Origin: a virus
DNA: 43,165 bases
Direction: 5' to 3' (one strand)
Virus record (IMG/VR): IMGVR_UViG_3300043398_000501
Location: 1 to 43,165 of that record
Positions 1 through 43,165 of the stretch are shown here, piece by piece. The first letter of the stretch is position 1, and each line of letters starts with the position of its first letter. The position numbers and the translations under genes are program-made. The notes beneath the pieces are model-generated. The model was not told the origin of the DNA. It saw only the letters and a list, made by a program, of their open reading frames with translations, and did not search any database.

Positions 1-155
1 CCCAGACTCGGCTGATCGGCGCTCAAACGGGCCCAGACTCGGCTGATCGGCGCTCAAACGGGCCCAGACTCGGCTGATCGGCGCTCAAACGGGCCCAGAC
101 TCGGCTGATCGGCGCTCAAACGGGCCCAGACTCGGCTGATCGGCGCTCAAACGGG
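1..155. repeat. Five-copy perfect 31-bp tandem repeat at the left edge
   Basis: A 31-bp unit starting CCCAGACTCGG and ending CTCAAACGGG is repeated five times without change (1-31, 32-62, 63-93, 94-124, 125-155) and may continue beyond the window. The unit length is not a multiple of three, so it cannot encode a simple peptide repeat. Each unit holds a near-palindrome centred on GATC (GCTGATCGGC) and is bounded by CCC and GGG. There are no spacers, so it is not a CRISPR array. It could be an iteron-like replication or packaging site, or the point where an assembly ended in a repeat. Confidence 0.95.
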
Positions 156-250
156 CCCCACGATCATGCGGTCTGTGTCACCGACGCGCCGGCCGGGTTA
201 TCCTGTGTTGAACGTCTGGCCTCAGGTGGTCAGGCGCCCGGAGACACAAG
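156..250 (+). other. Short non-coding leader between the tandem repeat and the first gene
   Basis: No gene is seen here. A TATCCT hexamer at 199-204 could be a -10 element for the first gene, but there is no convincing -35. A GGAG at 240-243 lies 7 nt before the ATG at 251 and serves as its ribosome binding site. Confidence 0.4.
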
Positions 251-991
251 ATGAGCGACGGGTTGGATCTTTGGATGCTCGATGATGACCACAGGACGTC
301 AGCCAAGTACCTGGCCGACATGCACGTCTGGCGCCAGGGCATGGTGTTGAGCCTCGTGCTGACGAATGCCGCGGCCCACGCCGGGGCTGAGGGGTGTCCG
401 ATCAACGCCGCGTGGGCCGGATCTACGCTGGTTCAGTGGGTCCTGTCCTCCTCAGAGGCGTGGGAGTGGATGGTGGATCACTGCAGGGCGACCGTGGTCG
501 AGAGGAGGTTCAGATTCATGAAGGTCTACCCGTCCGAACGGCTGATGTGGTGGGCGCTTGACAACGCTCCGACCGGGCTCGCCCCCCTCGAGCCCGGGTC
601 TACGCTGGAGATCCCCCAGCTGACCCACAACCGATGCAAGATCCCAGGCGATCCGGTGTCTACCTACAGGGCCCAGTACCACAAGGCGGAGCTCGAGATG
701 GCCAGGCGCATGGTCCTGGCCAAGATGGCCGGCCTCAGATGCGGTCAGATGCCGACCGGTCTCCTCGGCAGACTAGGCTGGGACCGGCCGGAGAGACCGA
801 GGCCGAGCTGGATGCCGGAGTTCGTCCCGCCGACCGACCCCACGCCGGAGCAGCGCCACGCCGTCATGGTCCACGCGCCGGCCGAACGTATGCCGTGGAG
901 GGCATACATCAAGAAGTACAAGTCCATCCTGGTGGCGTGCATGAACGACCCCGAGTCCTACGGCCCGACTGACCTGAGCGGACATCCGTGA
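251..991 (+). CDS. Phage protein resembling the 'pyrimidine dimer DNA glycosylase' family
   Basis: This 246-residue protein matches, from memory, the layout of small phage proteins annotated as pyrimidine dimer DNA glycosylases. Residues about 7-40 (LWMLDDD, then DMHVWRQGMVLSLVLTNAA) resemble the family's N-terminal aspartate and DKHVVKM..SAQ..  segments. Residues about 52-100 resemble the tryptophan-rich helical block (WEWMVDHC..., RFRFMKVYPSE). GDPVSTYRAQYHKAE at about 137 resembles the family's DPVEAYR.YY signature. The usual DKHVVKM is changed to DMHVWRQ, so activity is uncertain. A C-terminal extension of about 80 residues is basic and proline-rich. The ATG has a GGAG 7 nt upstream. The stop overlaps the next gene's GTG (GTGA), suggesting coupling. 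The assignment rests on pattern recognition only. Confidence 0.55.
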   Translation: MSDGLDLWMLDDDHRTSAKYLADMHVWRQGMVLSLVLTNAAAHAGAEGCPINAAWAGSTLVQWVLSSSEAWEWMVDHCRATVVERRFRFMKVYPSERLMWWALDNAPTGLAPLEPGSTLEIPQLTHNRCKIPGDPVSTYRAQYHKAELEMARRMVLAKMAGLRCGQMPTGLLGRLGWDRPERPRPSWMPEFVPPTDPTPEQRHAVMVHAPAERMPWRAYIKKYKSILVACMNDPESYGPTDLSGHP

Positions 992-1626
992 GGCCCGTCA
1001 CGAAGCGACGTCCAGCCACCGCCACGGCGGTTCGACGCGTCGTCGTGGATGCCGTGTTCGCCTTCGACGACCCCAGCGTCGAGTGGCGCCACGACCCGAG
1101 GGGGTTCGTGGTCGGACTGTCGCCGAACGATCGGCCGAGGGTCAAGGTGTGGCATCGGTCGCTCCAGGTGGAACCGTTCGTCACGCGCGAGATCAGGGAT
1201 CATCGCTTCGGATTCTCGTCGACCGTCATCGCGGGCCAGCTGGTCAACATCGAGGTGTCGGCCTGGCCGATGCCCAACGGCCAATTCAGCGTGTGGGAGG
1301 TCGAGCCGTCTGACAGGGGCCAGGTCAACGTCCGCCTGCCTGGGACCGTGACGCCCGTCGAGGTCGTCGTGCACGTGTCCGCTGGCGAGTCGTACCTCTT
1401 CCCTCGGGGGACGTTCAGGCGGGTAACCCCCGCGTACGACCTGAACGGCGTGACGGTGGAGGTGCTCAAGGTCGACGCGCCGGACCTGACGGTCAAGAAG
1501 CGCGTCGTGTCAGCGGGCGCGCCGTGCGACATCGACGACCGTCGCTCCAAGGCCCATCCGTCGACCATCAGGATGGTCGTCGAGGCGGCCCGGGTGTCGC
1601 TGGAGCCGAGGCTGATCGACCGTTGA
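988..1626 (+). CDS. Hypothetical protein
   Basis: A 212-residue protein that I do not recognise. The GTG start overlaps the previous stop in GTGA, the usual coupling arrangement in this genome. The sequence alternates short hydrophobic strands with charged turns (VVVHVSAGESYLF, VTVEVLKVDAP), suggesting a mostly beta fold, and has a basic first 12 residues. There is no signal peptide, membrane segment or cysteine cluster. It sits among small genes ahead of the head module, where phages often keep accessory or minor virion genes. A minor structural role is possible but not shown. Confidence 0.6.
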   Translation: MRPVTKRRPATATAVRRVVVDAVFAFDDPSVEWRHDPRGFVVGLSPNDRPRVKVWHRSLQVEPFVTREIRDHRFGFSSTVIAGQLVNIEVSAWPMPNGQFSVWEVEPSDRGQVNVRLPGTVTPVEVVVHVSAGESYLFPRGTFRRVTPAYDLNGVTVEVLKVDAPDLTVKKRVVSAGAPCDIDDRRSKAHPSTIRMVVEAARVSLEPRLIDR

Positions 1627-1676
1627 CGACCCGACCCCGAGTGGCCGGTGTCACGCGGGGTCGATACCCTGGGGGA

Positions 1677-1955
1677 GTGTTCAGGTTATGCCACATCAAG
1701 ATCGCCATGGTCAGCGGGGTCGACGCGACCGTGATCCTGCCGGCCAACTCCAAGGGTCACCTGTTCCGCATGGAGGAGTCCATCGCGTGGAAGATGGGGA
1801 CGTCGGAGGCCGACGCGGCCACCGGGTTCCCCATCGCCTCGGGCGAGGGATTGTCGATGGACGGCCCGTGCGAGAAGCAGGCCGTCCACTTCGTGCAGTC
1901 GAGCGGGTCGCCGTCCACGCTGCACTGGGTGTACCAGACGCCGCTCGTGAGGTGA
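1677..1955 (+). CDS. Small beta-rich protein, possibly a capsid or virion surface protein
   Basis: A protein of about 92 residues with motifs seen in small phage decoration-like proteins: SGVDATVILPANSKG, then GFPIASGEGLSM, then VHFVQSSGSPSTLHWVYQT. The pattern of short beta strands with glycine and serine turns suggests a compact barrel. The start is uncertain. GTG at 1677 is immediately preceded by GGGGGAG with almost no spacing, and a TACCCT at 1664-1669 would place a transcript start at about this GTG, so a leaderless message is possible. The in-frame ATG at 1707 has no clear ribosome binding site. Decoration function is inferred from sequence style and from position near the head genes. 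Confidence 0.55.
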   Translation: MFRLCHIKIAMVSGVDATVILPANSKGHLFRMEESIAWKMGTSEADAATGFPIASGEGLSMDGPCEKQAVHFVQSSGSPSTLHWVYQTPLVR

Positions 1956-1958
1956 GCC

Positions 1959-2384
1959 GTGGACACGTCGAGGGGGTTCGCCGGCCTGTGGATGCACGGA
2001 CCGATGGTTTCGCCGTCGGTCAGGTTGGTGAAGACCAAGGCGGAACACCACAGATGGGCTGAGATGCTGAGGATCCTGACGGCGACTCCCAATCGTCGTG
2101 CGTGCCCACTGTCCATCAAATCGTGCGTCGAGCTGGCCCGGCGTGGCGCGCTGGACGCCATCGAGGACTTCTCCACGGCCGACGGCCTGCTCGCCGTGAC
2201 CCCTCAGGCCGAGACGAGGCTGTGGAGGATGCTCCAGGCCATGTCCGACGTGGGCCTGGTGGCCCTGTTCTCCGAGGGCAAGATCATCGGTGACAACCAG
2301 AGGCGGCGCTCCGTTTGGGAGGCCACGCCGGACGGGGTCGCGACCCTCGCGGACTGGGATGACGTCACGGCGGACTGTCTCTGA
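1959..2384 (+). CDS. Small protein with a winged-helix-like C-terminal half
   Basis: A 141-residue protein starting at GTG, with GTGAGGTGA just upstream overlapping the previous stop. Residues about 50-90 look helical, followed at about 82-135 by a helix-helix-strand-strand pattern (PQAETRLWRMLQAMSDVGLVALFSEGKII, then RRSVWEATPDGVATL) typical of a winged helix ending in a beta hairpin. This suggests DNA binding, perhaps as a phage regulator or a small-terminase-like protein, but no specific family is identified. It is followed by 70 non-coding bases, so it may end a short operon. Confidence 0.55.
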   Translation: MDTSRGFAGLWMHGPMVSPSVRLVKTKAEHHRWAEMLRILTATPNRRACPLSIKSCVELARRGALDAIEDFSTADGLLAVTPQAETRLWRMLQAMSDVGLVALFSEGKIIGDNQRRRSVWEATPDGVATLADWDDVTADCL

Positions 2385-2454
2385 CGACGTCCGTCGAACC
2401 CGTCGGGCCAACTCTCCCGTGGCTGAGTCGACGTGGCGCTGTTAATTCAAAGAA

Positions 2455-3429
2455 ATGGAAGCGAGCTCGGTGAAGATCGCCATGATGATGGACCAGATGA
2501 GGTCGGACCTAGTCCGCGGCCTCGTGTGGTTCGTCAACTATGCGGCTCTCGACCCGGGCGCAGTCAGGGCGGAGGACCTGGATCTGCACGGCACCGGGAT
2601 GCTGCCCACCGACGTGGAGCTGTTCGCCCACAGGTGGCTGGCGTTTGGACCGTCGGTGGACATCCAGCACGACGGGATCGGTCGAAATGTCAGGGCCGTC
2701 GAGTCGTTCTTCAACGCGCCAGAGATCGCATCGCCGGCGTTCCCGATCAACAGCCACGCGGCTCGTCTAGACGTCCATCAGTCCAAGGAGGCCATGGACG
2801 GCCTCAGGAGCGGGAAGCTCAACAGCGTCAGCCTCGACGCTCTGACCTTCAACAAGGTCGTCAGGTTGCCGGTGGCCACGGGCCGCGGAGCGCCACGGCC
2901 CGTGGCGCTCCCCTCCACCCTCTCGGAGTGGGCTGCGGAGATCGCCTCATGCGGCTATGAGGGAGTCCAGGCCGTCAGGGAGGTCTCTCCAGGCCTGTTC
3001 GTCGCGGTCAGGTCGCACGGCATGCCTCTGGCCATCGCCGTGGATGCCGACACCATCGAGGTGTCTGGCGTGTCCGACGGCCCGTGGGCCGGCCTGGCAG
3101 CCGCCCTGTTCGAGTCTCCGACCCTCACCAGGGCGGCGTCGAGGTGGCCCACGGACCACTCCCCTTGGGATCGGGATGACGCCGTGAGGTCCCTCGAGTC
3201 GGTCGGCGTTCGCGCAGGTTCGGCATCGGGTTCGATCCTCGGGAGAGAGGCGTTCGCCGCCTGCAGGGGCGCAGACGCTTGGCTCCCACACCACAGAGTC
3301 AGGTCCGGCGCCATGATGACCTCCAGGGCGGGTGTCCTCGAGGCGATGTCCAGGCTCGACTCGATTCCCCCGGAGCTCAGGCCCGGGGCGGAGGCTCACC
3401 TTCGTGGTCACCTCGAGGAGGCAACGTGA
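2455..3429 (+). CDS. XkdF-like prohead maturation protease
   Basis: A 324-residue protein with an N-terminal domain resembling the XkdF/herpes-assemblin-type phage protease. ELFAHRWLAFG (about residues 60-70), SVDIQHDG (about 71-78) and RAVESFFNAPE (about 82-92) match the family's helix, H-D and VES motifs, which hold the expected catalytic His and Ser. KEAMDGLRSGKLNSVSLDALT (about 111-131) matches the 'W..I..G...G.S..G' segment. Such proteases cleave scaffold and capsid N-termini in the prohead, and this gene lies just before the putative scaffold and capsid genes. ATG 2455 has only a weak purine stretch (AAAGAA) upstream; GTG 2470 is an alternative. The C-terminal half (about residues 140-320) is not recognised. 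The stop overlaps the next GTG. Confidence 0.7.
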   Translation: MEASSVKIAMMMDQMRSDLVRGLVWFVNYAALDPGAVRAEDLDLHGTGMLPTDVELFAHRWLAFGPSVDIQHDGIGRNVRAVESFFNAPEIASPAFPINSHAARLDVHQSKEAMDGLRSGKLNSVSLDALTFNKVVRLPVATGRGAPRPVALPSTLSEWAAEIASCGYEGVQAVREVSPGLFVAVRSHGMPLAIAVDADTIEVSGVSDGPWAGLAAALFESPTLTRAASRWPTDHSPWDRDDAVRSLESVGVRAGSASGSILGREAFAACRGADAWLPHHRVRSGAMMTSRAGVLEAMSRLDSIPPELRPGAEAHLRGHLEEAT

Positions 3430-4661
3430 GGAGGAGCCGTCGTCAGCTGAACGTCGGGCCGGACGGGACGGCGGAGGTGGTGCTGCTCACCAATCCGATA
3501 CCGCGTCACCTCTCGATCGTCGACTGGGGCGCGAACGACCGGCCCGCGTCGTCGTGGAAGTCCGCCTCACCGCCTGGTGACGTCCTCAGGGATCCGCCGG
3601 GACCCCAGGCGATCCAACGGGCCGGTGCCTCGGCGGACGAGCTGGTGGGGTTCATCGACGAGACCCTCGACGCGTGGGAGACCGTCCTCATCGACGTGCT
3701 CGACCGTCCGATCGCCGCGTCGGACAGGGCCGCTCGGGTGATCGCCTGCACCAACCAGGCGGCCGCGCGCGTGGCGGCCCTCGCGGTGGCGGTCGGACAC
3801 GCCAAGATGGCGGAGGTCGCGTCCCAACGTCGCGTCGACCTCCAACCTCACATGCGCCTCGAGGCGAATACCGAGACGCAGATCGATCGGAATGCCTTCG
3901 TCAGGTCGCTCGGCCAGGCCAAGGTGCACCTCAGGGACTCCGTGGTGTCCGTGCTCGCCGCTGGAGGCGAGGGATCATCGACGGAGACCATCCTCGGCAT
4001 CTTCTCAGAGGTCGGCTGTCTGTTCGCTCAGTGGGCGTCTGAGATCCGCGACGGCGTCGTCGGGGTCGCCGCCAAGTCGTCGTCAACACCTCAGGAGGCT
4101 CCAGTGCTCACCATCGTCATGCTCGCTGCCCTGGCGAAGGAGGATCCCGTCGGGTTCCTCGAGGTCGTCGACCAGGCCCGGAAGGATGCGGCCGCCAAGT
4201 TCCCCGAAGCCGCGAAGAAGTTCGCCTGGGGAGACACCGGCGTCGAGCAGTTCGACCCCCAGGAGTTCATCCGTCAGCTCCGCGACTTTCAGGGCGGAGA
4301 GGCCATCCTCGGCATGATCGCGAGCGCGGTCTCGAGCGTCGACGTGGACGCCGCGGCTTCGATCTCTGGTACGCCGAAGGTCAACTCCGCCATGAAGTCG
4401 GCGGCGCGCGCGGCCTTCGCCAAGACCATCGCCGCCGAGATCAAGGCCAACCCCTCGGGAGACCTCGCGAACGCCATCAAGGAGATGGTCGCCCCGTCCG
4501 TCGCCGAGGCGATGGTCCAGACCATGAAGGCGTTCTACTCCTCGCCGACCCCGCAGGGCGATCCCGCCGGAGCCTTCGGGTTCGCCCCCGAGGAGGACGA
4601 CGGCGACCCGCTGGAGGTCGAGATGCCCGCGCTCAACCGGATGGTCGGCGCCCGCGGCTGA
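3426..4661 (+). CDS. Putative scaffold or head assembly protein with a VDxGAN motif
   Basis: A protein of 411 residues starting at a GTG that overlaps the protease stop (GTGA); longer in-frame versions would lie inside the protease gene. Residues about 25-45 read NPIPRHLSIVDWGANDRPA and match the 'SLVDxGAN' element that normally begins XkdF-type proteases. The rest is alanine-rich, largely helical and acidic near the end (EEDDGDPLEVE), with coiled-coil-like stretches, as expected for a scaffold removed during maturation. Position between protease and major capsid gene supports this. A portal-like role seems unlikely because the usual mixed alpha/beta portal core is not seen. Confidence 0.55.
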   Translation: MRRSRRQLNVGPDGTAEVVLLTNPIPRHLSIVDWGANDRPASSWKSASPPGDVLRDPPGPQAIQRAGASADELVGFIDETLDAWETVLIDVLDRPIAASDRAARVIACTNQAAARVAALAVAVGHAKMAEVASQRRVDLQPHMRLEANTETQIDRNAFVRSLGQAKVHLRDSVVSVLAAGGEGSSTETILGIFSEVGCLFAQWASEIRDGVVGVAAKSSSTPQEAPVLTIVMLAALAKEDPVGFLEVVDQARKDAAAKFPEAAKKFAWGDTGVEQFDPQEFIRQLRDFQGGEAILGMIASAVSSVDVDAAASISGTPKVNSAMKSAARAAFAKTIAAEIKANPSGDLANAIKEMVAPSVAEAMVQTMKAFYSSPTPQGDPAGAFGFAPEEDDGDPLEVEMPALNRMVGARG

Positions 4662-4722
4662 CCCAAGCCGCGTCCAGTCCTTCAACCCTACGACGCAACA
4701 GCCCAACCCTCGGGGATTCCAG

Positions 4723-6171
4723 ATGGATCCGATCGTCGAACAGGCCCTCAAGGCCGTGCAGGGCCTGGTCGCCGGAACCCCGGCGACCGGGCGGTCGAAC
4801 CAGGTGATGGAGGTCCGGGTCGAGCAGAACCGGTCCCCGGCCACCCCGCAGCGCACCGTGAGGTCCGCTGGCCTCGACGGCGGCGTGTCGGTCTCCACCA
4901 GGGGATCGGGCTACCTCGAGGCTGACTCGGAGCCCGCCGGGACGGCTCTCAACCCCGAGGCGCAGCTCGGGATCTTCGCGCGGATCCGGAAGGAGTCCGA
5001 CTGGCTGCGTTTCACCACGTTCGCGCCGGTCACGGAGCAGTCCGGGTACCTCGACACGTGGGATGATCGGAGCTTCCGGATGCATCCGATGCCCACCGAG
5101 GGCGTCCGCAGCGGCATCCCGATCCACAAGCCGGATGTCGACGCCAGCCAGTACCAGACCCGGACCATCTCGGGGGCGTTCGGCATCCGCCTGACCGCCA
5201 TCAAGGCGGCCAAGCGCGCCGGCCAGGACGTGAACCAGCTGGTGCGTCGGGGCATCGCCACCGGCATCGGCAACGTGCTGGCCGACCTCGGGATCAATGG
5301 TTCGACCGCCCTGCCGACCGACACCGACCTGAACATACAGCGCTCGGCTGTCGACGGGTGGCTCACCAAGATCCGGGCCAACTCGGCGAACTACCAGGGT
5401 CGCGACGCCGGGTTCTCGTACCACAACGGCATCTGGGCCGGCATGATCCAGCAGCTCGACAAGTCCTACCGATCGCATCCCGGCCTCGCGTGGGGCATCA
5501 CCGACAGCATCGGGTCGCGCTGGCTGACCGAGCTGACCGCGACCGGAGACTCGCCGAGCAACGCCCACCCGAGCATCGTGAACAGCCTCGGGAGCAACCT
5601 GCTCAATGCGATGGGCGCTCAGGCGAATCCGATGGGCAAGCCCGGCGTCGTCATCCCTCAGCTGATCGACGACGGTCACAGCACCGACGAGGGCTACGAC
5701 GGCATGGCGCCGACGTCCCTGGTGAACAACGGCGACGGGACGCTGACCATCAACATCAACACCCTGGCGACCTCCGGCGTCAACCGCTCCGACAGCGGTG
5801 CGGACGGACAGCGCTACGTGACCGTGGGTCGGCTATCCACCGGCGTCGAGGAGACCCTCGCGGTCGCCTACTCCGCGCCCAACAACACCGTCACGACGGC
5901 CGGCCTGCTCGGCCAGACCGTCGTGTCGACCACCGCGGCCGACTACTACGTCAAGTGGGCCGACGTCCAGCCCATCATGCTCGGCGTGTTCCCGTTCCTG
6001 ACCATGGTGGTCCGGAACGGCATGCGTATCTACACGGTCTTCTACCCCCACGACGAGAAGATCGAGGTGATCGTTCACATCGACCTCGACTTCCTCGTGG
6101 TCGACTACGACGGCGTCTCCTTGACGGATGATCTCATCACGCCCAGGTTCTCCGTCCTTCCGGCGCTCTGA
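4723..6171 (+). CDS. Major capsid protein (HK97-type phage coat)
   Basis: A 482-residue protein in the standard place for the major coat protein. Its first 60-70 residues are charged and low in complexity, like a delta domain or propeptide removed by a prohead protease. A core follows with helix-strand patterns (QLGIFARIRKESDWLRF, then FGIRLTAIKAAKRAGQD) and a long C-terminal beta region ending FFV-type strands (IEVIVHIDLDFLVVDYDGVSL). It begins with ATG preceded by GGGGA at 7 nt, unlike the GTG starts of its neighbours. Of its 28 arginines only 3 use AGG or AGA by my count, which fits selection for high expression. The fold is inferred from context and sequence style. Confidence 0.8.
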   Translation: MDPIVEQALKAVQGLVAGTPATGRSNQVMEVRVEQNRSPATPQRTVRSAGLDGGVSVSTRGSGYLEADSEPAGTALNPEAQLGIFARIRKESDWLRFTTFAPVTEQSGYLDTWDDRSFRMHPMPTEGVRSGIPIHKPDVDASQYQTRTISGAFGIRLTAIKAAKRAGQDVNQLVRRGIATGIGNVLADLGINGSTALPTDTDLNIQRSAVDGWLTKIRANSANYQGRDAGFSYHNGIWAGMIQQLDKSYRSHPGLAWGITDSIGSRWLTELTATGDSPSNAHPSIVNSLGSNLLNAMGAQANPMGKPGVVIPQLIDDGHSTDEGYDGMAPTSLVNNGDGTLTININTLATSGVNRSDSGADGQRYVTVGRLSTGVEETLAVAYSAPNNTVTTAGLLGQTVVSTTAADYYVKWADVQPIMLGVFPFLTMVVRNGMRIYTVFYPHDEKIEVIVHIDLDFLVVDYDGVSLTDDLITPRFSVLPAL

Positions 6172-6226
6172 GGAGACGGCTGAACTGAACGGCGGCAGAG
6201 TTCAGGGATTTTGGAGTGAGGACCCG

Positions 6227-6523
6227 ATGCTCGTCACGTTCACCGTCAGGCACGAGAGGGCTGTGAGCCCGGTCACCCCGGGCCTGATGGTGAGTAGGGG
6301 ATATCGACTGGTATTGGAGCCGGACAGATTCCCGAAGCACAGGCTGTTGGTCAACAGGCTCAGGCGTTCAGGGGCGTGGACGGAGGACGGCGTCAAGCCA
6401 GAGGATCTCAAGCCGGTGCAGACGAAGGCGCCGGAGGAACAGCAGAAGATCGACGAGGTCCTGCCCCATCAGGCCGACATCATCGCGAAGATCCGCAACA
6501 GAGCGAGCAACCCCAACCAGTGA
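6227..6523 (+). CDS. Small hypothetical protein after the capsid gene
   Basis: A 98-residue protein starting at ATG 6227 with GTGAGGA five nt upstream; an open frame reaches back into the capsid gene but this start has the ribosome binding site. The first 60 residues look beta-rich and basic (TFTVRHERAV, YRLVLEPDRFPKHRLLVNRLRR) and the last 40 are helical and charged (EEQQKIDEVLPHQADIIAKIR). No family is recognised. Its position directly after the coat gene suggests a minor head protein or adaptor. Confidence 0.6.
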   Translation: MLVTFTVRHERAVSPVTPGLMVSRGYRLVLEPDRFPKHRLLVNRLRRSGAWTEDGVKPEDLKPVQTKAPEEQQKIDEVLPHQADIIAKIRNRASNPNQ

Positions 6524-6530
6524 GAAGCAG

Positions 6531-7487
6531 ATGTCCCTCGACGTCGTCGCAGCGCTCGCCCTGTGCAACGCAGGCGAGAACTATCAGCCCCCGCCGTTCT
6601 GGGTCGAGGGCGTCTTCGTGGAGCCGCCGGTCCAGACGCGCTCCAGCCAGGCCACCGGAGCCGCAGGAGCCACCGTGCTCCGAGCCGCGTACACGGCGGG
6701 TCGGGTGAAGATGAACGGTCGAGTGGCCGACGTGGCGGGCGCCGAGGCGACCCTCGTGTCGCAGAACGGCTACCTGACCTCCGGCCAAGCGGTGTGGTTC
6801 ACGCTGGTGGCCGTGCAGCATCGTCCGTCCTCGGCGATCAACCTCATCTGGGTGCCCGGCACCGTGGCTGCGCTGGCGAGCGTGGCCAAGCCCACCCACG
6901 CTCAGATCGTCGACGCGCTGGACCTCGACGACCGTCCATCGTACGTGATCTGCGGAAGCCTGCGGTTCTACCGGGTGTCGGACCTGGTGATCGTCCACGC
7001 GGCGTCGGACGTGCAGCGACCCGCGTACGTCGACTCGGCCAACAAGACCGAGATCGTGTACGACGAGAGCGATCAGAGCAACATGGCGGAGGTCGCCGGA
7101 TCCACCATCGAGGTCCAGGTGGGCCTCGTGCAAATGTCCGGCGTGGCCGCCGGATCACTGTACATGGACGGCATCCCGCTTCCCGCCTGGCCCTTCGGCG
7201 GCAAGATCGAGTCGATGCACTACATCCCGGCCGTGAACGGAACCGGGGCCGGTGCCACTCAGGACGTCGTCCTTGGCATCGACGGGACCGCTCTGACGGG
7301 AGGCGTGCTCACCCTGACCCTCGCGAACGCGGTGATCCCGACCCCGGTGGCGGCGACCGCGATCACGGCGGCGAACAAGTTCAAGGCCGGCGCCACTCTC
7401 GACGTCGAGACCGACAACACCGGCACCGACTTCACGGCTGGATCGGGAACCCTGCGCGTCGTTCTGAAGCGGTTCGTCCGGCGCTGA
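6531..7487 (+). CDS. Putative capsid-associated or head fibre-like structural protein
   Basis: A 318-residue protein starting at ATG, 7 nt after the previous stop. It is rich in glycine, alanine, threonine and valine, with repeated beta-strand patterns (VVLGIDGTALTGGVLTLTLANAVIPTP, ATLDVETDNTGTDFTAGSGTLRVVLK), as in decoration or surface proteins of virions. No membrane segment or catalytic motif is seen. Its place between the coat gene and the head-tail joining genes supports a head role. A specific family cannot be named. Confidence 0.55.
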   Translation: MSLDVVAALALCNAGENYQPPPFWVEGVFVEPPVQTRSSQATGAAGATVLRAAYTAGRVKMNGRVADVAGAEATLVSQNGYLTSGQAVWFTLVAVQHRPSSAINLIWVPGTVAALASVAKPTHAQIVDALDLDDRPSYVICGSLRFYRVSDLVIVHAASDVQRPAYVDSANKTEIVYDESDQSNMAEVAGSTIEVQVGLVQMSGVAAGSLYMDGIPLPAWPFGGKIESMHYIPAVNGTGAGATQDVVLGIDGTALTGGVLTLTLANAVIPTPVAATAITAANKFKAGATLDVETDNTGTDFTAGSGTLRVVLKRFVRR

Positions 7488-7507
7488 TCGGCGCCGGTGG
7501 AGGCGTC

Positions 7508-8536
7508 GTGCGTTACGAGACCCAACGCAGGGACCGCATCTTTGCCGCCCTGGAGGTCGAGGCCTCCGGGGTGCCGCAAACCGGCCTCACGCCGACCGCC
7601 ATCATCCGGCGCGTCTCAGACGGGAAGTTCTGGGATGGCGCCGAGTTTGCCGTGGGATCCACCTCCATCGATATGACGGAGGTGGACCAGGTGAATCTTC
7701 CTGGCCTTTATAGGGTGGACCTGAACTCCGAGTTTCTCGACATGGAGCTGGGAGCGGAGGGGTACGAGGTCGCCATGACGGAGTCGGTCAACTCCGTCAG
7801 AGAACTCCTCGTGATCACGCCGATCGATGGAGGATCCGACGATCCGGTGTACCAGGAGGCCATCCCGGTGGCGCTTCAGTCCCAGGACGTCTTGAGGGTC
7901 GACTCCGGATCCACAGCCAGGATCGTCGTAACGGTGACCACCACTCCGCCTGTCAGTGGCAAGGCCGGGGCGTGGTTGCTCGGCGAAATGTTGCTGTGCG
8001 TCGGTGAGGACGATGATGGGGTCATCGACCTCGAGGACGATGGCGTCGAGATGCCGACGATGGTCGAATCAGCGTCTCCTGTCGACGGCGGTGCCACGGC
8101 ATCGGTGACCGGTGATCCCGTCTTCGAGGCTGAGGGCGGTCCTCAGGACGAGGACGTTTACGAGGTTCCGGTGGACGACTCGACGGACTTCGAGATCGGT
8201 GACCTCGTGAGAGGTGTCAGAAAGCCAGATGGTCAGGGGCTCGTTCACCGGGTGGTCGGTAAGGGGTCTGGAATCCTGAGGCTGCACGCTCACGAAGGTC
8301 AGTTCGACATCGTTGATGGCGACACCCTGGAGGTAGTGGAAGGTTCCGGCGTGTACGTCGGATTCGTCGATCTGAGCGTGGATGACTATCTGTCCGTATC
8401 ACAGCGCCGGGCGACCTTCAGGATGTCTGCGATCACGCTGATGAGCGGTGACGGACCGAAGTGGGACCAGGCCGCCGTTCTGTCCTGGGTCAGGACCGTG
8501 GAACTGACCGTCAACCCTGGCTACAGAACGGGGTGA
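7508..8536 (+). CDS. Hypothetical beta-rich structural protein of the head or neck module
   Basis: A 342-residue protein. The frame is open far upstream, but GTG 7508 has GGTGGAGG at good spacing and lies just after the previous stop. The N-terminal 110 residues look like an Ig-like or bacterial-surface beta domain (GLYRVDLNSEFLDMELGAEGYEVAM is a typical strand-turn pattern). The middle is strongly acidic (EDDDGVIDLEDDGVEM). A later segment, DEDVYEVPVDDSTDFEIGDLV, looks like another small barrel. A similar 'V.PGVYRV' N-terminal pattern occurs in the next gene, so the two may share a domain. The function is unknown; a head-tail location is inferred from order. Confidence 0.5.
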   Translation: MRYETQRRDRIFAALEVEASGVPQTGLTPTAIIRRVSDGKFWDGAEFAVGSTSIDMTEVDQVNLPGLYRVDLNSEFLDMELGAEGYEVAMTESVNSVRELLVITPIDGGSDDPVYQEAIPVALQSQDVLRVDSGSTARIVVTVTTTPPVSGKAGAWLLGEMLLCVGEDDDGVIDLEDDGVEMPTMVESASPVDGGATASVTGDPVFEAEGGPQDEDVYEVPVDDSTDFEIGDLVRGVRKPDGQGLVHRVVGKGSGILRLHAHEGQFDIVDGDTLEVVEGSGVYVGFVDLSVDDYLSVSQRRATFRMSAITLMSGDGPKWDQAAVLSWVRTVELTVNPGYRTG

Positions 8537-8539
8537 GAC

Positions 8540-9838
8540 GTGAGGGTCACCGAGCTTCAGGCCTTCGATCTCGTCTGCGCGACTTCACCATCGTCGCCTG
8601 GATCTGACGTCCTTCTGGTGGTCATCCACGGCATCGACGGGTCTGGCGTAGGATCGAACGAAGACGGTGAAGACCTGTCCTTTCCAGTCGCGATGGAGGA
8701 GGTCTCGCCTGGGGTCTACTCCACGCTTGTTGTGCTACAGGCCGGCGTCTATTGGACCAGATTCTCGGTGGACGGCGTCGATCTGGACCCGACGGTCATC
8801 AGGGTGGAACCTGACGGGTTCACGACCGAGGACGCCGAAGTTGGAATCCCGTACACCGTGGCATTGACGGCCCCAGATTCTCCATCGTCCGTTCAGTTGA
8901 CGGTGACCGACAGGAATGGGGCTCTGGCCGGTCTGAGCGACTCTGGTGAGGCGGTGTCCTGGCCGGAGGAGATGGCGCAGGTCCCAGGGTACGCCGATGC
9001 ATGGTACTGGGAATCTGTGACGTTCAGCGAGGGTGGTCGGTACGGACTGTCGTTCGCTCCGTCAGACGGCCCCATCAGGAACGACGTTGCGTCGGTGCAC
9101 GAGCCGGCCGGCTCGGTGGGATTTGCCCATTCTCAGGGATGGACGCCAGACGCCGCCCTGGTTCCATCATCGTGGGTGTCCCTGAGCTACATCAGGCGAT
9201 GGACCGGCTGGTCGGCGGCCATGGTCAACGACGAGGACCTCAGGGATCTCAGGCGATTGGCCATCGACACGTGGATCTCGGAGACCAACTGTTGGGTGCC
9301 ATCTTGGATCGGAACATGGTCTGGGATGCGGGCGCAGGGATCCAGGCTGTATCTTCCCATGCCGGTGGTCCTGCCTGTCAACGGAGGGTCTGATCTGGAG
9401 GTGAGGTACGTCTCCAGAGAGGGATCCCAGCAGCTTCAACAGGAGGTCAATCTGGAGTGGTTGGCGTGGAGGGTTAATTCCAGAGACGCCAAGCAACCGT
9501 ATGTCGAGATGGTCGGTGGGGTCTGGGATCGAGACTGCGATGTGAAAGTGTCGGCGACGTGGGGCATGGTCGGACCACGAACTCAGACGCCGGACAGGGT
9601 CAAGCAGGCCATCGTGGGTCTGATCCGATGGCACTCGCTCAGTCTAGGCGTCGACGGCGATGACGCCAGAGATCAGGCCACCATGCATAGGATCAACTAC
9701 GAGGGTACCCGCGATTCCAGACAGGACTATCATGAGTCCGCGATCGGCATGGGAATCACGGGCGACCCGACCATCGACAGAGTGCTCGCCCAATACAGGA
9801 TCGACGTTCCGCCCTGGGCTCACAAGGTGTGTCCGTGA
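8540..9838 (+). CDS. Putative head-tail adaptor with N-terminal Ig-like domains
   Basis: A 432-residue protein starting at GTG three nt after the previous stop. Residues 1-190 form two beta-sandwich-like stretches (EEVSPGVYSTLVVLQAGVYWTRFSVDG and EGGRYGLSFAPSDG). From about 215 on the pattern changes to that of gp6/YqbG-type head-tail connectors: helical DLRRLAIDTWISETNCWV, a beta insert, then VSATWGMVGPRTQTPDRVKQAIVGLIRWHS and IDRVLAQYRI at the end. In that family these segments form the ring below the portal. Here 19 of 27 arginines use AGG or AGA, opposite to the capsid gene. The stop overlaps the next GTG. Confidence 0.55.
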   Translation: MRVTELQAFDLVCATSPSSPGSDVLLVVIHGIDGSGVGSNEDGEDLSFPVAMEEVSPGVYSTLVVLQAGVYWTRFSVDGVDLDPTVIRVEPDGFTTEDAEVGIPYTVALTAPDSPSSVQLTVTDRNGALAGLSDSGEAVSWPEEMAQVPGYADAWYWESVTFSEGGRYGLSFAPSDGPIRNDVASVHEPAGSVGFAHSQGWTPDAALVPSSWVSLSYIRRWTGWSAAMVNDEDLRDLRRLAIDTWISETNCWVPSWIGTWSGMRAQGSRLYLPMPVVLPVNGGSDLEVRYVSREGSQQLQQEVNLEWLAWRVNSRDAKQPYVEMVGGVWDRDCDVKVSATWGMVGPRTQTPDRVKQAIVGLIRWHSLSLGVDGDDARDQATMHRINYEGTRDSRQDYHESAIGMGITGDPTIDRVLAQYRIDVPPWAHKVCP

Positions 9839-10260
9839 GACCGAGGGTCGTCAGGGCTCAAAAGATCACGGTCAGGCCGATCAAACCGTCCGAAGGCGAT
9901 GTCTTCGGTGATGCTTCGGCGATCACCAGAGATGTCAGGGGACCGGCGATCGGCCCGTTGAAGATGCAGGTCTCCTACGTGTCAGGGACCGGCCCCAGGT
10001 CAGGCGCTCCGGGACGTGAACGTGATGTCAGAGCGATCGCCATTTTCAGGACAATGGATGTTCCTGCCGGATCTGATTGGACGCCCAGATTCAACGATCT
10101 GATCGAGTTGGCCGATGGCCAAAAGCTCTTCATCATCGACGTTCAGCCGGCCTACCCGATCAAGGCCTCAAAGAGGAATCCTTCCGGTGGATTCGCCGGA
10201 TACAGGTTGCTCCTCGCCAATCAGGATCCTGTGTTGAGGCCTTCGACGCGAAACGATTGA
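9835..10260 (+). CDS. Putative head closure (head-tail joining) protein
   Basis: A protein of 141 residues. GTG 9835 is preferred because it overlaps the previous stop as GTGA and has AAGGTG at good spacing; GTG 9829 is also in frame. The C-terminal half, with TPRFNDLIELADGQKLFIIDVQPAYPI and a closing GYRLLLANQ, has the small beta-barrel pattern of phage head closure or neck proteins that follow the adaptor gene. Order (adaptor, closure, tail completion) supports the call. No catalytic motif is visible. Confidence 0.45.
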   Translation: MRPRVVRAQKITVRPIKPSEGDVFGDASAITRDVRGPAIGPLKMQVSYVSGTGPRSGAPGRERDVRAIAIFRTMDVPAGSDWTPRFNDLIELADGQKLFIIDVQPAYPIKASKRNPSGGFAGYRLLLANQDPVLRPSTRND

Positions 10261-10327
10261 CGCGCGGCGGTGAACCGCTGGCGGACACTCGCCGTCCCAG
10301 TTATTCTATCAGGGTCGGAGTGTCGAG

Positions 10328-11077
10328 TTGGCCAAGCTGCCGAACATGTTGCCAGAGATGTCCGAGGCGGGTAGTGGAACCGTCAAGGGGACGGACGGTT
10401 CTCTGGCTGATCCGGCGCTGACCCGACAACTCCACTTCAAGATCGGCGGAAGCGGAGACTGGCGGAAGGAGTGGGGCAGGTTCATCGGTCGACTCGGCGG
10501 TCTGTCGAATGCGTGGAGACGATGCACCCACGATGTTCAAGACGCCGCAGCCATGATCATGGCCGCCATGTACCAGGCGTTCATTCGCGAGGGGATCGAC
10601 CCTGAGAATTCCGTCCTCACCCAGATCATCCATGGCGTCCACCCGCCTTTGTCTGGACTGGCCGACTACATCGTGGTCATCAAGGCCGGACGGACCGGAG
10701 GTGTGAGAAATCGGCGCCCCACAGTCATCACGTGGCACAAGGACTGGGCGACCATCGCATTCCTGCATGACCGCGGGTACGCATTCGTGCCCACGGAGCA
10801 GCAGAAGAACCACCTGTTCCATCAGGCATCCGATATCGCCGGAGGGAAGGAGCACTTCCTCAGCGAAGGATTCGGTACCCAGGGCATCTGGCTGGTTCCG
10901 GCCCGTCCTCACGCCCACTTCCTCACGTCTGAGAGGATGGGCAAGGTCCTCGGTCTGGTGGCCGAGGCCGTCATCAGGGGAAAGTTCGACCCCAAATCGA
11001 TCTCCAGCCAGCGTCCGGCCAACGTGCCGTGGACGCCGAAGTTCTTCACTCCGATCGACGATGTGGGGCACCTGTGA
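10328..11077 (+). CDS. Putative tail completion or minor tail protein
   Basis: A 249-residue protein starting at TTG with GGAG seven nt upstream; no better ATG is near. Residues about 60-120 (DAAAMIMAAMYQAFIREGIDPENSVLTQIIHGVHPPLSGLADYIVVIK, not quoted in full length here) combine a helix and strand in the manner of HK97 gp10 or minor tail gpZ proteins, which link neck and tail tube. The C-terminal part contains an HFLTSERMGKVLGLVAEAV helix. It sits between head closure and the tail genes. The specific family remains unproven. Confidence 0.4.
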   Translation: MAKLPNMLPEMSEAGSGTVKGTDGSLADPALTRQLHFKIGGSGDWRKEWGRFIGRLGGLSNAWRRCTHDVQDAAAMIMAAMYQAFIREGIDPENSVLTQIIHGVHPPLSGLADYIVVIKAGRTGGVRNRRPTVITWHKDWATIAFLHDRGYAFVPTEQQKNHLFHQASDIAGGKEHFLSEGFGTQGIWLVPARPHAHFLTSERMGKVLGLVAEAVIRGKFDPKSISSQRPANVPWTPKFFTPIDDVGHL

Positions 11078-12294
11078 CCGTCGAGGTAGTGAATCTCAAA
11101 GCGCTCGACGCGTCGAAGTCTGGAGATCTGGAGGCCAGATTCGGCGTCGTGTCCATCTCCGGTCATCCTCTCGAGAGCGCCGAAGGCACTATGTCGTTCG
11201 AGCTCGTTCACCCATCCAAGATGGTCAGATGGATGGCCGCAGAGATCGTTGGCGATTTTGCTCAGGATTCCGTCAGAGTGCGCCTGACCGACGGCGTGAA
11301 GACGTACTTCTTCGACGAGGAGAACAATCTGGAGGTCACCGAGGTGGACGACCCGTCTCAATGGGACGTCCAGTGGTCTGAAGCTTCGCTCCTCAACAAC
11401 CTCGATCTGTGGACCAGTCCGAACCTGGGATTCTCGGTTCACCTGGTGAGAACCGAATTCGATCGAAATCCTCGAGTCGTCGAGATCAGAGTGTTGATGG
11501 ACCTGCCGACGTGGCACGGTGCCACGGCACACGCGGTCAGAAGCGTCGCTGAGTTCGTGTCCAGCGTTCATCCACTGATGGTTCATTCCGAGGTTCTATC
11601 TGAGGACCAACAGTCATGGAAGATCGGTGAACCGTACACGGAGATCAACCTCAACGTCGTGGAACTGGTCCAGGTGACGCTCGACGGATCTCACAAGAGC
11701 GCCACTCTCGCCGACGGTATCGTCACTCTCGTCGGCCCACCGGGACGCAAGGGCCAAACCATCGAGATCGCGGCGAAGTTCAAACCGAACATCACCGTTC
11801 GACGCACCGAGCACGTCGACGTCCTCCATCAGGTTCCAGCGTGGTGGGTCCAGAACCTGGTCGGAGCGGACCAGGCCATGAACGGGTTCACCACCAAGGT
11901 GTCGATCGGTGGGTACGAGGTGGCCGTACGAAGAGTGGAACTCCGCATGACCATCAACGGCGTGGCCTCCAGGACAGTGGACGCGCTGGCCATGCGCGCG
12001 GCTCTGCAGCAGGCCACGGCCTATGGGGTGCCGGTCACGATGCCGAGTGGCCGTCAGGTGTTCGGATTTGTCGATTCGCTGGTAGATGTCGCTGTCCAGG
12101 GGGGAGGCAATCTCCCCATGACCAGCGGCAAGGTCAACTGCGCGTTCATGGAGTACGTGTCTGCCAGGCAGATCCGGCGGTCTCGTACGGACGACATGCA
12201 ACCTGTTCGGACTACGGTCGATGTCGAGCTTCCAGACGGTGTCCAAGAGACCGTCGACAACGAAGCCGTCGAAGACCGCAGTTGCCACCACTGA
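11074..12294 (+). CDS. Hypothetical tail protein before the sheath gene (possible terminator-associated)
   Basis: A protein of 406 residues whose GTG overlaps the previous stop (GTGA). It is mostly beta-rich (VEVVNLKALDASKSGDLEARFG at the start; VTLDGSHKSATLADGIVTLVG in the middle). Two tryptophan-containing linkers, PTWHGATAHAV and HQVPAWWVQNLVG, separate three apparent domains. The C-terminal part ends in a charged tail. The gene lies directly before the sheath, where contractile phages often encode tail terminator or completion proteins, but it is longer than usual terminators. I do not recognise a family. Confidence 0.5.
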   Translation: MTVEVVNLKALDASKSGDLEARFGVVSISGHPLESAEGTMSFELVHPSKMVRWMAAEIVGDFAQDSVRVRLTDGVKTYFFDEENNLEVTEVDDPSQWDVQWSEASLLNNLDLWTSPNLGFSVHLVRTEFDRNPRVVEIRVLMDLPTWHGATAHAVRSVAEFVSSVHPLMVHSEVLSEDQQSWKIGEPYTEINLNVVELVQVTLDGSHKSATLADGIVTLVGPPGRKGQTIEIAAKFKPNITVRRTEHVDVLHQVPAWWVQNLVGADQAMNGFTTKVSIGGYEVAVRRVELRMTINGVASRTVDALAMRAALQQATAYGVPVTMPSGRQVFGFVDSLVDVAVQGGGNLPMTSGKVNCAFMEYVSARQIRRSRTDDMQPVRTTVDVELPDGVQETVDNEAVEDRSCHH

Positions 12295-12306
12295 GAGGAG
12301 AGCGCA

Positions 12307-15060
12307 ATGTCACTCGTTCTCATTCCCGACGGACCGGGCACCACGGTGGAGCTGCGCGAGGCCGCCCAGGGTCTTCCTCCGGCGCCTCGCGGAACGTCCG
12401 CCCTGGTCGGTCAGTTCGCGTCTGGTCCGGTGACCCGGGCGGCCATCTCCGCCACCCCGGCGCTGTCCAGGCTGATCTCGGGTGATCCTGACGACAACTT
12501 CGAGGCGTCTCTGGCCCTCGATGACGTGTATTCGTTGGACACGCCGACTGTCCTGATCGCACGCGTGACCGATGGGCTGGAAGTCAAGGCCCGCGCTGAC
12601 CTGTGGGATCGCAATCCCAGCAGGTCGTTCAGTCGTGGAAGTCCGGCCCTCAACACCGACAGGGCCCCATTGGCCCAGGCCTTCGCTCAGAACGGTGGTC
12701 GATGGGGCGGGCGCAAGCGGGTCCTGGTTGGAGACCTGAACGCCATCGCGACGGACCTGACCTCCACCACGGTGGATCTGGCGACGGCCGCCGAGATTCC
12801 GGCCACCATGCTGGAAAACGTTCTGGCTGGCGCTCTGCTCTATCTCGAGGGAGATACCTCGAGTCCGTACGAGATCGTGTCGAACACGACGGCAGGGATC
12901 GCGACGATCAAGGGCGAGTTCTCTCAGGCGGCTCAGGATGCCACCGGATCCGGAGCCATCGACGGACGGTTCAGAATCGTTCTTGACCACGACAAGGAAC
13001 TGAGCGTTGTCGTCGCTCAGGACACCGTGGTCGGCAGCAGGTTCTCGCTGACCGCGATGCGGAAGTTCAAGACGGGGTCGGACTTCGAGGTGGTCAGTCG
13101 GTACGATGGACTGGCCCTGTCCCAGTCGGATGATCGACCCTGGATCAGGACGATCTCCGATGGCGAGGAGAACAAGTACCAGCTCGAGATCGAGACCGCG
13201 TACGCCGGCGAGACCGTCGAGACGTTCCTGCCATGCAACTTCTCCGAGGTTCCCACCGCCGTATCCGGTGCGACTCTCACCTACCAGTGGTATCGATGGA
13301 GTCGAGGCGCGGGATCCACTGGCACCGGCCGGATCATCAGCGTGTCGCCGGTCGACGCTGGATCCGTAGAACCGCACGTCTACGTTCTGACCTTCACCGC
13401 TGCCACCACGTTCGACGTGGCCGTGACGTGGCCCGACGGCACCAGCCAGACGCTCACCTCCGGAACCGTCGCCACTCCGTACAGCCCCGGCCATCCGCAG
13501 CTCGCAGGGTTCAACGTGATCGCCGGCGGCGTGGCGTTCATCGCTGGCGACACCTTGAAGCTCCGGATCAACTCGCTCCCGCATGATCTGTATCGTCGCG
13601 AGGCGTACCTGTACCCGGTGTTGTTGTCCGCCGACGGCAACAGCAACCAGCGGCTCAGGATCGTCAGCAACACGTACAACAGCGTGACCGTCAGGTCGGA
13701 CCTGGACCTGGCTGATTACGATTCCGAAGCCGGGGCGTCTCCTGACTTCGTGTGTACGCAGAACCTCTCGGCCGTCACGTCGACGATCGGACACACGGTG
13801 ATCCTGACTCCGGACGGCATGCCGGCTGTCACCCTGACCTTCAGCACCGCCGTCCTCGGAGCCACGCTCATCGCCGCGGCATTGACCGCTCTCGACACGA
13901 ATTCCATCTTCGTGTTCTCGGCTGGAGGTACCGGGAACAACTTCCTGAGGATCAGGCTCAACGGATCGTACGGGACGAGGACCAGTATTCTCACCGGAGC
14001 CGGAACCGGCCACACCGCGCTCGGTATCACGAACGCGACCACTCACCTCGGCTCCGACGGTGTTCCGTTCCGCATCGAAGCTCGGTGGCCCATGTGGGGC
14101 GGCTACGACGGTGCTGCGCCGGCCACGGCTCGATATGTCATCGGACTGGACCTGGACTCGTCCCTGTTCCAGTGTCACATGAACAGGAACCTCGGTCTGG
14201 TCACCGTCGCCACTCCGGGCGTGAACGCTACCGCCGTCAAGGACGCCGCCGGGGCTCTGGTGGCCAAGAACGGATGGCAGTACGTCGCTGAATTCGCGTC
14301 GTCCATCGAGTCGCTCGCCTCTCCGGGAGAAGGGGCGGTCGACGACATGGTGACCAATGAGTCGGAGTCGGACTTCGTGCTGCACCTTTTCCCGTCGAGG
14401 GCCAAGTTCCTCTCCGTGGACAAGACTCGACTCGTGACCCGGTCGCTGTCGGGCATGTGGCTCGGTCTCAGGTCGCGAATGGCCAACGTCGGCATCGATG
14501 GAGAGAAGGGCTACCACATCGCGACCGCGAACAACAATCCCCAGGGGAAGCTCAGCCCCCGAGTCAAGGGGCTGTCCGACGAGCTGGGCAGGTGGACCCC
14601 GCCGATCAAGCTGCTCAACGACAACGGCATCGTTCCGGTCATCTGGTCGGGACCGGACGTGTATCTGTTCGGCAACAGGATGTACTCCGCCGGCCGAACT
14701 CCGGAGGGCAGGCGCTACACCATCACCGAGCGCTCCGTCCACTATCACATCGCGCGCGACATGTTCGTGACCACCAGGCCGTTCATCTTCAAGAGCATCT
14801 CGGCGCGGCGGTTGGGCGACGTTCAGGTGGCGCTGCGGACCAAGATGAAGTCGTACTACAACGACGGCTGGTTCAGCGATCTCGGCGGTACGGCACCGGG
14901 GTTCGAGCAGCAGGTGCTCGTCGAAGTTCCTCTGGCGCTGAACCCTCCCGAGGCGTTGCTCGAGGGTCAGGTCACGGCATCCGTGAAGTATCGTCCAAGG
15001 CCGGCGCTCGAGGATCTCAAGATCATCCTGTCGCCGACTGAGCTCACCGCCAACGGCTGA
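12307..15060 (+). CDS. Contractile tail sheath protein
   Basis: A 917-residue protein with ATG and GAGAGGAGAG upstream. The N-terminus (TSALVGQFASGPVTRA, residues about 36-51, then ALSRLISGDPDD) matches the start of sheath proteins. The C-terminal 250 residues carry the conserved sheath core: IKLLNDNGIVPVIWSG, then VYLFGNRM and RRYTITERSVHYHIARDM, then TTRPFIFKSISARRLGD. This end forms the inner ring and the linking arms between subunits. Between roughly residues 100 and 640 there are additional beta-rich domains that would project outwards. The protein is longer than T4 gp18 (659 residues). It is followed by the tube gene 11 bases later, the standard sheath-tube order, and the pair drives contraction. 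Confidence 0.9.
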   Translation: MSLVLIPDGPGTTVELREAAQGLPPAPRGTSALVGQFASGPVTRAAISATPALSRLISGDPDDNFEASLALDDVYSLDTPTVLIARVTDGLEVKARADLWDRNPSRSFSRGSPALNTDRAPLAQAFAQNGGRWGGRKRVLVGDLNAIATDLTSTTVDLATAAEIPATMLENVLAGALLYLEGDTSSPYEIVSNTTAGIATIKGEFSQAAQDATGSGAIDGRFRIVLDHDKELSVVVAQDTVVGSRFSLTAMRKFKTGSDFEVVSRYDGLALSQSDDRPWIRTISDGEENKYQLEIETAYAGETVETFLPCNFSEVPTAVSGATLTYQWYRWSRGAGSTGTGRIISVSPVDAGSVEPHVYVLTFTAATTFDVAVTWPDGTSQTLTSGTVATPYSPGHPQLAGFNVIAGGVAFIAGDTLKLRINSLPHDLYRREAYLYPVLLSADGNSNQRLRIVSNTYNSVTVRSDLDLADYDSEAGASPDFVCTQNLSAVTSTIGHTVILTPDGMPAVTLTFSTAVLGATLIAAALTALDTNSIFVFSAGGTGNNFLRIRLNGSYGTRTSILTGAGTGHTALGITNATTHLGSDGVPFRIEARWPMWGGYDGAAPATARYVIGLDLDSSLFQCHMNRNLGLVTVATPGVNATAVKDAAGALVAKNGWQYVAEFASSIESLASPGEGAVDDMVTNESESDFVLHLFPSRAKFLSVDKTRLVTRSLSGMWLGLRSRMANVGIDGEKGYHIATANNNPQGKLSPRVKGLSDELGRWTPPIKLLNDNGIVPVIWSGPDVYLFGNRMYSAGRTPEGRRYTITERSVHYHIARDMFVTTRPFIFKSISARRLGDVQVALRTKMKSYYNDGWFSDLGGTAPGFEQQVLVEVPLALNPPEALLEGQVTASVKYRPRPALEDLKIILSPTELTANG

Positions 15061-15071
15061 GGAGTCAACAC

Positions 15072-15512
15072 ATGTCTGCACGCGTAATTCCGGATGGCGC
15101 GGCGATCTCAAACCACTTTGCGGTGAGCTTTTCTCCTCATGTCGTCGAGGCCAACGCGACGTCGGTGGATGGGCTCGGCGACGAGGTGGAGGTGGTCGAC
15201 GGTCCGGACGGCCGAGGATATTCCACCGGCAAGGCCATGCGGAAGGACCTGACCGTCGCGATCCCGATCCATGACCCGGCCAACGCTCTCTTCCACGCAT
15301 GGAAGGAGAAGTGCGAGAATGGTGCGGCCGGTCATCAAGCCACCGGCACCGTGACGATCATGACCTCCGGGGACGTTCCTGTGGAGATCTTCGAGCTGTC
15401 GAACTGCATCTGCAAGCAGTTCGAGGCAACGGGGATGAAGCTCGACGGAGCCGAGGTCGCCGTGAACACCTTCACCATCTCGTACTCGAGGGCCAAGCGC
15501 ATCGGCCCGTGA
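15072..15512 (+). CDS. Tail tube protein (T4 gp19-like)
   Basis: A 146-residue protein just after the sheath, with ATG and AGGAG upstream. Length and pattern fit the gp19-like tube fold: an N-terminal strand (FAVSFSPHVVEA), a central DLTVAIPIHDPANALFHAW segment, GTVTIMTSGDVPVEIFELSNC strands and a last VNTFTISYSRAKRI strand. It would form the rigid inner tube made of stacked hexamers inside the sheath. Two cysteines lie close together (NCICKQ), which is unusual for a small tube protein but of unknown meaning. Confidence 0.75.
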   Translation: MSARVIPDGAAISNHFAVSFSPHVVEANATSVDGLGDEVEVVDGPDGRGYSTGKAMRKDLTVAIPIHDPANALFHAWKEKCENGAAGHQATGTVTIMTSGDVPVEIFELSNCICKQFEATGMKLDGAEVAVNTFTISYSRAKRIGP

Positions 15513-15548
15513 TGATGCGCAGTTGAATCCGTGTCTCAGGAGGGTATC

Positions 15549-16343
15549 GTGGAACATCTCGCCAGGGCGAAATTCGAAGACATGTTCAGGGAGGGCAGGC
15601 TTCCTTCCGGCAACGAATTCGAACTCATGCCTGACACCGTCGGCATCGGGTTGAAGGTCTCCGAGGTCGACGAGAAGGTGCCCTGGAAGAGGAAGGCTCG
15701 ACAAGCGTGCATCACCACCAAATCGGTGGCTGGCCACGAGTTTCTCGGCATGAAGGTCAAGGACCAGGTCGACTTCATGGGATCGATGCTCGATTCCGAT
15801 GTCCAATTCCTGTCCATGGCCTGGACCGCTCAGAACAGTGGCACGTCGGTGCGTCTGAAGGAGGGCGGGGTCAACTGTCCGGTGTGCGGTCATCCCCACA
15901 CGGAGATCCCGTTCGGTGGCATCGAGGTGCTGCACAGGGCTGCACCGATCGGTGGGCCAGACGCAGTGTTCCCGTTCGAGCCAGCGGACAGGTCGATCCT
16001 TCCGCCGACCATCCAGTCGGCGGAGCTCTACATCGTCGATCCGACGTGGATGGCGGCGAGGATCCACGTTCCAGACAATTCCTGGACCAATCACGAGGTC
16101 GTCAGGACCAACCGCGTCGTCTCGTGCCTCAGGGTTCGCGCCCGGAAGCCGGACGGATCCATCGCTGACGGTCCTCCACGGATGCTCTCTCGACAAGGCG
16201 AAGCCATGCAGATGCGCATGAAGCTCATCGAGGAGATCAGCGAGGCGATGGACAGGGTTGTGCCGCATCTGAACAGGAGCTTCGACTTCCCGTGTCCGCA
16301 GTGCGGTACGGAGGCGTCGATCCCTTTCGACCAGGGTCTCTGA
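15549..16343 (+). CDS. Tail assembly chaperone, short form (gpG-like), with two zinc-binding cysteine pairs
   Basis: A protein of 264 residues between the tube and the tape measure genes, where tailed phages encode the tape measure chaperone. The start is fixed by AGGAGGG at 15538-15544, four bases before GTG 15549; an upstream GTG at 15531 has none. Two cysteine pairs, CPVC (with GHPH nearby, about residues 115-121) and CPQC (about 253-256), look like a zinc ribbon split by a long insert. Similar cysteine pairs occur in T4 gp26-related baseplate/chaperone families. The gene ends at 16343, while a -1 frame opens across its end; the slippery heptamer and stem-loop needed for frameshifting are present, giving a longer form of about 334 residues. 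Confidence 0.7.
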   Translation: MEHLARAKFEDMFREGRLPSGNEFELMPDTVGIGLKVSEVDEKVPWKRKARQACITTKSVAGHEFLGMKVKDQVDFMGSMLDSDVQFLSMAWTAQNSGTSVRLKEGGVNCPVCGHPHTEIPFGGIEVLHRAAPIGGPDAVFPFEPADRSILPPTIQSAELYIVDPTWMAARIHVPDNSWTNHEVVRTNRVVSCLRVRARKPDGSIADGPPRMLSRQGEAMQMRMKLIEEISEAMDRVVPHLNRSFDFPCPQCGTEASIPFDQGL

Positions 16344-16360
16344 GGCCGATCACCGAGACC
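16322..16360 (+). promoter_or_regulatory. Programmed -1 frameshift site: slippery heptamer plus stem-loop
   Basis: CCCTTTC at 16322-16328 is read as C CCT TTC in the chaperone frame, the X XXY YYZ form that allows both tRNAs to re-pair after slipping back one base. After a 6-base spacer (16329-16334), GGTCTC (16335-16340) pairs perfectly with GAGACC (16355-16360), giving a 6-bp stem with a 14-base loop that contains the zero-frame stop. The -1 frame then stays open to 16552. Confidence 0.75.
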
Positions 16361-16552
16361 GATTTCTTTGGGATAGAGCTTCAGGACTACGCCGATCTGG
16401 CGTACACGTTCATGCGAGGCATCCCAGGGAGAGGAGGATCGTCGGGGGGATTCCAGATGATGGACCCCGAGACCTTGAAAAATCAGCGCTGGACATACGT
16501 CAAATACTGGTTGAAGAGGCTGTCCAAGGACTGGGACAAGATCGTCGGTTGA
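16328..16552 (+). CDS. Minus-one frame extension of the tail assembly chaperone (gpT-like part)
   Basis: This is the C-terminal part of the long chaperone form, reached by frameshifting, not a separate gene. It adds 74 residues after the slip (beginning RPGSLRPITETDFFG), including DYADLAYTFMRGI and a basic aromatic end (WTYVKYWLKRLSKDWDKIVG). No good ribosome binding site supports independent initiation at the in-frame ATG 16292. In phage lambda the corresponding gpG/gpGT pair keeps the tape measure soluble and the T part recruits tube protein; the same role is inferred here from position and size. The tape measure starts 14 bases downstream. Confidence 0.7.
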   Translation, partial: RPGSLRPITETDFFGIELQDYADLAYTFMRGIPGRGGSSGGFQMMDPETLKNQRWTYVKYWLKRLSKDWDKIVG

Positions 16553-16566
16553 TGCTGGAGTGACGA

Positions 16567-19008
16567 GTGGGACTGTTCACCATAGCCGCCCAGCTGATAT
16601 TCAACACCCAGGGTGCGACTCTGGCGAACCAGAGATTCGTTCGGCTGTTGAAGGCGACCGACAAAGAGATGACGATGGTTCAGCAGCAAGCGAAGAAGAC
16701 CGGCATGAGCGTGAAGGACTTCCTTCGCGCCATGGAGCTCAAGCTCAAGCCGATTCCGGTCAGTCCCTGGCAGCGAAACGTCAGGATCGCCTCTCAGACC
16801 CTCAGCTCGTTCACGAGGTTCGTGCATGAGGCGCGGATCGCCATCAACCAGCTCAACGGAACGCCTGTCCGTGGCGGCCACCACGCGCATCTTCAAAAGA
16901 CCCATGGGATTCTGAAGGGGATCGTTCATACGACCAAGGAGGCTCACGGTGGTCTCAGAGCGTTCCTTCAGGAGGCGTCGGCGCACGCGCTGGCCGGGGC
17001 TATGGGCGGGCACGGTGAGGGTGGCGGCGGGGGTCACGGCGACGCTGGAATCATCGCTGAGTGGATCAAGTCAGCAGCCGTGACGGAGCAATCCAAGCTC
17101 ACTTTCGACGCCATGTTGGGTGATCAGAGCAAGAGCAAGGATCTCATGAAGCGGATCACGCAATACTCGGCCGCGACCCCGTTCGCTCGAGCCGACGTCA
17201 TTGGTGCGTCCAAAAGGCTCCTCAACATCACCGGAACCGACGTCAACGAAAACGAGCGCTTGTTCAAGATGGCCGGCAATATATCGGCGCTGCGTCCTGG
17301 ATCCAAAGTCGAAGATGTCGGTATGGGCATCGTCCAGGCCACCGTGGGTGAATTCGAGATCCTCAAGAGCTCCTTCGGCCTCATGCTCAACGCCAAGATG
17401 TTCGAGGACGCCGGCACGGCTGGCAGCAAGTCCTACACCAAGGCCGTGTTGAGCGAGATCGAGAGACAGTTCAAGAGCAAGACAGGCGGTCGCGACCTCG
17501 TTGGGGCGCTGGGCGAATCGCTGCTCGGCAAGGTGTCCACGCTCCAAGACAGTCTTGAGATCATCGGCGACATGATCGGAGAGAAGCTCATCGAGATCTT
17601 CGACATGAAGGAGGTGGTCCAGGGAGCCATCGACTTCTTCGACCAGTTCGGCAAGGCCTTCACGATATTCATGGGTCACTCGGAGGATGTCTCTCTCGAG
17701 GATATGCTCAAGTTGGATCCGAACATCGTGAACGTTGTGAAGAAGATCGTCGACGGTCTGCACAAGATCGAGGAATGGCGGGAATATTTCATGCCCGCCG
17801 TCAAGCCCATGGTCATGACGCTGATCGAGGTCGGCGTGGGCTGGCACAAGGCGATCATGGGGTTCGGCGTCGCGATGGGTGTCATGGCGGTCGGAGGCAG
17901 CGCCATCGGTCCGATCATGGCGTTGGTCCTCGGCGGAGCGACGGCTGTGGGTGGGATCATAGCGTCTCTGTCTGGTATCATCGTGCCCGTGCTCATCGTG
18001 GTGCTCGGACTATTTCAGATGGGACTGACGGCCACGATCTTCGCCATAACGGCCTTGACCGGCGCGTTGGTGATCGGCTACGCCTCGTTCAAGGCGTATC
18101 AGCGCGATAGCGAGAGCGCGACTCAAGCCATGTGGCGATTTGCGGTGTCGATCAAGGACGGTGTTCTCAAGGCCGTCGAGATCTTCATGGCGTTCTGGCG
18201 CCCATTCTACGGTGTCATAGGTCCGGCGATCTCAGCGGCCGTTGACCACATCTCGACCGCCTTTAAGGGGATGGTCGCTCCGTTCGGGGAACTCCTTGGG
18301 TTGTTTGGGATCATGTTCGGCCAGGCCGGTCAAACCAACTTGGACAAGTGGGCTACCCTCGGTCAGGATGTCGCGAACGTCTTGTGGTACGGCATATGGT
18401 TCTCGTCCTCTGCCGTGGTCGCCGTGTTCAACACCATCGGATGGCTGATCTCGCACATACTTCAGCCCCACTTCAAACATCTTGTGAGCGACATCTACAG
18501 GGTGGGCAAGGCGTTCTTCGACTTCGTGTCGGGCACCGGGACCCTGGGCAACGTCCTGAAGACCACCCTGGGCGGAGTGGCCGATACCCTCCTACTGCCG
18601 TTCAGGGTGTTCTTCTCGACGATCACGGATGTGGCTGGTGCCGGATTGATGTCCTTGGCCGACGCTGTTCGTCCGTACAATCAATGGGCCGCGGATCAGA
18701 TCGCCGGCGCTGCAGCGGGGTTCGAAACGGCTGGAGATGTGATCAGAGAGGGGTTCCTCAAGACCGATCAGCTGTTCAAAAATGGCGTCGAGGTCAAGAT
18801 GCCGGACATGGAGATCAAGGCCTCCGCTCCAGTGGAGGTCAAGATCGACGGTCAGAAGATCGCCGACACCACCGTTCAGACCGAGATGCGCGCCAGAAAC
18901 TCGGGCAGAGGAGGAGACCCGATGAGCCCGGAGGAGCTTGGATTCGTTCTCGAGGGCAATTCCAGGATACGACCCGTGAGTCTCAACGAGGTGGCGGGGG
19001 GTAGTTGA
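16567..19008 (+). CDS. Tail tape measure protein
   Basis: An 813-residue protein, GTG start with GGAG six nt upstream. The N-terminal part is helical (LANQRFVRLLKATDKEMTMV), followed by a glycine- and histidine-rich linker (about residues 140-157). A segment at about 175-260 (FDAMLGDQSKSKDLMKRI, then ATPFARADVIGASKRL) matches the typical tape measure 'tail length' domain. A long hydrophobic stretch at about 434-508 (MAVGGSAIGPIMALVLGG onward) could form membrane helices used in DNA entry. The length predicts a tail of roughly 120 nm at 1.5 angstroms per residue. It lies directly after the chaperone and before the hub genes. Confidence 0.85.
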   Translation: MGLFTIAAQLIFNTQGATLANQRFVRLLKATDKEMTMVQQQAKKTGMSVKDFLRAMELKLKPIPVSPWQRNVRIASQTLSSFTRFVHEARIAINQLNGTPVRGGHHAHLQKTHGILKGIVHTTKEAHGGLRAFLQEASAHALAGAMGGHGEGGGGGHGDAGIIAEWIKSAAVTEQSKLTFDAMLGDQSKSKDLMKRITQYSAATPFARADVIGASKRLLNITGTDVNENERLFKMAGNISALRPGSKVEDVGMGIVQATVGEFEILKSSFGLMLNAKMFEDAGTAGSKSYTKAVLSEIERQFKSKTGGRDLVGALGESLLGKVSTLQDSLEIIGDMIGEKLIEIFDMKEVVQGAIDFFDQFGKAFTIFMGHSEDVSLEDMLKLDPNIVNVVKKIVDGLHKIEEWREYFMPAVKPMVMTLIEVGVGWHKAIMGFGVAMGVMAVGGSAIGPIMALVLGGATAVGGIIASLSGIIVPVLIVVLGLFQMGLTATIFAITALTGALVIGYASFKAYQRDSESATQAMWRFAVSIKDGVLKAVEIFMAFWRPFYGVIGPAISAAVDHISTAFKGMVAPFGELLGLFGIMFGQAGQTNLDKWATLGQDVANVLWYGIWFSSSAVVAVFNTIGWLISHILQPHFKHLVSDIYRVGKAFFDFVSGTGTLGNVLKTTLGGVADTLLLPFRVFFSTITDVAGAGLMSLADAVRPYNQWAADQIAGAAAGFETAGDVIREGFLKTDQLFKNGVEVKMPDMEIKASAPVEVKIDGQKIADTTVQTEMRARNSGRGGDPMSPEELGFVLEGNSRIRPVSLNEVAGGS

Positions 19009-19009
19009 C

Positions 19010-19687
19010 GTGAGTCTTCCGACCTGGACCATGATCAACATGGACAATGTCCTGAGTCTTCCCGTCGTTGGACAGTTCGACCCGAGGATCCAGGAGGACA
19101 AGGGTCAACCGATCTGGCAGGTGAAGCCAGGCGTGGCCGGCGCTCAGCCGTTCATCAAATACACCGGCGTGAACATCTCCACGATGTCGTTTGAGTTCTT
19201 GGCGATCGGAACCACGGTCCTAGACCCATACCCGTTGTTGGCATGGATGAGGTTGAACGAGTTGGCCGCCAACGATGAGGCGCTCGGTCATCCGCCGAGG
19301 ATCGCGTTCGCTCACGGACCCATGGTGGCTGAGGGATTCATCACGTCGCTTCCCGAGGCTCCGTTCGAATACTGGGGAGGCGACAACGCGATCCGCTCCA
19401 GGATCGTTCGTCAGATCGGACCCGTGAGGATCACGATCACTCGGCTTCCCAAAGATCCGATGGAGATCTCCCTCAAGACGTCGTACGTGCCGTACACGGA
19501 GGACGTGGAATTCGAGGACGTCTGTAAATCACAGTACGGCGACGCCAGACTGTGTCAGACTTTGGCGATCTACAATCAGGGCGTGCTCCTCGGTAGCAGG
19601 CTCGAACTTCCGCGCAGAAAATCCGGTCTGGTGTCCAACGTGACGCCGATCGCTCCGTATCAGGGCGATCCCATACCAGGATTGTGA
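19010..19687 (+). CDS. Baseplate hub/tube-initiator protein (CIS tube, gp53/Afp7-like)
   Basis: A 225-residue protein; GTG lies one base after the tape measure stop. Residues about 75-150 read HPPRIAFAHGPMVAEGFITSL and later RQIGPVRITITRL, which resemble the 'PP...f.wG....G.i.s....f....P.ra.v...l' pattern of tube-like baseplate proteins in contractile systems. In those systems the protein joins the tube to the hub, sometimes with a LysM domain. No clear LysM is seen at the C-terminus, which is short and proline-containing. It precedes the gp27/gpD-like hub gene, the usual order. Confidence 0.6.
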   Translation: MSLPTWTMINMDNVLSLPVVGQFDPRIQEDKGQPIWQVKPGVAGAQPFIKYTGVNISTMSFEFLAIGTTVLDPYPLLAWMRLNELAANDEALGHPPRIAFAHGPMVAEGFITSLPEAPFEYWGGDNAIRSRIVRQIGPVRITITRLPKDPMEISLKTSYVPYTEDVEFEDVCKSQYGDARLCQTLAIYNQGVLLGSRLELPRRKSGLVSNVTPIAPYQGDPIPGL

Positions 19688-19690
19688 TCC

Positions 19691-20902
19691 GTGGGAAAGT
19701 ACGTCGATCCGATGAAGGAGCTCGGAAACAGAGCCGGGCTGTTCACTACGGGTGGATTTGAGCTCGACCTGTCCGGTCTATCGTCGATCAAGGCCAGACT
19801 GCAGATCAACGCGGCCGATGAACTCACGGTCGTGATGCCGGCTCAAATCCTCGATGGTCTGTGGAGATCCGACATGCCTGTGTGGCAGGTCGGCGCCAAT
19901 CTGGTCCTCAAGATGGGCTATAACGGCGACTTGGACCTCATCCAAGAATTCGAGGTGGTCTCCACCACGGTTGAGTATGGGGCGGACGGTGAGGAGGAGA
20001 TGACGGTCAGAGGGGTCTCTGATCTCGCCAGAGCCGCTCGCAACAAAAATCATCGAGCGTTCAAGGGCGATGACAAGAGCGTCATCGATGAGATCTGCGC
20101 ATCGTACGGTTGGACTAACGGTGTGACCGGAGAGCTGGCCAAATCGACGGCCAGGCTGAAGGAAAACGGCAAGTCGGATCTGGAGCTGCTCAAGCGGATC
20201 GCCAAGGAGGCCGTCCTCGGCGGACCTCGACTGACCAGAGACAAGGTCCTTCTGATGCCAAGTCCAGGAGTCGGTGACCTAAAATTCGCCAGAGGGATCC
20301 CCACCAAGTCTGGAGAACATCGAAGACTGCACAGCATACAGGTCAACAGAGAAGGCGGCGCGATGACCACGCGCGTCGCCATCGTGGGTTGGGACCCAGA
20401 GAAGAAGGAATTCGTCGAGACGGATTTCGAGGCTGATGAGTTCGGCGGCGATCCGAAGATCGTCTATGAGGGGAAACCTTCCACCAAAGCGTTGAAGGAT
20501 GAGGCAACGACGCAGGGTCTCGTCCTCGCAGTCATCGAACACAAGGGTCAAAACAAGAGCGACCGAGTCGATGTCCTCAGCAGCGGGAAGTATCTCAACG
20601 AGACTGACGCTGTGGACCTCGCCAGACGATGGTTCATTTTGCGAGAGAAACTCAGCAGATGGTCCAATGTCACCGTGGACGGCAACGCTGACTTGTTGCC
20701 GTATACGTCGTTTGAGATAGACGGCAACTTGGCGAACATGGACAAGGGAACGTGGTTGCCGATCACGATCGAACATGTCGTCGACCAGGGAGGCTGGCGG
20801 TGCGAGTGTAGGTCGATTAGAGTGGTGGATGAGGCCGTGATCACTCCGGTGGATCCCGGTGGATTCGTGTCTGGGGCCAAACCCAAGAAGAACGGTCGAT
20901 AA
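19691..20902 (+). CDS. Baseplate hub protein (T4 gp27 / P2 gpD-like)
   Basis: A 403-residue protein, GTG start with AGGA upstream. The layout follows the late-control gpD/gp27 family: beta domain with EFEVVSTTVEYGADGEEEMTVRGVSDLARAAR (about residues 80-115), then DDKSVIDEICASYGW (about 125-140), KSDLELLKRIAKEA (about 155-170), and a second barrel with TDAVDLARRWFILREKLSRW at about 305-325. gp27-type proteins form a trimeric ring that links the tube to the spike. The matching spike (gp5/gpV-like) is on the other strand near 42 kb. The gene ends the plus-strand structural block. Confidence 0.75.
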   Translation: MGKYVDPMKELGNRAGLFTTGGFELDLSGLSSIKARLQINAADELTVVMPAQILDGLWRSDMPVWQVGANLVLKMGYNGDLDLIQEFEVVSTTVEYGADGEEEMTVRGVSDLARAARNKNHRAFKGDDKSVIDEICASYGWTNGVTGELAKSTARLKENGKSDLELLKRIAKEAVLGGPRLTRDKVLLMPSPGVGDLKFARGIPTKSGEHRRLHSIQVNREGGAMTTRVAIVGWDPEKKEFVETDFEADEFGGDPKIVYEGKPSTKALKDEATTQGLVLAVIEHKGQNKSDRVDVLSSGKYLNETDAVDLARRWFILREKLSRWSNVTVDGNADLLPYTSFEIDGNLANMDKGTWLPITIEHVVDQGGWRCECRSIRVVDEAVITPVDPGGFVSGAKPKKNGR

Positions 20903-21034
20903 ATCAACGGTTCATCCAGATTGACCTCAGATTCATCGAATTACAGCATCTTTATTGCTGACCACCACTTGGTAGCCCCTATGTCTAGGGGCAATTTATA
21001 GCATCGAGATCCCTATTCCAGATGGAGGTGCCTG
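20903..21034 (+). other. AT-rich intergenic region between the hub gene and the putative lysis genes
   Basis: This 132-base gap is clearly more AT-rich than the genome around it. It contains a 5-bp stem (CAGCA 20944-20948 with TGCTG 20956-20960) and a perfect 7-bp inverted repeat at 20975-20992, followed by AATTTATAGC. TTGACC at 20921-20926 resembles a -35 element but has no good -10 at normal spacing. GGAGG at about 21024-21028 is the ribosome binding site for the next gene. It probably separates transcription of structural and lysis genes. Confidence 0.5.
20975..20992 (+). terminator. Perfect 7-bp hairpin, possible terminator or operator
   Basis: GCCCCTA (20975-20981) pairs with TAGGGGC (20986-20992) around a TGTC loop. 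The following AATTTATA is AT-rich but lacks a run of T, so it is not a textbook terminator. A TTGGTA (20969-20974) stands immediately before the hairpin, so an operator overlapping a weak promoter is an alternative. Confidence 0.35.
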
Positions 21035-21259
21035 ATGCTCCAGAGGCAGTTCGTCGGAGTGAGGGTCAGCTTTGTGATCGCGGCCGTCGCGTGTTACTTC
21101 GGCGCCATGTTGGTCTGCGCCAAGTTTCCTGGACTCTCCCAGGAGGTCGTCTTTTCGGCCTTCGAAAAGTTGATCGTCGCCATAGGCGTGGCGGTGGTCG
21201 GCGACACCGTCAGACCATCAGGGTCTTCGACCACGGCCTTCAAGGGGAGCAGTCAATGA
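21035..21259 (+). CDS. Small two-helix membrane protein, possibly holin
   Basis: A 74-residue protein, ATG with GGAGG six nt upstream. Two hydrophobic segments are seen: about residues 11-31 (VSFVIAAVACYFGAMLVCAKF) and about 38-58 (VVFSAFEKLIVAIGVAVVGD). This size and topology fit class II holins, which form the holes that trigger lysis. The short tail is polar. It overlaps the next gene (ATGA), which encodes another membrane protein. There is no recognisable endolysin nearby, so a holin role is inferred from structure and position only. Confidence 0.5.
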   Translation: MLQRQFVGVRVSFVIAAVACYFGAMLVCAKFPGLSQEVVFSAFEKLIVAIGVAVVGDTVRPSGSSTTAFKGSSQ

Positions 21260-21552
21260 GCATCAAACAGAAGTTGATTCTGGTGGCAGTGGTCGCACTC
21301 GCGGTCGTCATCGTCGCGTCATTTTTGGCGGGTCAACTGCCGAGTCTGCCTCAGGCGATCGCTTTGGTCATGGCATCATTCGGGATCACGACGGTTGCCG
21401 ACGCCAATGCAAGCATCAGAGCTTCGGAGGACGAGTCTGCCAGGGCGAAGACGAAGATCTCCAACGTCTCTGACCTGGACTCTGCACGTCAAAAATCGAA
21501 GGCCAGGTCCAACAAGGACCTGGCCAAGGACGTCGACAGGTTGACCGACTGA
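21256..21552 (+). CDS. Small membrane protein with charged tail, possibly lysis-related
   Basis: A 98-residue protein. ATG overlaps the previous stop (ATGA) and has AGGGGAG upstream. The first 45 residues contain two hydrophobic segments (LILVAVVALAVVIVASFLAG and LPQAIALVMASFGITTVA). The remaining half is helical and highly charged (SARQKSKARSNKDLAKDVDRL), like a cytoplasmic or coiled tail. It may be a second holin, an antiholin or a spanin-like protein. The stop codon lies inside a 12-bp palindrome shared with the convergent gene. Confidence 0.45.
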   Translation: MSIKQKLILVAVVALAVVIVASFLAGQLPSLPQAIALVMASFGITTVADANASIRASEDESARAKTKISNVSDLDSARQKSKARSNKDLAKDVDRLTD

Positions 21553-21558
21553 TCAGTC
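21547..21558. other. 12-bp perfect palindrome at the convergent gene junction
   Basis: GACTGATCAGTC spans the stop codons of the two convergent genes: TGA at 21550-21552 and, on the other strand, TGA at 21555-21553. The two transcription blocks meet here with no spacer. The palindrome has no loop and no T-run, so it is not a usual terminator. Confidence 0.6.
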
Positions 21559-21942
21559 AGCGACCGCTATTCCGGTCACCACGGCTGCTGACAGTCCACC
21601 CACGATGATGGTCGTCCATATGGCGATGTTGCGCTGTCTGGCCATGGCATCGGCTCGAGCGACAGCCACATCTACAGCGAGTCGAGAGGCCTCGGCGGAT
21701 TCAGCCATGGCCCTGTGGTCGTCGGCGCATCTGTCCAAGGCGACCACGGTTGATTGCCATCCTTCCTTGATCTGAGGGACCTGAAGTCCGAGCTGCGCCA
21801 ATGACACGAGGGTGTCCATTCGCTCACGCGCCACGAGCAGCGAATCCACCGTGGCCGTGACGGTCTGACCCGCCTCCACGGCCACGGTGGATGGTTGGTC
21901 GGCGGCCATGGCGGTCGAGAGGACGGTCATCAAGGTGATCAC
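21553..21942 (-). CDS. Small exported protein with C-terminal membrane anchor, possibly spanin-like
   Basis: A 129-residue protein whose GTG start overlaps the nrdJ stop (GTGA), so it is probably translated after nrdJ. A short hydrophobic N-terminus (ITLMTVLSTAMA, followed by ADQ) looks like a signal peptide with an A-x-A type cleavage site, though it lacks positive charges. The middle is helical. The C-terminus has one clear membrane segment (about residues 105-127, IAIWTTIIVGGLSAAVVTGI) ending in a single Asp. This arrangement places the middle outside the inner membrane. Neighbouring putative holins on the opposite strand make a lysis role attractive but unproven. Confidence 0.5.
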   Translation of the reverse strand: MITLMTVLSTAMAADQPSTVAVEAGQTVTATVDSLLVARERMDTLVSLAQLGLQVPQIKEGWQSTVVALDRCADDHRAMAESAEASRLAVDVAVARADAMARQRNIAIWTTIIVGGLSAAVVTGIAVAD

Positions 21943-24359
21943 TTGGTCCCCCAGTCGATCTTGCACTCTCCCGACGGACACTCGAGTGCCGTCAAGACTT
22001 GCATGGGCTTGGATTGATCCCTGTACACGGAAGTTCCGGGGATCCCCAGGGACCACGACTTCGTGTACGCATCGCTGATATCATGGACCGTGGCGCTCTT
22101 TGGGAGATTCACGGTCTTGCTCACGGACATGCAGCAGAACGCGCACACGGCCCCATGAACAGCGATGTGCGCCTCCGGCGACACTCCGTCCATAGCCGTG
22201 ACCATCCACGGCTTGGCCCGATGTTCCGGATTGGCCCACATGTCGTGACTCGTGACATCTTCGCCGGAGTTGTCCTTGCGTCCCACCCCCCAGGAATATG
22301 GGGGCTCCACCCCAGACGTCACGGTGGTCTTGGCTTCGTTCAATCTCGACGACACCCATGAGGCGATCATCGAGATCGTGCCGGTCGGAGCCACCGACGT
22401 GACGCAGGTGTGCGCGGCGACCTCACCTTGAGCCGCCCTGAACGATAGATCCCTCCATCTGACGTCGTGGTTGTCGGCTACCTTGTAGTCCCTGGCTAAC
22501 CACTCGCGCCGGAGAAAGATCTCGGTCATCTTTGTTCCGTTCCACGCCTTGGGAGTGCTCAACCCGACCTTGGCGAGTCTGAACGACTCTTCCCACGCGG
22601 CCAGAGCGACCTCAGACATGACGGTCGCCGCAAATCCTTCGGCGCACTTGGAACCGTACTTCACGTGGAACTTGATCATCGCCTCGACGAGGCCCATGAT
22701 CCCCACGCCCACGGTCCTGAAGTGCTCGCGACTCATCCTGTCGATGAACTCCACCGGACACTCATTGTGCTCCATCGCCATCGCGATGTACCTGGCCGTC
22801 AACGTCGCGGCGTGCTTGACGTTGCCCAGAAACGCTTCAAACTCTGGAGACTTGGCCAGCCACGTCCAGTGGATCTCGTCGTGAAAGCCGACGTCCCTCC
22901 AATCCGGCCAGCGCCCCAAACTGGACGTATCGACCGGGTCCGCGCACGCCCTCAAGTTGACCGACGCCAGGTTGCAGGATCCTCCCGGACTGTTGGTGTA
23001 CTCCGAACATGGATTGGACAACCGTTCTCCGTACACCGAACTGTCGACCGGTTGGAACCTCTCGTACGTGTCGCGGAACACCGCTCCGGGATCCGCATGG
23101 TTCCACGCGTTGAAGCAGAACAGGTCCCAGATCTGAGCGGCCTTGATCCTGCCCTTCAGGTGTCCGATGGCAGGGAGGATCTTCGTGCGATAGAACCTGG
23201 CGTACTTCGTGTCTCGCCACTGGTTTTGGTTCGGAGCGAGGTTCGCCCTCAGGCCCTCCCAGGTCGTGATGATCACTGCGTATCTGGCCCTGCAGGACTC
23301 GCTCTCCGTGACCGAGGAGTAGTCCTCGTCGACGTCGAACGCCTTGTCGTACTCCCTCAGGCCCTCTCCGAGAGCGTCGGTCTTGGTCCACGGGAGTTCG
23401 CCGTCCTTCACGGAATCTTTGGACCACCACGCGAAAGTCCAGTCTCCCCCAGTGTCCTTCGCTGACATGAACGCATCGGAGAACCTGACGCTCATGTTGC
23501 AGTTCTGCAGCGGGAGTTCCCAGTCCCGATTGGCTTCCCTCGACTGACCGGTGCTCCAATCCGTCACCATCGGGACGACCCGTCCGTCGATCAGAGACAC
23601 GATTTTCGCGCCGATGGCCTCGTCGAGGTCCTGATGGAGCATGTGGTCCATGGCCTCTTCCCAGGTCGGCCACTCCTTGCCTTTGAGAAACAGGGTGCTG
23701 AACCGATGCACGAATGGTGACAGGACCTGAGCGTCGCTCGCGACCAAGACCGCCTCGGCGTTCGTCGGCCAGTCGTCCAGCCATCCGAGGACACTGGGAC
23801 TCTTGGCCAGAATGAACTCCAGAACGTCGGGATGGCGGTCGTCGATCTGGAGCATCAGAGCTCCTCTCGCTCTGCCTGACCCAGTGATGTATCCAGTCGT
23901 CCCTTCGATGCGCAGGGCAGGCCCGCCCTCGCACATCGAGCCCATCGCCCCTTCGGAACAGTGCTTGATCTTCGTCCCCCTCGGCCTGACTGAGGAGACG
24001 TTCAGGCCATATCCGCCAGAAGACGTGTAGACGTCCTCAGCATCGGAATCGGCCTGTCTGAACTCCTTGAGGGTGTCCCCCATCGGACCGACGTAGCACG
24101 ACGACCCGTTTCGGGCTGACCGTCTCTTCGTGCCGTAGTTCCACAGCTGCGGTGATCCAGGCACGAAGAGGGCCATGGCCATCGCGGTCAAGAATTCGGA
24201 CTTCATGCCGGTCACGTTCACACCGATGTTCTCGGCGTGGTTCACGACAACGTTTACCACGCGCTCGAACACGTCCCCCCAACCTCGCTCGTCGCTTCCC
24301 GGCGCCTTGTATCTCTGTTCGAACAGATTGACTTCGTAGGCGTTGTCGGGAACCGACAT
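21939..24359 (-). CDS. nrdJ: Class II (adenosylcobalamin-dependent) ribonucleotide reductase
   Basis: An 806-residue enzyme converting ribonucleotides to deoxyribonucleotides for phage DNA synthesis in the host cytoplasm. Visible motifs: FVPGSPQLWNYG (about residues 65-76), GSSCY with the first active-site Cys (about 88), SSGGYGLNVSSVRPRG (about 113-128), NPCSE with catalytic Cys and Glu (about 449-453), SCNLASVNL (about 461-469), and APTGTIS in the C-terminal third. The end, ECPSGECKIDWG, carries two cysteines suited to thioredoxin-linked re-reduction. The single chain without an NrdB-like partner and the SCNLASVNL motif indicate class II, which needs vitamin B12 but no oxygen. ATG has GGAG six nt upstream and a likely promoter just before. 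Confidence 0.95.
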   Translation of the reverse strand: MSVPDNAYEVNLFEQRYKAPGSDERGWGDVFERVVNVVVNHAENIGVNVTGMKSEFLTAMAMALFVPGSPQLWNYGTKRRSARNGSSCYVGPMGDTLKEFRQADSDAEDVYTSSGGYGLNVSSVRPRGTKIKHCSEGAMGSMCEGGPALRIEGTTGYITGSGRARGALMLQIDDRHPDVLEFILAKSPSVLGWLDDWPTNAEAVLVASDAQVLSPFVHRFSTLFLKGKEWPTWEEAMDHMLHQDLDEAIGAKIVSLIDGRVVPMVTDWSTGQSREANRDWELPLQNCNMSVRFSDAFMSAKDTGGDWTFAWWSKDSVKDGELPWTKTDALGEGLREYDKAFDVDEDYSSVTESESCRARYAVIITTWEGLRANLAPNQNQWRDTKYARFYRTKILPAIGHLKGRIKAAQIWDLFCFNAWNHADPGAVFRDTYERFQPVDSSVYGERLSNPCSEYTNSPGGSCNLASVNLRACADPVDTSSLGRWPDWRDVGFHDEIHWTWLAKSPEFEAFLGNVKHAATLTARYIAMAMEHNECPVEFIDRMSREHFRTVGVGIMGLVEAMIKFHVKYGSKCAEGFAATVMSEVALAAWEESFRLAKVGLSTPKAWNGTKMTEIFLRREWLARDYKVADNHDVRWRDLSFRAAQGEVAAHTCVTSVAPTGTISMIASWVSSRLNEAKTTVTSGVEPPYSWGVGRKDNSGEDVTSHDMWANPEHRAKPWMVTAMDGVSPEAHIAVHGAVCAFCCMSVSKTVNLPKSATVHDISDAYTKSWSLGIPGTSVYRDQSKPMQVLTALECPSGECKIDWGTK

Positions 24360-24384
24360 CTGAGACTCCAGGTTGAAAGAGGGG

Positions 24385-24414
24385 ATTCTAAGAAGCAGAT
24401 CTTCAATCTATCAA
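24385..24414 (-). promoter_or_regulatory. Probable sigma70-type promoter before nrdJ
   Basis: On the minus strand TTGATA (24414-24409) and TAGAAT (24390-24385) are separated by 18 bases, close to the TTGACA/TATAAT consensus. Transcription would begin about 24378, leaving a leader of about 20 bases with a GGAG site before the nrdJ ATG at 24359. The surrounding sequence is AT-rich against a GC-rich genome. Confidence 0.5.
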
Positions 24415-24458
24415 GACGACGTGGATGGCACCCAGGGACGACATTCGACCGGTGGCGA

Positions 24459-25982
24459 TCAGGTCCCTGGTCTTCCCACCACGACGTCGGAGAAGTCGGT
24501 GACCTCGTTGATCAATGGAGCGATGATGGGATCCACGGTCCTGACGGCCACGGCCAGGTCCTGGATCACCGATCTGTACGACGGATGACCTTGTTTGGTC
24601 GTTCTCAGACCAAGAATGTGGACCAGCTCTCTGATGTTGACGACCCATTTGGCCTTGACCATGGTCGCCATGGGACACGCGTATTGAACGGCGAAGGTGG
24701 GTACGCCGCTGGAGACCCATTTGGTCAGTGTGGCATCAACGCGCCTGATCACCCCGTCCCTGTAGGAGTTCAGGGCTCTCAGTCTCGGATACTTCGCCAG
24801 ACTCATCATGCTCAAAAGCAGCGGGTCAGCACCGTATCCCATGGCCGGATGCAACGTGGAGTCCAGTCCGGTTTTCATGCGATGTCGTTCGAGGTCACGG
24901 TGGATCGCGAACGGCAGCGTCAGGATGAACCCGTAGATGGCGGACTCAGCCGTTCGGTCTGGGACCATGTGATGACCACGCTCATGGATCCATCTGGGGA
25001 TCAACTCCATGATGGAGCTTTCGGTCAACTGTTGGACTGCGTGCCAATTCGGCTGCATCACCACAGAGACGCTGTGACGTCGAAGACGTCGTGTCGTGAA
25101 GTCGTTGGGTTGCTCCATGACCCATTTGGCCGTCTTCTTCAGATGTCTGGGTGTTCTCCTATGAGAATCTGTCAACAGCGTCGGCAGAGCCGAGGACCCG
25201 ACCATTCTCAAATCCTCGGCACATTTGGACACTTCAGCCGACTGCCACTCCGCGCCGGTCTGACGCTTGTCCAGGATCTCTCGCAGTGCCGTAGCGCTGC
25301 AGGTGGCGCCGAATCTCGTTCTCACCCCGGATGGAAGGATGTCCCTGACCATGTCGAGAGCCCGCTTCTCGGTGGCAACCTCCCAGGCCCTGTGCTTCCA
25401 GACGGCGTCGTCGAACGGCTCGACGTCTCTGATGGCCTCCACGGCCATCGGAACCATAGCGGCGTACTCGTCGATGAGTCTGGAGCAGTACGATTCGTAC
25501 TCGTCCTTGTCTACGATCGCCGGCCAGTCCTCCGGAGTGACGAATCCCGCGGATCGGAAATCCACATACCTCGTGGACTGGGCCGTGGCCGCCAGAAGTC
25601 TAGCCGACAGAAAGTCCCTCTCGGCCACCATGGACACCCCTTCGAGGGCCCAATGAACCGTGGCGTGATCCGCCACTGACTTGTGATTATAGCCGACCGT
25701 CACTCTCTCGTGGAAGGATCTGGTCTTTCCGTCGATTCCCTGAGGATCGAACTCAGGCAGAGCGACCTCGCCGTCGACGATCATCTTCGCCAGCGTCGTC
25801 TTGAGCCCGACATTGCTCCTCGAATACATGGCGAACAACATCGCTACGGTCTCTTCCGAGAGACCTCGCACGACCAACGCCTGGCCGTGCTCCACGATGA
25901 ATCCCCTGTTGACCAGCTCCTGTTCCATCTTCGACACCGGATCGACGATCTCGAATTCGACGGTCGGCTCTGCCTCGCTCAT
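24459..25982 (-). CDS. Long two-part ThyX-like (flavin-dependent thymidylate synthase family) protein
   Basis: A 507-residue protein related to long bacterial ThyX homologues, about twice the length of classical ThyX. The first half has GYNHKSVADHATVHWALEGVS (about residues 97-117) and AQSTRYVDF (about 134-142), matching the ThyX helix and substrate-binding end, but the RHR before it reads SAR. The second half has HRDLERHRMKTGLDS (about 361-375), where RHR is present but the spacing to Ser is one shorter than the classical RHRx7S. ThyX makes dTMP from dUMP with folate and FAD; whether this protein does so is uncertain. ATG 25982 has GAGGGAGAG upstream; longer in-frame sequence upstream lies inside the exonuclease gene. 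It follows that gene by 11 bases and would supply nucleotides alongside nrdJ. Confidence 0.75.
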   Translation of the reverse strand: MSEAEPTVEFEIVDPVSKMEQELVNRGFIVEHGQALVVRGLSEETVAMLFAMYSRSNVGLKTTLAKMIVDGEVALPEFDPQGIDGKTRSFHERVTVGYNHKSVADHATVHWALEGVSMVAERDFLSARLLAATAQSTRYVDFRSAGFVTPEDWPAIVDKDEYESYCSRLIDEYAAMVPMAVEAIRDVEPFDDAVWKHRAWEVATEKRALDMVRDILPSGVRTRFGATCSATALREILDKRQTGAEWQSAEVSKCAEDLRMVGSSALPTLLTDSHRRTPRHLKKTAKWVMEQPNDFTTRRLRRHSVSVVMQPNWHAVQQLTESSIMELIPRWIHERGHHMVPDRTAESAIYGFILTLPFAIHRDLERHRMKTGLDSTLHPAMGYGADPLLLSMMSLAKYPRLRALNSYRDGVIRRVDATLTKWVSSGVPTFAVQYACPMATMVKAKWVVNIRELVHILGLRTTKQGHPSYRSVIQDLAVAVRTVDPIIAPLINEVTDFSDVVVGRPGT

Positions 25983-25993
25983 TCGACTCTCCC

Positions 25994-27124
25994 TCAGAAC
26001 TCTACGGAATCGCCGGCCCTGAGTGCCGACGTTCTGGTGGGGTTGGACCTCGCCGACGCATGTCCGGCAAGCCGGTACAGCGACGACATCAGGTCGTGCT
26101 CGTCCTTCAGGCCGATCTCCTCGACCACCGATGGCAGTCTCTCGACATTCGGCTCTGAGAATTCCAGATTGACGATCATGTCGGTGTCTAGTTCGACAAG
26201 ATCCAGACACCGTACTGCCTCGACCATCGCCGCCGTCAGGCAGTCCCGCTCCTCCACATCATAGTCCGACGCCCTGGATGTGCCACGACGCTTCGAGAAT
26301 TCGTCCGCGAACTCTCTGTCACAATCCGGCGTGGGCAGCAGCTTGCGCCCAGCCCTGACGAACGCGTTGCGTACGGCGTCTGGTACGGCTCTCCAGTCCA
26401 CCAGGTCTGGATCAGATCTGGCCAAGTCCATGGCATCTGGTACCGCGTTCACCAGAGCGATGGCCTTCGCCTCTCCGATCCCGGAGAGGCCTCGAATGTT
26501 GTCTCCGCTGTCGCCCATCATGGCCTTCTGATGGAGATAATCGATGCCGTACGGGATTCCCATGATCTGGCACTGGTTGGGCGTCAACACGATACCCTGC
26601 AGCGACCTGCGACACAGATGGATGTCGTCGCTGATCATCTGGATGTAGTCCTTGTCATCGCTGAAGATCAGAGATGGGCCCTCTCCATCTTCTGCGATCT
26701 TGGTGCAGATGGACGCCACAACATCATCAGCCTCTCTACCATCCACCGAAGTCACGGCGGCTCCGATCACATCCAGGAGCTTGTCGATGAGACCCATGGC
26801 CTCTCGGACTTCGATACGGTTGACGATGCTTCCACGACCGTGCTTGTACCACGGATGGAGCCCGCGCCGCCATCTGCGGTTGTCATAGCCGTCCCAGGCG
26901 ACGACGATCCTGCCGCCAACCTCGATCAGCCTGGAGAGACTCGCCAGGGTCGTTGTGAATACGTACACTGTGGCCTTGATCCTCAGCTCTCTGCTCTCGA
27001 GATCCTTGTGGGTCGACCATGCCGTGGTGGCCAACCCTCCTCCGTCGACCACCAGCCACTTGTACGGCTTGTTCGGTCCTTCATTGGACGGCTTGCTGGG
27101 ATCGGGATCGAACATGTCGCTCAT
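25994..27124 (-). CDS. 5'-3' exonuclease of the FEN/T5 nuclease family
   Basis: A 376-residue nuclease resembling the 5' nuclease domain of DNA polymerase I and phage RNase H. Metal-binding acids are visible: VVDGGG (Asp about 27), VAWDGYDNRRW (Asp about 78), EADDVVAS (about 131-137), FSDDKDYIQM (about 155-164) and GDSGDNIRG (about 204-212). The last leads into a helix-hairpin-helix, LSGIGEAKAIALV (about 213-225). It probably removes RNA primers and flaps during replication, with the ligase encoded upstream sealing nicks. ATG 27124 overlaps the upstream stop (ATGA) and has GAGAGGAAG before it. The C-terminal 130 residues are less conserved. Confidence 0.85.
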   Translation of the reverse strand: MSDMFDPDPSKPSNEGPNKPYKWLVVDGGGLATTAWSTHKDLESRELRIKATVYVFTTTLASLSRLIEVGGRIVVAWDGYDNRRWRRGLHPWYKHGRGSIVNRIEVREAMGLIDKLLDVIGAAVTSVDGREADDVVASICTKIAEDGEGPSLIFSDDKDYIQMISDDIHLCRRSLQGIVLTPNQCQIMGIPYGIDYLHQKAMMGDSGDNIRGLSGIGEAKAIALVNAVPDAMDLARSDPDLVDWRAVPDAVRNAFVRAGRKLLPTPDCDREFADEFSKRRGTSRASDYDVEERDCLTAAMVEAVRCLDLVELDTDMIVNLEFSEPNVERLPSVVEEIGLKDEHDLMSSLYRLAGHASARSNPTRTSALRAGDSVEF

Positions 27125-27381
27125 GGCTTCCTCTCGTTGTTGCAGTCGAACGATGATCCCATAGAATATTCGCATACGACCACCGACCCGTTGGATTCAC
27201 ACCTGGAAGTCGCTACGCCGAAAGTCTCGACATGGCACGACGAGACGGTCCACCAGACATAACCCACGGCCCAAACGTATGGCACCACGGTCAACGCCAT
27301 CATGCTCAGAGCGACTCCAACCGACGCCACAGACGCGCTGAACGCGGCCAACTCTTCCTGAGATGGACGGGGGCGCTTCAC
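27121..27381 (-). CDS. Small single-helix membrane protein
   Basis: An 86-residue protein. The GTG start overlaps the upstream stop (GTGA), with GGGAG eight nt before. A proline-rich start is followed by a hydrophobic stretch at about residues 16-46 (SVASVGVALSMMALTVVPYVW and on), which could cross the membrane once or twice. The polar C-terminus carries three cysteines (SSCHVETF, SRCESN, VVCEYS, FDCNN give four), suggesting an oxidised exterior. It lies in an operon between ligase and exonuclease. Its function is unknown. Confidence 0.5.
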   Translation of the reverse strand: MKRPRPSQEELAAFSASVASVGVALSMMALTVVPYVWAVGYVWWTVSSCHVETFGVATSRCESNGSVVVCEYSMGSSFDCNNERKP

Positions 27382-27605
27382 TCCTTCTTCTCCCAGGAGA
27401 TGCAGCGGGATTGACGGGTGATCCTCTCTGCGCAGGTTATCGTGTCTCCAATGGTCAAGCACTCCGTGGATTTGACTGGAATCGTCTCCCATTCGGTGCA
27501 TGTGATGGCCGAATGCATCACGTAGACCACGAATACGAAAACCAGCAAAACACCTGCGACAGCGAAGATCATGAACATCGCGGCGTCATAGCTACCCTTC
27601 ATCAT
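27378..27605 (-). CDS. Small membrane protein with a cysteine-rich outer domain
   Basis: A 75-residue protein, ATG with AGGAGG five nt upstream overlapping the ligase stop. One hydrophobic helix occupies about residues 9-31 (AMFMIFAVAGVLLVFVFVVYVM). The C-terminal half has four cysteines (ITCTEW, TECLTI, ITCAER, SRCISW), evenly spaced, consistent with two disulfides outside the cytoplasm. The next gene encodes a similar membrane/cysteine-rich protein and overlaps by four bases. The two may act together, for example at the cell envelope during infection, but no family is recognised. Confidence 0.5.
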   Translation of the reverse strand: MMKGSYDAAMFMIFAVAGVLLVFVFVVYVMHSAITCTEWETIPVKSTECLTIGDTITCAERITRQSRCISWEKKE

Positions 27606-27614
27606 CTCCGCCTC

Positions 27615-29504
27615 CTAGAACTGGTCATCCTCGGTGTGCTCGACGATCTCAGACTCAAATGCCCCGATCAGCTTCGATACCCAGGATTCAGAAACAACCG
27701 GTATCCCAAGCTCCTTAGCCTTGGACAGCTTGGACGTTGACTCTCCAGGCGCATTACACACGACGTGGGTCACAGATCTCGAAACGGATGACTTCACCAA
27801 TCCACCGGCTGATCGGATCTTGGATTCCATCTCAGTACGTGGGATGGACAGTCCGAGAGTGATGCAGAACGTCATACCGGTGAGCGGACCGATCGTACGT
27901 CGAATATCGACGTGTTCCAGCAGTCCGGTCACGACCTCCCATCTGCTGTCGATAAAATCTCTGATCGCCTGAGCCCTGACCGAACCAACGCCATCGACAT
28001 TCGAGAGTTCTTCCACCGTAGCCGACTCGAGCAACTCGACGTCTGGAAATGCCAACGCCACTGACTCCATCACCGACGTCGCGCATCCCCTCACCCCAAC
28101 GGCGCCAAGGAGCTGACCAAACGTCATCGTGGAATGCGACCACACAGAGTTCACGATCCTCGTTGCGATCTTCTCCCCCATCTCTCCGTTGGTCATGGGT
28201 ATCGACGACAAGATCACAGGATCCAACGAGTACAGATCGGCAGGTTGGACGGCCAATCCCGATTTGACCAAAACGTCGGCTACGACAGGGCCCACTCCGT
28301 CGATCCCAACCGACCTACAGTACTTGACCAGAAGTCCCAAGCTCGTTCCAGAGCACTCGGATGGATCAGCAGAACACAGCAGATGTGCACCTGACCATTC
28401 CAGCTCAGATTCGCACGACGGGCACAGCGCAGGATGAGCGTATGGGGTACTCGATGCTTCCATCACCGATTCGATATGCGGAATGACATCTCCGCGCCTG
28501 GAAATGAGGACCGTCGCGCCAATCCCCAACCCGAAAAGACGGTCCTCCATCAGCTTGAAGTTGTGACCGGTCACCTTCGAGACCGTCACACCACCGAGCA
28601 CCACCGGTTCGATCTCCACCACCGGGCTGACAACGCCCGTTCTCCCCAGGCTATCGATGATCCTGATTACTGTCGTGATAGCGGCTCTGGGCGGCAGTTT
28701 GACCTTGGCCACATGGTCGAAATCGAATTTGCTTCTGACCACGATTCCATCACATTGATACTGCAACGATCCCTGAGAGACGGCCGCGTCCATCCTTTCG
28801 ATCTTCTGCCAGACGTCAGCGTTGTCCACCGCTTGACATGCGGCCGCCGAGAAGTTCGAATCGACCAACCACCTGGTGAGTTCCACCTGATCCGATGACG
28901 GCCTCGGATGTGCGTCAAAGGCCTTGAACGACATCAACGCCATCACTCTACCACGTTGAGACAGATTCAGAGCCCTGACGCACGATACGGCGTTGCGAGG
29001 GGTCTTGTACGGCTCCAACCCGTCATCTGCTCTCATCTCGTTGAGAGCCTGAAGGTTGTTCCAGGAGATCACCAGCTCACCGTACACCGCGAACAGATCC
29101 TTGGAGGCTACAGTTCGAGGTATGGACGGAACGTGACAGGCGTTGAATAGGACGTCCTCTCCCTCATCTCCATTGCCTCTGAGCGCAGCCCTCAAGATCT
29201 CGCCGTTCTCGTATACAACCTCTAGAGACAGACCATCGTATTTCAACGACACCATGACGTCTTCAGGCATGCGGCTCAAGACGTCGCTCTGACTCCTCAA
29301 TTGAAGCGACATGGACCCCATGTGCTTCAGATGTTTGACCTTCTTCCACGCGGAAGGAAGATCGTGAGCCTCCGATAGGTCATGCGCGTACTTCGACTTG
29401 AGGGCATCATACTCGTCGTCGGTGAACTCGGACTCGCCAGTGGAGTAGTAGGAATCTCGAGCCTTCTTCAACCGAGCAACGATCAATTCCAAGGTCAACT
29501 CCAA
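27615..29504 (-). CDS. ligA: NAD-dependent DNA ligase
   Basis: A 629-residue enzyme that seals nicks in DNA using NAD. The domains are in standard LigA order: an N-terminal Ia-like segment with SYYSTGESEFTDDEYDALK (about residues 18-36), the adenylation motif LKYDGLS with Lys about 88, RGNGDEGEDV (about 109-118), VYGELV (about 140-145) and DGIVVR. An OB-fold follows, then a C4 zinc finger (CPSC 361-364, Cys 377, Cys 384), helix-hairpin-helix motifs (GIDGVGPVVADVL, SNVDGVGSVRAQAI) and a C-terminal BRCT domain (about 550-625). The length is close to bacterial LigA (about 670). The start is TTG 29504; TTG 29492 has a better-placed GGAG and fits the predicted transcript start. It opens the minus-strand DNA metabolism operon. 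Confidence 0.93.
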   Translation of the reverse strand: MELTLELIVARLKKARDSYYSTGESEFTDDEYDALKSKYAHDLSEAHDLPSAWKKVKHLKHMGSMSLQLRSQSDVLSRMPEDVMVSLKYDGLSLEVVYENGEILRAALRGNGDEGEDVLFNACHVPSIPRTVASKDLFAVYGELVISWNNLQALNEMRADDGLEPYKTPRNAVSCVRALNLSQRGRVMALMSFKAFDAHPRPSSDQVELTRWLVDSNFSAAACQAVDNADVWQKIERMDAAVSQGSLQYQCDGIVVRSKFDFDHVAKVKLPPRAAITTVIRIIDSLGRTGVVSPVVEIEPVVLGGVTVSKVTGHNFKLMEDRLFGLGIGATVLISRRGDVIPHIESVMEASSTPYAHPALCPSCESELEWSGAHLLCSADPSECSGTSLGLLVKYCRSVGIDGVGPVVADVLVKSGLAVQPADLYSLDPVILSSIPMTNGEMGEKIATRIVNSVWSHSTMTFGQLLGAVGVRGCATSVMESVALAFPDVELLESATVEELSNVDGVGSVRAQAIRDFIDSRWEVVTGLLEHVDIRRTIGPLTGMTFCITLGLSIPRTEMESKIRSAGGLVKSSVSRSVTHVVCNAPGESTSKLSKAKELGIPVVSESWVSKLIGAFESEIVEHTEDDQF

Positions 29505-29516
29505 CCCACACTGTTT

Positions 29517-29525
29517 ATTATCACA
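29517..29525 (-). promoter_or_regulatory. Possible extended -10 promoter before ligA
   Basis: On the minus strand TGT followed by GATAAT (29525-29517) matches an extended -10 element; no good -35 is found 17-18 bases upstream. A transcript start near 29510 would leave only about 6 bases before TTG 29504, but about 18 before TTG 29492, whose GGAG is then well placed. Confidence 0.4.
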
Positions 29526-29570
29526 CCCACAGGCTGTCTGACTGACCGCTTCTTCGTCGCCGCCCGAGCA

Positions 29571-30419
29571 TCATGTCGGGAACGGCAACACAGTCACCTT
29601 GAACGCCTTTGCCGCTATCTCTCCGACTCCGTTGGACGACCAGAAGCCCTCCGCCACGCCCTGGTGTTCTGACGTCACAAGGTAATAGTACACGCCTATG
29701 GATTCTCTGACCACCTGGTCTACGCCGTAGACGACCACTCTGGGTATCGAGGACAATCTGCCGAATATGTTGGGAAGTCTGTACGTGAGCTTGACCACGC
29801 TGGGATCGAACAATTCGCCGTCGTTCCTGAACGTGGCGACCAGCTTCATCTGCTGTCCAACGTACACTGGGCCTCCCACGGTCACGATTATCGACGCGAC
29901 CTCATCTGTTCTGGAGTCTATCCTAATGACCTCTTCGGTCGCCGTTCTGATGTTGACGGCGTTGACCACGAGCACGAACGGTCTGACGGGAGTCTTCCCG
30001 TACAACTCCATCCCGGTCTCGAGGGTCTCAAATACGAAATTGACTGGATCGAAGACCGGAGCGTCGGGTTCGTAGCCCGATACTTCTGTGGCCAGATACG
30101 CGATCCTGGCCAGATCATCCATTCCGGCCGAAACTTCAGTTCCGAGATAAGCGATCCGCGCCCTGTTGACATCCGATGAAGCCGATACTTCGGTGCCATG
30201 ATACGGTATCCACGCCCTGTTTTCTAACGGACCGGACACCTCTGACATGAGGTAGTCGACCCGTGCCCTATTTACATCGGATGTCGCCGAAACGCTGGTA
30301 CCCAGATAGGCGATCTTGGCCTTTCCCGTCGATCCAGACTCCAACAGGAGTACGCCAGAGCCGTCCTCCAGGAGGTACCCGTCCGGAGATCCGGATTCCA
30401 GCAGGTACCTGTCAGCCAT
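29571..30419 (-). CDS. Tail fibre-like protein with short internal repeats
   Basis: A 282-residue protein beginning with leucine-rich motifs common in phage fibre proteins (RYLLESGSPDG, GYLLEDGSG, VLLLESGS). From about residue 34 to 120 there are five repeats of 17-18 residues: IAYLGTSVSATSDVNRA, then variants with YLMSEVSG, YHGTEVSA, YLGTEVSA and YLATEVSG. These alternate strands and turns and could form a fibrous stalk or a beta stack. The C-terminal 160 residues are beta-rich (VYVGQQMKLVATFRNDGEL, VVVYGVDQVV). It is the last of a row of fibre-like genes and may take part in host adsorption. Confidence 0.55.
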   Translation of the reverse strand: MADRYLLESGSPDGYLLEDGSGVLLLESGSTGKAKIAYLGTSVSATSDVNRARVDYLMSEVSGPLENRAWIPYHGTEVSASSDVNRARIAYLGTEVSAGMDDLARIAYLATEVSGYEPDAPVFDPVNFVFETLETGMELYGKTPVRPFVLVVNAVNIRTATEEVIRIDSRTDEVASIIVTVGGPVYVGQQMKLVATFRNDGELFDPSVVKLTYRLPNIFGRLSSIPRVVVYGVDQVVRESIGVYYYLVTSEHQGVAEGFWSSNGVGEIAAKAFKVTVLPFPT

Positions 30420-30422
30420 GGT

Positions 30423-31073
30423 TCAGCTCAGCTTCTTCAATTCGAGAAACGACCCCTGCATGGCTCTGCACACCAGACCAGCGGATTCAGCGGCGAGCTT
30501 GATCTGGAGATCTCCAGATACGGATACCACCATGAACCCCTCGATGGTGCTCATCATGTCCGTGTTGGCCGCGTCTACCGATACAGACCCAGACCCGATG
30601 ACCGCGTTCAAGGTTCTTGTACCTTGGGCCTCATAGGTGTTTCCAGCCGCGTTATTGGCAGTTTGGCTAGCGGCCGCAGTTGCGGCCGTCTGTCCAGTCG
30701 ATGCGAACCTGTGCTCAGGGAGAAACTGGGTCAGAGTGCCGGTAAAGTTGACCGCCACGTCTATGCCGGTGGTGGTCGCCGTGGTCTGATATATCAGGAC
30801 GCACTTGAAGTGGTATCTACCGGTCGGAATTCCGGTGATCGACATCACCGTGGTCAGGCCGGTACCGGTGATGTCGGTCGAATTGGCGGCGAGCACCAGC
30901 CATGTCATGAAATCGCCGTAGGCCACCGTGGCTGCGGCGGTCCTCTTGGTGAGGTAATCCCCCACCTGGGACAGCGTCAGCCGCTTCGATGTACCGGCGT
31001 CGTTGACCCCGAACTCCACCGTCGCCGTCGGAGTGGTGACCTGCGTCAGGCCGCTGATCTTGCTGTCGGCCAT
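30423..31073 (-). CDS. Fibre- or tip-associated structural protein
   Basis: A 216-residue protein whose ATG overlaps the upstream stop (ATGA). The first 40 residues, with KISGLTQVTTPTATVEFGVNDAG and KRLTLSQVGDYL, match the N-terminal pattern seen in many phage tail fibre or head-tip proteins (KIS.L......L..V..G.T.k.tl..l). The rest is rich in threonine, alanine and glycine with a C1q-like or jelly-roll feel (GRYHFKCVLIYQTT, VDVAVNFTG). It is likely a virion surface protein involved in receptor binding. Confidence 0.55.
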   Translation of the reverse strand: MADSKISGLTQVTTPTATVEFGVNDAGTSKRLTLSQVGDYLTKRTAAATVAYGDFMTWLVLAANSTDITGTGLTTVMSITGIPTGRYHFKCVLIYQTTATTTGIDVAVNFTGTLTQFLPEHRFASTGQTAATAAASQTANNAAGNTYEAQGTRTLNAVIGSGSVSVDAANTDMMSTIEGFMVVSVSGDLQIKLAAESAGLVCRAMQGSFLELKKLS

Positions 31074-32092
31074 CAGGTCACCTCATACCCGGACTTGTGA
31101 GCATTCGCCTTCGTCCCTGTCCACGCGACGTTGCCGTCTGGATCCAACAGGAACGTGTCGCCGACCACCGAGTACGCACCGCCTGTGGACAGCGATTGGT
31201 TCGTCCCTGTGGCCACGTTGCCGTTGCTCTCGATCACGCCCTTGCCTTGGGTGATCGACCCTTCTGAGGTGGCCATGAAGAGCGTTCTGATCCCGACGAC
31301 CTCCAATGGGGCGAATGACGGATTGCTCATCGTGAACATATCTCGATCACCGGATCCGACGAGCTCGTTGTAGTCCCCGGTGTTCACCGGGTCCTCATCG
31401 ATGGTCAGCGCGTTGTCGGTCCCTGTGCTGGGGGTTCCGTCTGGTGTGCCGTGTTCGGCCGTTGGCCGGTTGAGCCACACGTAGAGCTGTTTGTTCGGGA
31501 ACGATCCCAAAGTCCCCTGATGGTAATCGTCGAGATAGACGTTGGTGTTGACGCCGTTGTCGAAGAACACGGTGTCGAAATGATCGGTCGTCTGAGCTCT
31601 GCAGTCGACTCCGGCTCCTGTATCCACGAAGGCGCTCGTAGATCCGTTGATGAACACCTGGATGCGTCCACCAGACCCAGCTTCCAACGCCGACACGGCG
31701 ATCTTGACCCAATACCACGTCGCGGCCGATAGGGTCGCGGCCGAGGTCTGAAGCAACACGGCTCCAGCCCCTCTGTACAGGCGGACGAATCCGTCCGTGG
31801 ATATCCTGACTCTGCAGTTGGTGGACAGCGAGATGTCGAAGTCCACGTTCAACTCTGAACCGGTGTCGAATCTGACGGCGAATCCGATGTCCTTGGTTCC
31901 AGGAGTGCCCTTGACCGGTATCCTGACCGAATGCGCCGCTGCGCTCATCAACAGCGACCTGACGCCACCGGCCAGAGATATGGTCTGATGGGCTTGAGCG
32001 CTCGATATGGTCGGCCCGGCCGTGAGAATGATCCCCTCCGCGGCGAGGATAGTCACGTCCGTCTCAAATCCGTTCCAGTACTCCATCGACAC
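31073..32092 (-). CDS. Fibre protein with a concanavalin/LamG-like domain
   Basis: A 339-residue protein. GTG 32092 has GAGGTGA four bases upstream; ATG 32086 is an alternative with wider spacing. Residues about 60-200 show a lectin-like beta sandwich: DIGFAVRFDTGSELNVDFDI, then ATWYWVKIAVSALEAGSGGRIQVFING, then TVFFDNGVNTNVYLDDYH, which is the 'W......v......g...v.v.g......' pattern of LamG folds. Such domains bind sugars on the host surface. The C-terminal part (about 205-339) is a separate domain. It lies in the fibre cluster. Confidence 0.6.
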   Translation of the reverse strand: MSMEYWNGFETDVTILAAEGIILTAGPTISSAQAHQTISLAGGVRSLLMSAAAHSVRIPVKGTPGTKDIGFAVRFDTGSELNVDFDISLSTNCRVRISTDGFVRLYRGAGAVLLQTSAATLSAATWYWVKIAVSALEAGSGGRIQVFINGSTSAFVDTGAGVDCRAQTTDHFDTVFFDNGVNTNVYLDDYHQGTLGSFPNKQLYVWLNRPTAEHGTPDGTPSTGTDNALTIDEDPVNTGDYNELVGSGDRDMFTMSNPSFAPLEVVGIRTLFMATSEGSITQGKGVIESNGNVATGTNQSLSTGGAYSVVGDTFLLDPDGNVAWTGTKANAHKSGYEVT

Positions 32093-32095
32093 TGG

Positions 32096-32497
32096 TCACC
32101 TCAGGTATATCTTGGGGGTGAACTCGATGGAGTCGTTGACCAACGTCAACGGCACCTCCTGTCCAAACGATTCCGCGTACAACAACGTCCCGTCTTCGAC
32201 AGTCACCACGTAATATCCCAGGAGAGACTCAGACGCGCCGGTGCTGGTCCTCGTGAACACCTGCGGCAACCTGTACTCGGAATACGTCTGATCGCCAGTG
32301 ATCCGCGGTGGATGCCAAAGTTCGGATCTCAACGCCTTGAAGATGTACCCAGGAAACGTGGCCTCCACGAAGTCGGAGGCCACGGTCTCCTTGACGATTC
32401 CACCCACGACCTCAGTGTAGAGCTTCAACTCGAGCTCCAACCCGTCGAGGATCCTGGACAGTGCGAGCGTAGCGCCGGAGTGGGGGAACATCAACAA
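32096..32497 (-). CDS. Small virion protein of the fibre cluster
   Basis: A 133-residue protein. TTG 32497 has GAGGTG five bases upstream; ATG 32491 is also in frame. Motifs such as FVEATFPGYIFKALRS, LPQVFTRTSTGASESLLGYYVVT and IEFTPKIYLR recall a family of small phage proteins encoded with tail fibre genes, which read '...A.F.GY.......GYYV........P....nd.i.vtp.i.l'. The fold appears all beta. It probably attaches to or assists fibre assembly. Confidence 0.5.
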   Translation of the reverse strand: MLMFPHSGATLALSRILDGLELELKLYTEVVGGIVKETVASDFVEATFPGYIFKALRSELWHPPRITGDQTYSEYRLPQVFTRTSTGASESLLGYYVVTVEDGTLLYAESFGQEVPLTLVNDSIEFTPKIYLR

Positions 32498-32547
32498 CCG
32501 CGCACCTCACCACGTGGCTAACATATCGAGTTCGGTGTCAGCCGTCC

Positions 32548-34587
32548 TTAGGTGTTCCTTCGCTGTCTACCGCGGGCCATCTCCAAAGTGCGTCGTCTGA
32601 CGAGTTCCTCGTATCTGCCAGGATCTCTGACGTCTCTCATCCAGCGCCTGATGTACGCCCATGCGAACCAGGTGCACATCATCAGGTCAGTGTGCAGACT
32701 CGTGCCAGAGTTCTTCAGTTCGTACACCAACTCGTCGATGCACTGCTTGTATTTCTCTGAACCGTTATATCGAATAATGAATTTGCCGGCGCAAAAATCC
32801 GACGCCATGCCCGGAACGCCGTCTGTCAGATCGTGTTTCTCAGTGCCGGTCTGATGATCGATCACGGGTATCGATCCCCAGTATTCCTCGACACCCGACT
32901 GGAACAATACGCCTGCACCGTTCCTCTCGATGATCATGCCGATCTGACCTGGTCGATCCGCAGGTTTGGATGGAACGATGTCATCATTCCACGTGCGGTA
33001 CATCCATTCCCTGTATGCCGACGTTCCAGTCAGACCCTTGTCTCTATCGATCCAGAACAGATCGAACTTGTCGTCCCAGGTGAGACCCATTCCGCATCCG
33101 GCCATCCACGCGGTCAACTGGTCCTTGCCCGTCTTTCTGGCCCACGCGGGGTCCCATGACTGGACGATCAGTTGATAGGGTCCGAGATCTCCTGGAGACT
33201 GCTTCATCTCCGGGTCCGCCATGGTGGAGATCTTGACGGCCTCCTCACCGCTCAGTGTGCACTCGATGATGCTTCCAGGTATCACCCGTCTGGCCTGTTT
33301 CGTCAACGGGGCAAGGTCGTGTCTCAACGCTCCGTCGATCCAGTCCTTCTTGAACCATGACGTCGAATCGTCATGGGGTTTGTTCTTGAATTCGGTTTGC
33401 CACGCCCAATGGCCGATCTTGTTTCTGATCGTCTCGAGGGCTTGGACCGTGAACCTCGCACCCCAATAAGAACACGGTTCTATCGCCGATGTGCGCTCGT
33501 TGCACACCGGACAGTCCATCGGACCGACGCTTCTCGACGGCATGCCGCACTGCGAACATCCGGGGCGTTCTTGGATTGCCTCGAATGTCTGGCGTCTGAA
33601 CGTGGCTCCTCTATGACCCGTGAGGATCTGCCACAGAAGACCCATCTCTCCGATGACCGTGCCGTGAAACATGAAGATCGCATTGGGATGACACGCCGGA
33701 ACGACGCGCTGATCCCACCATCCCCACATCTTGTTGGCCATCTCAGGGGTATTGATGAACTTGTCATCGTCGGAGTCGTCGCTGATCACGGCATCTGGAC
33801 GATACTCATTGTTCTTCACGCCACGCATCGATTGCATGGCGCCCTTGCCGATGACCCGAGACCTGTTGGGTAGGATGAACTCGTCTCTGGTCCACACCCT
33901 CTGGTCCGCTCGTCTGGCGATCTGTTCTCCGAAATCCTCAATGATCTTGGTGTTCTCCTCGAGTTCCGTCTTGATCTCGTTGCAACGTTCTGCCACCTGA
34001 TCCGTCGTGTTGGACAGCACCAACAGGCACCTGCTCCTGAGTGTCAGGACCAGCCACAGACCAGTGATTTCCAGCAGCCACGTCGATTTTGCTCCACCTC
34101 GAGCTAACGCCGTGGCCATGCCGTCCGCGTAGCTCTCGCCGCCTGGCATCAAAAGTGACGCCTTGACCAGCAGCGAGACTTGGTGGGCCAAGTAGTAGTG
34201 GACGTACGAGCTCCTGACCGCGTGTTCCCTCATGTCCCACGGCCCGGGTTTGCCGCATGATGGACACATGAGGATCGTTCGGTGGGGGACCTCATTGTCG
34301 CAATTGGGACAGATCGGATCGGTTGAGATGAACTTGTGTCTGAGATACCTCTGAGCGAACACCCAGGGGTGGTCCAAGGCGTCGAGCCTCTGGATGCAGT
34401 CAACGGCCGAATCCAACGCGTCGAGTCTGGCATCTGTGAGGGTTCCAGACCTGGCATCCGTCAGGCGCTCCTTCAGCACCCTCCTGAGATCAGACGCCGA
34501 ATCGAGCCCCATCTTATCGGCCACGGCCTCCATGGCTCGGCGTTTGACCCCCGAGTCTCCCAACCTGTCGAATCCGTCGTCAGACAC
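32548..34587 (-). CDS. Terminase large subunit with two zinc ribbons
   Basis: A 679-residue packaging motor. GTG 34587 is chosen because GAGG lies six bases upstream; TTG 34593 is the longer alternative. The ATPase has a Walker A (TALARGGAKSTW, about residues 159-170), Walker B (PDAVISDDSDDD, about 264-275) and a coupling FHGTV (about 307-311). The nuclease has SWDPAW (Asp about 479) and MIIERNGAG (about 551-559), with a late Asp near 648. Unusually, a first ribbon (CPNC...CPSC, about 93-111) precedes the Walker A and a second (CSQC...CPVC, about 344-362) lies after the coupling motif. It cuts and pumps phage DNA through the portal. It sits among tail fibre genes rather than next to the head genes. 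Confidence 0.9.
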   Translation of the reverse strand: MSDDGFDRLGDSGVKRRAMEAVADKMGLDSASDLRRVLKERLTDARSGTLTDARLDALDSAVDCIQRLDALDHPWVFAQRYLRHKFISTDPICPNCDNEVPHRTILMCPSCGKPGPWDMREHAVRSSYVHYYLAHQVSLLVKASLLMPGGESYADGMATALARGGAKSTWLLEITGLWLVLTLRSRCLLVLSNTTDQVAERCNEIKTELEENTKIIEDFGEQIARRADQRVWTRDEFILPNRSRVIGKGAMQSMRGVKNNEYRPDAVISDDSDDDKFINTPEMANKMWGWWDQRVVPACHPNAIFMFHGTVIGEMGLLWQILTGHRGATFRRQTFEAIQERPGCSQCGMPSRSVGPMDCPVCNERTSAIEPCSYWGARFTVQALETIRNKIGHWAWQTEFKNKPHDDSTSWFKKDWIDGALRHDLAPLTKQARRVIPGSIIECTLSGEEAVKISTMADPEMKQSPGDLGPYQLIVQSWDPAWARKTGKDQLTAWMAGCGMGLTWDDKFDLFWIDRDKGLTGTSAYREWMYRTWNDDIVPSKPADRPGQIGMIIERNGAGVLFQSGVEEYWGSIPVIDHQTGTEKHDLTDGVPGMASDFCAGKFIIRYNGSEKYKQCIDELVYELKNSGTSLHTDLMMCTWFAWAYIRRWMRDVRDPGRYEELVRRRTLEMARGRQRRNT

Positions 34588-34595
34588 GGCCAACC

Positions 34596-37500
34596 TCAGG
34601 TGTCGTTGTTGGCCACGGTATCACCGCCGCTGTTGGTGAGGGACCCGTCGATCCTATTCCCCACGAATACACCGTTGATGGATGACGCCTCGAGGGTGAC
34701 ATCGTCATTGAACTTGTTGCCGACGTACACCCCGCTGAGAACACTGAACGAGTGGGCTGCGCTGGTGTCAGTCCAGTAGTTGCCGACAGCCACGACGGAT
34801 TGAGACGCAACTCCATCGTTCATCGTACCGCCGACCACATTGCCGACGATCACGCTGTCCTGACCGTCAGGAGTGTCGAATCCGATGTTGTTCAGGATCA
34901 TATTGCCCGTGAGGACCACCCCTCCGCCGGTGCCTCCGTCGATGCCGAAGATCGCGTTGTTGATGTGGTTTCCGGTCACCACCATGTGGGCCGCGAGTTC
35001 GAACGTGAAGTTGCCAGACGTCAACACGTTGCCCACGAATGCGGATCCGCTGATGTCGTCGCCAGTGACATCGTCTCCAGACTCGAGGATGTTCAGAGCG
35101 AAGACGATCTCGCTGCTGTCCACGCCTCCCAGACCTTCATCGAATCTGACTCCGCAATCCCTCATGACGTTGCCGATCACGACGGCCGTGGAGCCCTGGA
35201 ACAGGAGTCCCCTACACGTCAACCCGGAGTCCCCCAGGATCACGTTCAACGCGAAGACGGCCGGAGAGTCGGAGCTCGCCGATGACGCGCCACTCGGCAG
35301 GCAATTGATGCCGATCGGAGTTCCGGACGCCGCATCGACCATGTCGATGACGTTGCCGAAGGCCATGAACCCTCGCTCGTCGGTTCCACCCTGAGCGTCG
35401 AGGACAATCCCGCTGGGGTCAGCCCCGTCCAGCGCGATCACGTTGCCGTACACCGACACGGTGCACTCATCCTCCATGCTCACCGCGATACCGGCGGCCT
35501 CGGCGACCACCACGTTGGAGTGGACCAGGGATCTGTGGAGGCTCTTCACCGTGATGCCGGTCTCAACGTTCACCACGGCGTTGTCGTGGATGAGGTTGTT
35601 GCCGCTGGTCTCCCCGAGGCCGACGATGTCATCGACGTTCAGGTCGATCCCGACCGATCCAGCCGGAGCGGTCCTGCCGTCAATCAGATTGTCATGGATG
35701 AACCAACACGTTCTGAACGCGGATGTCGTGTCGGCACCGGTCAACTTCATGAGCGGAGCGGTCGTGCCGTCATTCCGTCTGAAGAAGTTGTCTCGTATAT
35801 TGATGCGGACGACATCCGTCATATCCGAGTCGTTGCCGAGGTGAACGACCGAGAAGTTGCCGGTGACGTCCAGGTCATTGTCGTGGATCCTGGAGTCAGA
35901 GAGCTTTCGGGATCTGATGCCGTTGCCCTGAAGAGCCGTTCCCTTGTTGCCCCTGATCGTCCATTTGGTCTGGGTCCCACCGGCCGCTCCGATGTCCGTC
36001 AGGAATCCGGCTTGGCTGAGCACGGTTGCGGCCGAGTCGTTTTCGACCACACAGTCCCTCACCAACAGGAACGAGCTGGCCTCAGCCGCCGCGGTCACCC
36101 ACAGGACCGACTCGGCCGAGTACAGCCTACATCTGTCGAACGTGAGCCTCTTGACCTCATTGGCCTCAGAGTACACCACGTGGGGCAGATACACGTTGCT
36201 TCCGAGCACGTCATTGCCGTCCACGGTACACTCGACGAACTCGAGTCCGTCCACGTCTCCGAAGTTGGCGACCACGGCCGTGTCAGCCGCGGTTCCAGTG
36301 CCGTTGTAGTCGAAGTAGACCCCCTCGAATCGCCAATTCCTGAGGGTGGCGCCGGACGCGACCCTGAACAACGGATCGTCGAAGCTCCACGCGACCTTCG
36401 AGCCGTCGATGGCCGCTCCGGCGGATGAGGCGATCATCCTGCCGCCGCGTGCTCTGAACGTCACGTTGGGGACGCCCACAAGGTCAGCATCGGAGATCGA
36501 CGCGCTGACCGTGACGTTGCCCAACAGCTCGATGACGTACCCTCTGCGATTGGTCGCCGTGGTATTGAGTGCCGCTGCGAACGCCAACGCACCCTCAAGG
36601 GTATTGAACATCGCTCGATGCGCCGACGTTCCGCTGACAGACAGAACGAGCTGCTCGTTGAACTCGTTGACCATCTTCATGATGGTCGTCACGAGCGTGA
36701 TCTGGGAAGCTCCGTCGGTCTCCACCCTGTACGCTGGAACTGCCGAAGCCCCGGCCGCCGTGCTGAACGACGTCGAGAAGTCCCACCCTGGAGCCGTGTT
36801 GTCCCAGTACACGTACGTCGTGCTTGACGGAGCGAACGGACCGACGGTGTCCAGAGACGTCACGGTGATAGCACCATCGACGTACGCCTCGCCCACTCCG
36901 ATGTCCAGGTCGTCGGCGTTGATGGTGAGGGTCGGTCTGTCGGTCCATCCCTTGGCGATCACGGTCTCTGGAACGCCTGAGAGATCGTTGAGGGTCTGCG
37001 AGACGGACTCGATGACGTGCTGTCCGGTCATGTCGATGATCTCGGCGACCGTGTCGGATTCCACCGTGCCGAGGAAGATGTAACTCCTGTTCGAGTCGAA
37101 GTTCGTAGTAGTTATGACTGGCCCGAGCACCACGATCTTGTACCTGGCAGCCACGAGAGACGGCGACGCCTGACCGAGATATCCGTCGCCAATCCCGGTG
37201 ATGTCCACCACCCACCCGCCGATCGCCAGTCTCGTGAGTTTGGCGCCGAATGCGATGGCCACATCAGGATCATCATCGGAGATGGTCACGCCCGCAACGT
37301 CTGTGTCGAGGTACACGATGCAGTCGTACGACCAGTCGTCATCCTCATCGTTGGACGTGAGCCACTCTTGAACCCCCAATCCCGTCAGACCGGTGGTCAC
37401 CCTCAGGCGCAGACCGGACCCGCCGTCGCTGACGGCCGATGGGGCGACCGTCACGCCGGGCGCGTCCACCCATCTGGAGTATCCCCTCGAGCCGTTGTCA

Positions 37501-37916
37501 CCGATCCCGACATCGATCGGAAACCTGGTGTTGTGCAGGTATACCCTGTACGTCGTGCCGTCGTCATTCTCGTACGGCAGATCCTCGAACCACGCCGGAT
37601 CGTGGAGTACGATGGTTCTCGATCCCTCCACAGAGGTCACGAGGGCCGAGTTGCTGCCCATGCCGATGAACACCTCCCCGGAGTCGGACAGACACGGGAG
37701 GTTGCCCTCGACCGTCAACTTCCGCTCGTTGATCGCGGCTGCGTCATCGACGATCTCCAGGCCGGTGCCAGACCCGTCCACCACGCATTCGCCGATGATC
37801 CTACCACCGAGATCTCTGACCGTTTGACGTACGGCTTCGAAGATGTTGTCCTCGAGGGTCCTTGCGCCCAGAATGGCTCGGTTGAAGAATCCGGCGTAGA
37901 TGTTCCTGTCGGCCAC
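34596..37916 (-). CDS. Large beta-helix tail spike or fibre protein
   Basis: A 1,106-residue protein, GTG start with GAGGTGA upstream. The first 130 residues (ADRNIYAGFFNRAILGARTLEDNIFEAVRQ) look like a baseplate attachment region followed by small beta domains. From about residue 560 to the end there are many short turns such as IRGNKGTAL, IHDNDLDVTGN, IHDNLIDG, IHDNAVV, VHSNVVV, VYGNVI, AFGNVI, VIGNVM, FVGNVL, VTGNHI, LTGNMI and IVGNVV. This is the rung pattern of a right-handed parallel beta helix, as in pectate-lyase-like tail spikes that bind or cut surface polysaccharide. No catalytic residues can be named with confidence. Confidence 0.8.
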   Translation of the reverse strand: MADRNIYAGFFNRAILGARTLEDNIFEAVRQTVRDLGGRIIGECVVDGSGTGLEIVDDAAAINERKLTVEGNLPCLSDSGEVFIGMGSNSALVTSVEGSRTIVLHDPAWFEDLPYENDDGTTYRVYLHNTRFPIDVGIGDNGSRGYSRWVDAPGVTVAPSAVSDGGSGLRLRVTTGLTGLGVQEWLTSNDEDDDWSYDCIVYLDTDVAGVTISDDDPDVAIAFGAKLTRLAIGGWVVDITGIGDGYLGQASPSLVAARYKIVVLGPVITTTNFDSNRSYIFLGTVESDTVAEIIDMTGQHVIESVSQTLNDLSGVPETVIAKGWTDRPTLTINADDLDIGVGEAYVDGAITVTSLDTVGPFAPSSTTYVYWDNTAPGWDFSTSFSTAAGASAVPAYRVETDGASQITLVTTIMKMVNEFNEQLVLSVSGTSAHRAMFNTLEGALAFAAALNTTATNRRGYVIELLGNVTVSASISDADLVGVPNVTFRARGGRMIASSAGAAIDGSKVAWSFDDPLFRVASGATLRNWRFEGVYFDYNGTGTAADTAVVANFGDVDGLEFVECTVDGNDVLGSNVYLPHVVYSEANEVKRLTFDRCRLYSAESVLWVTAAAEASSFLLVRDCVVENDSAATVLSQAGFLTDIGAAGGTQTKWTIRGNKGTALQGNGIRSRKLSDSRIHDNDLDVTGNFSVVHLGNDSDMTDVVRINIRDNFFRRNDGTTAPLMKLTGADTTSAFRTCWFIHDNLIDGRTAPAGSVGIDLNVDDIVGLGETSGNNLIHDNAVVNVETGITVKSLHRSLVHSNVVVAEAAGIAVSMEDECTVSVYGNVIALDGADPSGIVLDAQGGTDERGFMAFGNVIDMVDAASGTPIGINCLPSGASSASSDSPAVFALNVILGDSGLTCRGLLFQGSTAVVIGNVMRDCGVRFDEGLGGVDSSEIVFALNILESGDDVTGDDISGSAFVGNVLTSGNFTFELAAHMVVTGNHINNAIFGIDGGTGGGVVLTGNMILNNIGFDTPDGQDSVIVGNVVGGTMNDGVASQSVVAVGNYWTDTSAAHSFSVLSGVYVGNKFNDDVTLEASSINGVFVGNRIDGSLTNSGGDTVANNDT

Positions 37917-37919
37917 TCG

Positions 37920-39122
37920 TCACCTCGAGGCGGCCGTGATCGCGGCCACCCTCAGTCTGCCTGTGGTGAATAGGGAGGTCCGAAGTCCGGTGAACGTCCT
38001 GACCCCTGCCGGACGAGTCATCACCGATCCCGAATCGTCGAACCACGGACTTGGATCGTGGTCCACATACACTCTAACCCTGGCCGACGTATTCGCACTC
38101 TTCGAACAAACTACGTCGAGTCGATGGTATCCGCCGGACGTTGGACTGTTGCAGATCGTGAACGGATGAGAGCCAAACTGAGTCGGCACTCCTCCCACCA
38201 CCCTGTGCACGGTGAGATTTTGGGACGTTCCCACTGGGATCCTCACGACGTACCCGTCCCCGGCGCCGAACGGTCCGGTTGGATCGGAGTAAACCCAGTG
38301 TTCCCAGACGTCTCCTTCGGCGGCGCCAGCCGTCTTGAAGAAGACCGTCGTCCACCAACACGATGCGTCTCCATCCTCCTCAGGAGCAGCCGTGGGAGAC
38401 ATCAGAAATTGGATCACCGTGGCCGATACGCCGGGGCCCAGAGCCATGGCCTCGAACTCGTACGGCACGTCGCTCTCGACCTCGTCTGGAAATCCCGGGT
38501 CAGCGACTGGAACCCATCCGCCAACGCCGTTCCTCCACGATGTCAGCGCGAACGTCTCCACGACGTCCACCGAATCGAGCACAGGCTTGGCGAGCTCGTC
38601 GATCCTATCCTCCACCTCTCCGATCACGAAGTCCTCCGCGCTGGGACCCTGACCCAACACGAATAACAACGTCTCGTCAACGTTTTCAGGATACAACAGC
38701 GTCACGGCCATGGTGGACGATCCCGTGATCACCCGCTGTGATATCCATGACCTGACGATCACGGGACCGGCCGTCAGGGCCGATGCCACCGTTCTGTGGG
38801 CTCTGAACGACCCACGCCATGACCTGAGGTCTGGCGCGAGCATGGCCAGACGTCGAAGTTTGTCGAAACTGAGCGATCCCCCCCTCACGTCGATGCCGTT
38901 CATTTCGAGAGACCTGTACAGGTCTCCGTCGGCGCATCGGCGCGGATTCAAGATGATCGGTAGATACGACTCCATGTCGAGCAGAGGGTTGAGCGCGTGA
39001 GCCGCCGCCTGGATCAGGGACTCCACCATCCGCTTGGCCACCGGGTCGGACACCAGTCCCTTGGGCGTCCACCTTCTTCCCAGCGATACCAGTCCCTTGC
39101 GATCCAGATCGTCAAAGCTCAT
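37920..39122 (-). CDS. Baseplate wedge protein, P2 gpI-like, with an extra C-terminal domain
   Basis: A 400-residue protein immediately after the gpJ-like gene; its ATG start lies inside the gpJ-like gene end, an 11-base overlap, with AAGGAGG upstream. The N-terminal 120 residues (DPVAKRMVESLIQAAAHALNPLLD, then LRRLAMLAPDLRSWRG) have the helical, tryptophan-containing pattern of the gpI/gp7-like family. The C-terminal half (about 200-380) is beta-rich and contains GYHRLDVVCSKSANTSARVRVYVDHDP, a LamG-like pattern. In P2-type phages gpI ends the wedge and binds the fibre. The next gene is the spike, which fits that role. Confidence 0.65.
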   Translation of the reverse strand: MSFDDLDRKGLVSLGRRWTPKGLVSDPVAKRMVESLIQAAAHALNPLLDMESYLPIILNPRRCADGDLYRSLEMNGIDVRGGSLSFDKLRRLAMLAPDLRSWRGSFRAHRTVASALTAGPVIVRSWISQRVITGSSTMAVTLLYPENVDETLLFVLGQGPSAEDFVIGEVEDRIDELAKPVLDSVDVVETFALTSWRNGVGGWVPVADPGFPDEVESDVPYEFEAMALGPGVSATVIQFLMSPTAAPEEDGDASCWWTTVFFKTAGAAEGDVWEHWVYSDPTGPFGAGDGYVVRIPVGTSQNLTVHRVVGGVPTQFGSHPFTICNSPTSGGYHRLDVVCSKSANTSARVRVYVDHDPSPWFDDSGSVMTRPAGVRTFTGLRTSLFTTGRLRVAAITAASR

Positions 39123-41340
39123 CCGGCCTCCTTACGATCACGTTTACGGTCGGGTCAAACGTCGGATCGAGCGTAGGAAGCTCGCCTTCCAACAGTTGTA
39201 CGACATCCCCTGACCCGTACGTGTCCGTTCCGTCTGTGACCGATATCTCGATGTAGACTCTCCCGGGAATGCCAGCCCAGAGCTGACCGAACAGGATGGG
39301 CAGCGGAACCAACCCACCCATGTCGAACATGAACTGTTGGTCCGAATCTCGAGCGTGGGGCTTGAAGAACGACCTGACGATCTGATTGACCTGGTCCTTC
39401 ACGCCGTTGGGATTGGCGATGGTGACCGTGATCGTGGGGATGAGCGTCCTCGGTACGAATTGTGTGACGATCGCCTGCGTGTTGTTTGGACCGTGACCGC
39501 CGATGATCTCTATGCCGATCTCCACCCCGTTCAACCACTCTTCGGCCTCCGTGAGGTCAGAACTGCTCACGGCTCCGTCCGCGTCGGCCTCAGACCCGAC
39601 CGTCACGATCCTGTACTGACGATCTCCGGCGCCCTCCAGGGTGTAAAACGCTCTGGAGAACGGCCTACGCCCATCCTCTGTCTCGAAAGTGGCTCTGTAC
39701 GGCGCGCCGCCGGTGAGCGCGGTGACGATCTCCGTTCTTGTAACGACGCTCTCGGCTCTTAACGAGAGTTGAGGAAGCACGGCCTTCCTGAATCTCAGCG
39801 CCGACTCTCTGTCGTCCACCTCTCTCTTGGCGTAGCCATCGGTTCCTCTGAACAACGTCCACGTGTCGAGCTCTCCGAGGCCACCGATCGCTCTGATCTC
39901 CGCGAATGCAGCCAGATCGCCGGCCTCCACGGAAGCCGTCCTCATGGTTACTCGAACCGAATCTCCCTCAGGCGGCACTTGGCCGACAGCTCCATCGCCG
40001 AACAGGATCCCCCACCCATCGTCCGGGTCCTCAATGAACAGGGCGTGTTTCGACGTGGAATCGGAATTGGAGAAATCCTCGACGACAAACCACTCATCGT
40101 CATTGCCAACCTTGATCACGATCGCCGGATCTTCCACCGGTTCTCGTATCGGTGGACTGGACACCGGCATGAATTGGAACGTCGTCCCGTCGGTCTGTCC
40201 GATGTTGCTGACGATCCTCACGCCCTGGGATACAGACGTGACCACCCACAGGTTGTCGTCTGACGTCGCCCCGTCGATGACAAGGTTCGACGGGTCGGAG
40301 TTCGCCCCCATGTCGACCACCCTGAACCTCAGGGCGAATCTTCCTGACGCGTTCTTCGACCACAGGACGTCCTCGTCCATCAGCTTGGAGAAATCGACGT
40401 CAATAGCCGCGTCGGTAGTGAATCCGACGGTGTTGTCCACGAATCCTCTCACCGGACGCCACTCGGCGAGGACTTCATAGTCGCTGGCTGACACGCTTGG
40501 AGACGCCTGGCCCATGAACGATGTCGTGGCCTTGAGGGAACCGGCGTGGAGTATCACCGTGGTATCCTCGGCCACACCGGACGGCTTGTGTCGGATCCTG
40601 ACCTCCAACCCCCTGGGCTGGATGGACAGCTCGTCGTGCCACAGGTACCCGTCGAGCACGAACACCAACAGAGCACCCTCGTCGGACACCGAGTCGACTG
40701 AGCCGTACTCCTCGTTGTAGTGTTCCACGATGATGCCGGCCGGGTCTACAAACGGCGTGTCGAAGGTCAAGGCGACTGAGTTGAACGCCAGAGTGTCCAT
40801 CTCGACGACCATGGAGTCGCCTTCTGACACCGAAGCCGTATACGGAGCGCTCAACGCGTTCAGCTCGCCATCAGATACGTCGTGATGCGACACGTGAAAC
40901 GTCGAGATGGTCGGAAATTCCACGGTCTCGTCCACCGAGAACATGGGATCCTGGGTGGATGGAGGAGCGATGCGCTGTCCGGCTTCCACCAACAGATCGC
41001 CGGCCGAGTACGACGTTCCCTTCACCCTGGCGTACACCGGCCCCTGGGCCGGCGACATCGGTTCCAGCGGCCTGTTCACGATCTCGAGGAGGCCTATGAG
41101 GGCCTGTCTGGAATTGGCGGTCTTAGGCGAGAATTGCAACAGGGCGTGATTCATCCGCCCAAGCGCATGCTGACCCAGCGAAGCCAGAAGCGCCAGGATC
41201 TGCATGTACGGATCCGCCATGTCGCGAACCGTATGTTCGGGAAAGTTCAGCTCCTTGATCCTGACGAGCTCCCTGAACACGTCGTCATAGTCCACGACGG
41301 CAGCCGGCGGGAACCTGAGATCCCTCGGGATTTCGGCCAA
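39112..41340 (-). CDS. Baseplate wedge protein, gpJ-like (T4 gp6-related)
   Basis: A 742-residue protein starting at TTG with GGGAGG five bases upstream. The most diagnostic segment, DDGWGILFGDGAVGQVPPEG (about residues 435-454) followed by VRVTMRT, is the hallmark of the baseplate J family. The N-terminus (DDVFRELVRIKELNFPEHTV) and C-terminal beta strands (TITVTIANPNGVKDQVN and LPILFGQLWAGIPGRVYIEI) also fit. gpJ/gp6 proteins form the ring that connects wedge subunits and transmits the contraction signal. It lies after the gp25-like gene and before the gpI-like gene, the usual W-J-I order. Confidence 0.85.
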   Translation of the reverse strand: MAEIPRDLRFPPAAVVDYDDVFRELVRIKELNFPEHTVRDMADPYMQILALLASLGQHALGRMNHALLQFSPKTANSRQALIGLLEIVNRPLEPMSPAQGPVYARVKGTSYSAGDLLVEAGQRIAPPSTQDPMFSVDETVEFPTISTFHVSHHDVSDGELNALSAPYTASVSEGDSMVVEMDTLAFNSVALTFDTPFVDPAGIIVEHYNEEYGSVDSVSDEGALLVFVLDGYLWHDELSIQPRGLEVRIRHKPSGVAEDTTVILHAGSLKATTSFMGQASPSVSASDYEVLAEWRPVRGFVDNTVGFTTDAAIDVDFSKLMDEDVLWSKNASGRFALRFRVVDMGANSDPSNLVIDGATSDDNLWVVTSVSQGVRIVSNIGQTDGTTFQFMPVSSPPIREPVEDPAIVIKVGNDDEWFVVEDFSNSDSTSKHALFIEDPDDGWGILFGDGAVGQVPPEGDSVRVTMRTASVEAGDLAAFAEIRAIGGLGELDTWTLFRGTDGYAKREVDDRESALRFRKAVLPQLSLRAESVVTRTEIVTALTGGAPYRATFETEDGRRPFSRAFYTLEGAGDRQYRIVTVGSEADADGAVSSSDLTEAEEWLNGVEIGIEIIGGHGPNNTQAIVTQFVPRTLIPTITVTIANPNGVKDQVNQIVRSFFKPHARDSDQQFMFDMGGLVPLPILFGQLWAGIPGRVYIEISVTDGTDTYGSGDVVQLLEGELPTLDPTFDPTVNVIVRRPDEL

Positions 41341-41351
41341 CGCAACCTCCC

Positions 41352-41678
41352 TCAGGTCACTCGTATGGATCCTTGAGCTCTGGACTCTCTGTCGACGTAG
41401 ATCACCTGGTATTCATCTGAACCGTCCTCGCCCCTCGTCTCGTGTATCGCTTCTATCGATATGATCGGACTGAGACGCCTCAGGGCGTTCTCGATGCGGG
41501 ACCTGTTGCTGGATTGTACTCGAAAGGTGATGTCTCCGAGTGAGAGGTCCTCAGAATTGAACGGGTTCTGCGACAGGTCGCTGACCGTCATCAGAATGAT
41601 GACACCGGCCGCCTCCTTGCCATCCACGTATCCCAGTCGACCGTTCTTGATCACGGGCGGCCATTCCATGGTTCTCAC
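41352..41678 (-). CDS. Baseplate wedge protein, T4 gp25 / P2 gpW-like
   Basis: A 108-residue protein, GTG start with AGGAGGT upstream. SQNPFNSEDLSLGDITFRV and SSNRSRIENALRRLSPIIS are the strand and helix of the gp25 fold, which resembles a sheath handle and starts sheath polymerisation at the baseplate. The usual glutamate-rich signature is partly altered (ALRRLSP). The gene is followed by gpJ- and gpI-like genes, confirming a wedge module. Confidence 0.75.
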   Translation of the reverse strand: MRTMEWPPVIKNGRLGYVDGKEAAGVIILMTVSDLSQNPFNSEDLSLGDITFRVQSSNRSRIENALRRLSPIISIEAIHETRGEDGSDEYQVIYVDRESRAQGSIRVT

Positions 41679-41687
41679 GGCGACCTC

Positions 41688-41939
41688 CTAATCGAGGGGG
41701 CACTTCAGCTCGATGTTCAACACGGGGATCGATGGGATGGGCGGCAGATCGGGGATCGGCAGGTCGACGTTCAGACTGGGGATCGGGATCTGAGGCACCC
41801 TGCAGAGGCTCTGGTCCTCGAGGGGGCACTTCAGCTCGATGTTCAACACCGGGATCGATGGGATGGGCGGCAGATCGGGGATCGGCAGGTCGACGTTCAG
41901 ACTGGGGATCGGGATCTGAGGCACCCTGCAGAGGCTCAT
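41688..41939 (-). CDS. Proline-rich protein of two nearly identical 42-residue repeats
   Basis: An 83-residue protein whose ATG overlaps the upstream spike stop (ATGA). After the initial Met, the first copy (residues about 2-43) is repeated at 44-83: each begins SLCRVPQIPIPSLNVDLPI, continues with DLPPIPSIPVLNIELKCPL and has two cysteines. It is unlike any catalytic family I know. Regular proline and leucine/isoleucine spacing suggests a thin, extended or beta-type plug or spike. Its place between the gp5/gpV-like and gp25-like genes argues that it belongs to the baseplate. It could instead be an assembly factor. Confidence 0.7.
   Translation of the reverse strand: MSLCRVPQIPIPSLNVDLPIPDLPPIPSIPVLNIELKCPLEDQSLCRVPQIPIPSLNVDLPIPDLPPIPSIPVLNIELKCPLD
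41692..41937. repeat. Two 120-bp direct repeats inside the proline-rich gene
   Basis: Bases 41692-41811 and 41818-41937 (offset 126 bp) are almost identical. The only difference I see is AACACGGGG versus AACACCGGG. The lack of silent differences points to a recent duplication or repeated gene conversion. Confidence 0.85.
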
Positions 41940-42814
41940 CAGTCCCCCTTGATCCTCTTCGAGAGATACGGGGCACCGGTGCTCAGAGAAGTTCCGATCT
42001 TCGATGCCATGGTCGTAGCGTTAGTGGCGACGTAGGCCGTCAGAGTCGGTATGGCGGCTCCGATGGCGATCACATCGGTTAGCACGGTCAGCATATCGGC
42101 CAAGAATTCGAGGGTGAGCATGTACGGATGGATGGGTGGCGCAGATCCCCCTCCAAGCTCTATGGTGCCGGCGTTGATCTGGGCGGCCTTGGCGTTGAGC
42201 GCAGCCAGATCTCCGTTTCTCAGGGAGAGACCCGCCAATCCGCCCCTGTGGAGCAGGAGCACACCGTTGTCGTCCATGCAGAGAACGTCTCCACCGGGGC
42301 TCATCAGGAGAGCCTGGTTGGTGGATATCGATGCCATTCCACCGGTGGCGTTCCTCATCTGTACCGTGTCGTCAGTTCCGACACCGATGAAATTTCTGGT
42401 CTCTTCCTCGGAATCTGACCCGGCGGTGATGTACACGCCCAGCTCATCGTCGATGTACACTGAGTGACGGCCATCTCCCGATCTGGCCCCAGCCCTCTTG
42501 CCAGGTTTGGCCGAGATGAAATCCCAGGCCTGAGACGTGCCGATCCAAAAGAACGACTCATATCCGAACTGAACCACGGTCACCCTCGGTGGATTCCCCT
42601 CGAGCCCTCCATCTGGGTCGTCTGGATTCACCTCTGTGGGATTGGACTGCCAACCTCCGGCGTGACATCCTGGATACAGAGGCGGCACGAGGACCGGCAC
42701 CTCGTTGGCGCCGTACAATCCTGGGATCATGACCGACAAATGGCCAGGCAGTTCGGGATCCGGAGCCCCGTTCATCACTATCGCCTCGTAGAATCGTAGC
42801 TCCGGCACGCTCAT
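41939..42814 (-). CDS. Baseplate spike protein, gp5/gpV-like
   Basis: A 291-residue protein. The N-terminal 100 residues, APDPELPGHLSVMIPGLYG, then EVPVLVPPLYPGCH and VTVVQFGYESFFWIG, have the OB-fold pattern of phage spike proteins (gpV/gp5). The middle (about 130-220) shows strand repeats with GVYITAGSDSEEE, VQMRNATGGMASIS, LLMSPGGDVLCMDDNGVLLLHRG, as in the triple beta-helix of the spike. The C-terminus is a hydrophobic segment (LTLEFLADMLTVLTDVIAIGAAIPTL). It would form the central membrane-piercing needle under the gp27-like hub encoded on the other strand. No lysozyme domain is visible. Confidence 0.7.
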   Translation of the reverse strand: MSVPELRFYEAIVMNGAPDPELPGHLSVMIPGLYGANEVPVLVPPLYPGCHAGGWQSNPTEVNPDDPDGGLEGNPPRVTVVQFGYESFFWIGTSQAWDFISAKPGKRAGARSGDGRHSVYIDDELGVYITAGSDSEEETRNFIGVGTDDTVQMRNATGGMASISTNQALLMSPGGDVLCMDDNGVLLLHRGGLAGLSLRNGDLAALNAKAAQINAGTIELGGGSAPPIHPYMLTLEFLADMLTVLTDVIAIGAAIPTLTAYVATNATTMASKIGTSLSTGAPYLSKRIKGD

Positions 42815-42817
42815 ATG

Positions 42818-43165
42818 TCAGGCCTTCTTCTGGTGCTTCTTCATATCGAACTGGGTCTTGGCCATGAACGTCAGGTTGTACCCGAACGCACCCTTGACCG
42901 TCTTCTTGGCGTCGACCATCGATTCGGCCGGCCATCCCTTGAGGGCCGCCGAATGCATCAGGACACCTTCATCGTTGTTGGGCAGAACGCACTTGAGAGC
43001 AGAACTCCAGAAGCATCCCTCTGGAACTCCCGCGAACCCAACGGTTCCAGCGGGGAACGGCTGCTCGACGGGCGGCTGCTCGACGGGCGGCTGCTCGACG
43101 GGCGGCTGCTCGACGGGCGGCTGCTCGACGGGCGGCTGCTCGACGGGCGGCTGCTCGACGGGCGG
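42818..43165 (-). CDS. Partial gene: QPPVE-repeat protein with a conserved-looking C-terminal domain
   Basis: The stop is at 42818-42820 on the minus strand, and the frame stays open to the window edge, so the start is missing. The visible 115 residues begin with about seven copies of the pentapeptide QPPVE (ending EQPFPAG), a stiff proline-rich linker. The last 80 residues include GTVGFAGVPEGCFWSSALK, CVLPNNDEGVLMHSAAL and a basic end (MKKHQKKA). No family is recognised. It lies three bases upstream of the spike gene, so it may be another baseplate or hub protein. Confidence 0.7.
   Translation of the reverse strand, partial: PPVEQPPVEQPPVEQPPVEQPPVEQPPVEQPPVEQPFPAGTVGFAGVPEGCFWSSALKCVLPNNDEGVLMHSAALKGWPAESMVDAKKTVKGAFGYNLTFMAKTQFDMKKHQKKA
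43059..43165. repeat. 15-bp tandem repeat at the right edge (coding)
   Basis: The unit GGCTGCTCGACGGGC occurs about 7 times (43059-43163) and runs off the window. It is in frame with the minus-strand partial gene and encodes repeated QPPVE. It differs from the 31-bp repeat at the left edge, so the two ends are not a shared terminal repeat. Confidence 0.95.

Follow-up and report, generated by a model that had tools for sequence, protein, structure and literature searches.

Does the gene flanked by the tail tube and tape measure genes of this virus yield one protein or two? The stretch analysed here, called the window, corresponds to an entire IMG/VR virus record (43,165 bases) and derives from a contractile-tailed phage (myovirus). 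The phage is divergent, and public phage records contain next to nothing recognisably related to its little-known lineage. The gene, ORF1, is followed by an open frame shifted by -1 (ORF2), and we consider it highly likely, from the comparative sequence evidence below, that a programmed -1 frameshift in a T4-type tail assembly chaperone gene joins the two to give a short and a long form. The tail genes concerned are as follows.

12307 to 15060, plus strand: tail sheath, 917 aa (phrog_23, E 2.5e-14; 60% identical in the relative L002)
15072 to 15512, plus strand: tail tube protein, gp19-like, PF06841 (E 3.6e-10)
15549 to 16343, plus strand: ORF1, putative short form of a tail/hub assembly chaperone, 264 aa (predicted fold, CxxC knuckles)
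16328 to 16552, plus strand: ORF2, -1 frame extension, 74 aa, first codon CGA at 16328-16330 (52-56% identical in relatives)
16567 to 19008, plus strand: tape measure protein (phrog_23574, E 3.4e-11)

Elsewhere in the window, the sheath is unusually long (917 aa, 12307-15060) and the known sheath family matches only about residues 510-906, so the protein appears to carry a large N-terminal or inserted region. Antisense to it runs a 996-aa open frame (12310-15300, minus strand) that probably results from G+C-rich codon usage. A 1106-aa ORF (34596-37916, minus strand) sits beside terminase and baseplate genes and has no match in PHROGs.

ORF1 begins at a GTG (15549) with AGGAGGG four bases upstream; an alternative GTG at 15531 is without a Shine-Dalgarno-type site of this kind. 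The protein ends in IPFDQGL at a TGA stop (16341-16343), and the -1 frame stays open past that stop, over 16169-16552. In-frame starts for ORF2 are limited to two GTGs inside ORF1 (16292 and 16301) and an ATG at 16412, 69 nt past the stop. No Shine-Dalgarno sequence precedes any of them, none overlaps the ORF1 stop, and ORF2 has no plausible start of its own. Around the junction we located the following elements, from which a fused protein of 334 aa is predicted.

16310 to 16314, plus strand: Shine-Dalgarno-like GGAGG, putative upstream stimulator, 7 nt upstream of the heptamer (equivalents in L002 and L008)
16322 to 16328, plus strand: slippery heptamer C CCT TTC (register kept as CCCTTTC or CCCTTTT in 4/4 lineages)
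16335 to 16340, plus strand: 5' arm of a downstream stem, GGTCTC (register matched in L004, GGGGCTC, and L008, AGGGTCT)
16355 to 16360, plus strand: 3' arm of the stem, GAGACC (partners GAGCCCC in L004 and AGACCCT in L008)

The initial annotation had described a complete frameshift signal at this position, and on recheck its coordinates for the ORF1 end, the -1 frame, the heptamer and the stem were all right. Its statement that CCCTTTC lies in frame for simultaneous slippage also holds, as the zero-frame codons are ATC CCT TTC. This is the X XXY YYZ tandem-slip phase, which allows the two tRNAs to re-pair with CCC TTT, Pro CCT being in the P site and Phe TTC in the A site. Within the 4669 codons scanned in the window, CCCTTTY occurs in frame only once. 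The residues I/V-P-F are conserved at the slip site across lineages, and the proline is CCT at all four slip sites vs 1/34 Pro-Phe dipeptides elsewhere in the scanned genes of the four lineages (p = 6.8e-5). The joint probability of the slip-site codons, calculated from codon usage, is 2.5e-4. The heptamer is thus beyond chance expectation. An IPF at the first CxxC motif of ORF1 is encoded ATC CCG TTC, unlike that at the slip site.

Relatives were hard to find. Single-sequence searches of viral contigs with ORF1, the tube protein and the terminase gave none, a search of genome contigs gave none, and tblastn of the sheath, ORF1, ORF2 and the fused protein against phages returned nothing useful. 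L002 was found with the window's sheath as query; L004 and L006, L007 and L008 were found through an alignment of the -1-frame extensions of the window and L002. The last three come from different IMG/VR datasets and are identical at all bases compared (3882-7700); they are the same virus assembled repeatedly and were counted once, which leaves three independent relatives. Their ORF1s are 39-43% identical to that of the window and their ORF2 extensions 52-56% identical, and their gene order is the same.

Both frames and a C CCT TTY heptamer in unchanged register are kept in all four lineages, with 12, 12, 12 and 15 nt from heptamer to ORF1 stop in the window, L002, L004 and L008, respectively. 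The ORF1 endings read CCCTTTC GACCAGGGTCTCTGA in the window, CCCTTTT TCTCAGGGCCTCTGA in L002, CCCTTTC GAGCAGGGGCTCTAG in L004 and CCCTTTC ACCCAGGGTCTGGGCTGA in L008. The initial annotation had proposed that relatives with both frames and no heptamer would speak against a shift; no such relative was found. A TAG blocks the -1 frame of L008 up to a point 6 nt ahead of the heptamer, which confines entry into this frame to about 30 nt. ORF1 and ORF2 are each single copy in the four records with no separate fused gene found, and a T4-like second, long-form gene was likewise absent from these metagenomic records, which are possibly incomplete. Frames, heptamer, conservation, copy number, synteny and the lack of an ORF2 start are all read directly from the nucleotide sequences.

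Could ORF2 instead be a small separate gene, perhaps translationally coupled, that starts at GTG 16292, GTG 16301 or ATG 16412? Such starts do exist in frame, and the ATG, at a YxFM motif, is conserved in 4/4 lineages. The same candidates lack the Shine-Dalgarno sequence and the overlap with the ORF1 stop, as described above, and L008, whose -1 frame opens too late, has no equivalent of the GTGs. Moreover, the amino acid sequence is conserved over the roughly 17 codons that finish with the conserved ATG, with 24, 23 and 45 substitutions at codon positions 1, 2 and 3; ORF2 is thus under protein-level constraint in a stretch upstream of that ATG as well. A separate gene would also leave the conservation of the heptamer unexplained, and we regard it as unlikely.

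Two further readings fare worse. Transcriptional slippage, in which a stuttering RNA polymerase and not the ribosome would produce the fused product, could draw on the T5 run in L002 (CCCTTTTT), which might permit some polymerase slippage. Only C3T3 is present in the window, L004 and L008, and on so short a run the polymerase does not slip efficiently; conservation of the X XXY YYZ phase also speaks against it. We hold the polymerase to be a very improbable source. For metagenomic assemblies such as these, one might also entertain an error of assembly or sequencing, or a broken gene, behind the overlap, with a single continuous ORF in reality. An identical overlap and phase in four divergent lineages, with ORF1 stops intact 12-15 nt past the heptamer, makes this almost inconceivable. 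Ribosomal slippage at the heptamer is the reading we retain, and the virus very probably makes two versions of the chaperone through ribosomes slipping back one base.

The perfect 6-bp stem reported in the initial annotation is present, with a 6-nt spacer (16329-16334) and a 14-nt loop. Judged by itself it is no better than chance: an equally long stem arises in dinucleotide shuffles of the window with P = 0.13, a 40-nt fold containing it has z = 0.00, and a 79-nt window fold favours a different structure. Support for the stem is comparative. It recurs in a common register in the window, L004 and L008 and is absent from that register in L002, and two of its pairs change on both sides by inspection (T-A to G-C; C-G to G-U). 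In 3000 trials that held the 5' sides constant and shuffled only the 3' sides, the mean was 11.3 bp and the maximum 19, vs 21 bp for the four lineages together (0/3000 shuffles reached the total, in a register picked after sequence inspection). A hairpin in L002 (CACGTcgatACGTG) was considered as a stimulator and discounted as too distant from the slip site. Rfam gave no match in the frameshift region.

Upstream, GGAGG-type sequences lie 7-10 nt before the heptamer in three of the four lineages, with predicted anti-Shine-Dalgarno duplexes of -9.5 (window), -11.6 (L002) and -11.4 kcal/mol (L008); at the right spacing, L004 has none. With in-frame positions in other genes of these phages as the background, the combined Fisher p is 1.4e-4, a value that is somewhat optimistic, as is that of the stem, because windows and registers were picked after the sequences had been inspected. 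A strong 7-bp stem is present in L004, the relative with no Shine-Dalgarno-like element, and a strong element of the latter kind in L002, the relative with no stem. We hypothesise from these four sequences only that the two are complementary across relatives. The Escherichia coli dnaX -1 signal consists of an upstream Shine-Dalgarno-like element, a slippery heptamer and a downstream hairpin. The present site resembles it in this three-part layout and differs in gene and heptamer and in that both stimulators are not found in every relative. Of the signal first called complete, then, the heptamer stands in 4/4 lineages, the stem is found in three and is ordinary alone, and the Shine-Dalgarno-like element had gone unmentioned. 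At about 5939-5955 of L008, AAGGAGG is followed after 5 nt by a zero-frame ATG directly before the slip site, and translation might conceivably also begin there, inside the gene and a short way upstream of the shift.

What kind of chaperone does ORF1 encode? No curated family claims it in Pfam or PHROGs scans; the matches, those in Pfam under cut-off, were generic zinc-ribbon or unknown-function entries and were set aside. PF12322 was not listed in Pfam for the ORF1 of any of the four lineages at E up to 1, and its gathering score was not reached. Comparison of ORF1 with PDB sequences and folds gave no match. An AlphaFold2 model (pLDDT 78.9, pTM 0.78) compared with viral models by Foldseek gave a best E of 2e-8 and 26 models below E 1e-3. 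Several of these carry the name T4-like baseplate hub assembly protein or chaperone, and a baseplate hub subunit of phage SP-15 of the same length is among them. ORF1 contains two CxxC knuckles (CPVC and CPQC), and an hhalign comparison of its profile with ten PF12322-type proteins (89%, E 2e-6) spans both. Fold and motifs suggest a T4-type identity: ORF1 resembles the hub-assembly chaperones gp26/gp51 (PF12322) in predicted fold and in its two knuckles, and it is too divergent for the Pfam PF12322 threshold. Pfam and PHROGs scans gave no lambda gpG-type family for ORF1, and the fold search led to T4-type proteins. The comparison with lambda gpG/gpGT in the initial annotation is therefore kept for the -1 frameshift, which is much the best explanation, and revised for the protein, which is T4-type by predicted fold and CxxC motifs and not recognisably gpG-type.

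A 2004 study by Xu, Hendrix and Duda reportedly dealt with lambda gpG/gpGT and the tail assembly chaperones of other long-tailed phages. Frameshifted tail assembly chaperones are by now textbook material for long-tailed phages, T4 excepted (PMC5009743). The lambda heptamer is GGGAAAG, whereas the window lineage has CCCTTTY with a candidate hairpin and Shine-Dalgarno-like element; in addition, ORF1 has no database match to the gpG-type family and a T4-type predicted fold. As represented in PMC10885494 and PMC12846349, Vladimirov et al. (2022, Virology) identified T4-like tail assembly chaperones and treated the short and long genes of T4 as such, and some T4-like phages have one short and one long gene in place of frameshifting (PMC10885494). 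Both T4 gp26 and gp51 belong to PF12322; gp26 ends at the domain end and gp51 continues for about 48 aa. ORF1 shares with them its predicted fold, the two knuckles and the pairing of forms, in that ORF1 resembles the short T4-type form and the ORF1-ORF2 fusion the long one. T4 has two separate genes, whereas in the window lineage one gene and a frameshift would give both forms. No similarity is detectable between the gp51 tail and ORF2; a visual resemblance that had suggested homology was ruled out by profile comparison (hhalign 0.3%). Homology of ORF2 to the extensions of other phages was likewise rejected on profile comparison, and an ORF2 model gave no significant match among viral models.

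Another comparable case is the conserved -1 shift at GTTTTT reported in 2025 with phage Adele for chaperones of Vandenendeviridae/Andersonviridae, in a paper that also mentions poly-T signals in T4-like chaperone genes (PMC12846349). The likeness extends to a downstream ORF before the tape measure that is usually mis-annotated as a separate gene; the slip motif differs from CCCTTTY. Any claim that T4-type chaperones with a frameshift are unprecedented was dropped in view of this paper and of the 2022 T4 chaperone paper, as far as the latter is represented in its citing articles. Frameshifting in related groups is already published, and the present case adds a new lineage.

A survey of PF12322-type genes outside the classical T4 group extends the comparison. 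Eight were examined, from SP-15, LIS04, GXN1, two giant-phage records, Mel-JY01, Atu_ph07 and PA5oct; that of SP-15 was confirmed by Pfam (1.5e-28), and the others were found through similarity to it. A shifted-frame extension past the stop is present in 8/8, in three as -1 and in five as +1/-2; in SP-15, 2/55 genes have a shifted extension unexplained by the next gene. T TTT TTC lies just before the stop in two of the three -1 extensions, those of the baseplate hub genes of Agrobacterium phage Atu_ph07 (L022, 2265-2510) and Pseudomonas phage PA5oct (L023, 3145-3381), which have an AW-LS--ER motif in common. The third, in a 595-kb uncultured phage (L019, LR756511, 2121-2393), has T TTT TTC upstream, farther from the ORF1 stop than in those two phages. 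The overlapping +1/-2 extensions (about 60-90 aa) belong to Bacillus phage SP-15 (L016, KT624200, 34990-35929), L017, L018, L020 and L021, where they are unannotated or split off as a small gene; CC CGA TT just before the stop is common to SP-15, LIS04 and GXN1. The SP-15 pair SP15_045/046 (KT624200) matches the window in its order of sheath, tube, PF12322 chaperone, shifted ORF and tape measure, with a +1/-2 overlap near a T6 run where the window lineage has -1 at CCCTTTY. The expectation that automated annotation would split such genes is borne out in SP-15, Mel-JY01 and Atu_ph07, where the shifted frame is a separate small gene, and in LIS04 it is left blank. As a set, the extensions weakly match the T4 gp51 tail (74%, E 3e-5).

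We tentatively raise the possibility, to which we give somewhat less than even chances, that a one-gene, frameshifted T4-type chaperone is widespread outside the classical T4 group and that T4 26/51 is a lineage-specific duplication that replaced the frameshift. If true, the modes of shifting would comprise -1 at C CCT TTY here and -1 at T TTT TTC or +1/-2 elsewhere, giant phages included, and the pattern would bear on how T4 came to two genes rather than a frameshift.

For the window, ORF1 would be the short, TAC-N-like form of a T4-type tail/baseplate-hub assembly chaperone. At C CCT TTC, a minority of ribosomes would slip by -1 as the Pro and Phe tRNAs re-pair in tandem, probably aided by the upstream Shine-Dalgarno-like element and the downstream hairpin. 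The slipped ribosomes would bypass the stop at 16341 and append a 74-residue C-terminal domain, giving the 334-aa long form (TAC-NC). A fixed ratio of short to long form would load tube subunits onto the tape measure, as for lambda gpG/gpGT. What we infer here is that slippage takes place and how efficient it is, what part the hairpin and the Shine-Dalgarno-like element play in it, and that the protein acts as a chaperone. Read in this way, a known expression device would extend to a new virus lineage in which the chaperone looks T4-like and not lambda-like. For annotation, the rule would be that a small ORF before the tape measure gene is joined to the chaperone and not recorded as a separate gene. 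With the heptamer constant, the four sequences would also form a natural series in which to compare the stimulators that go with it, hairpin or Shine-Dalgarno-like element.
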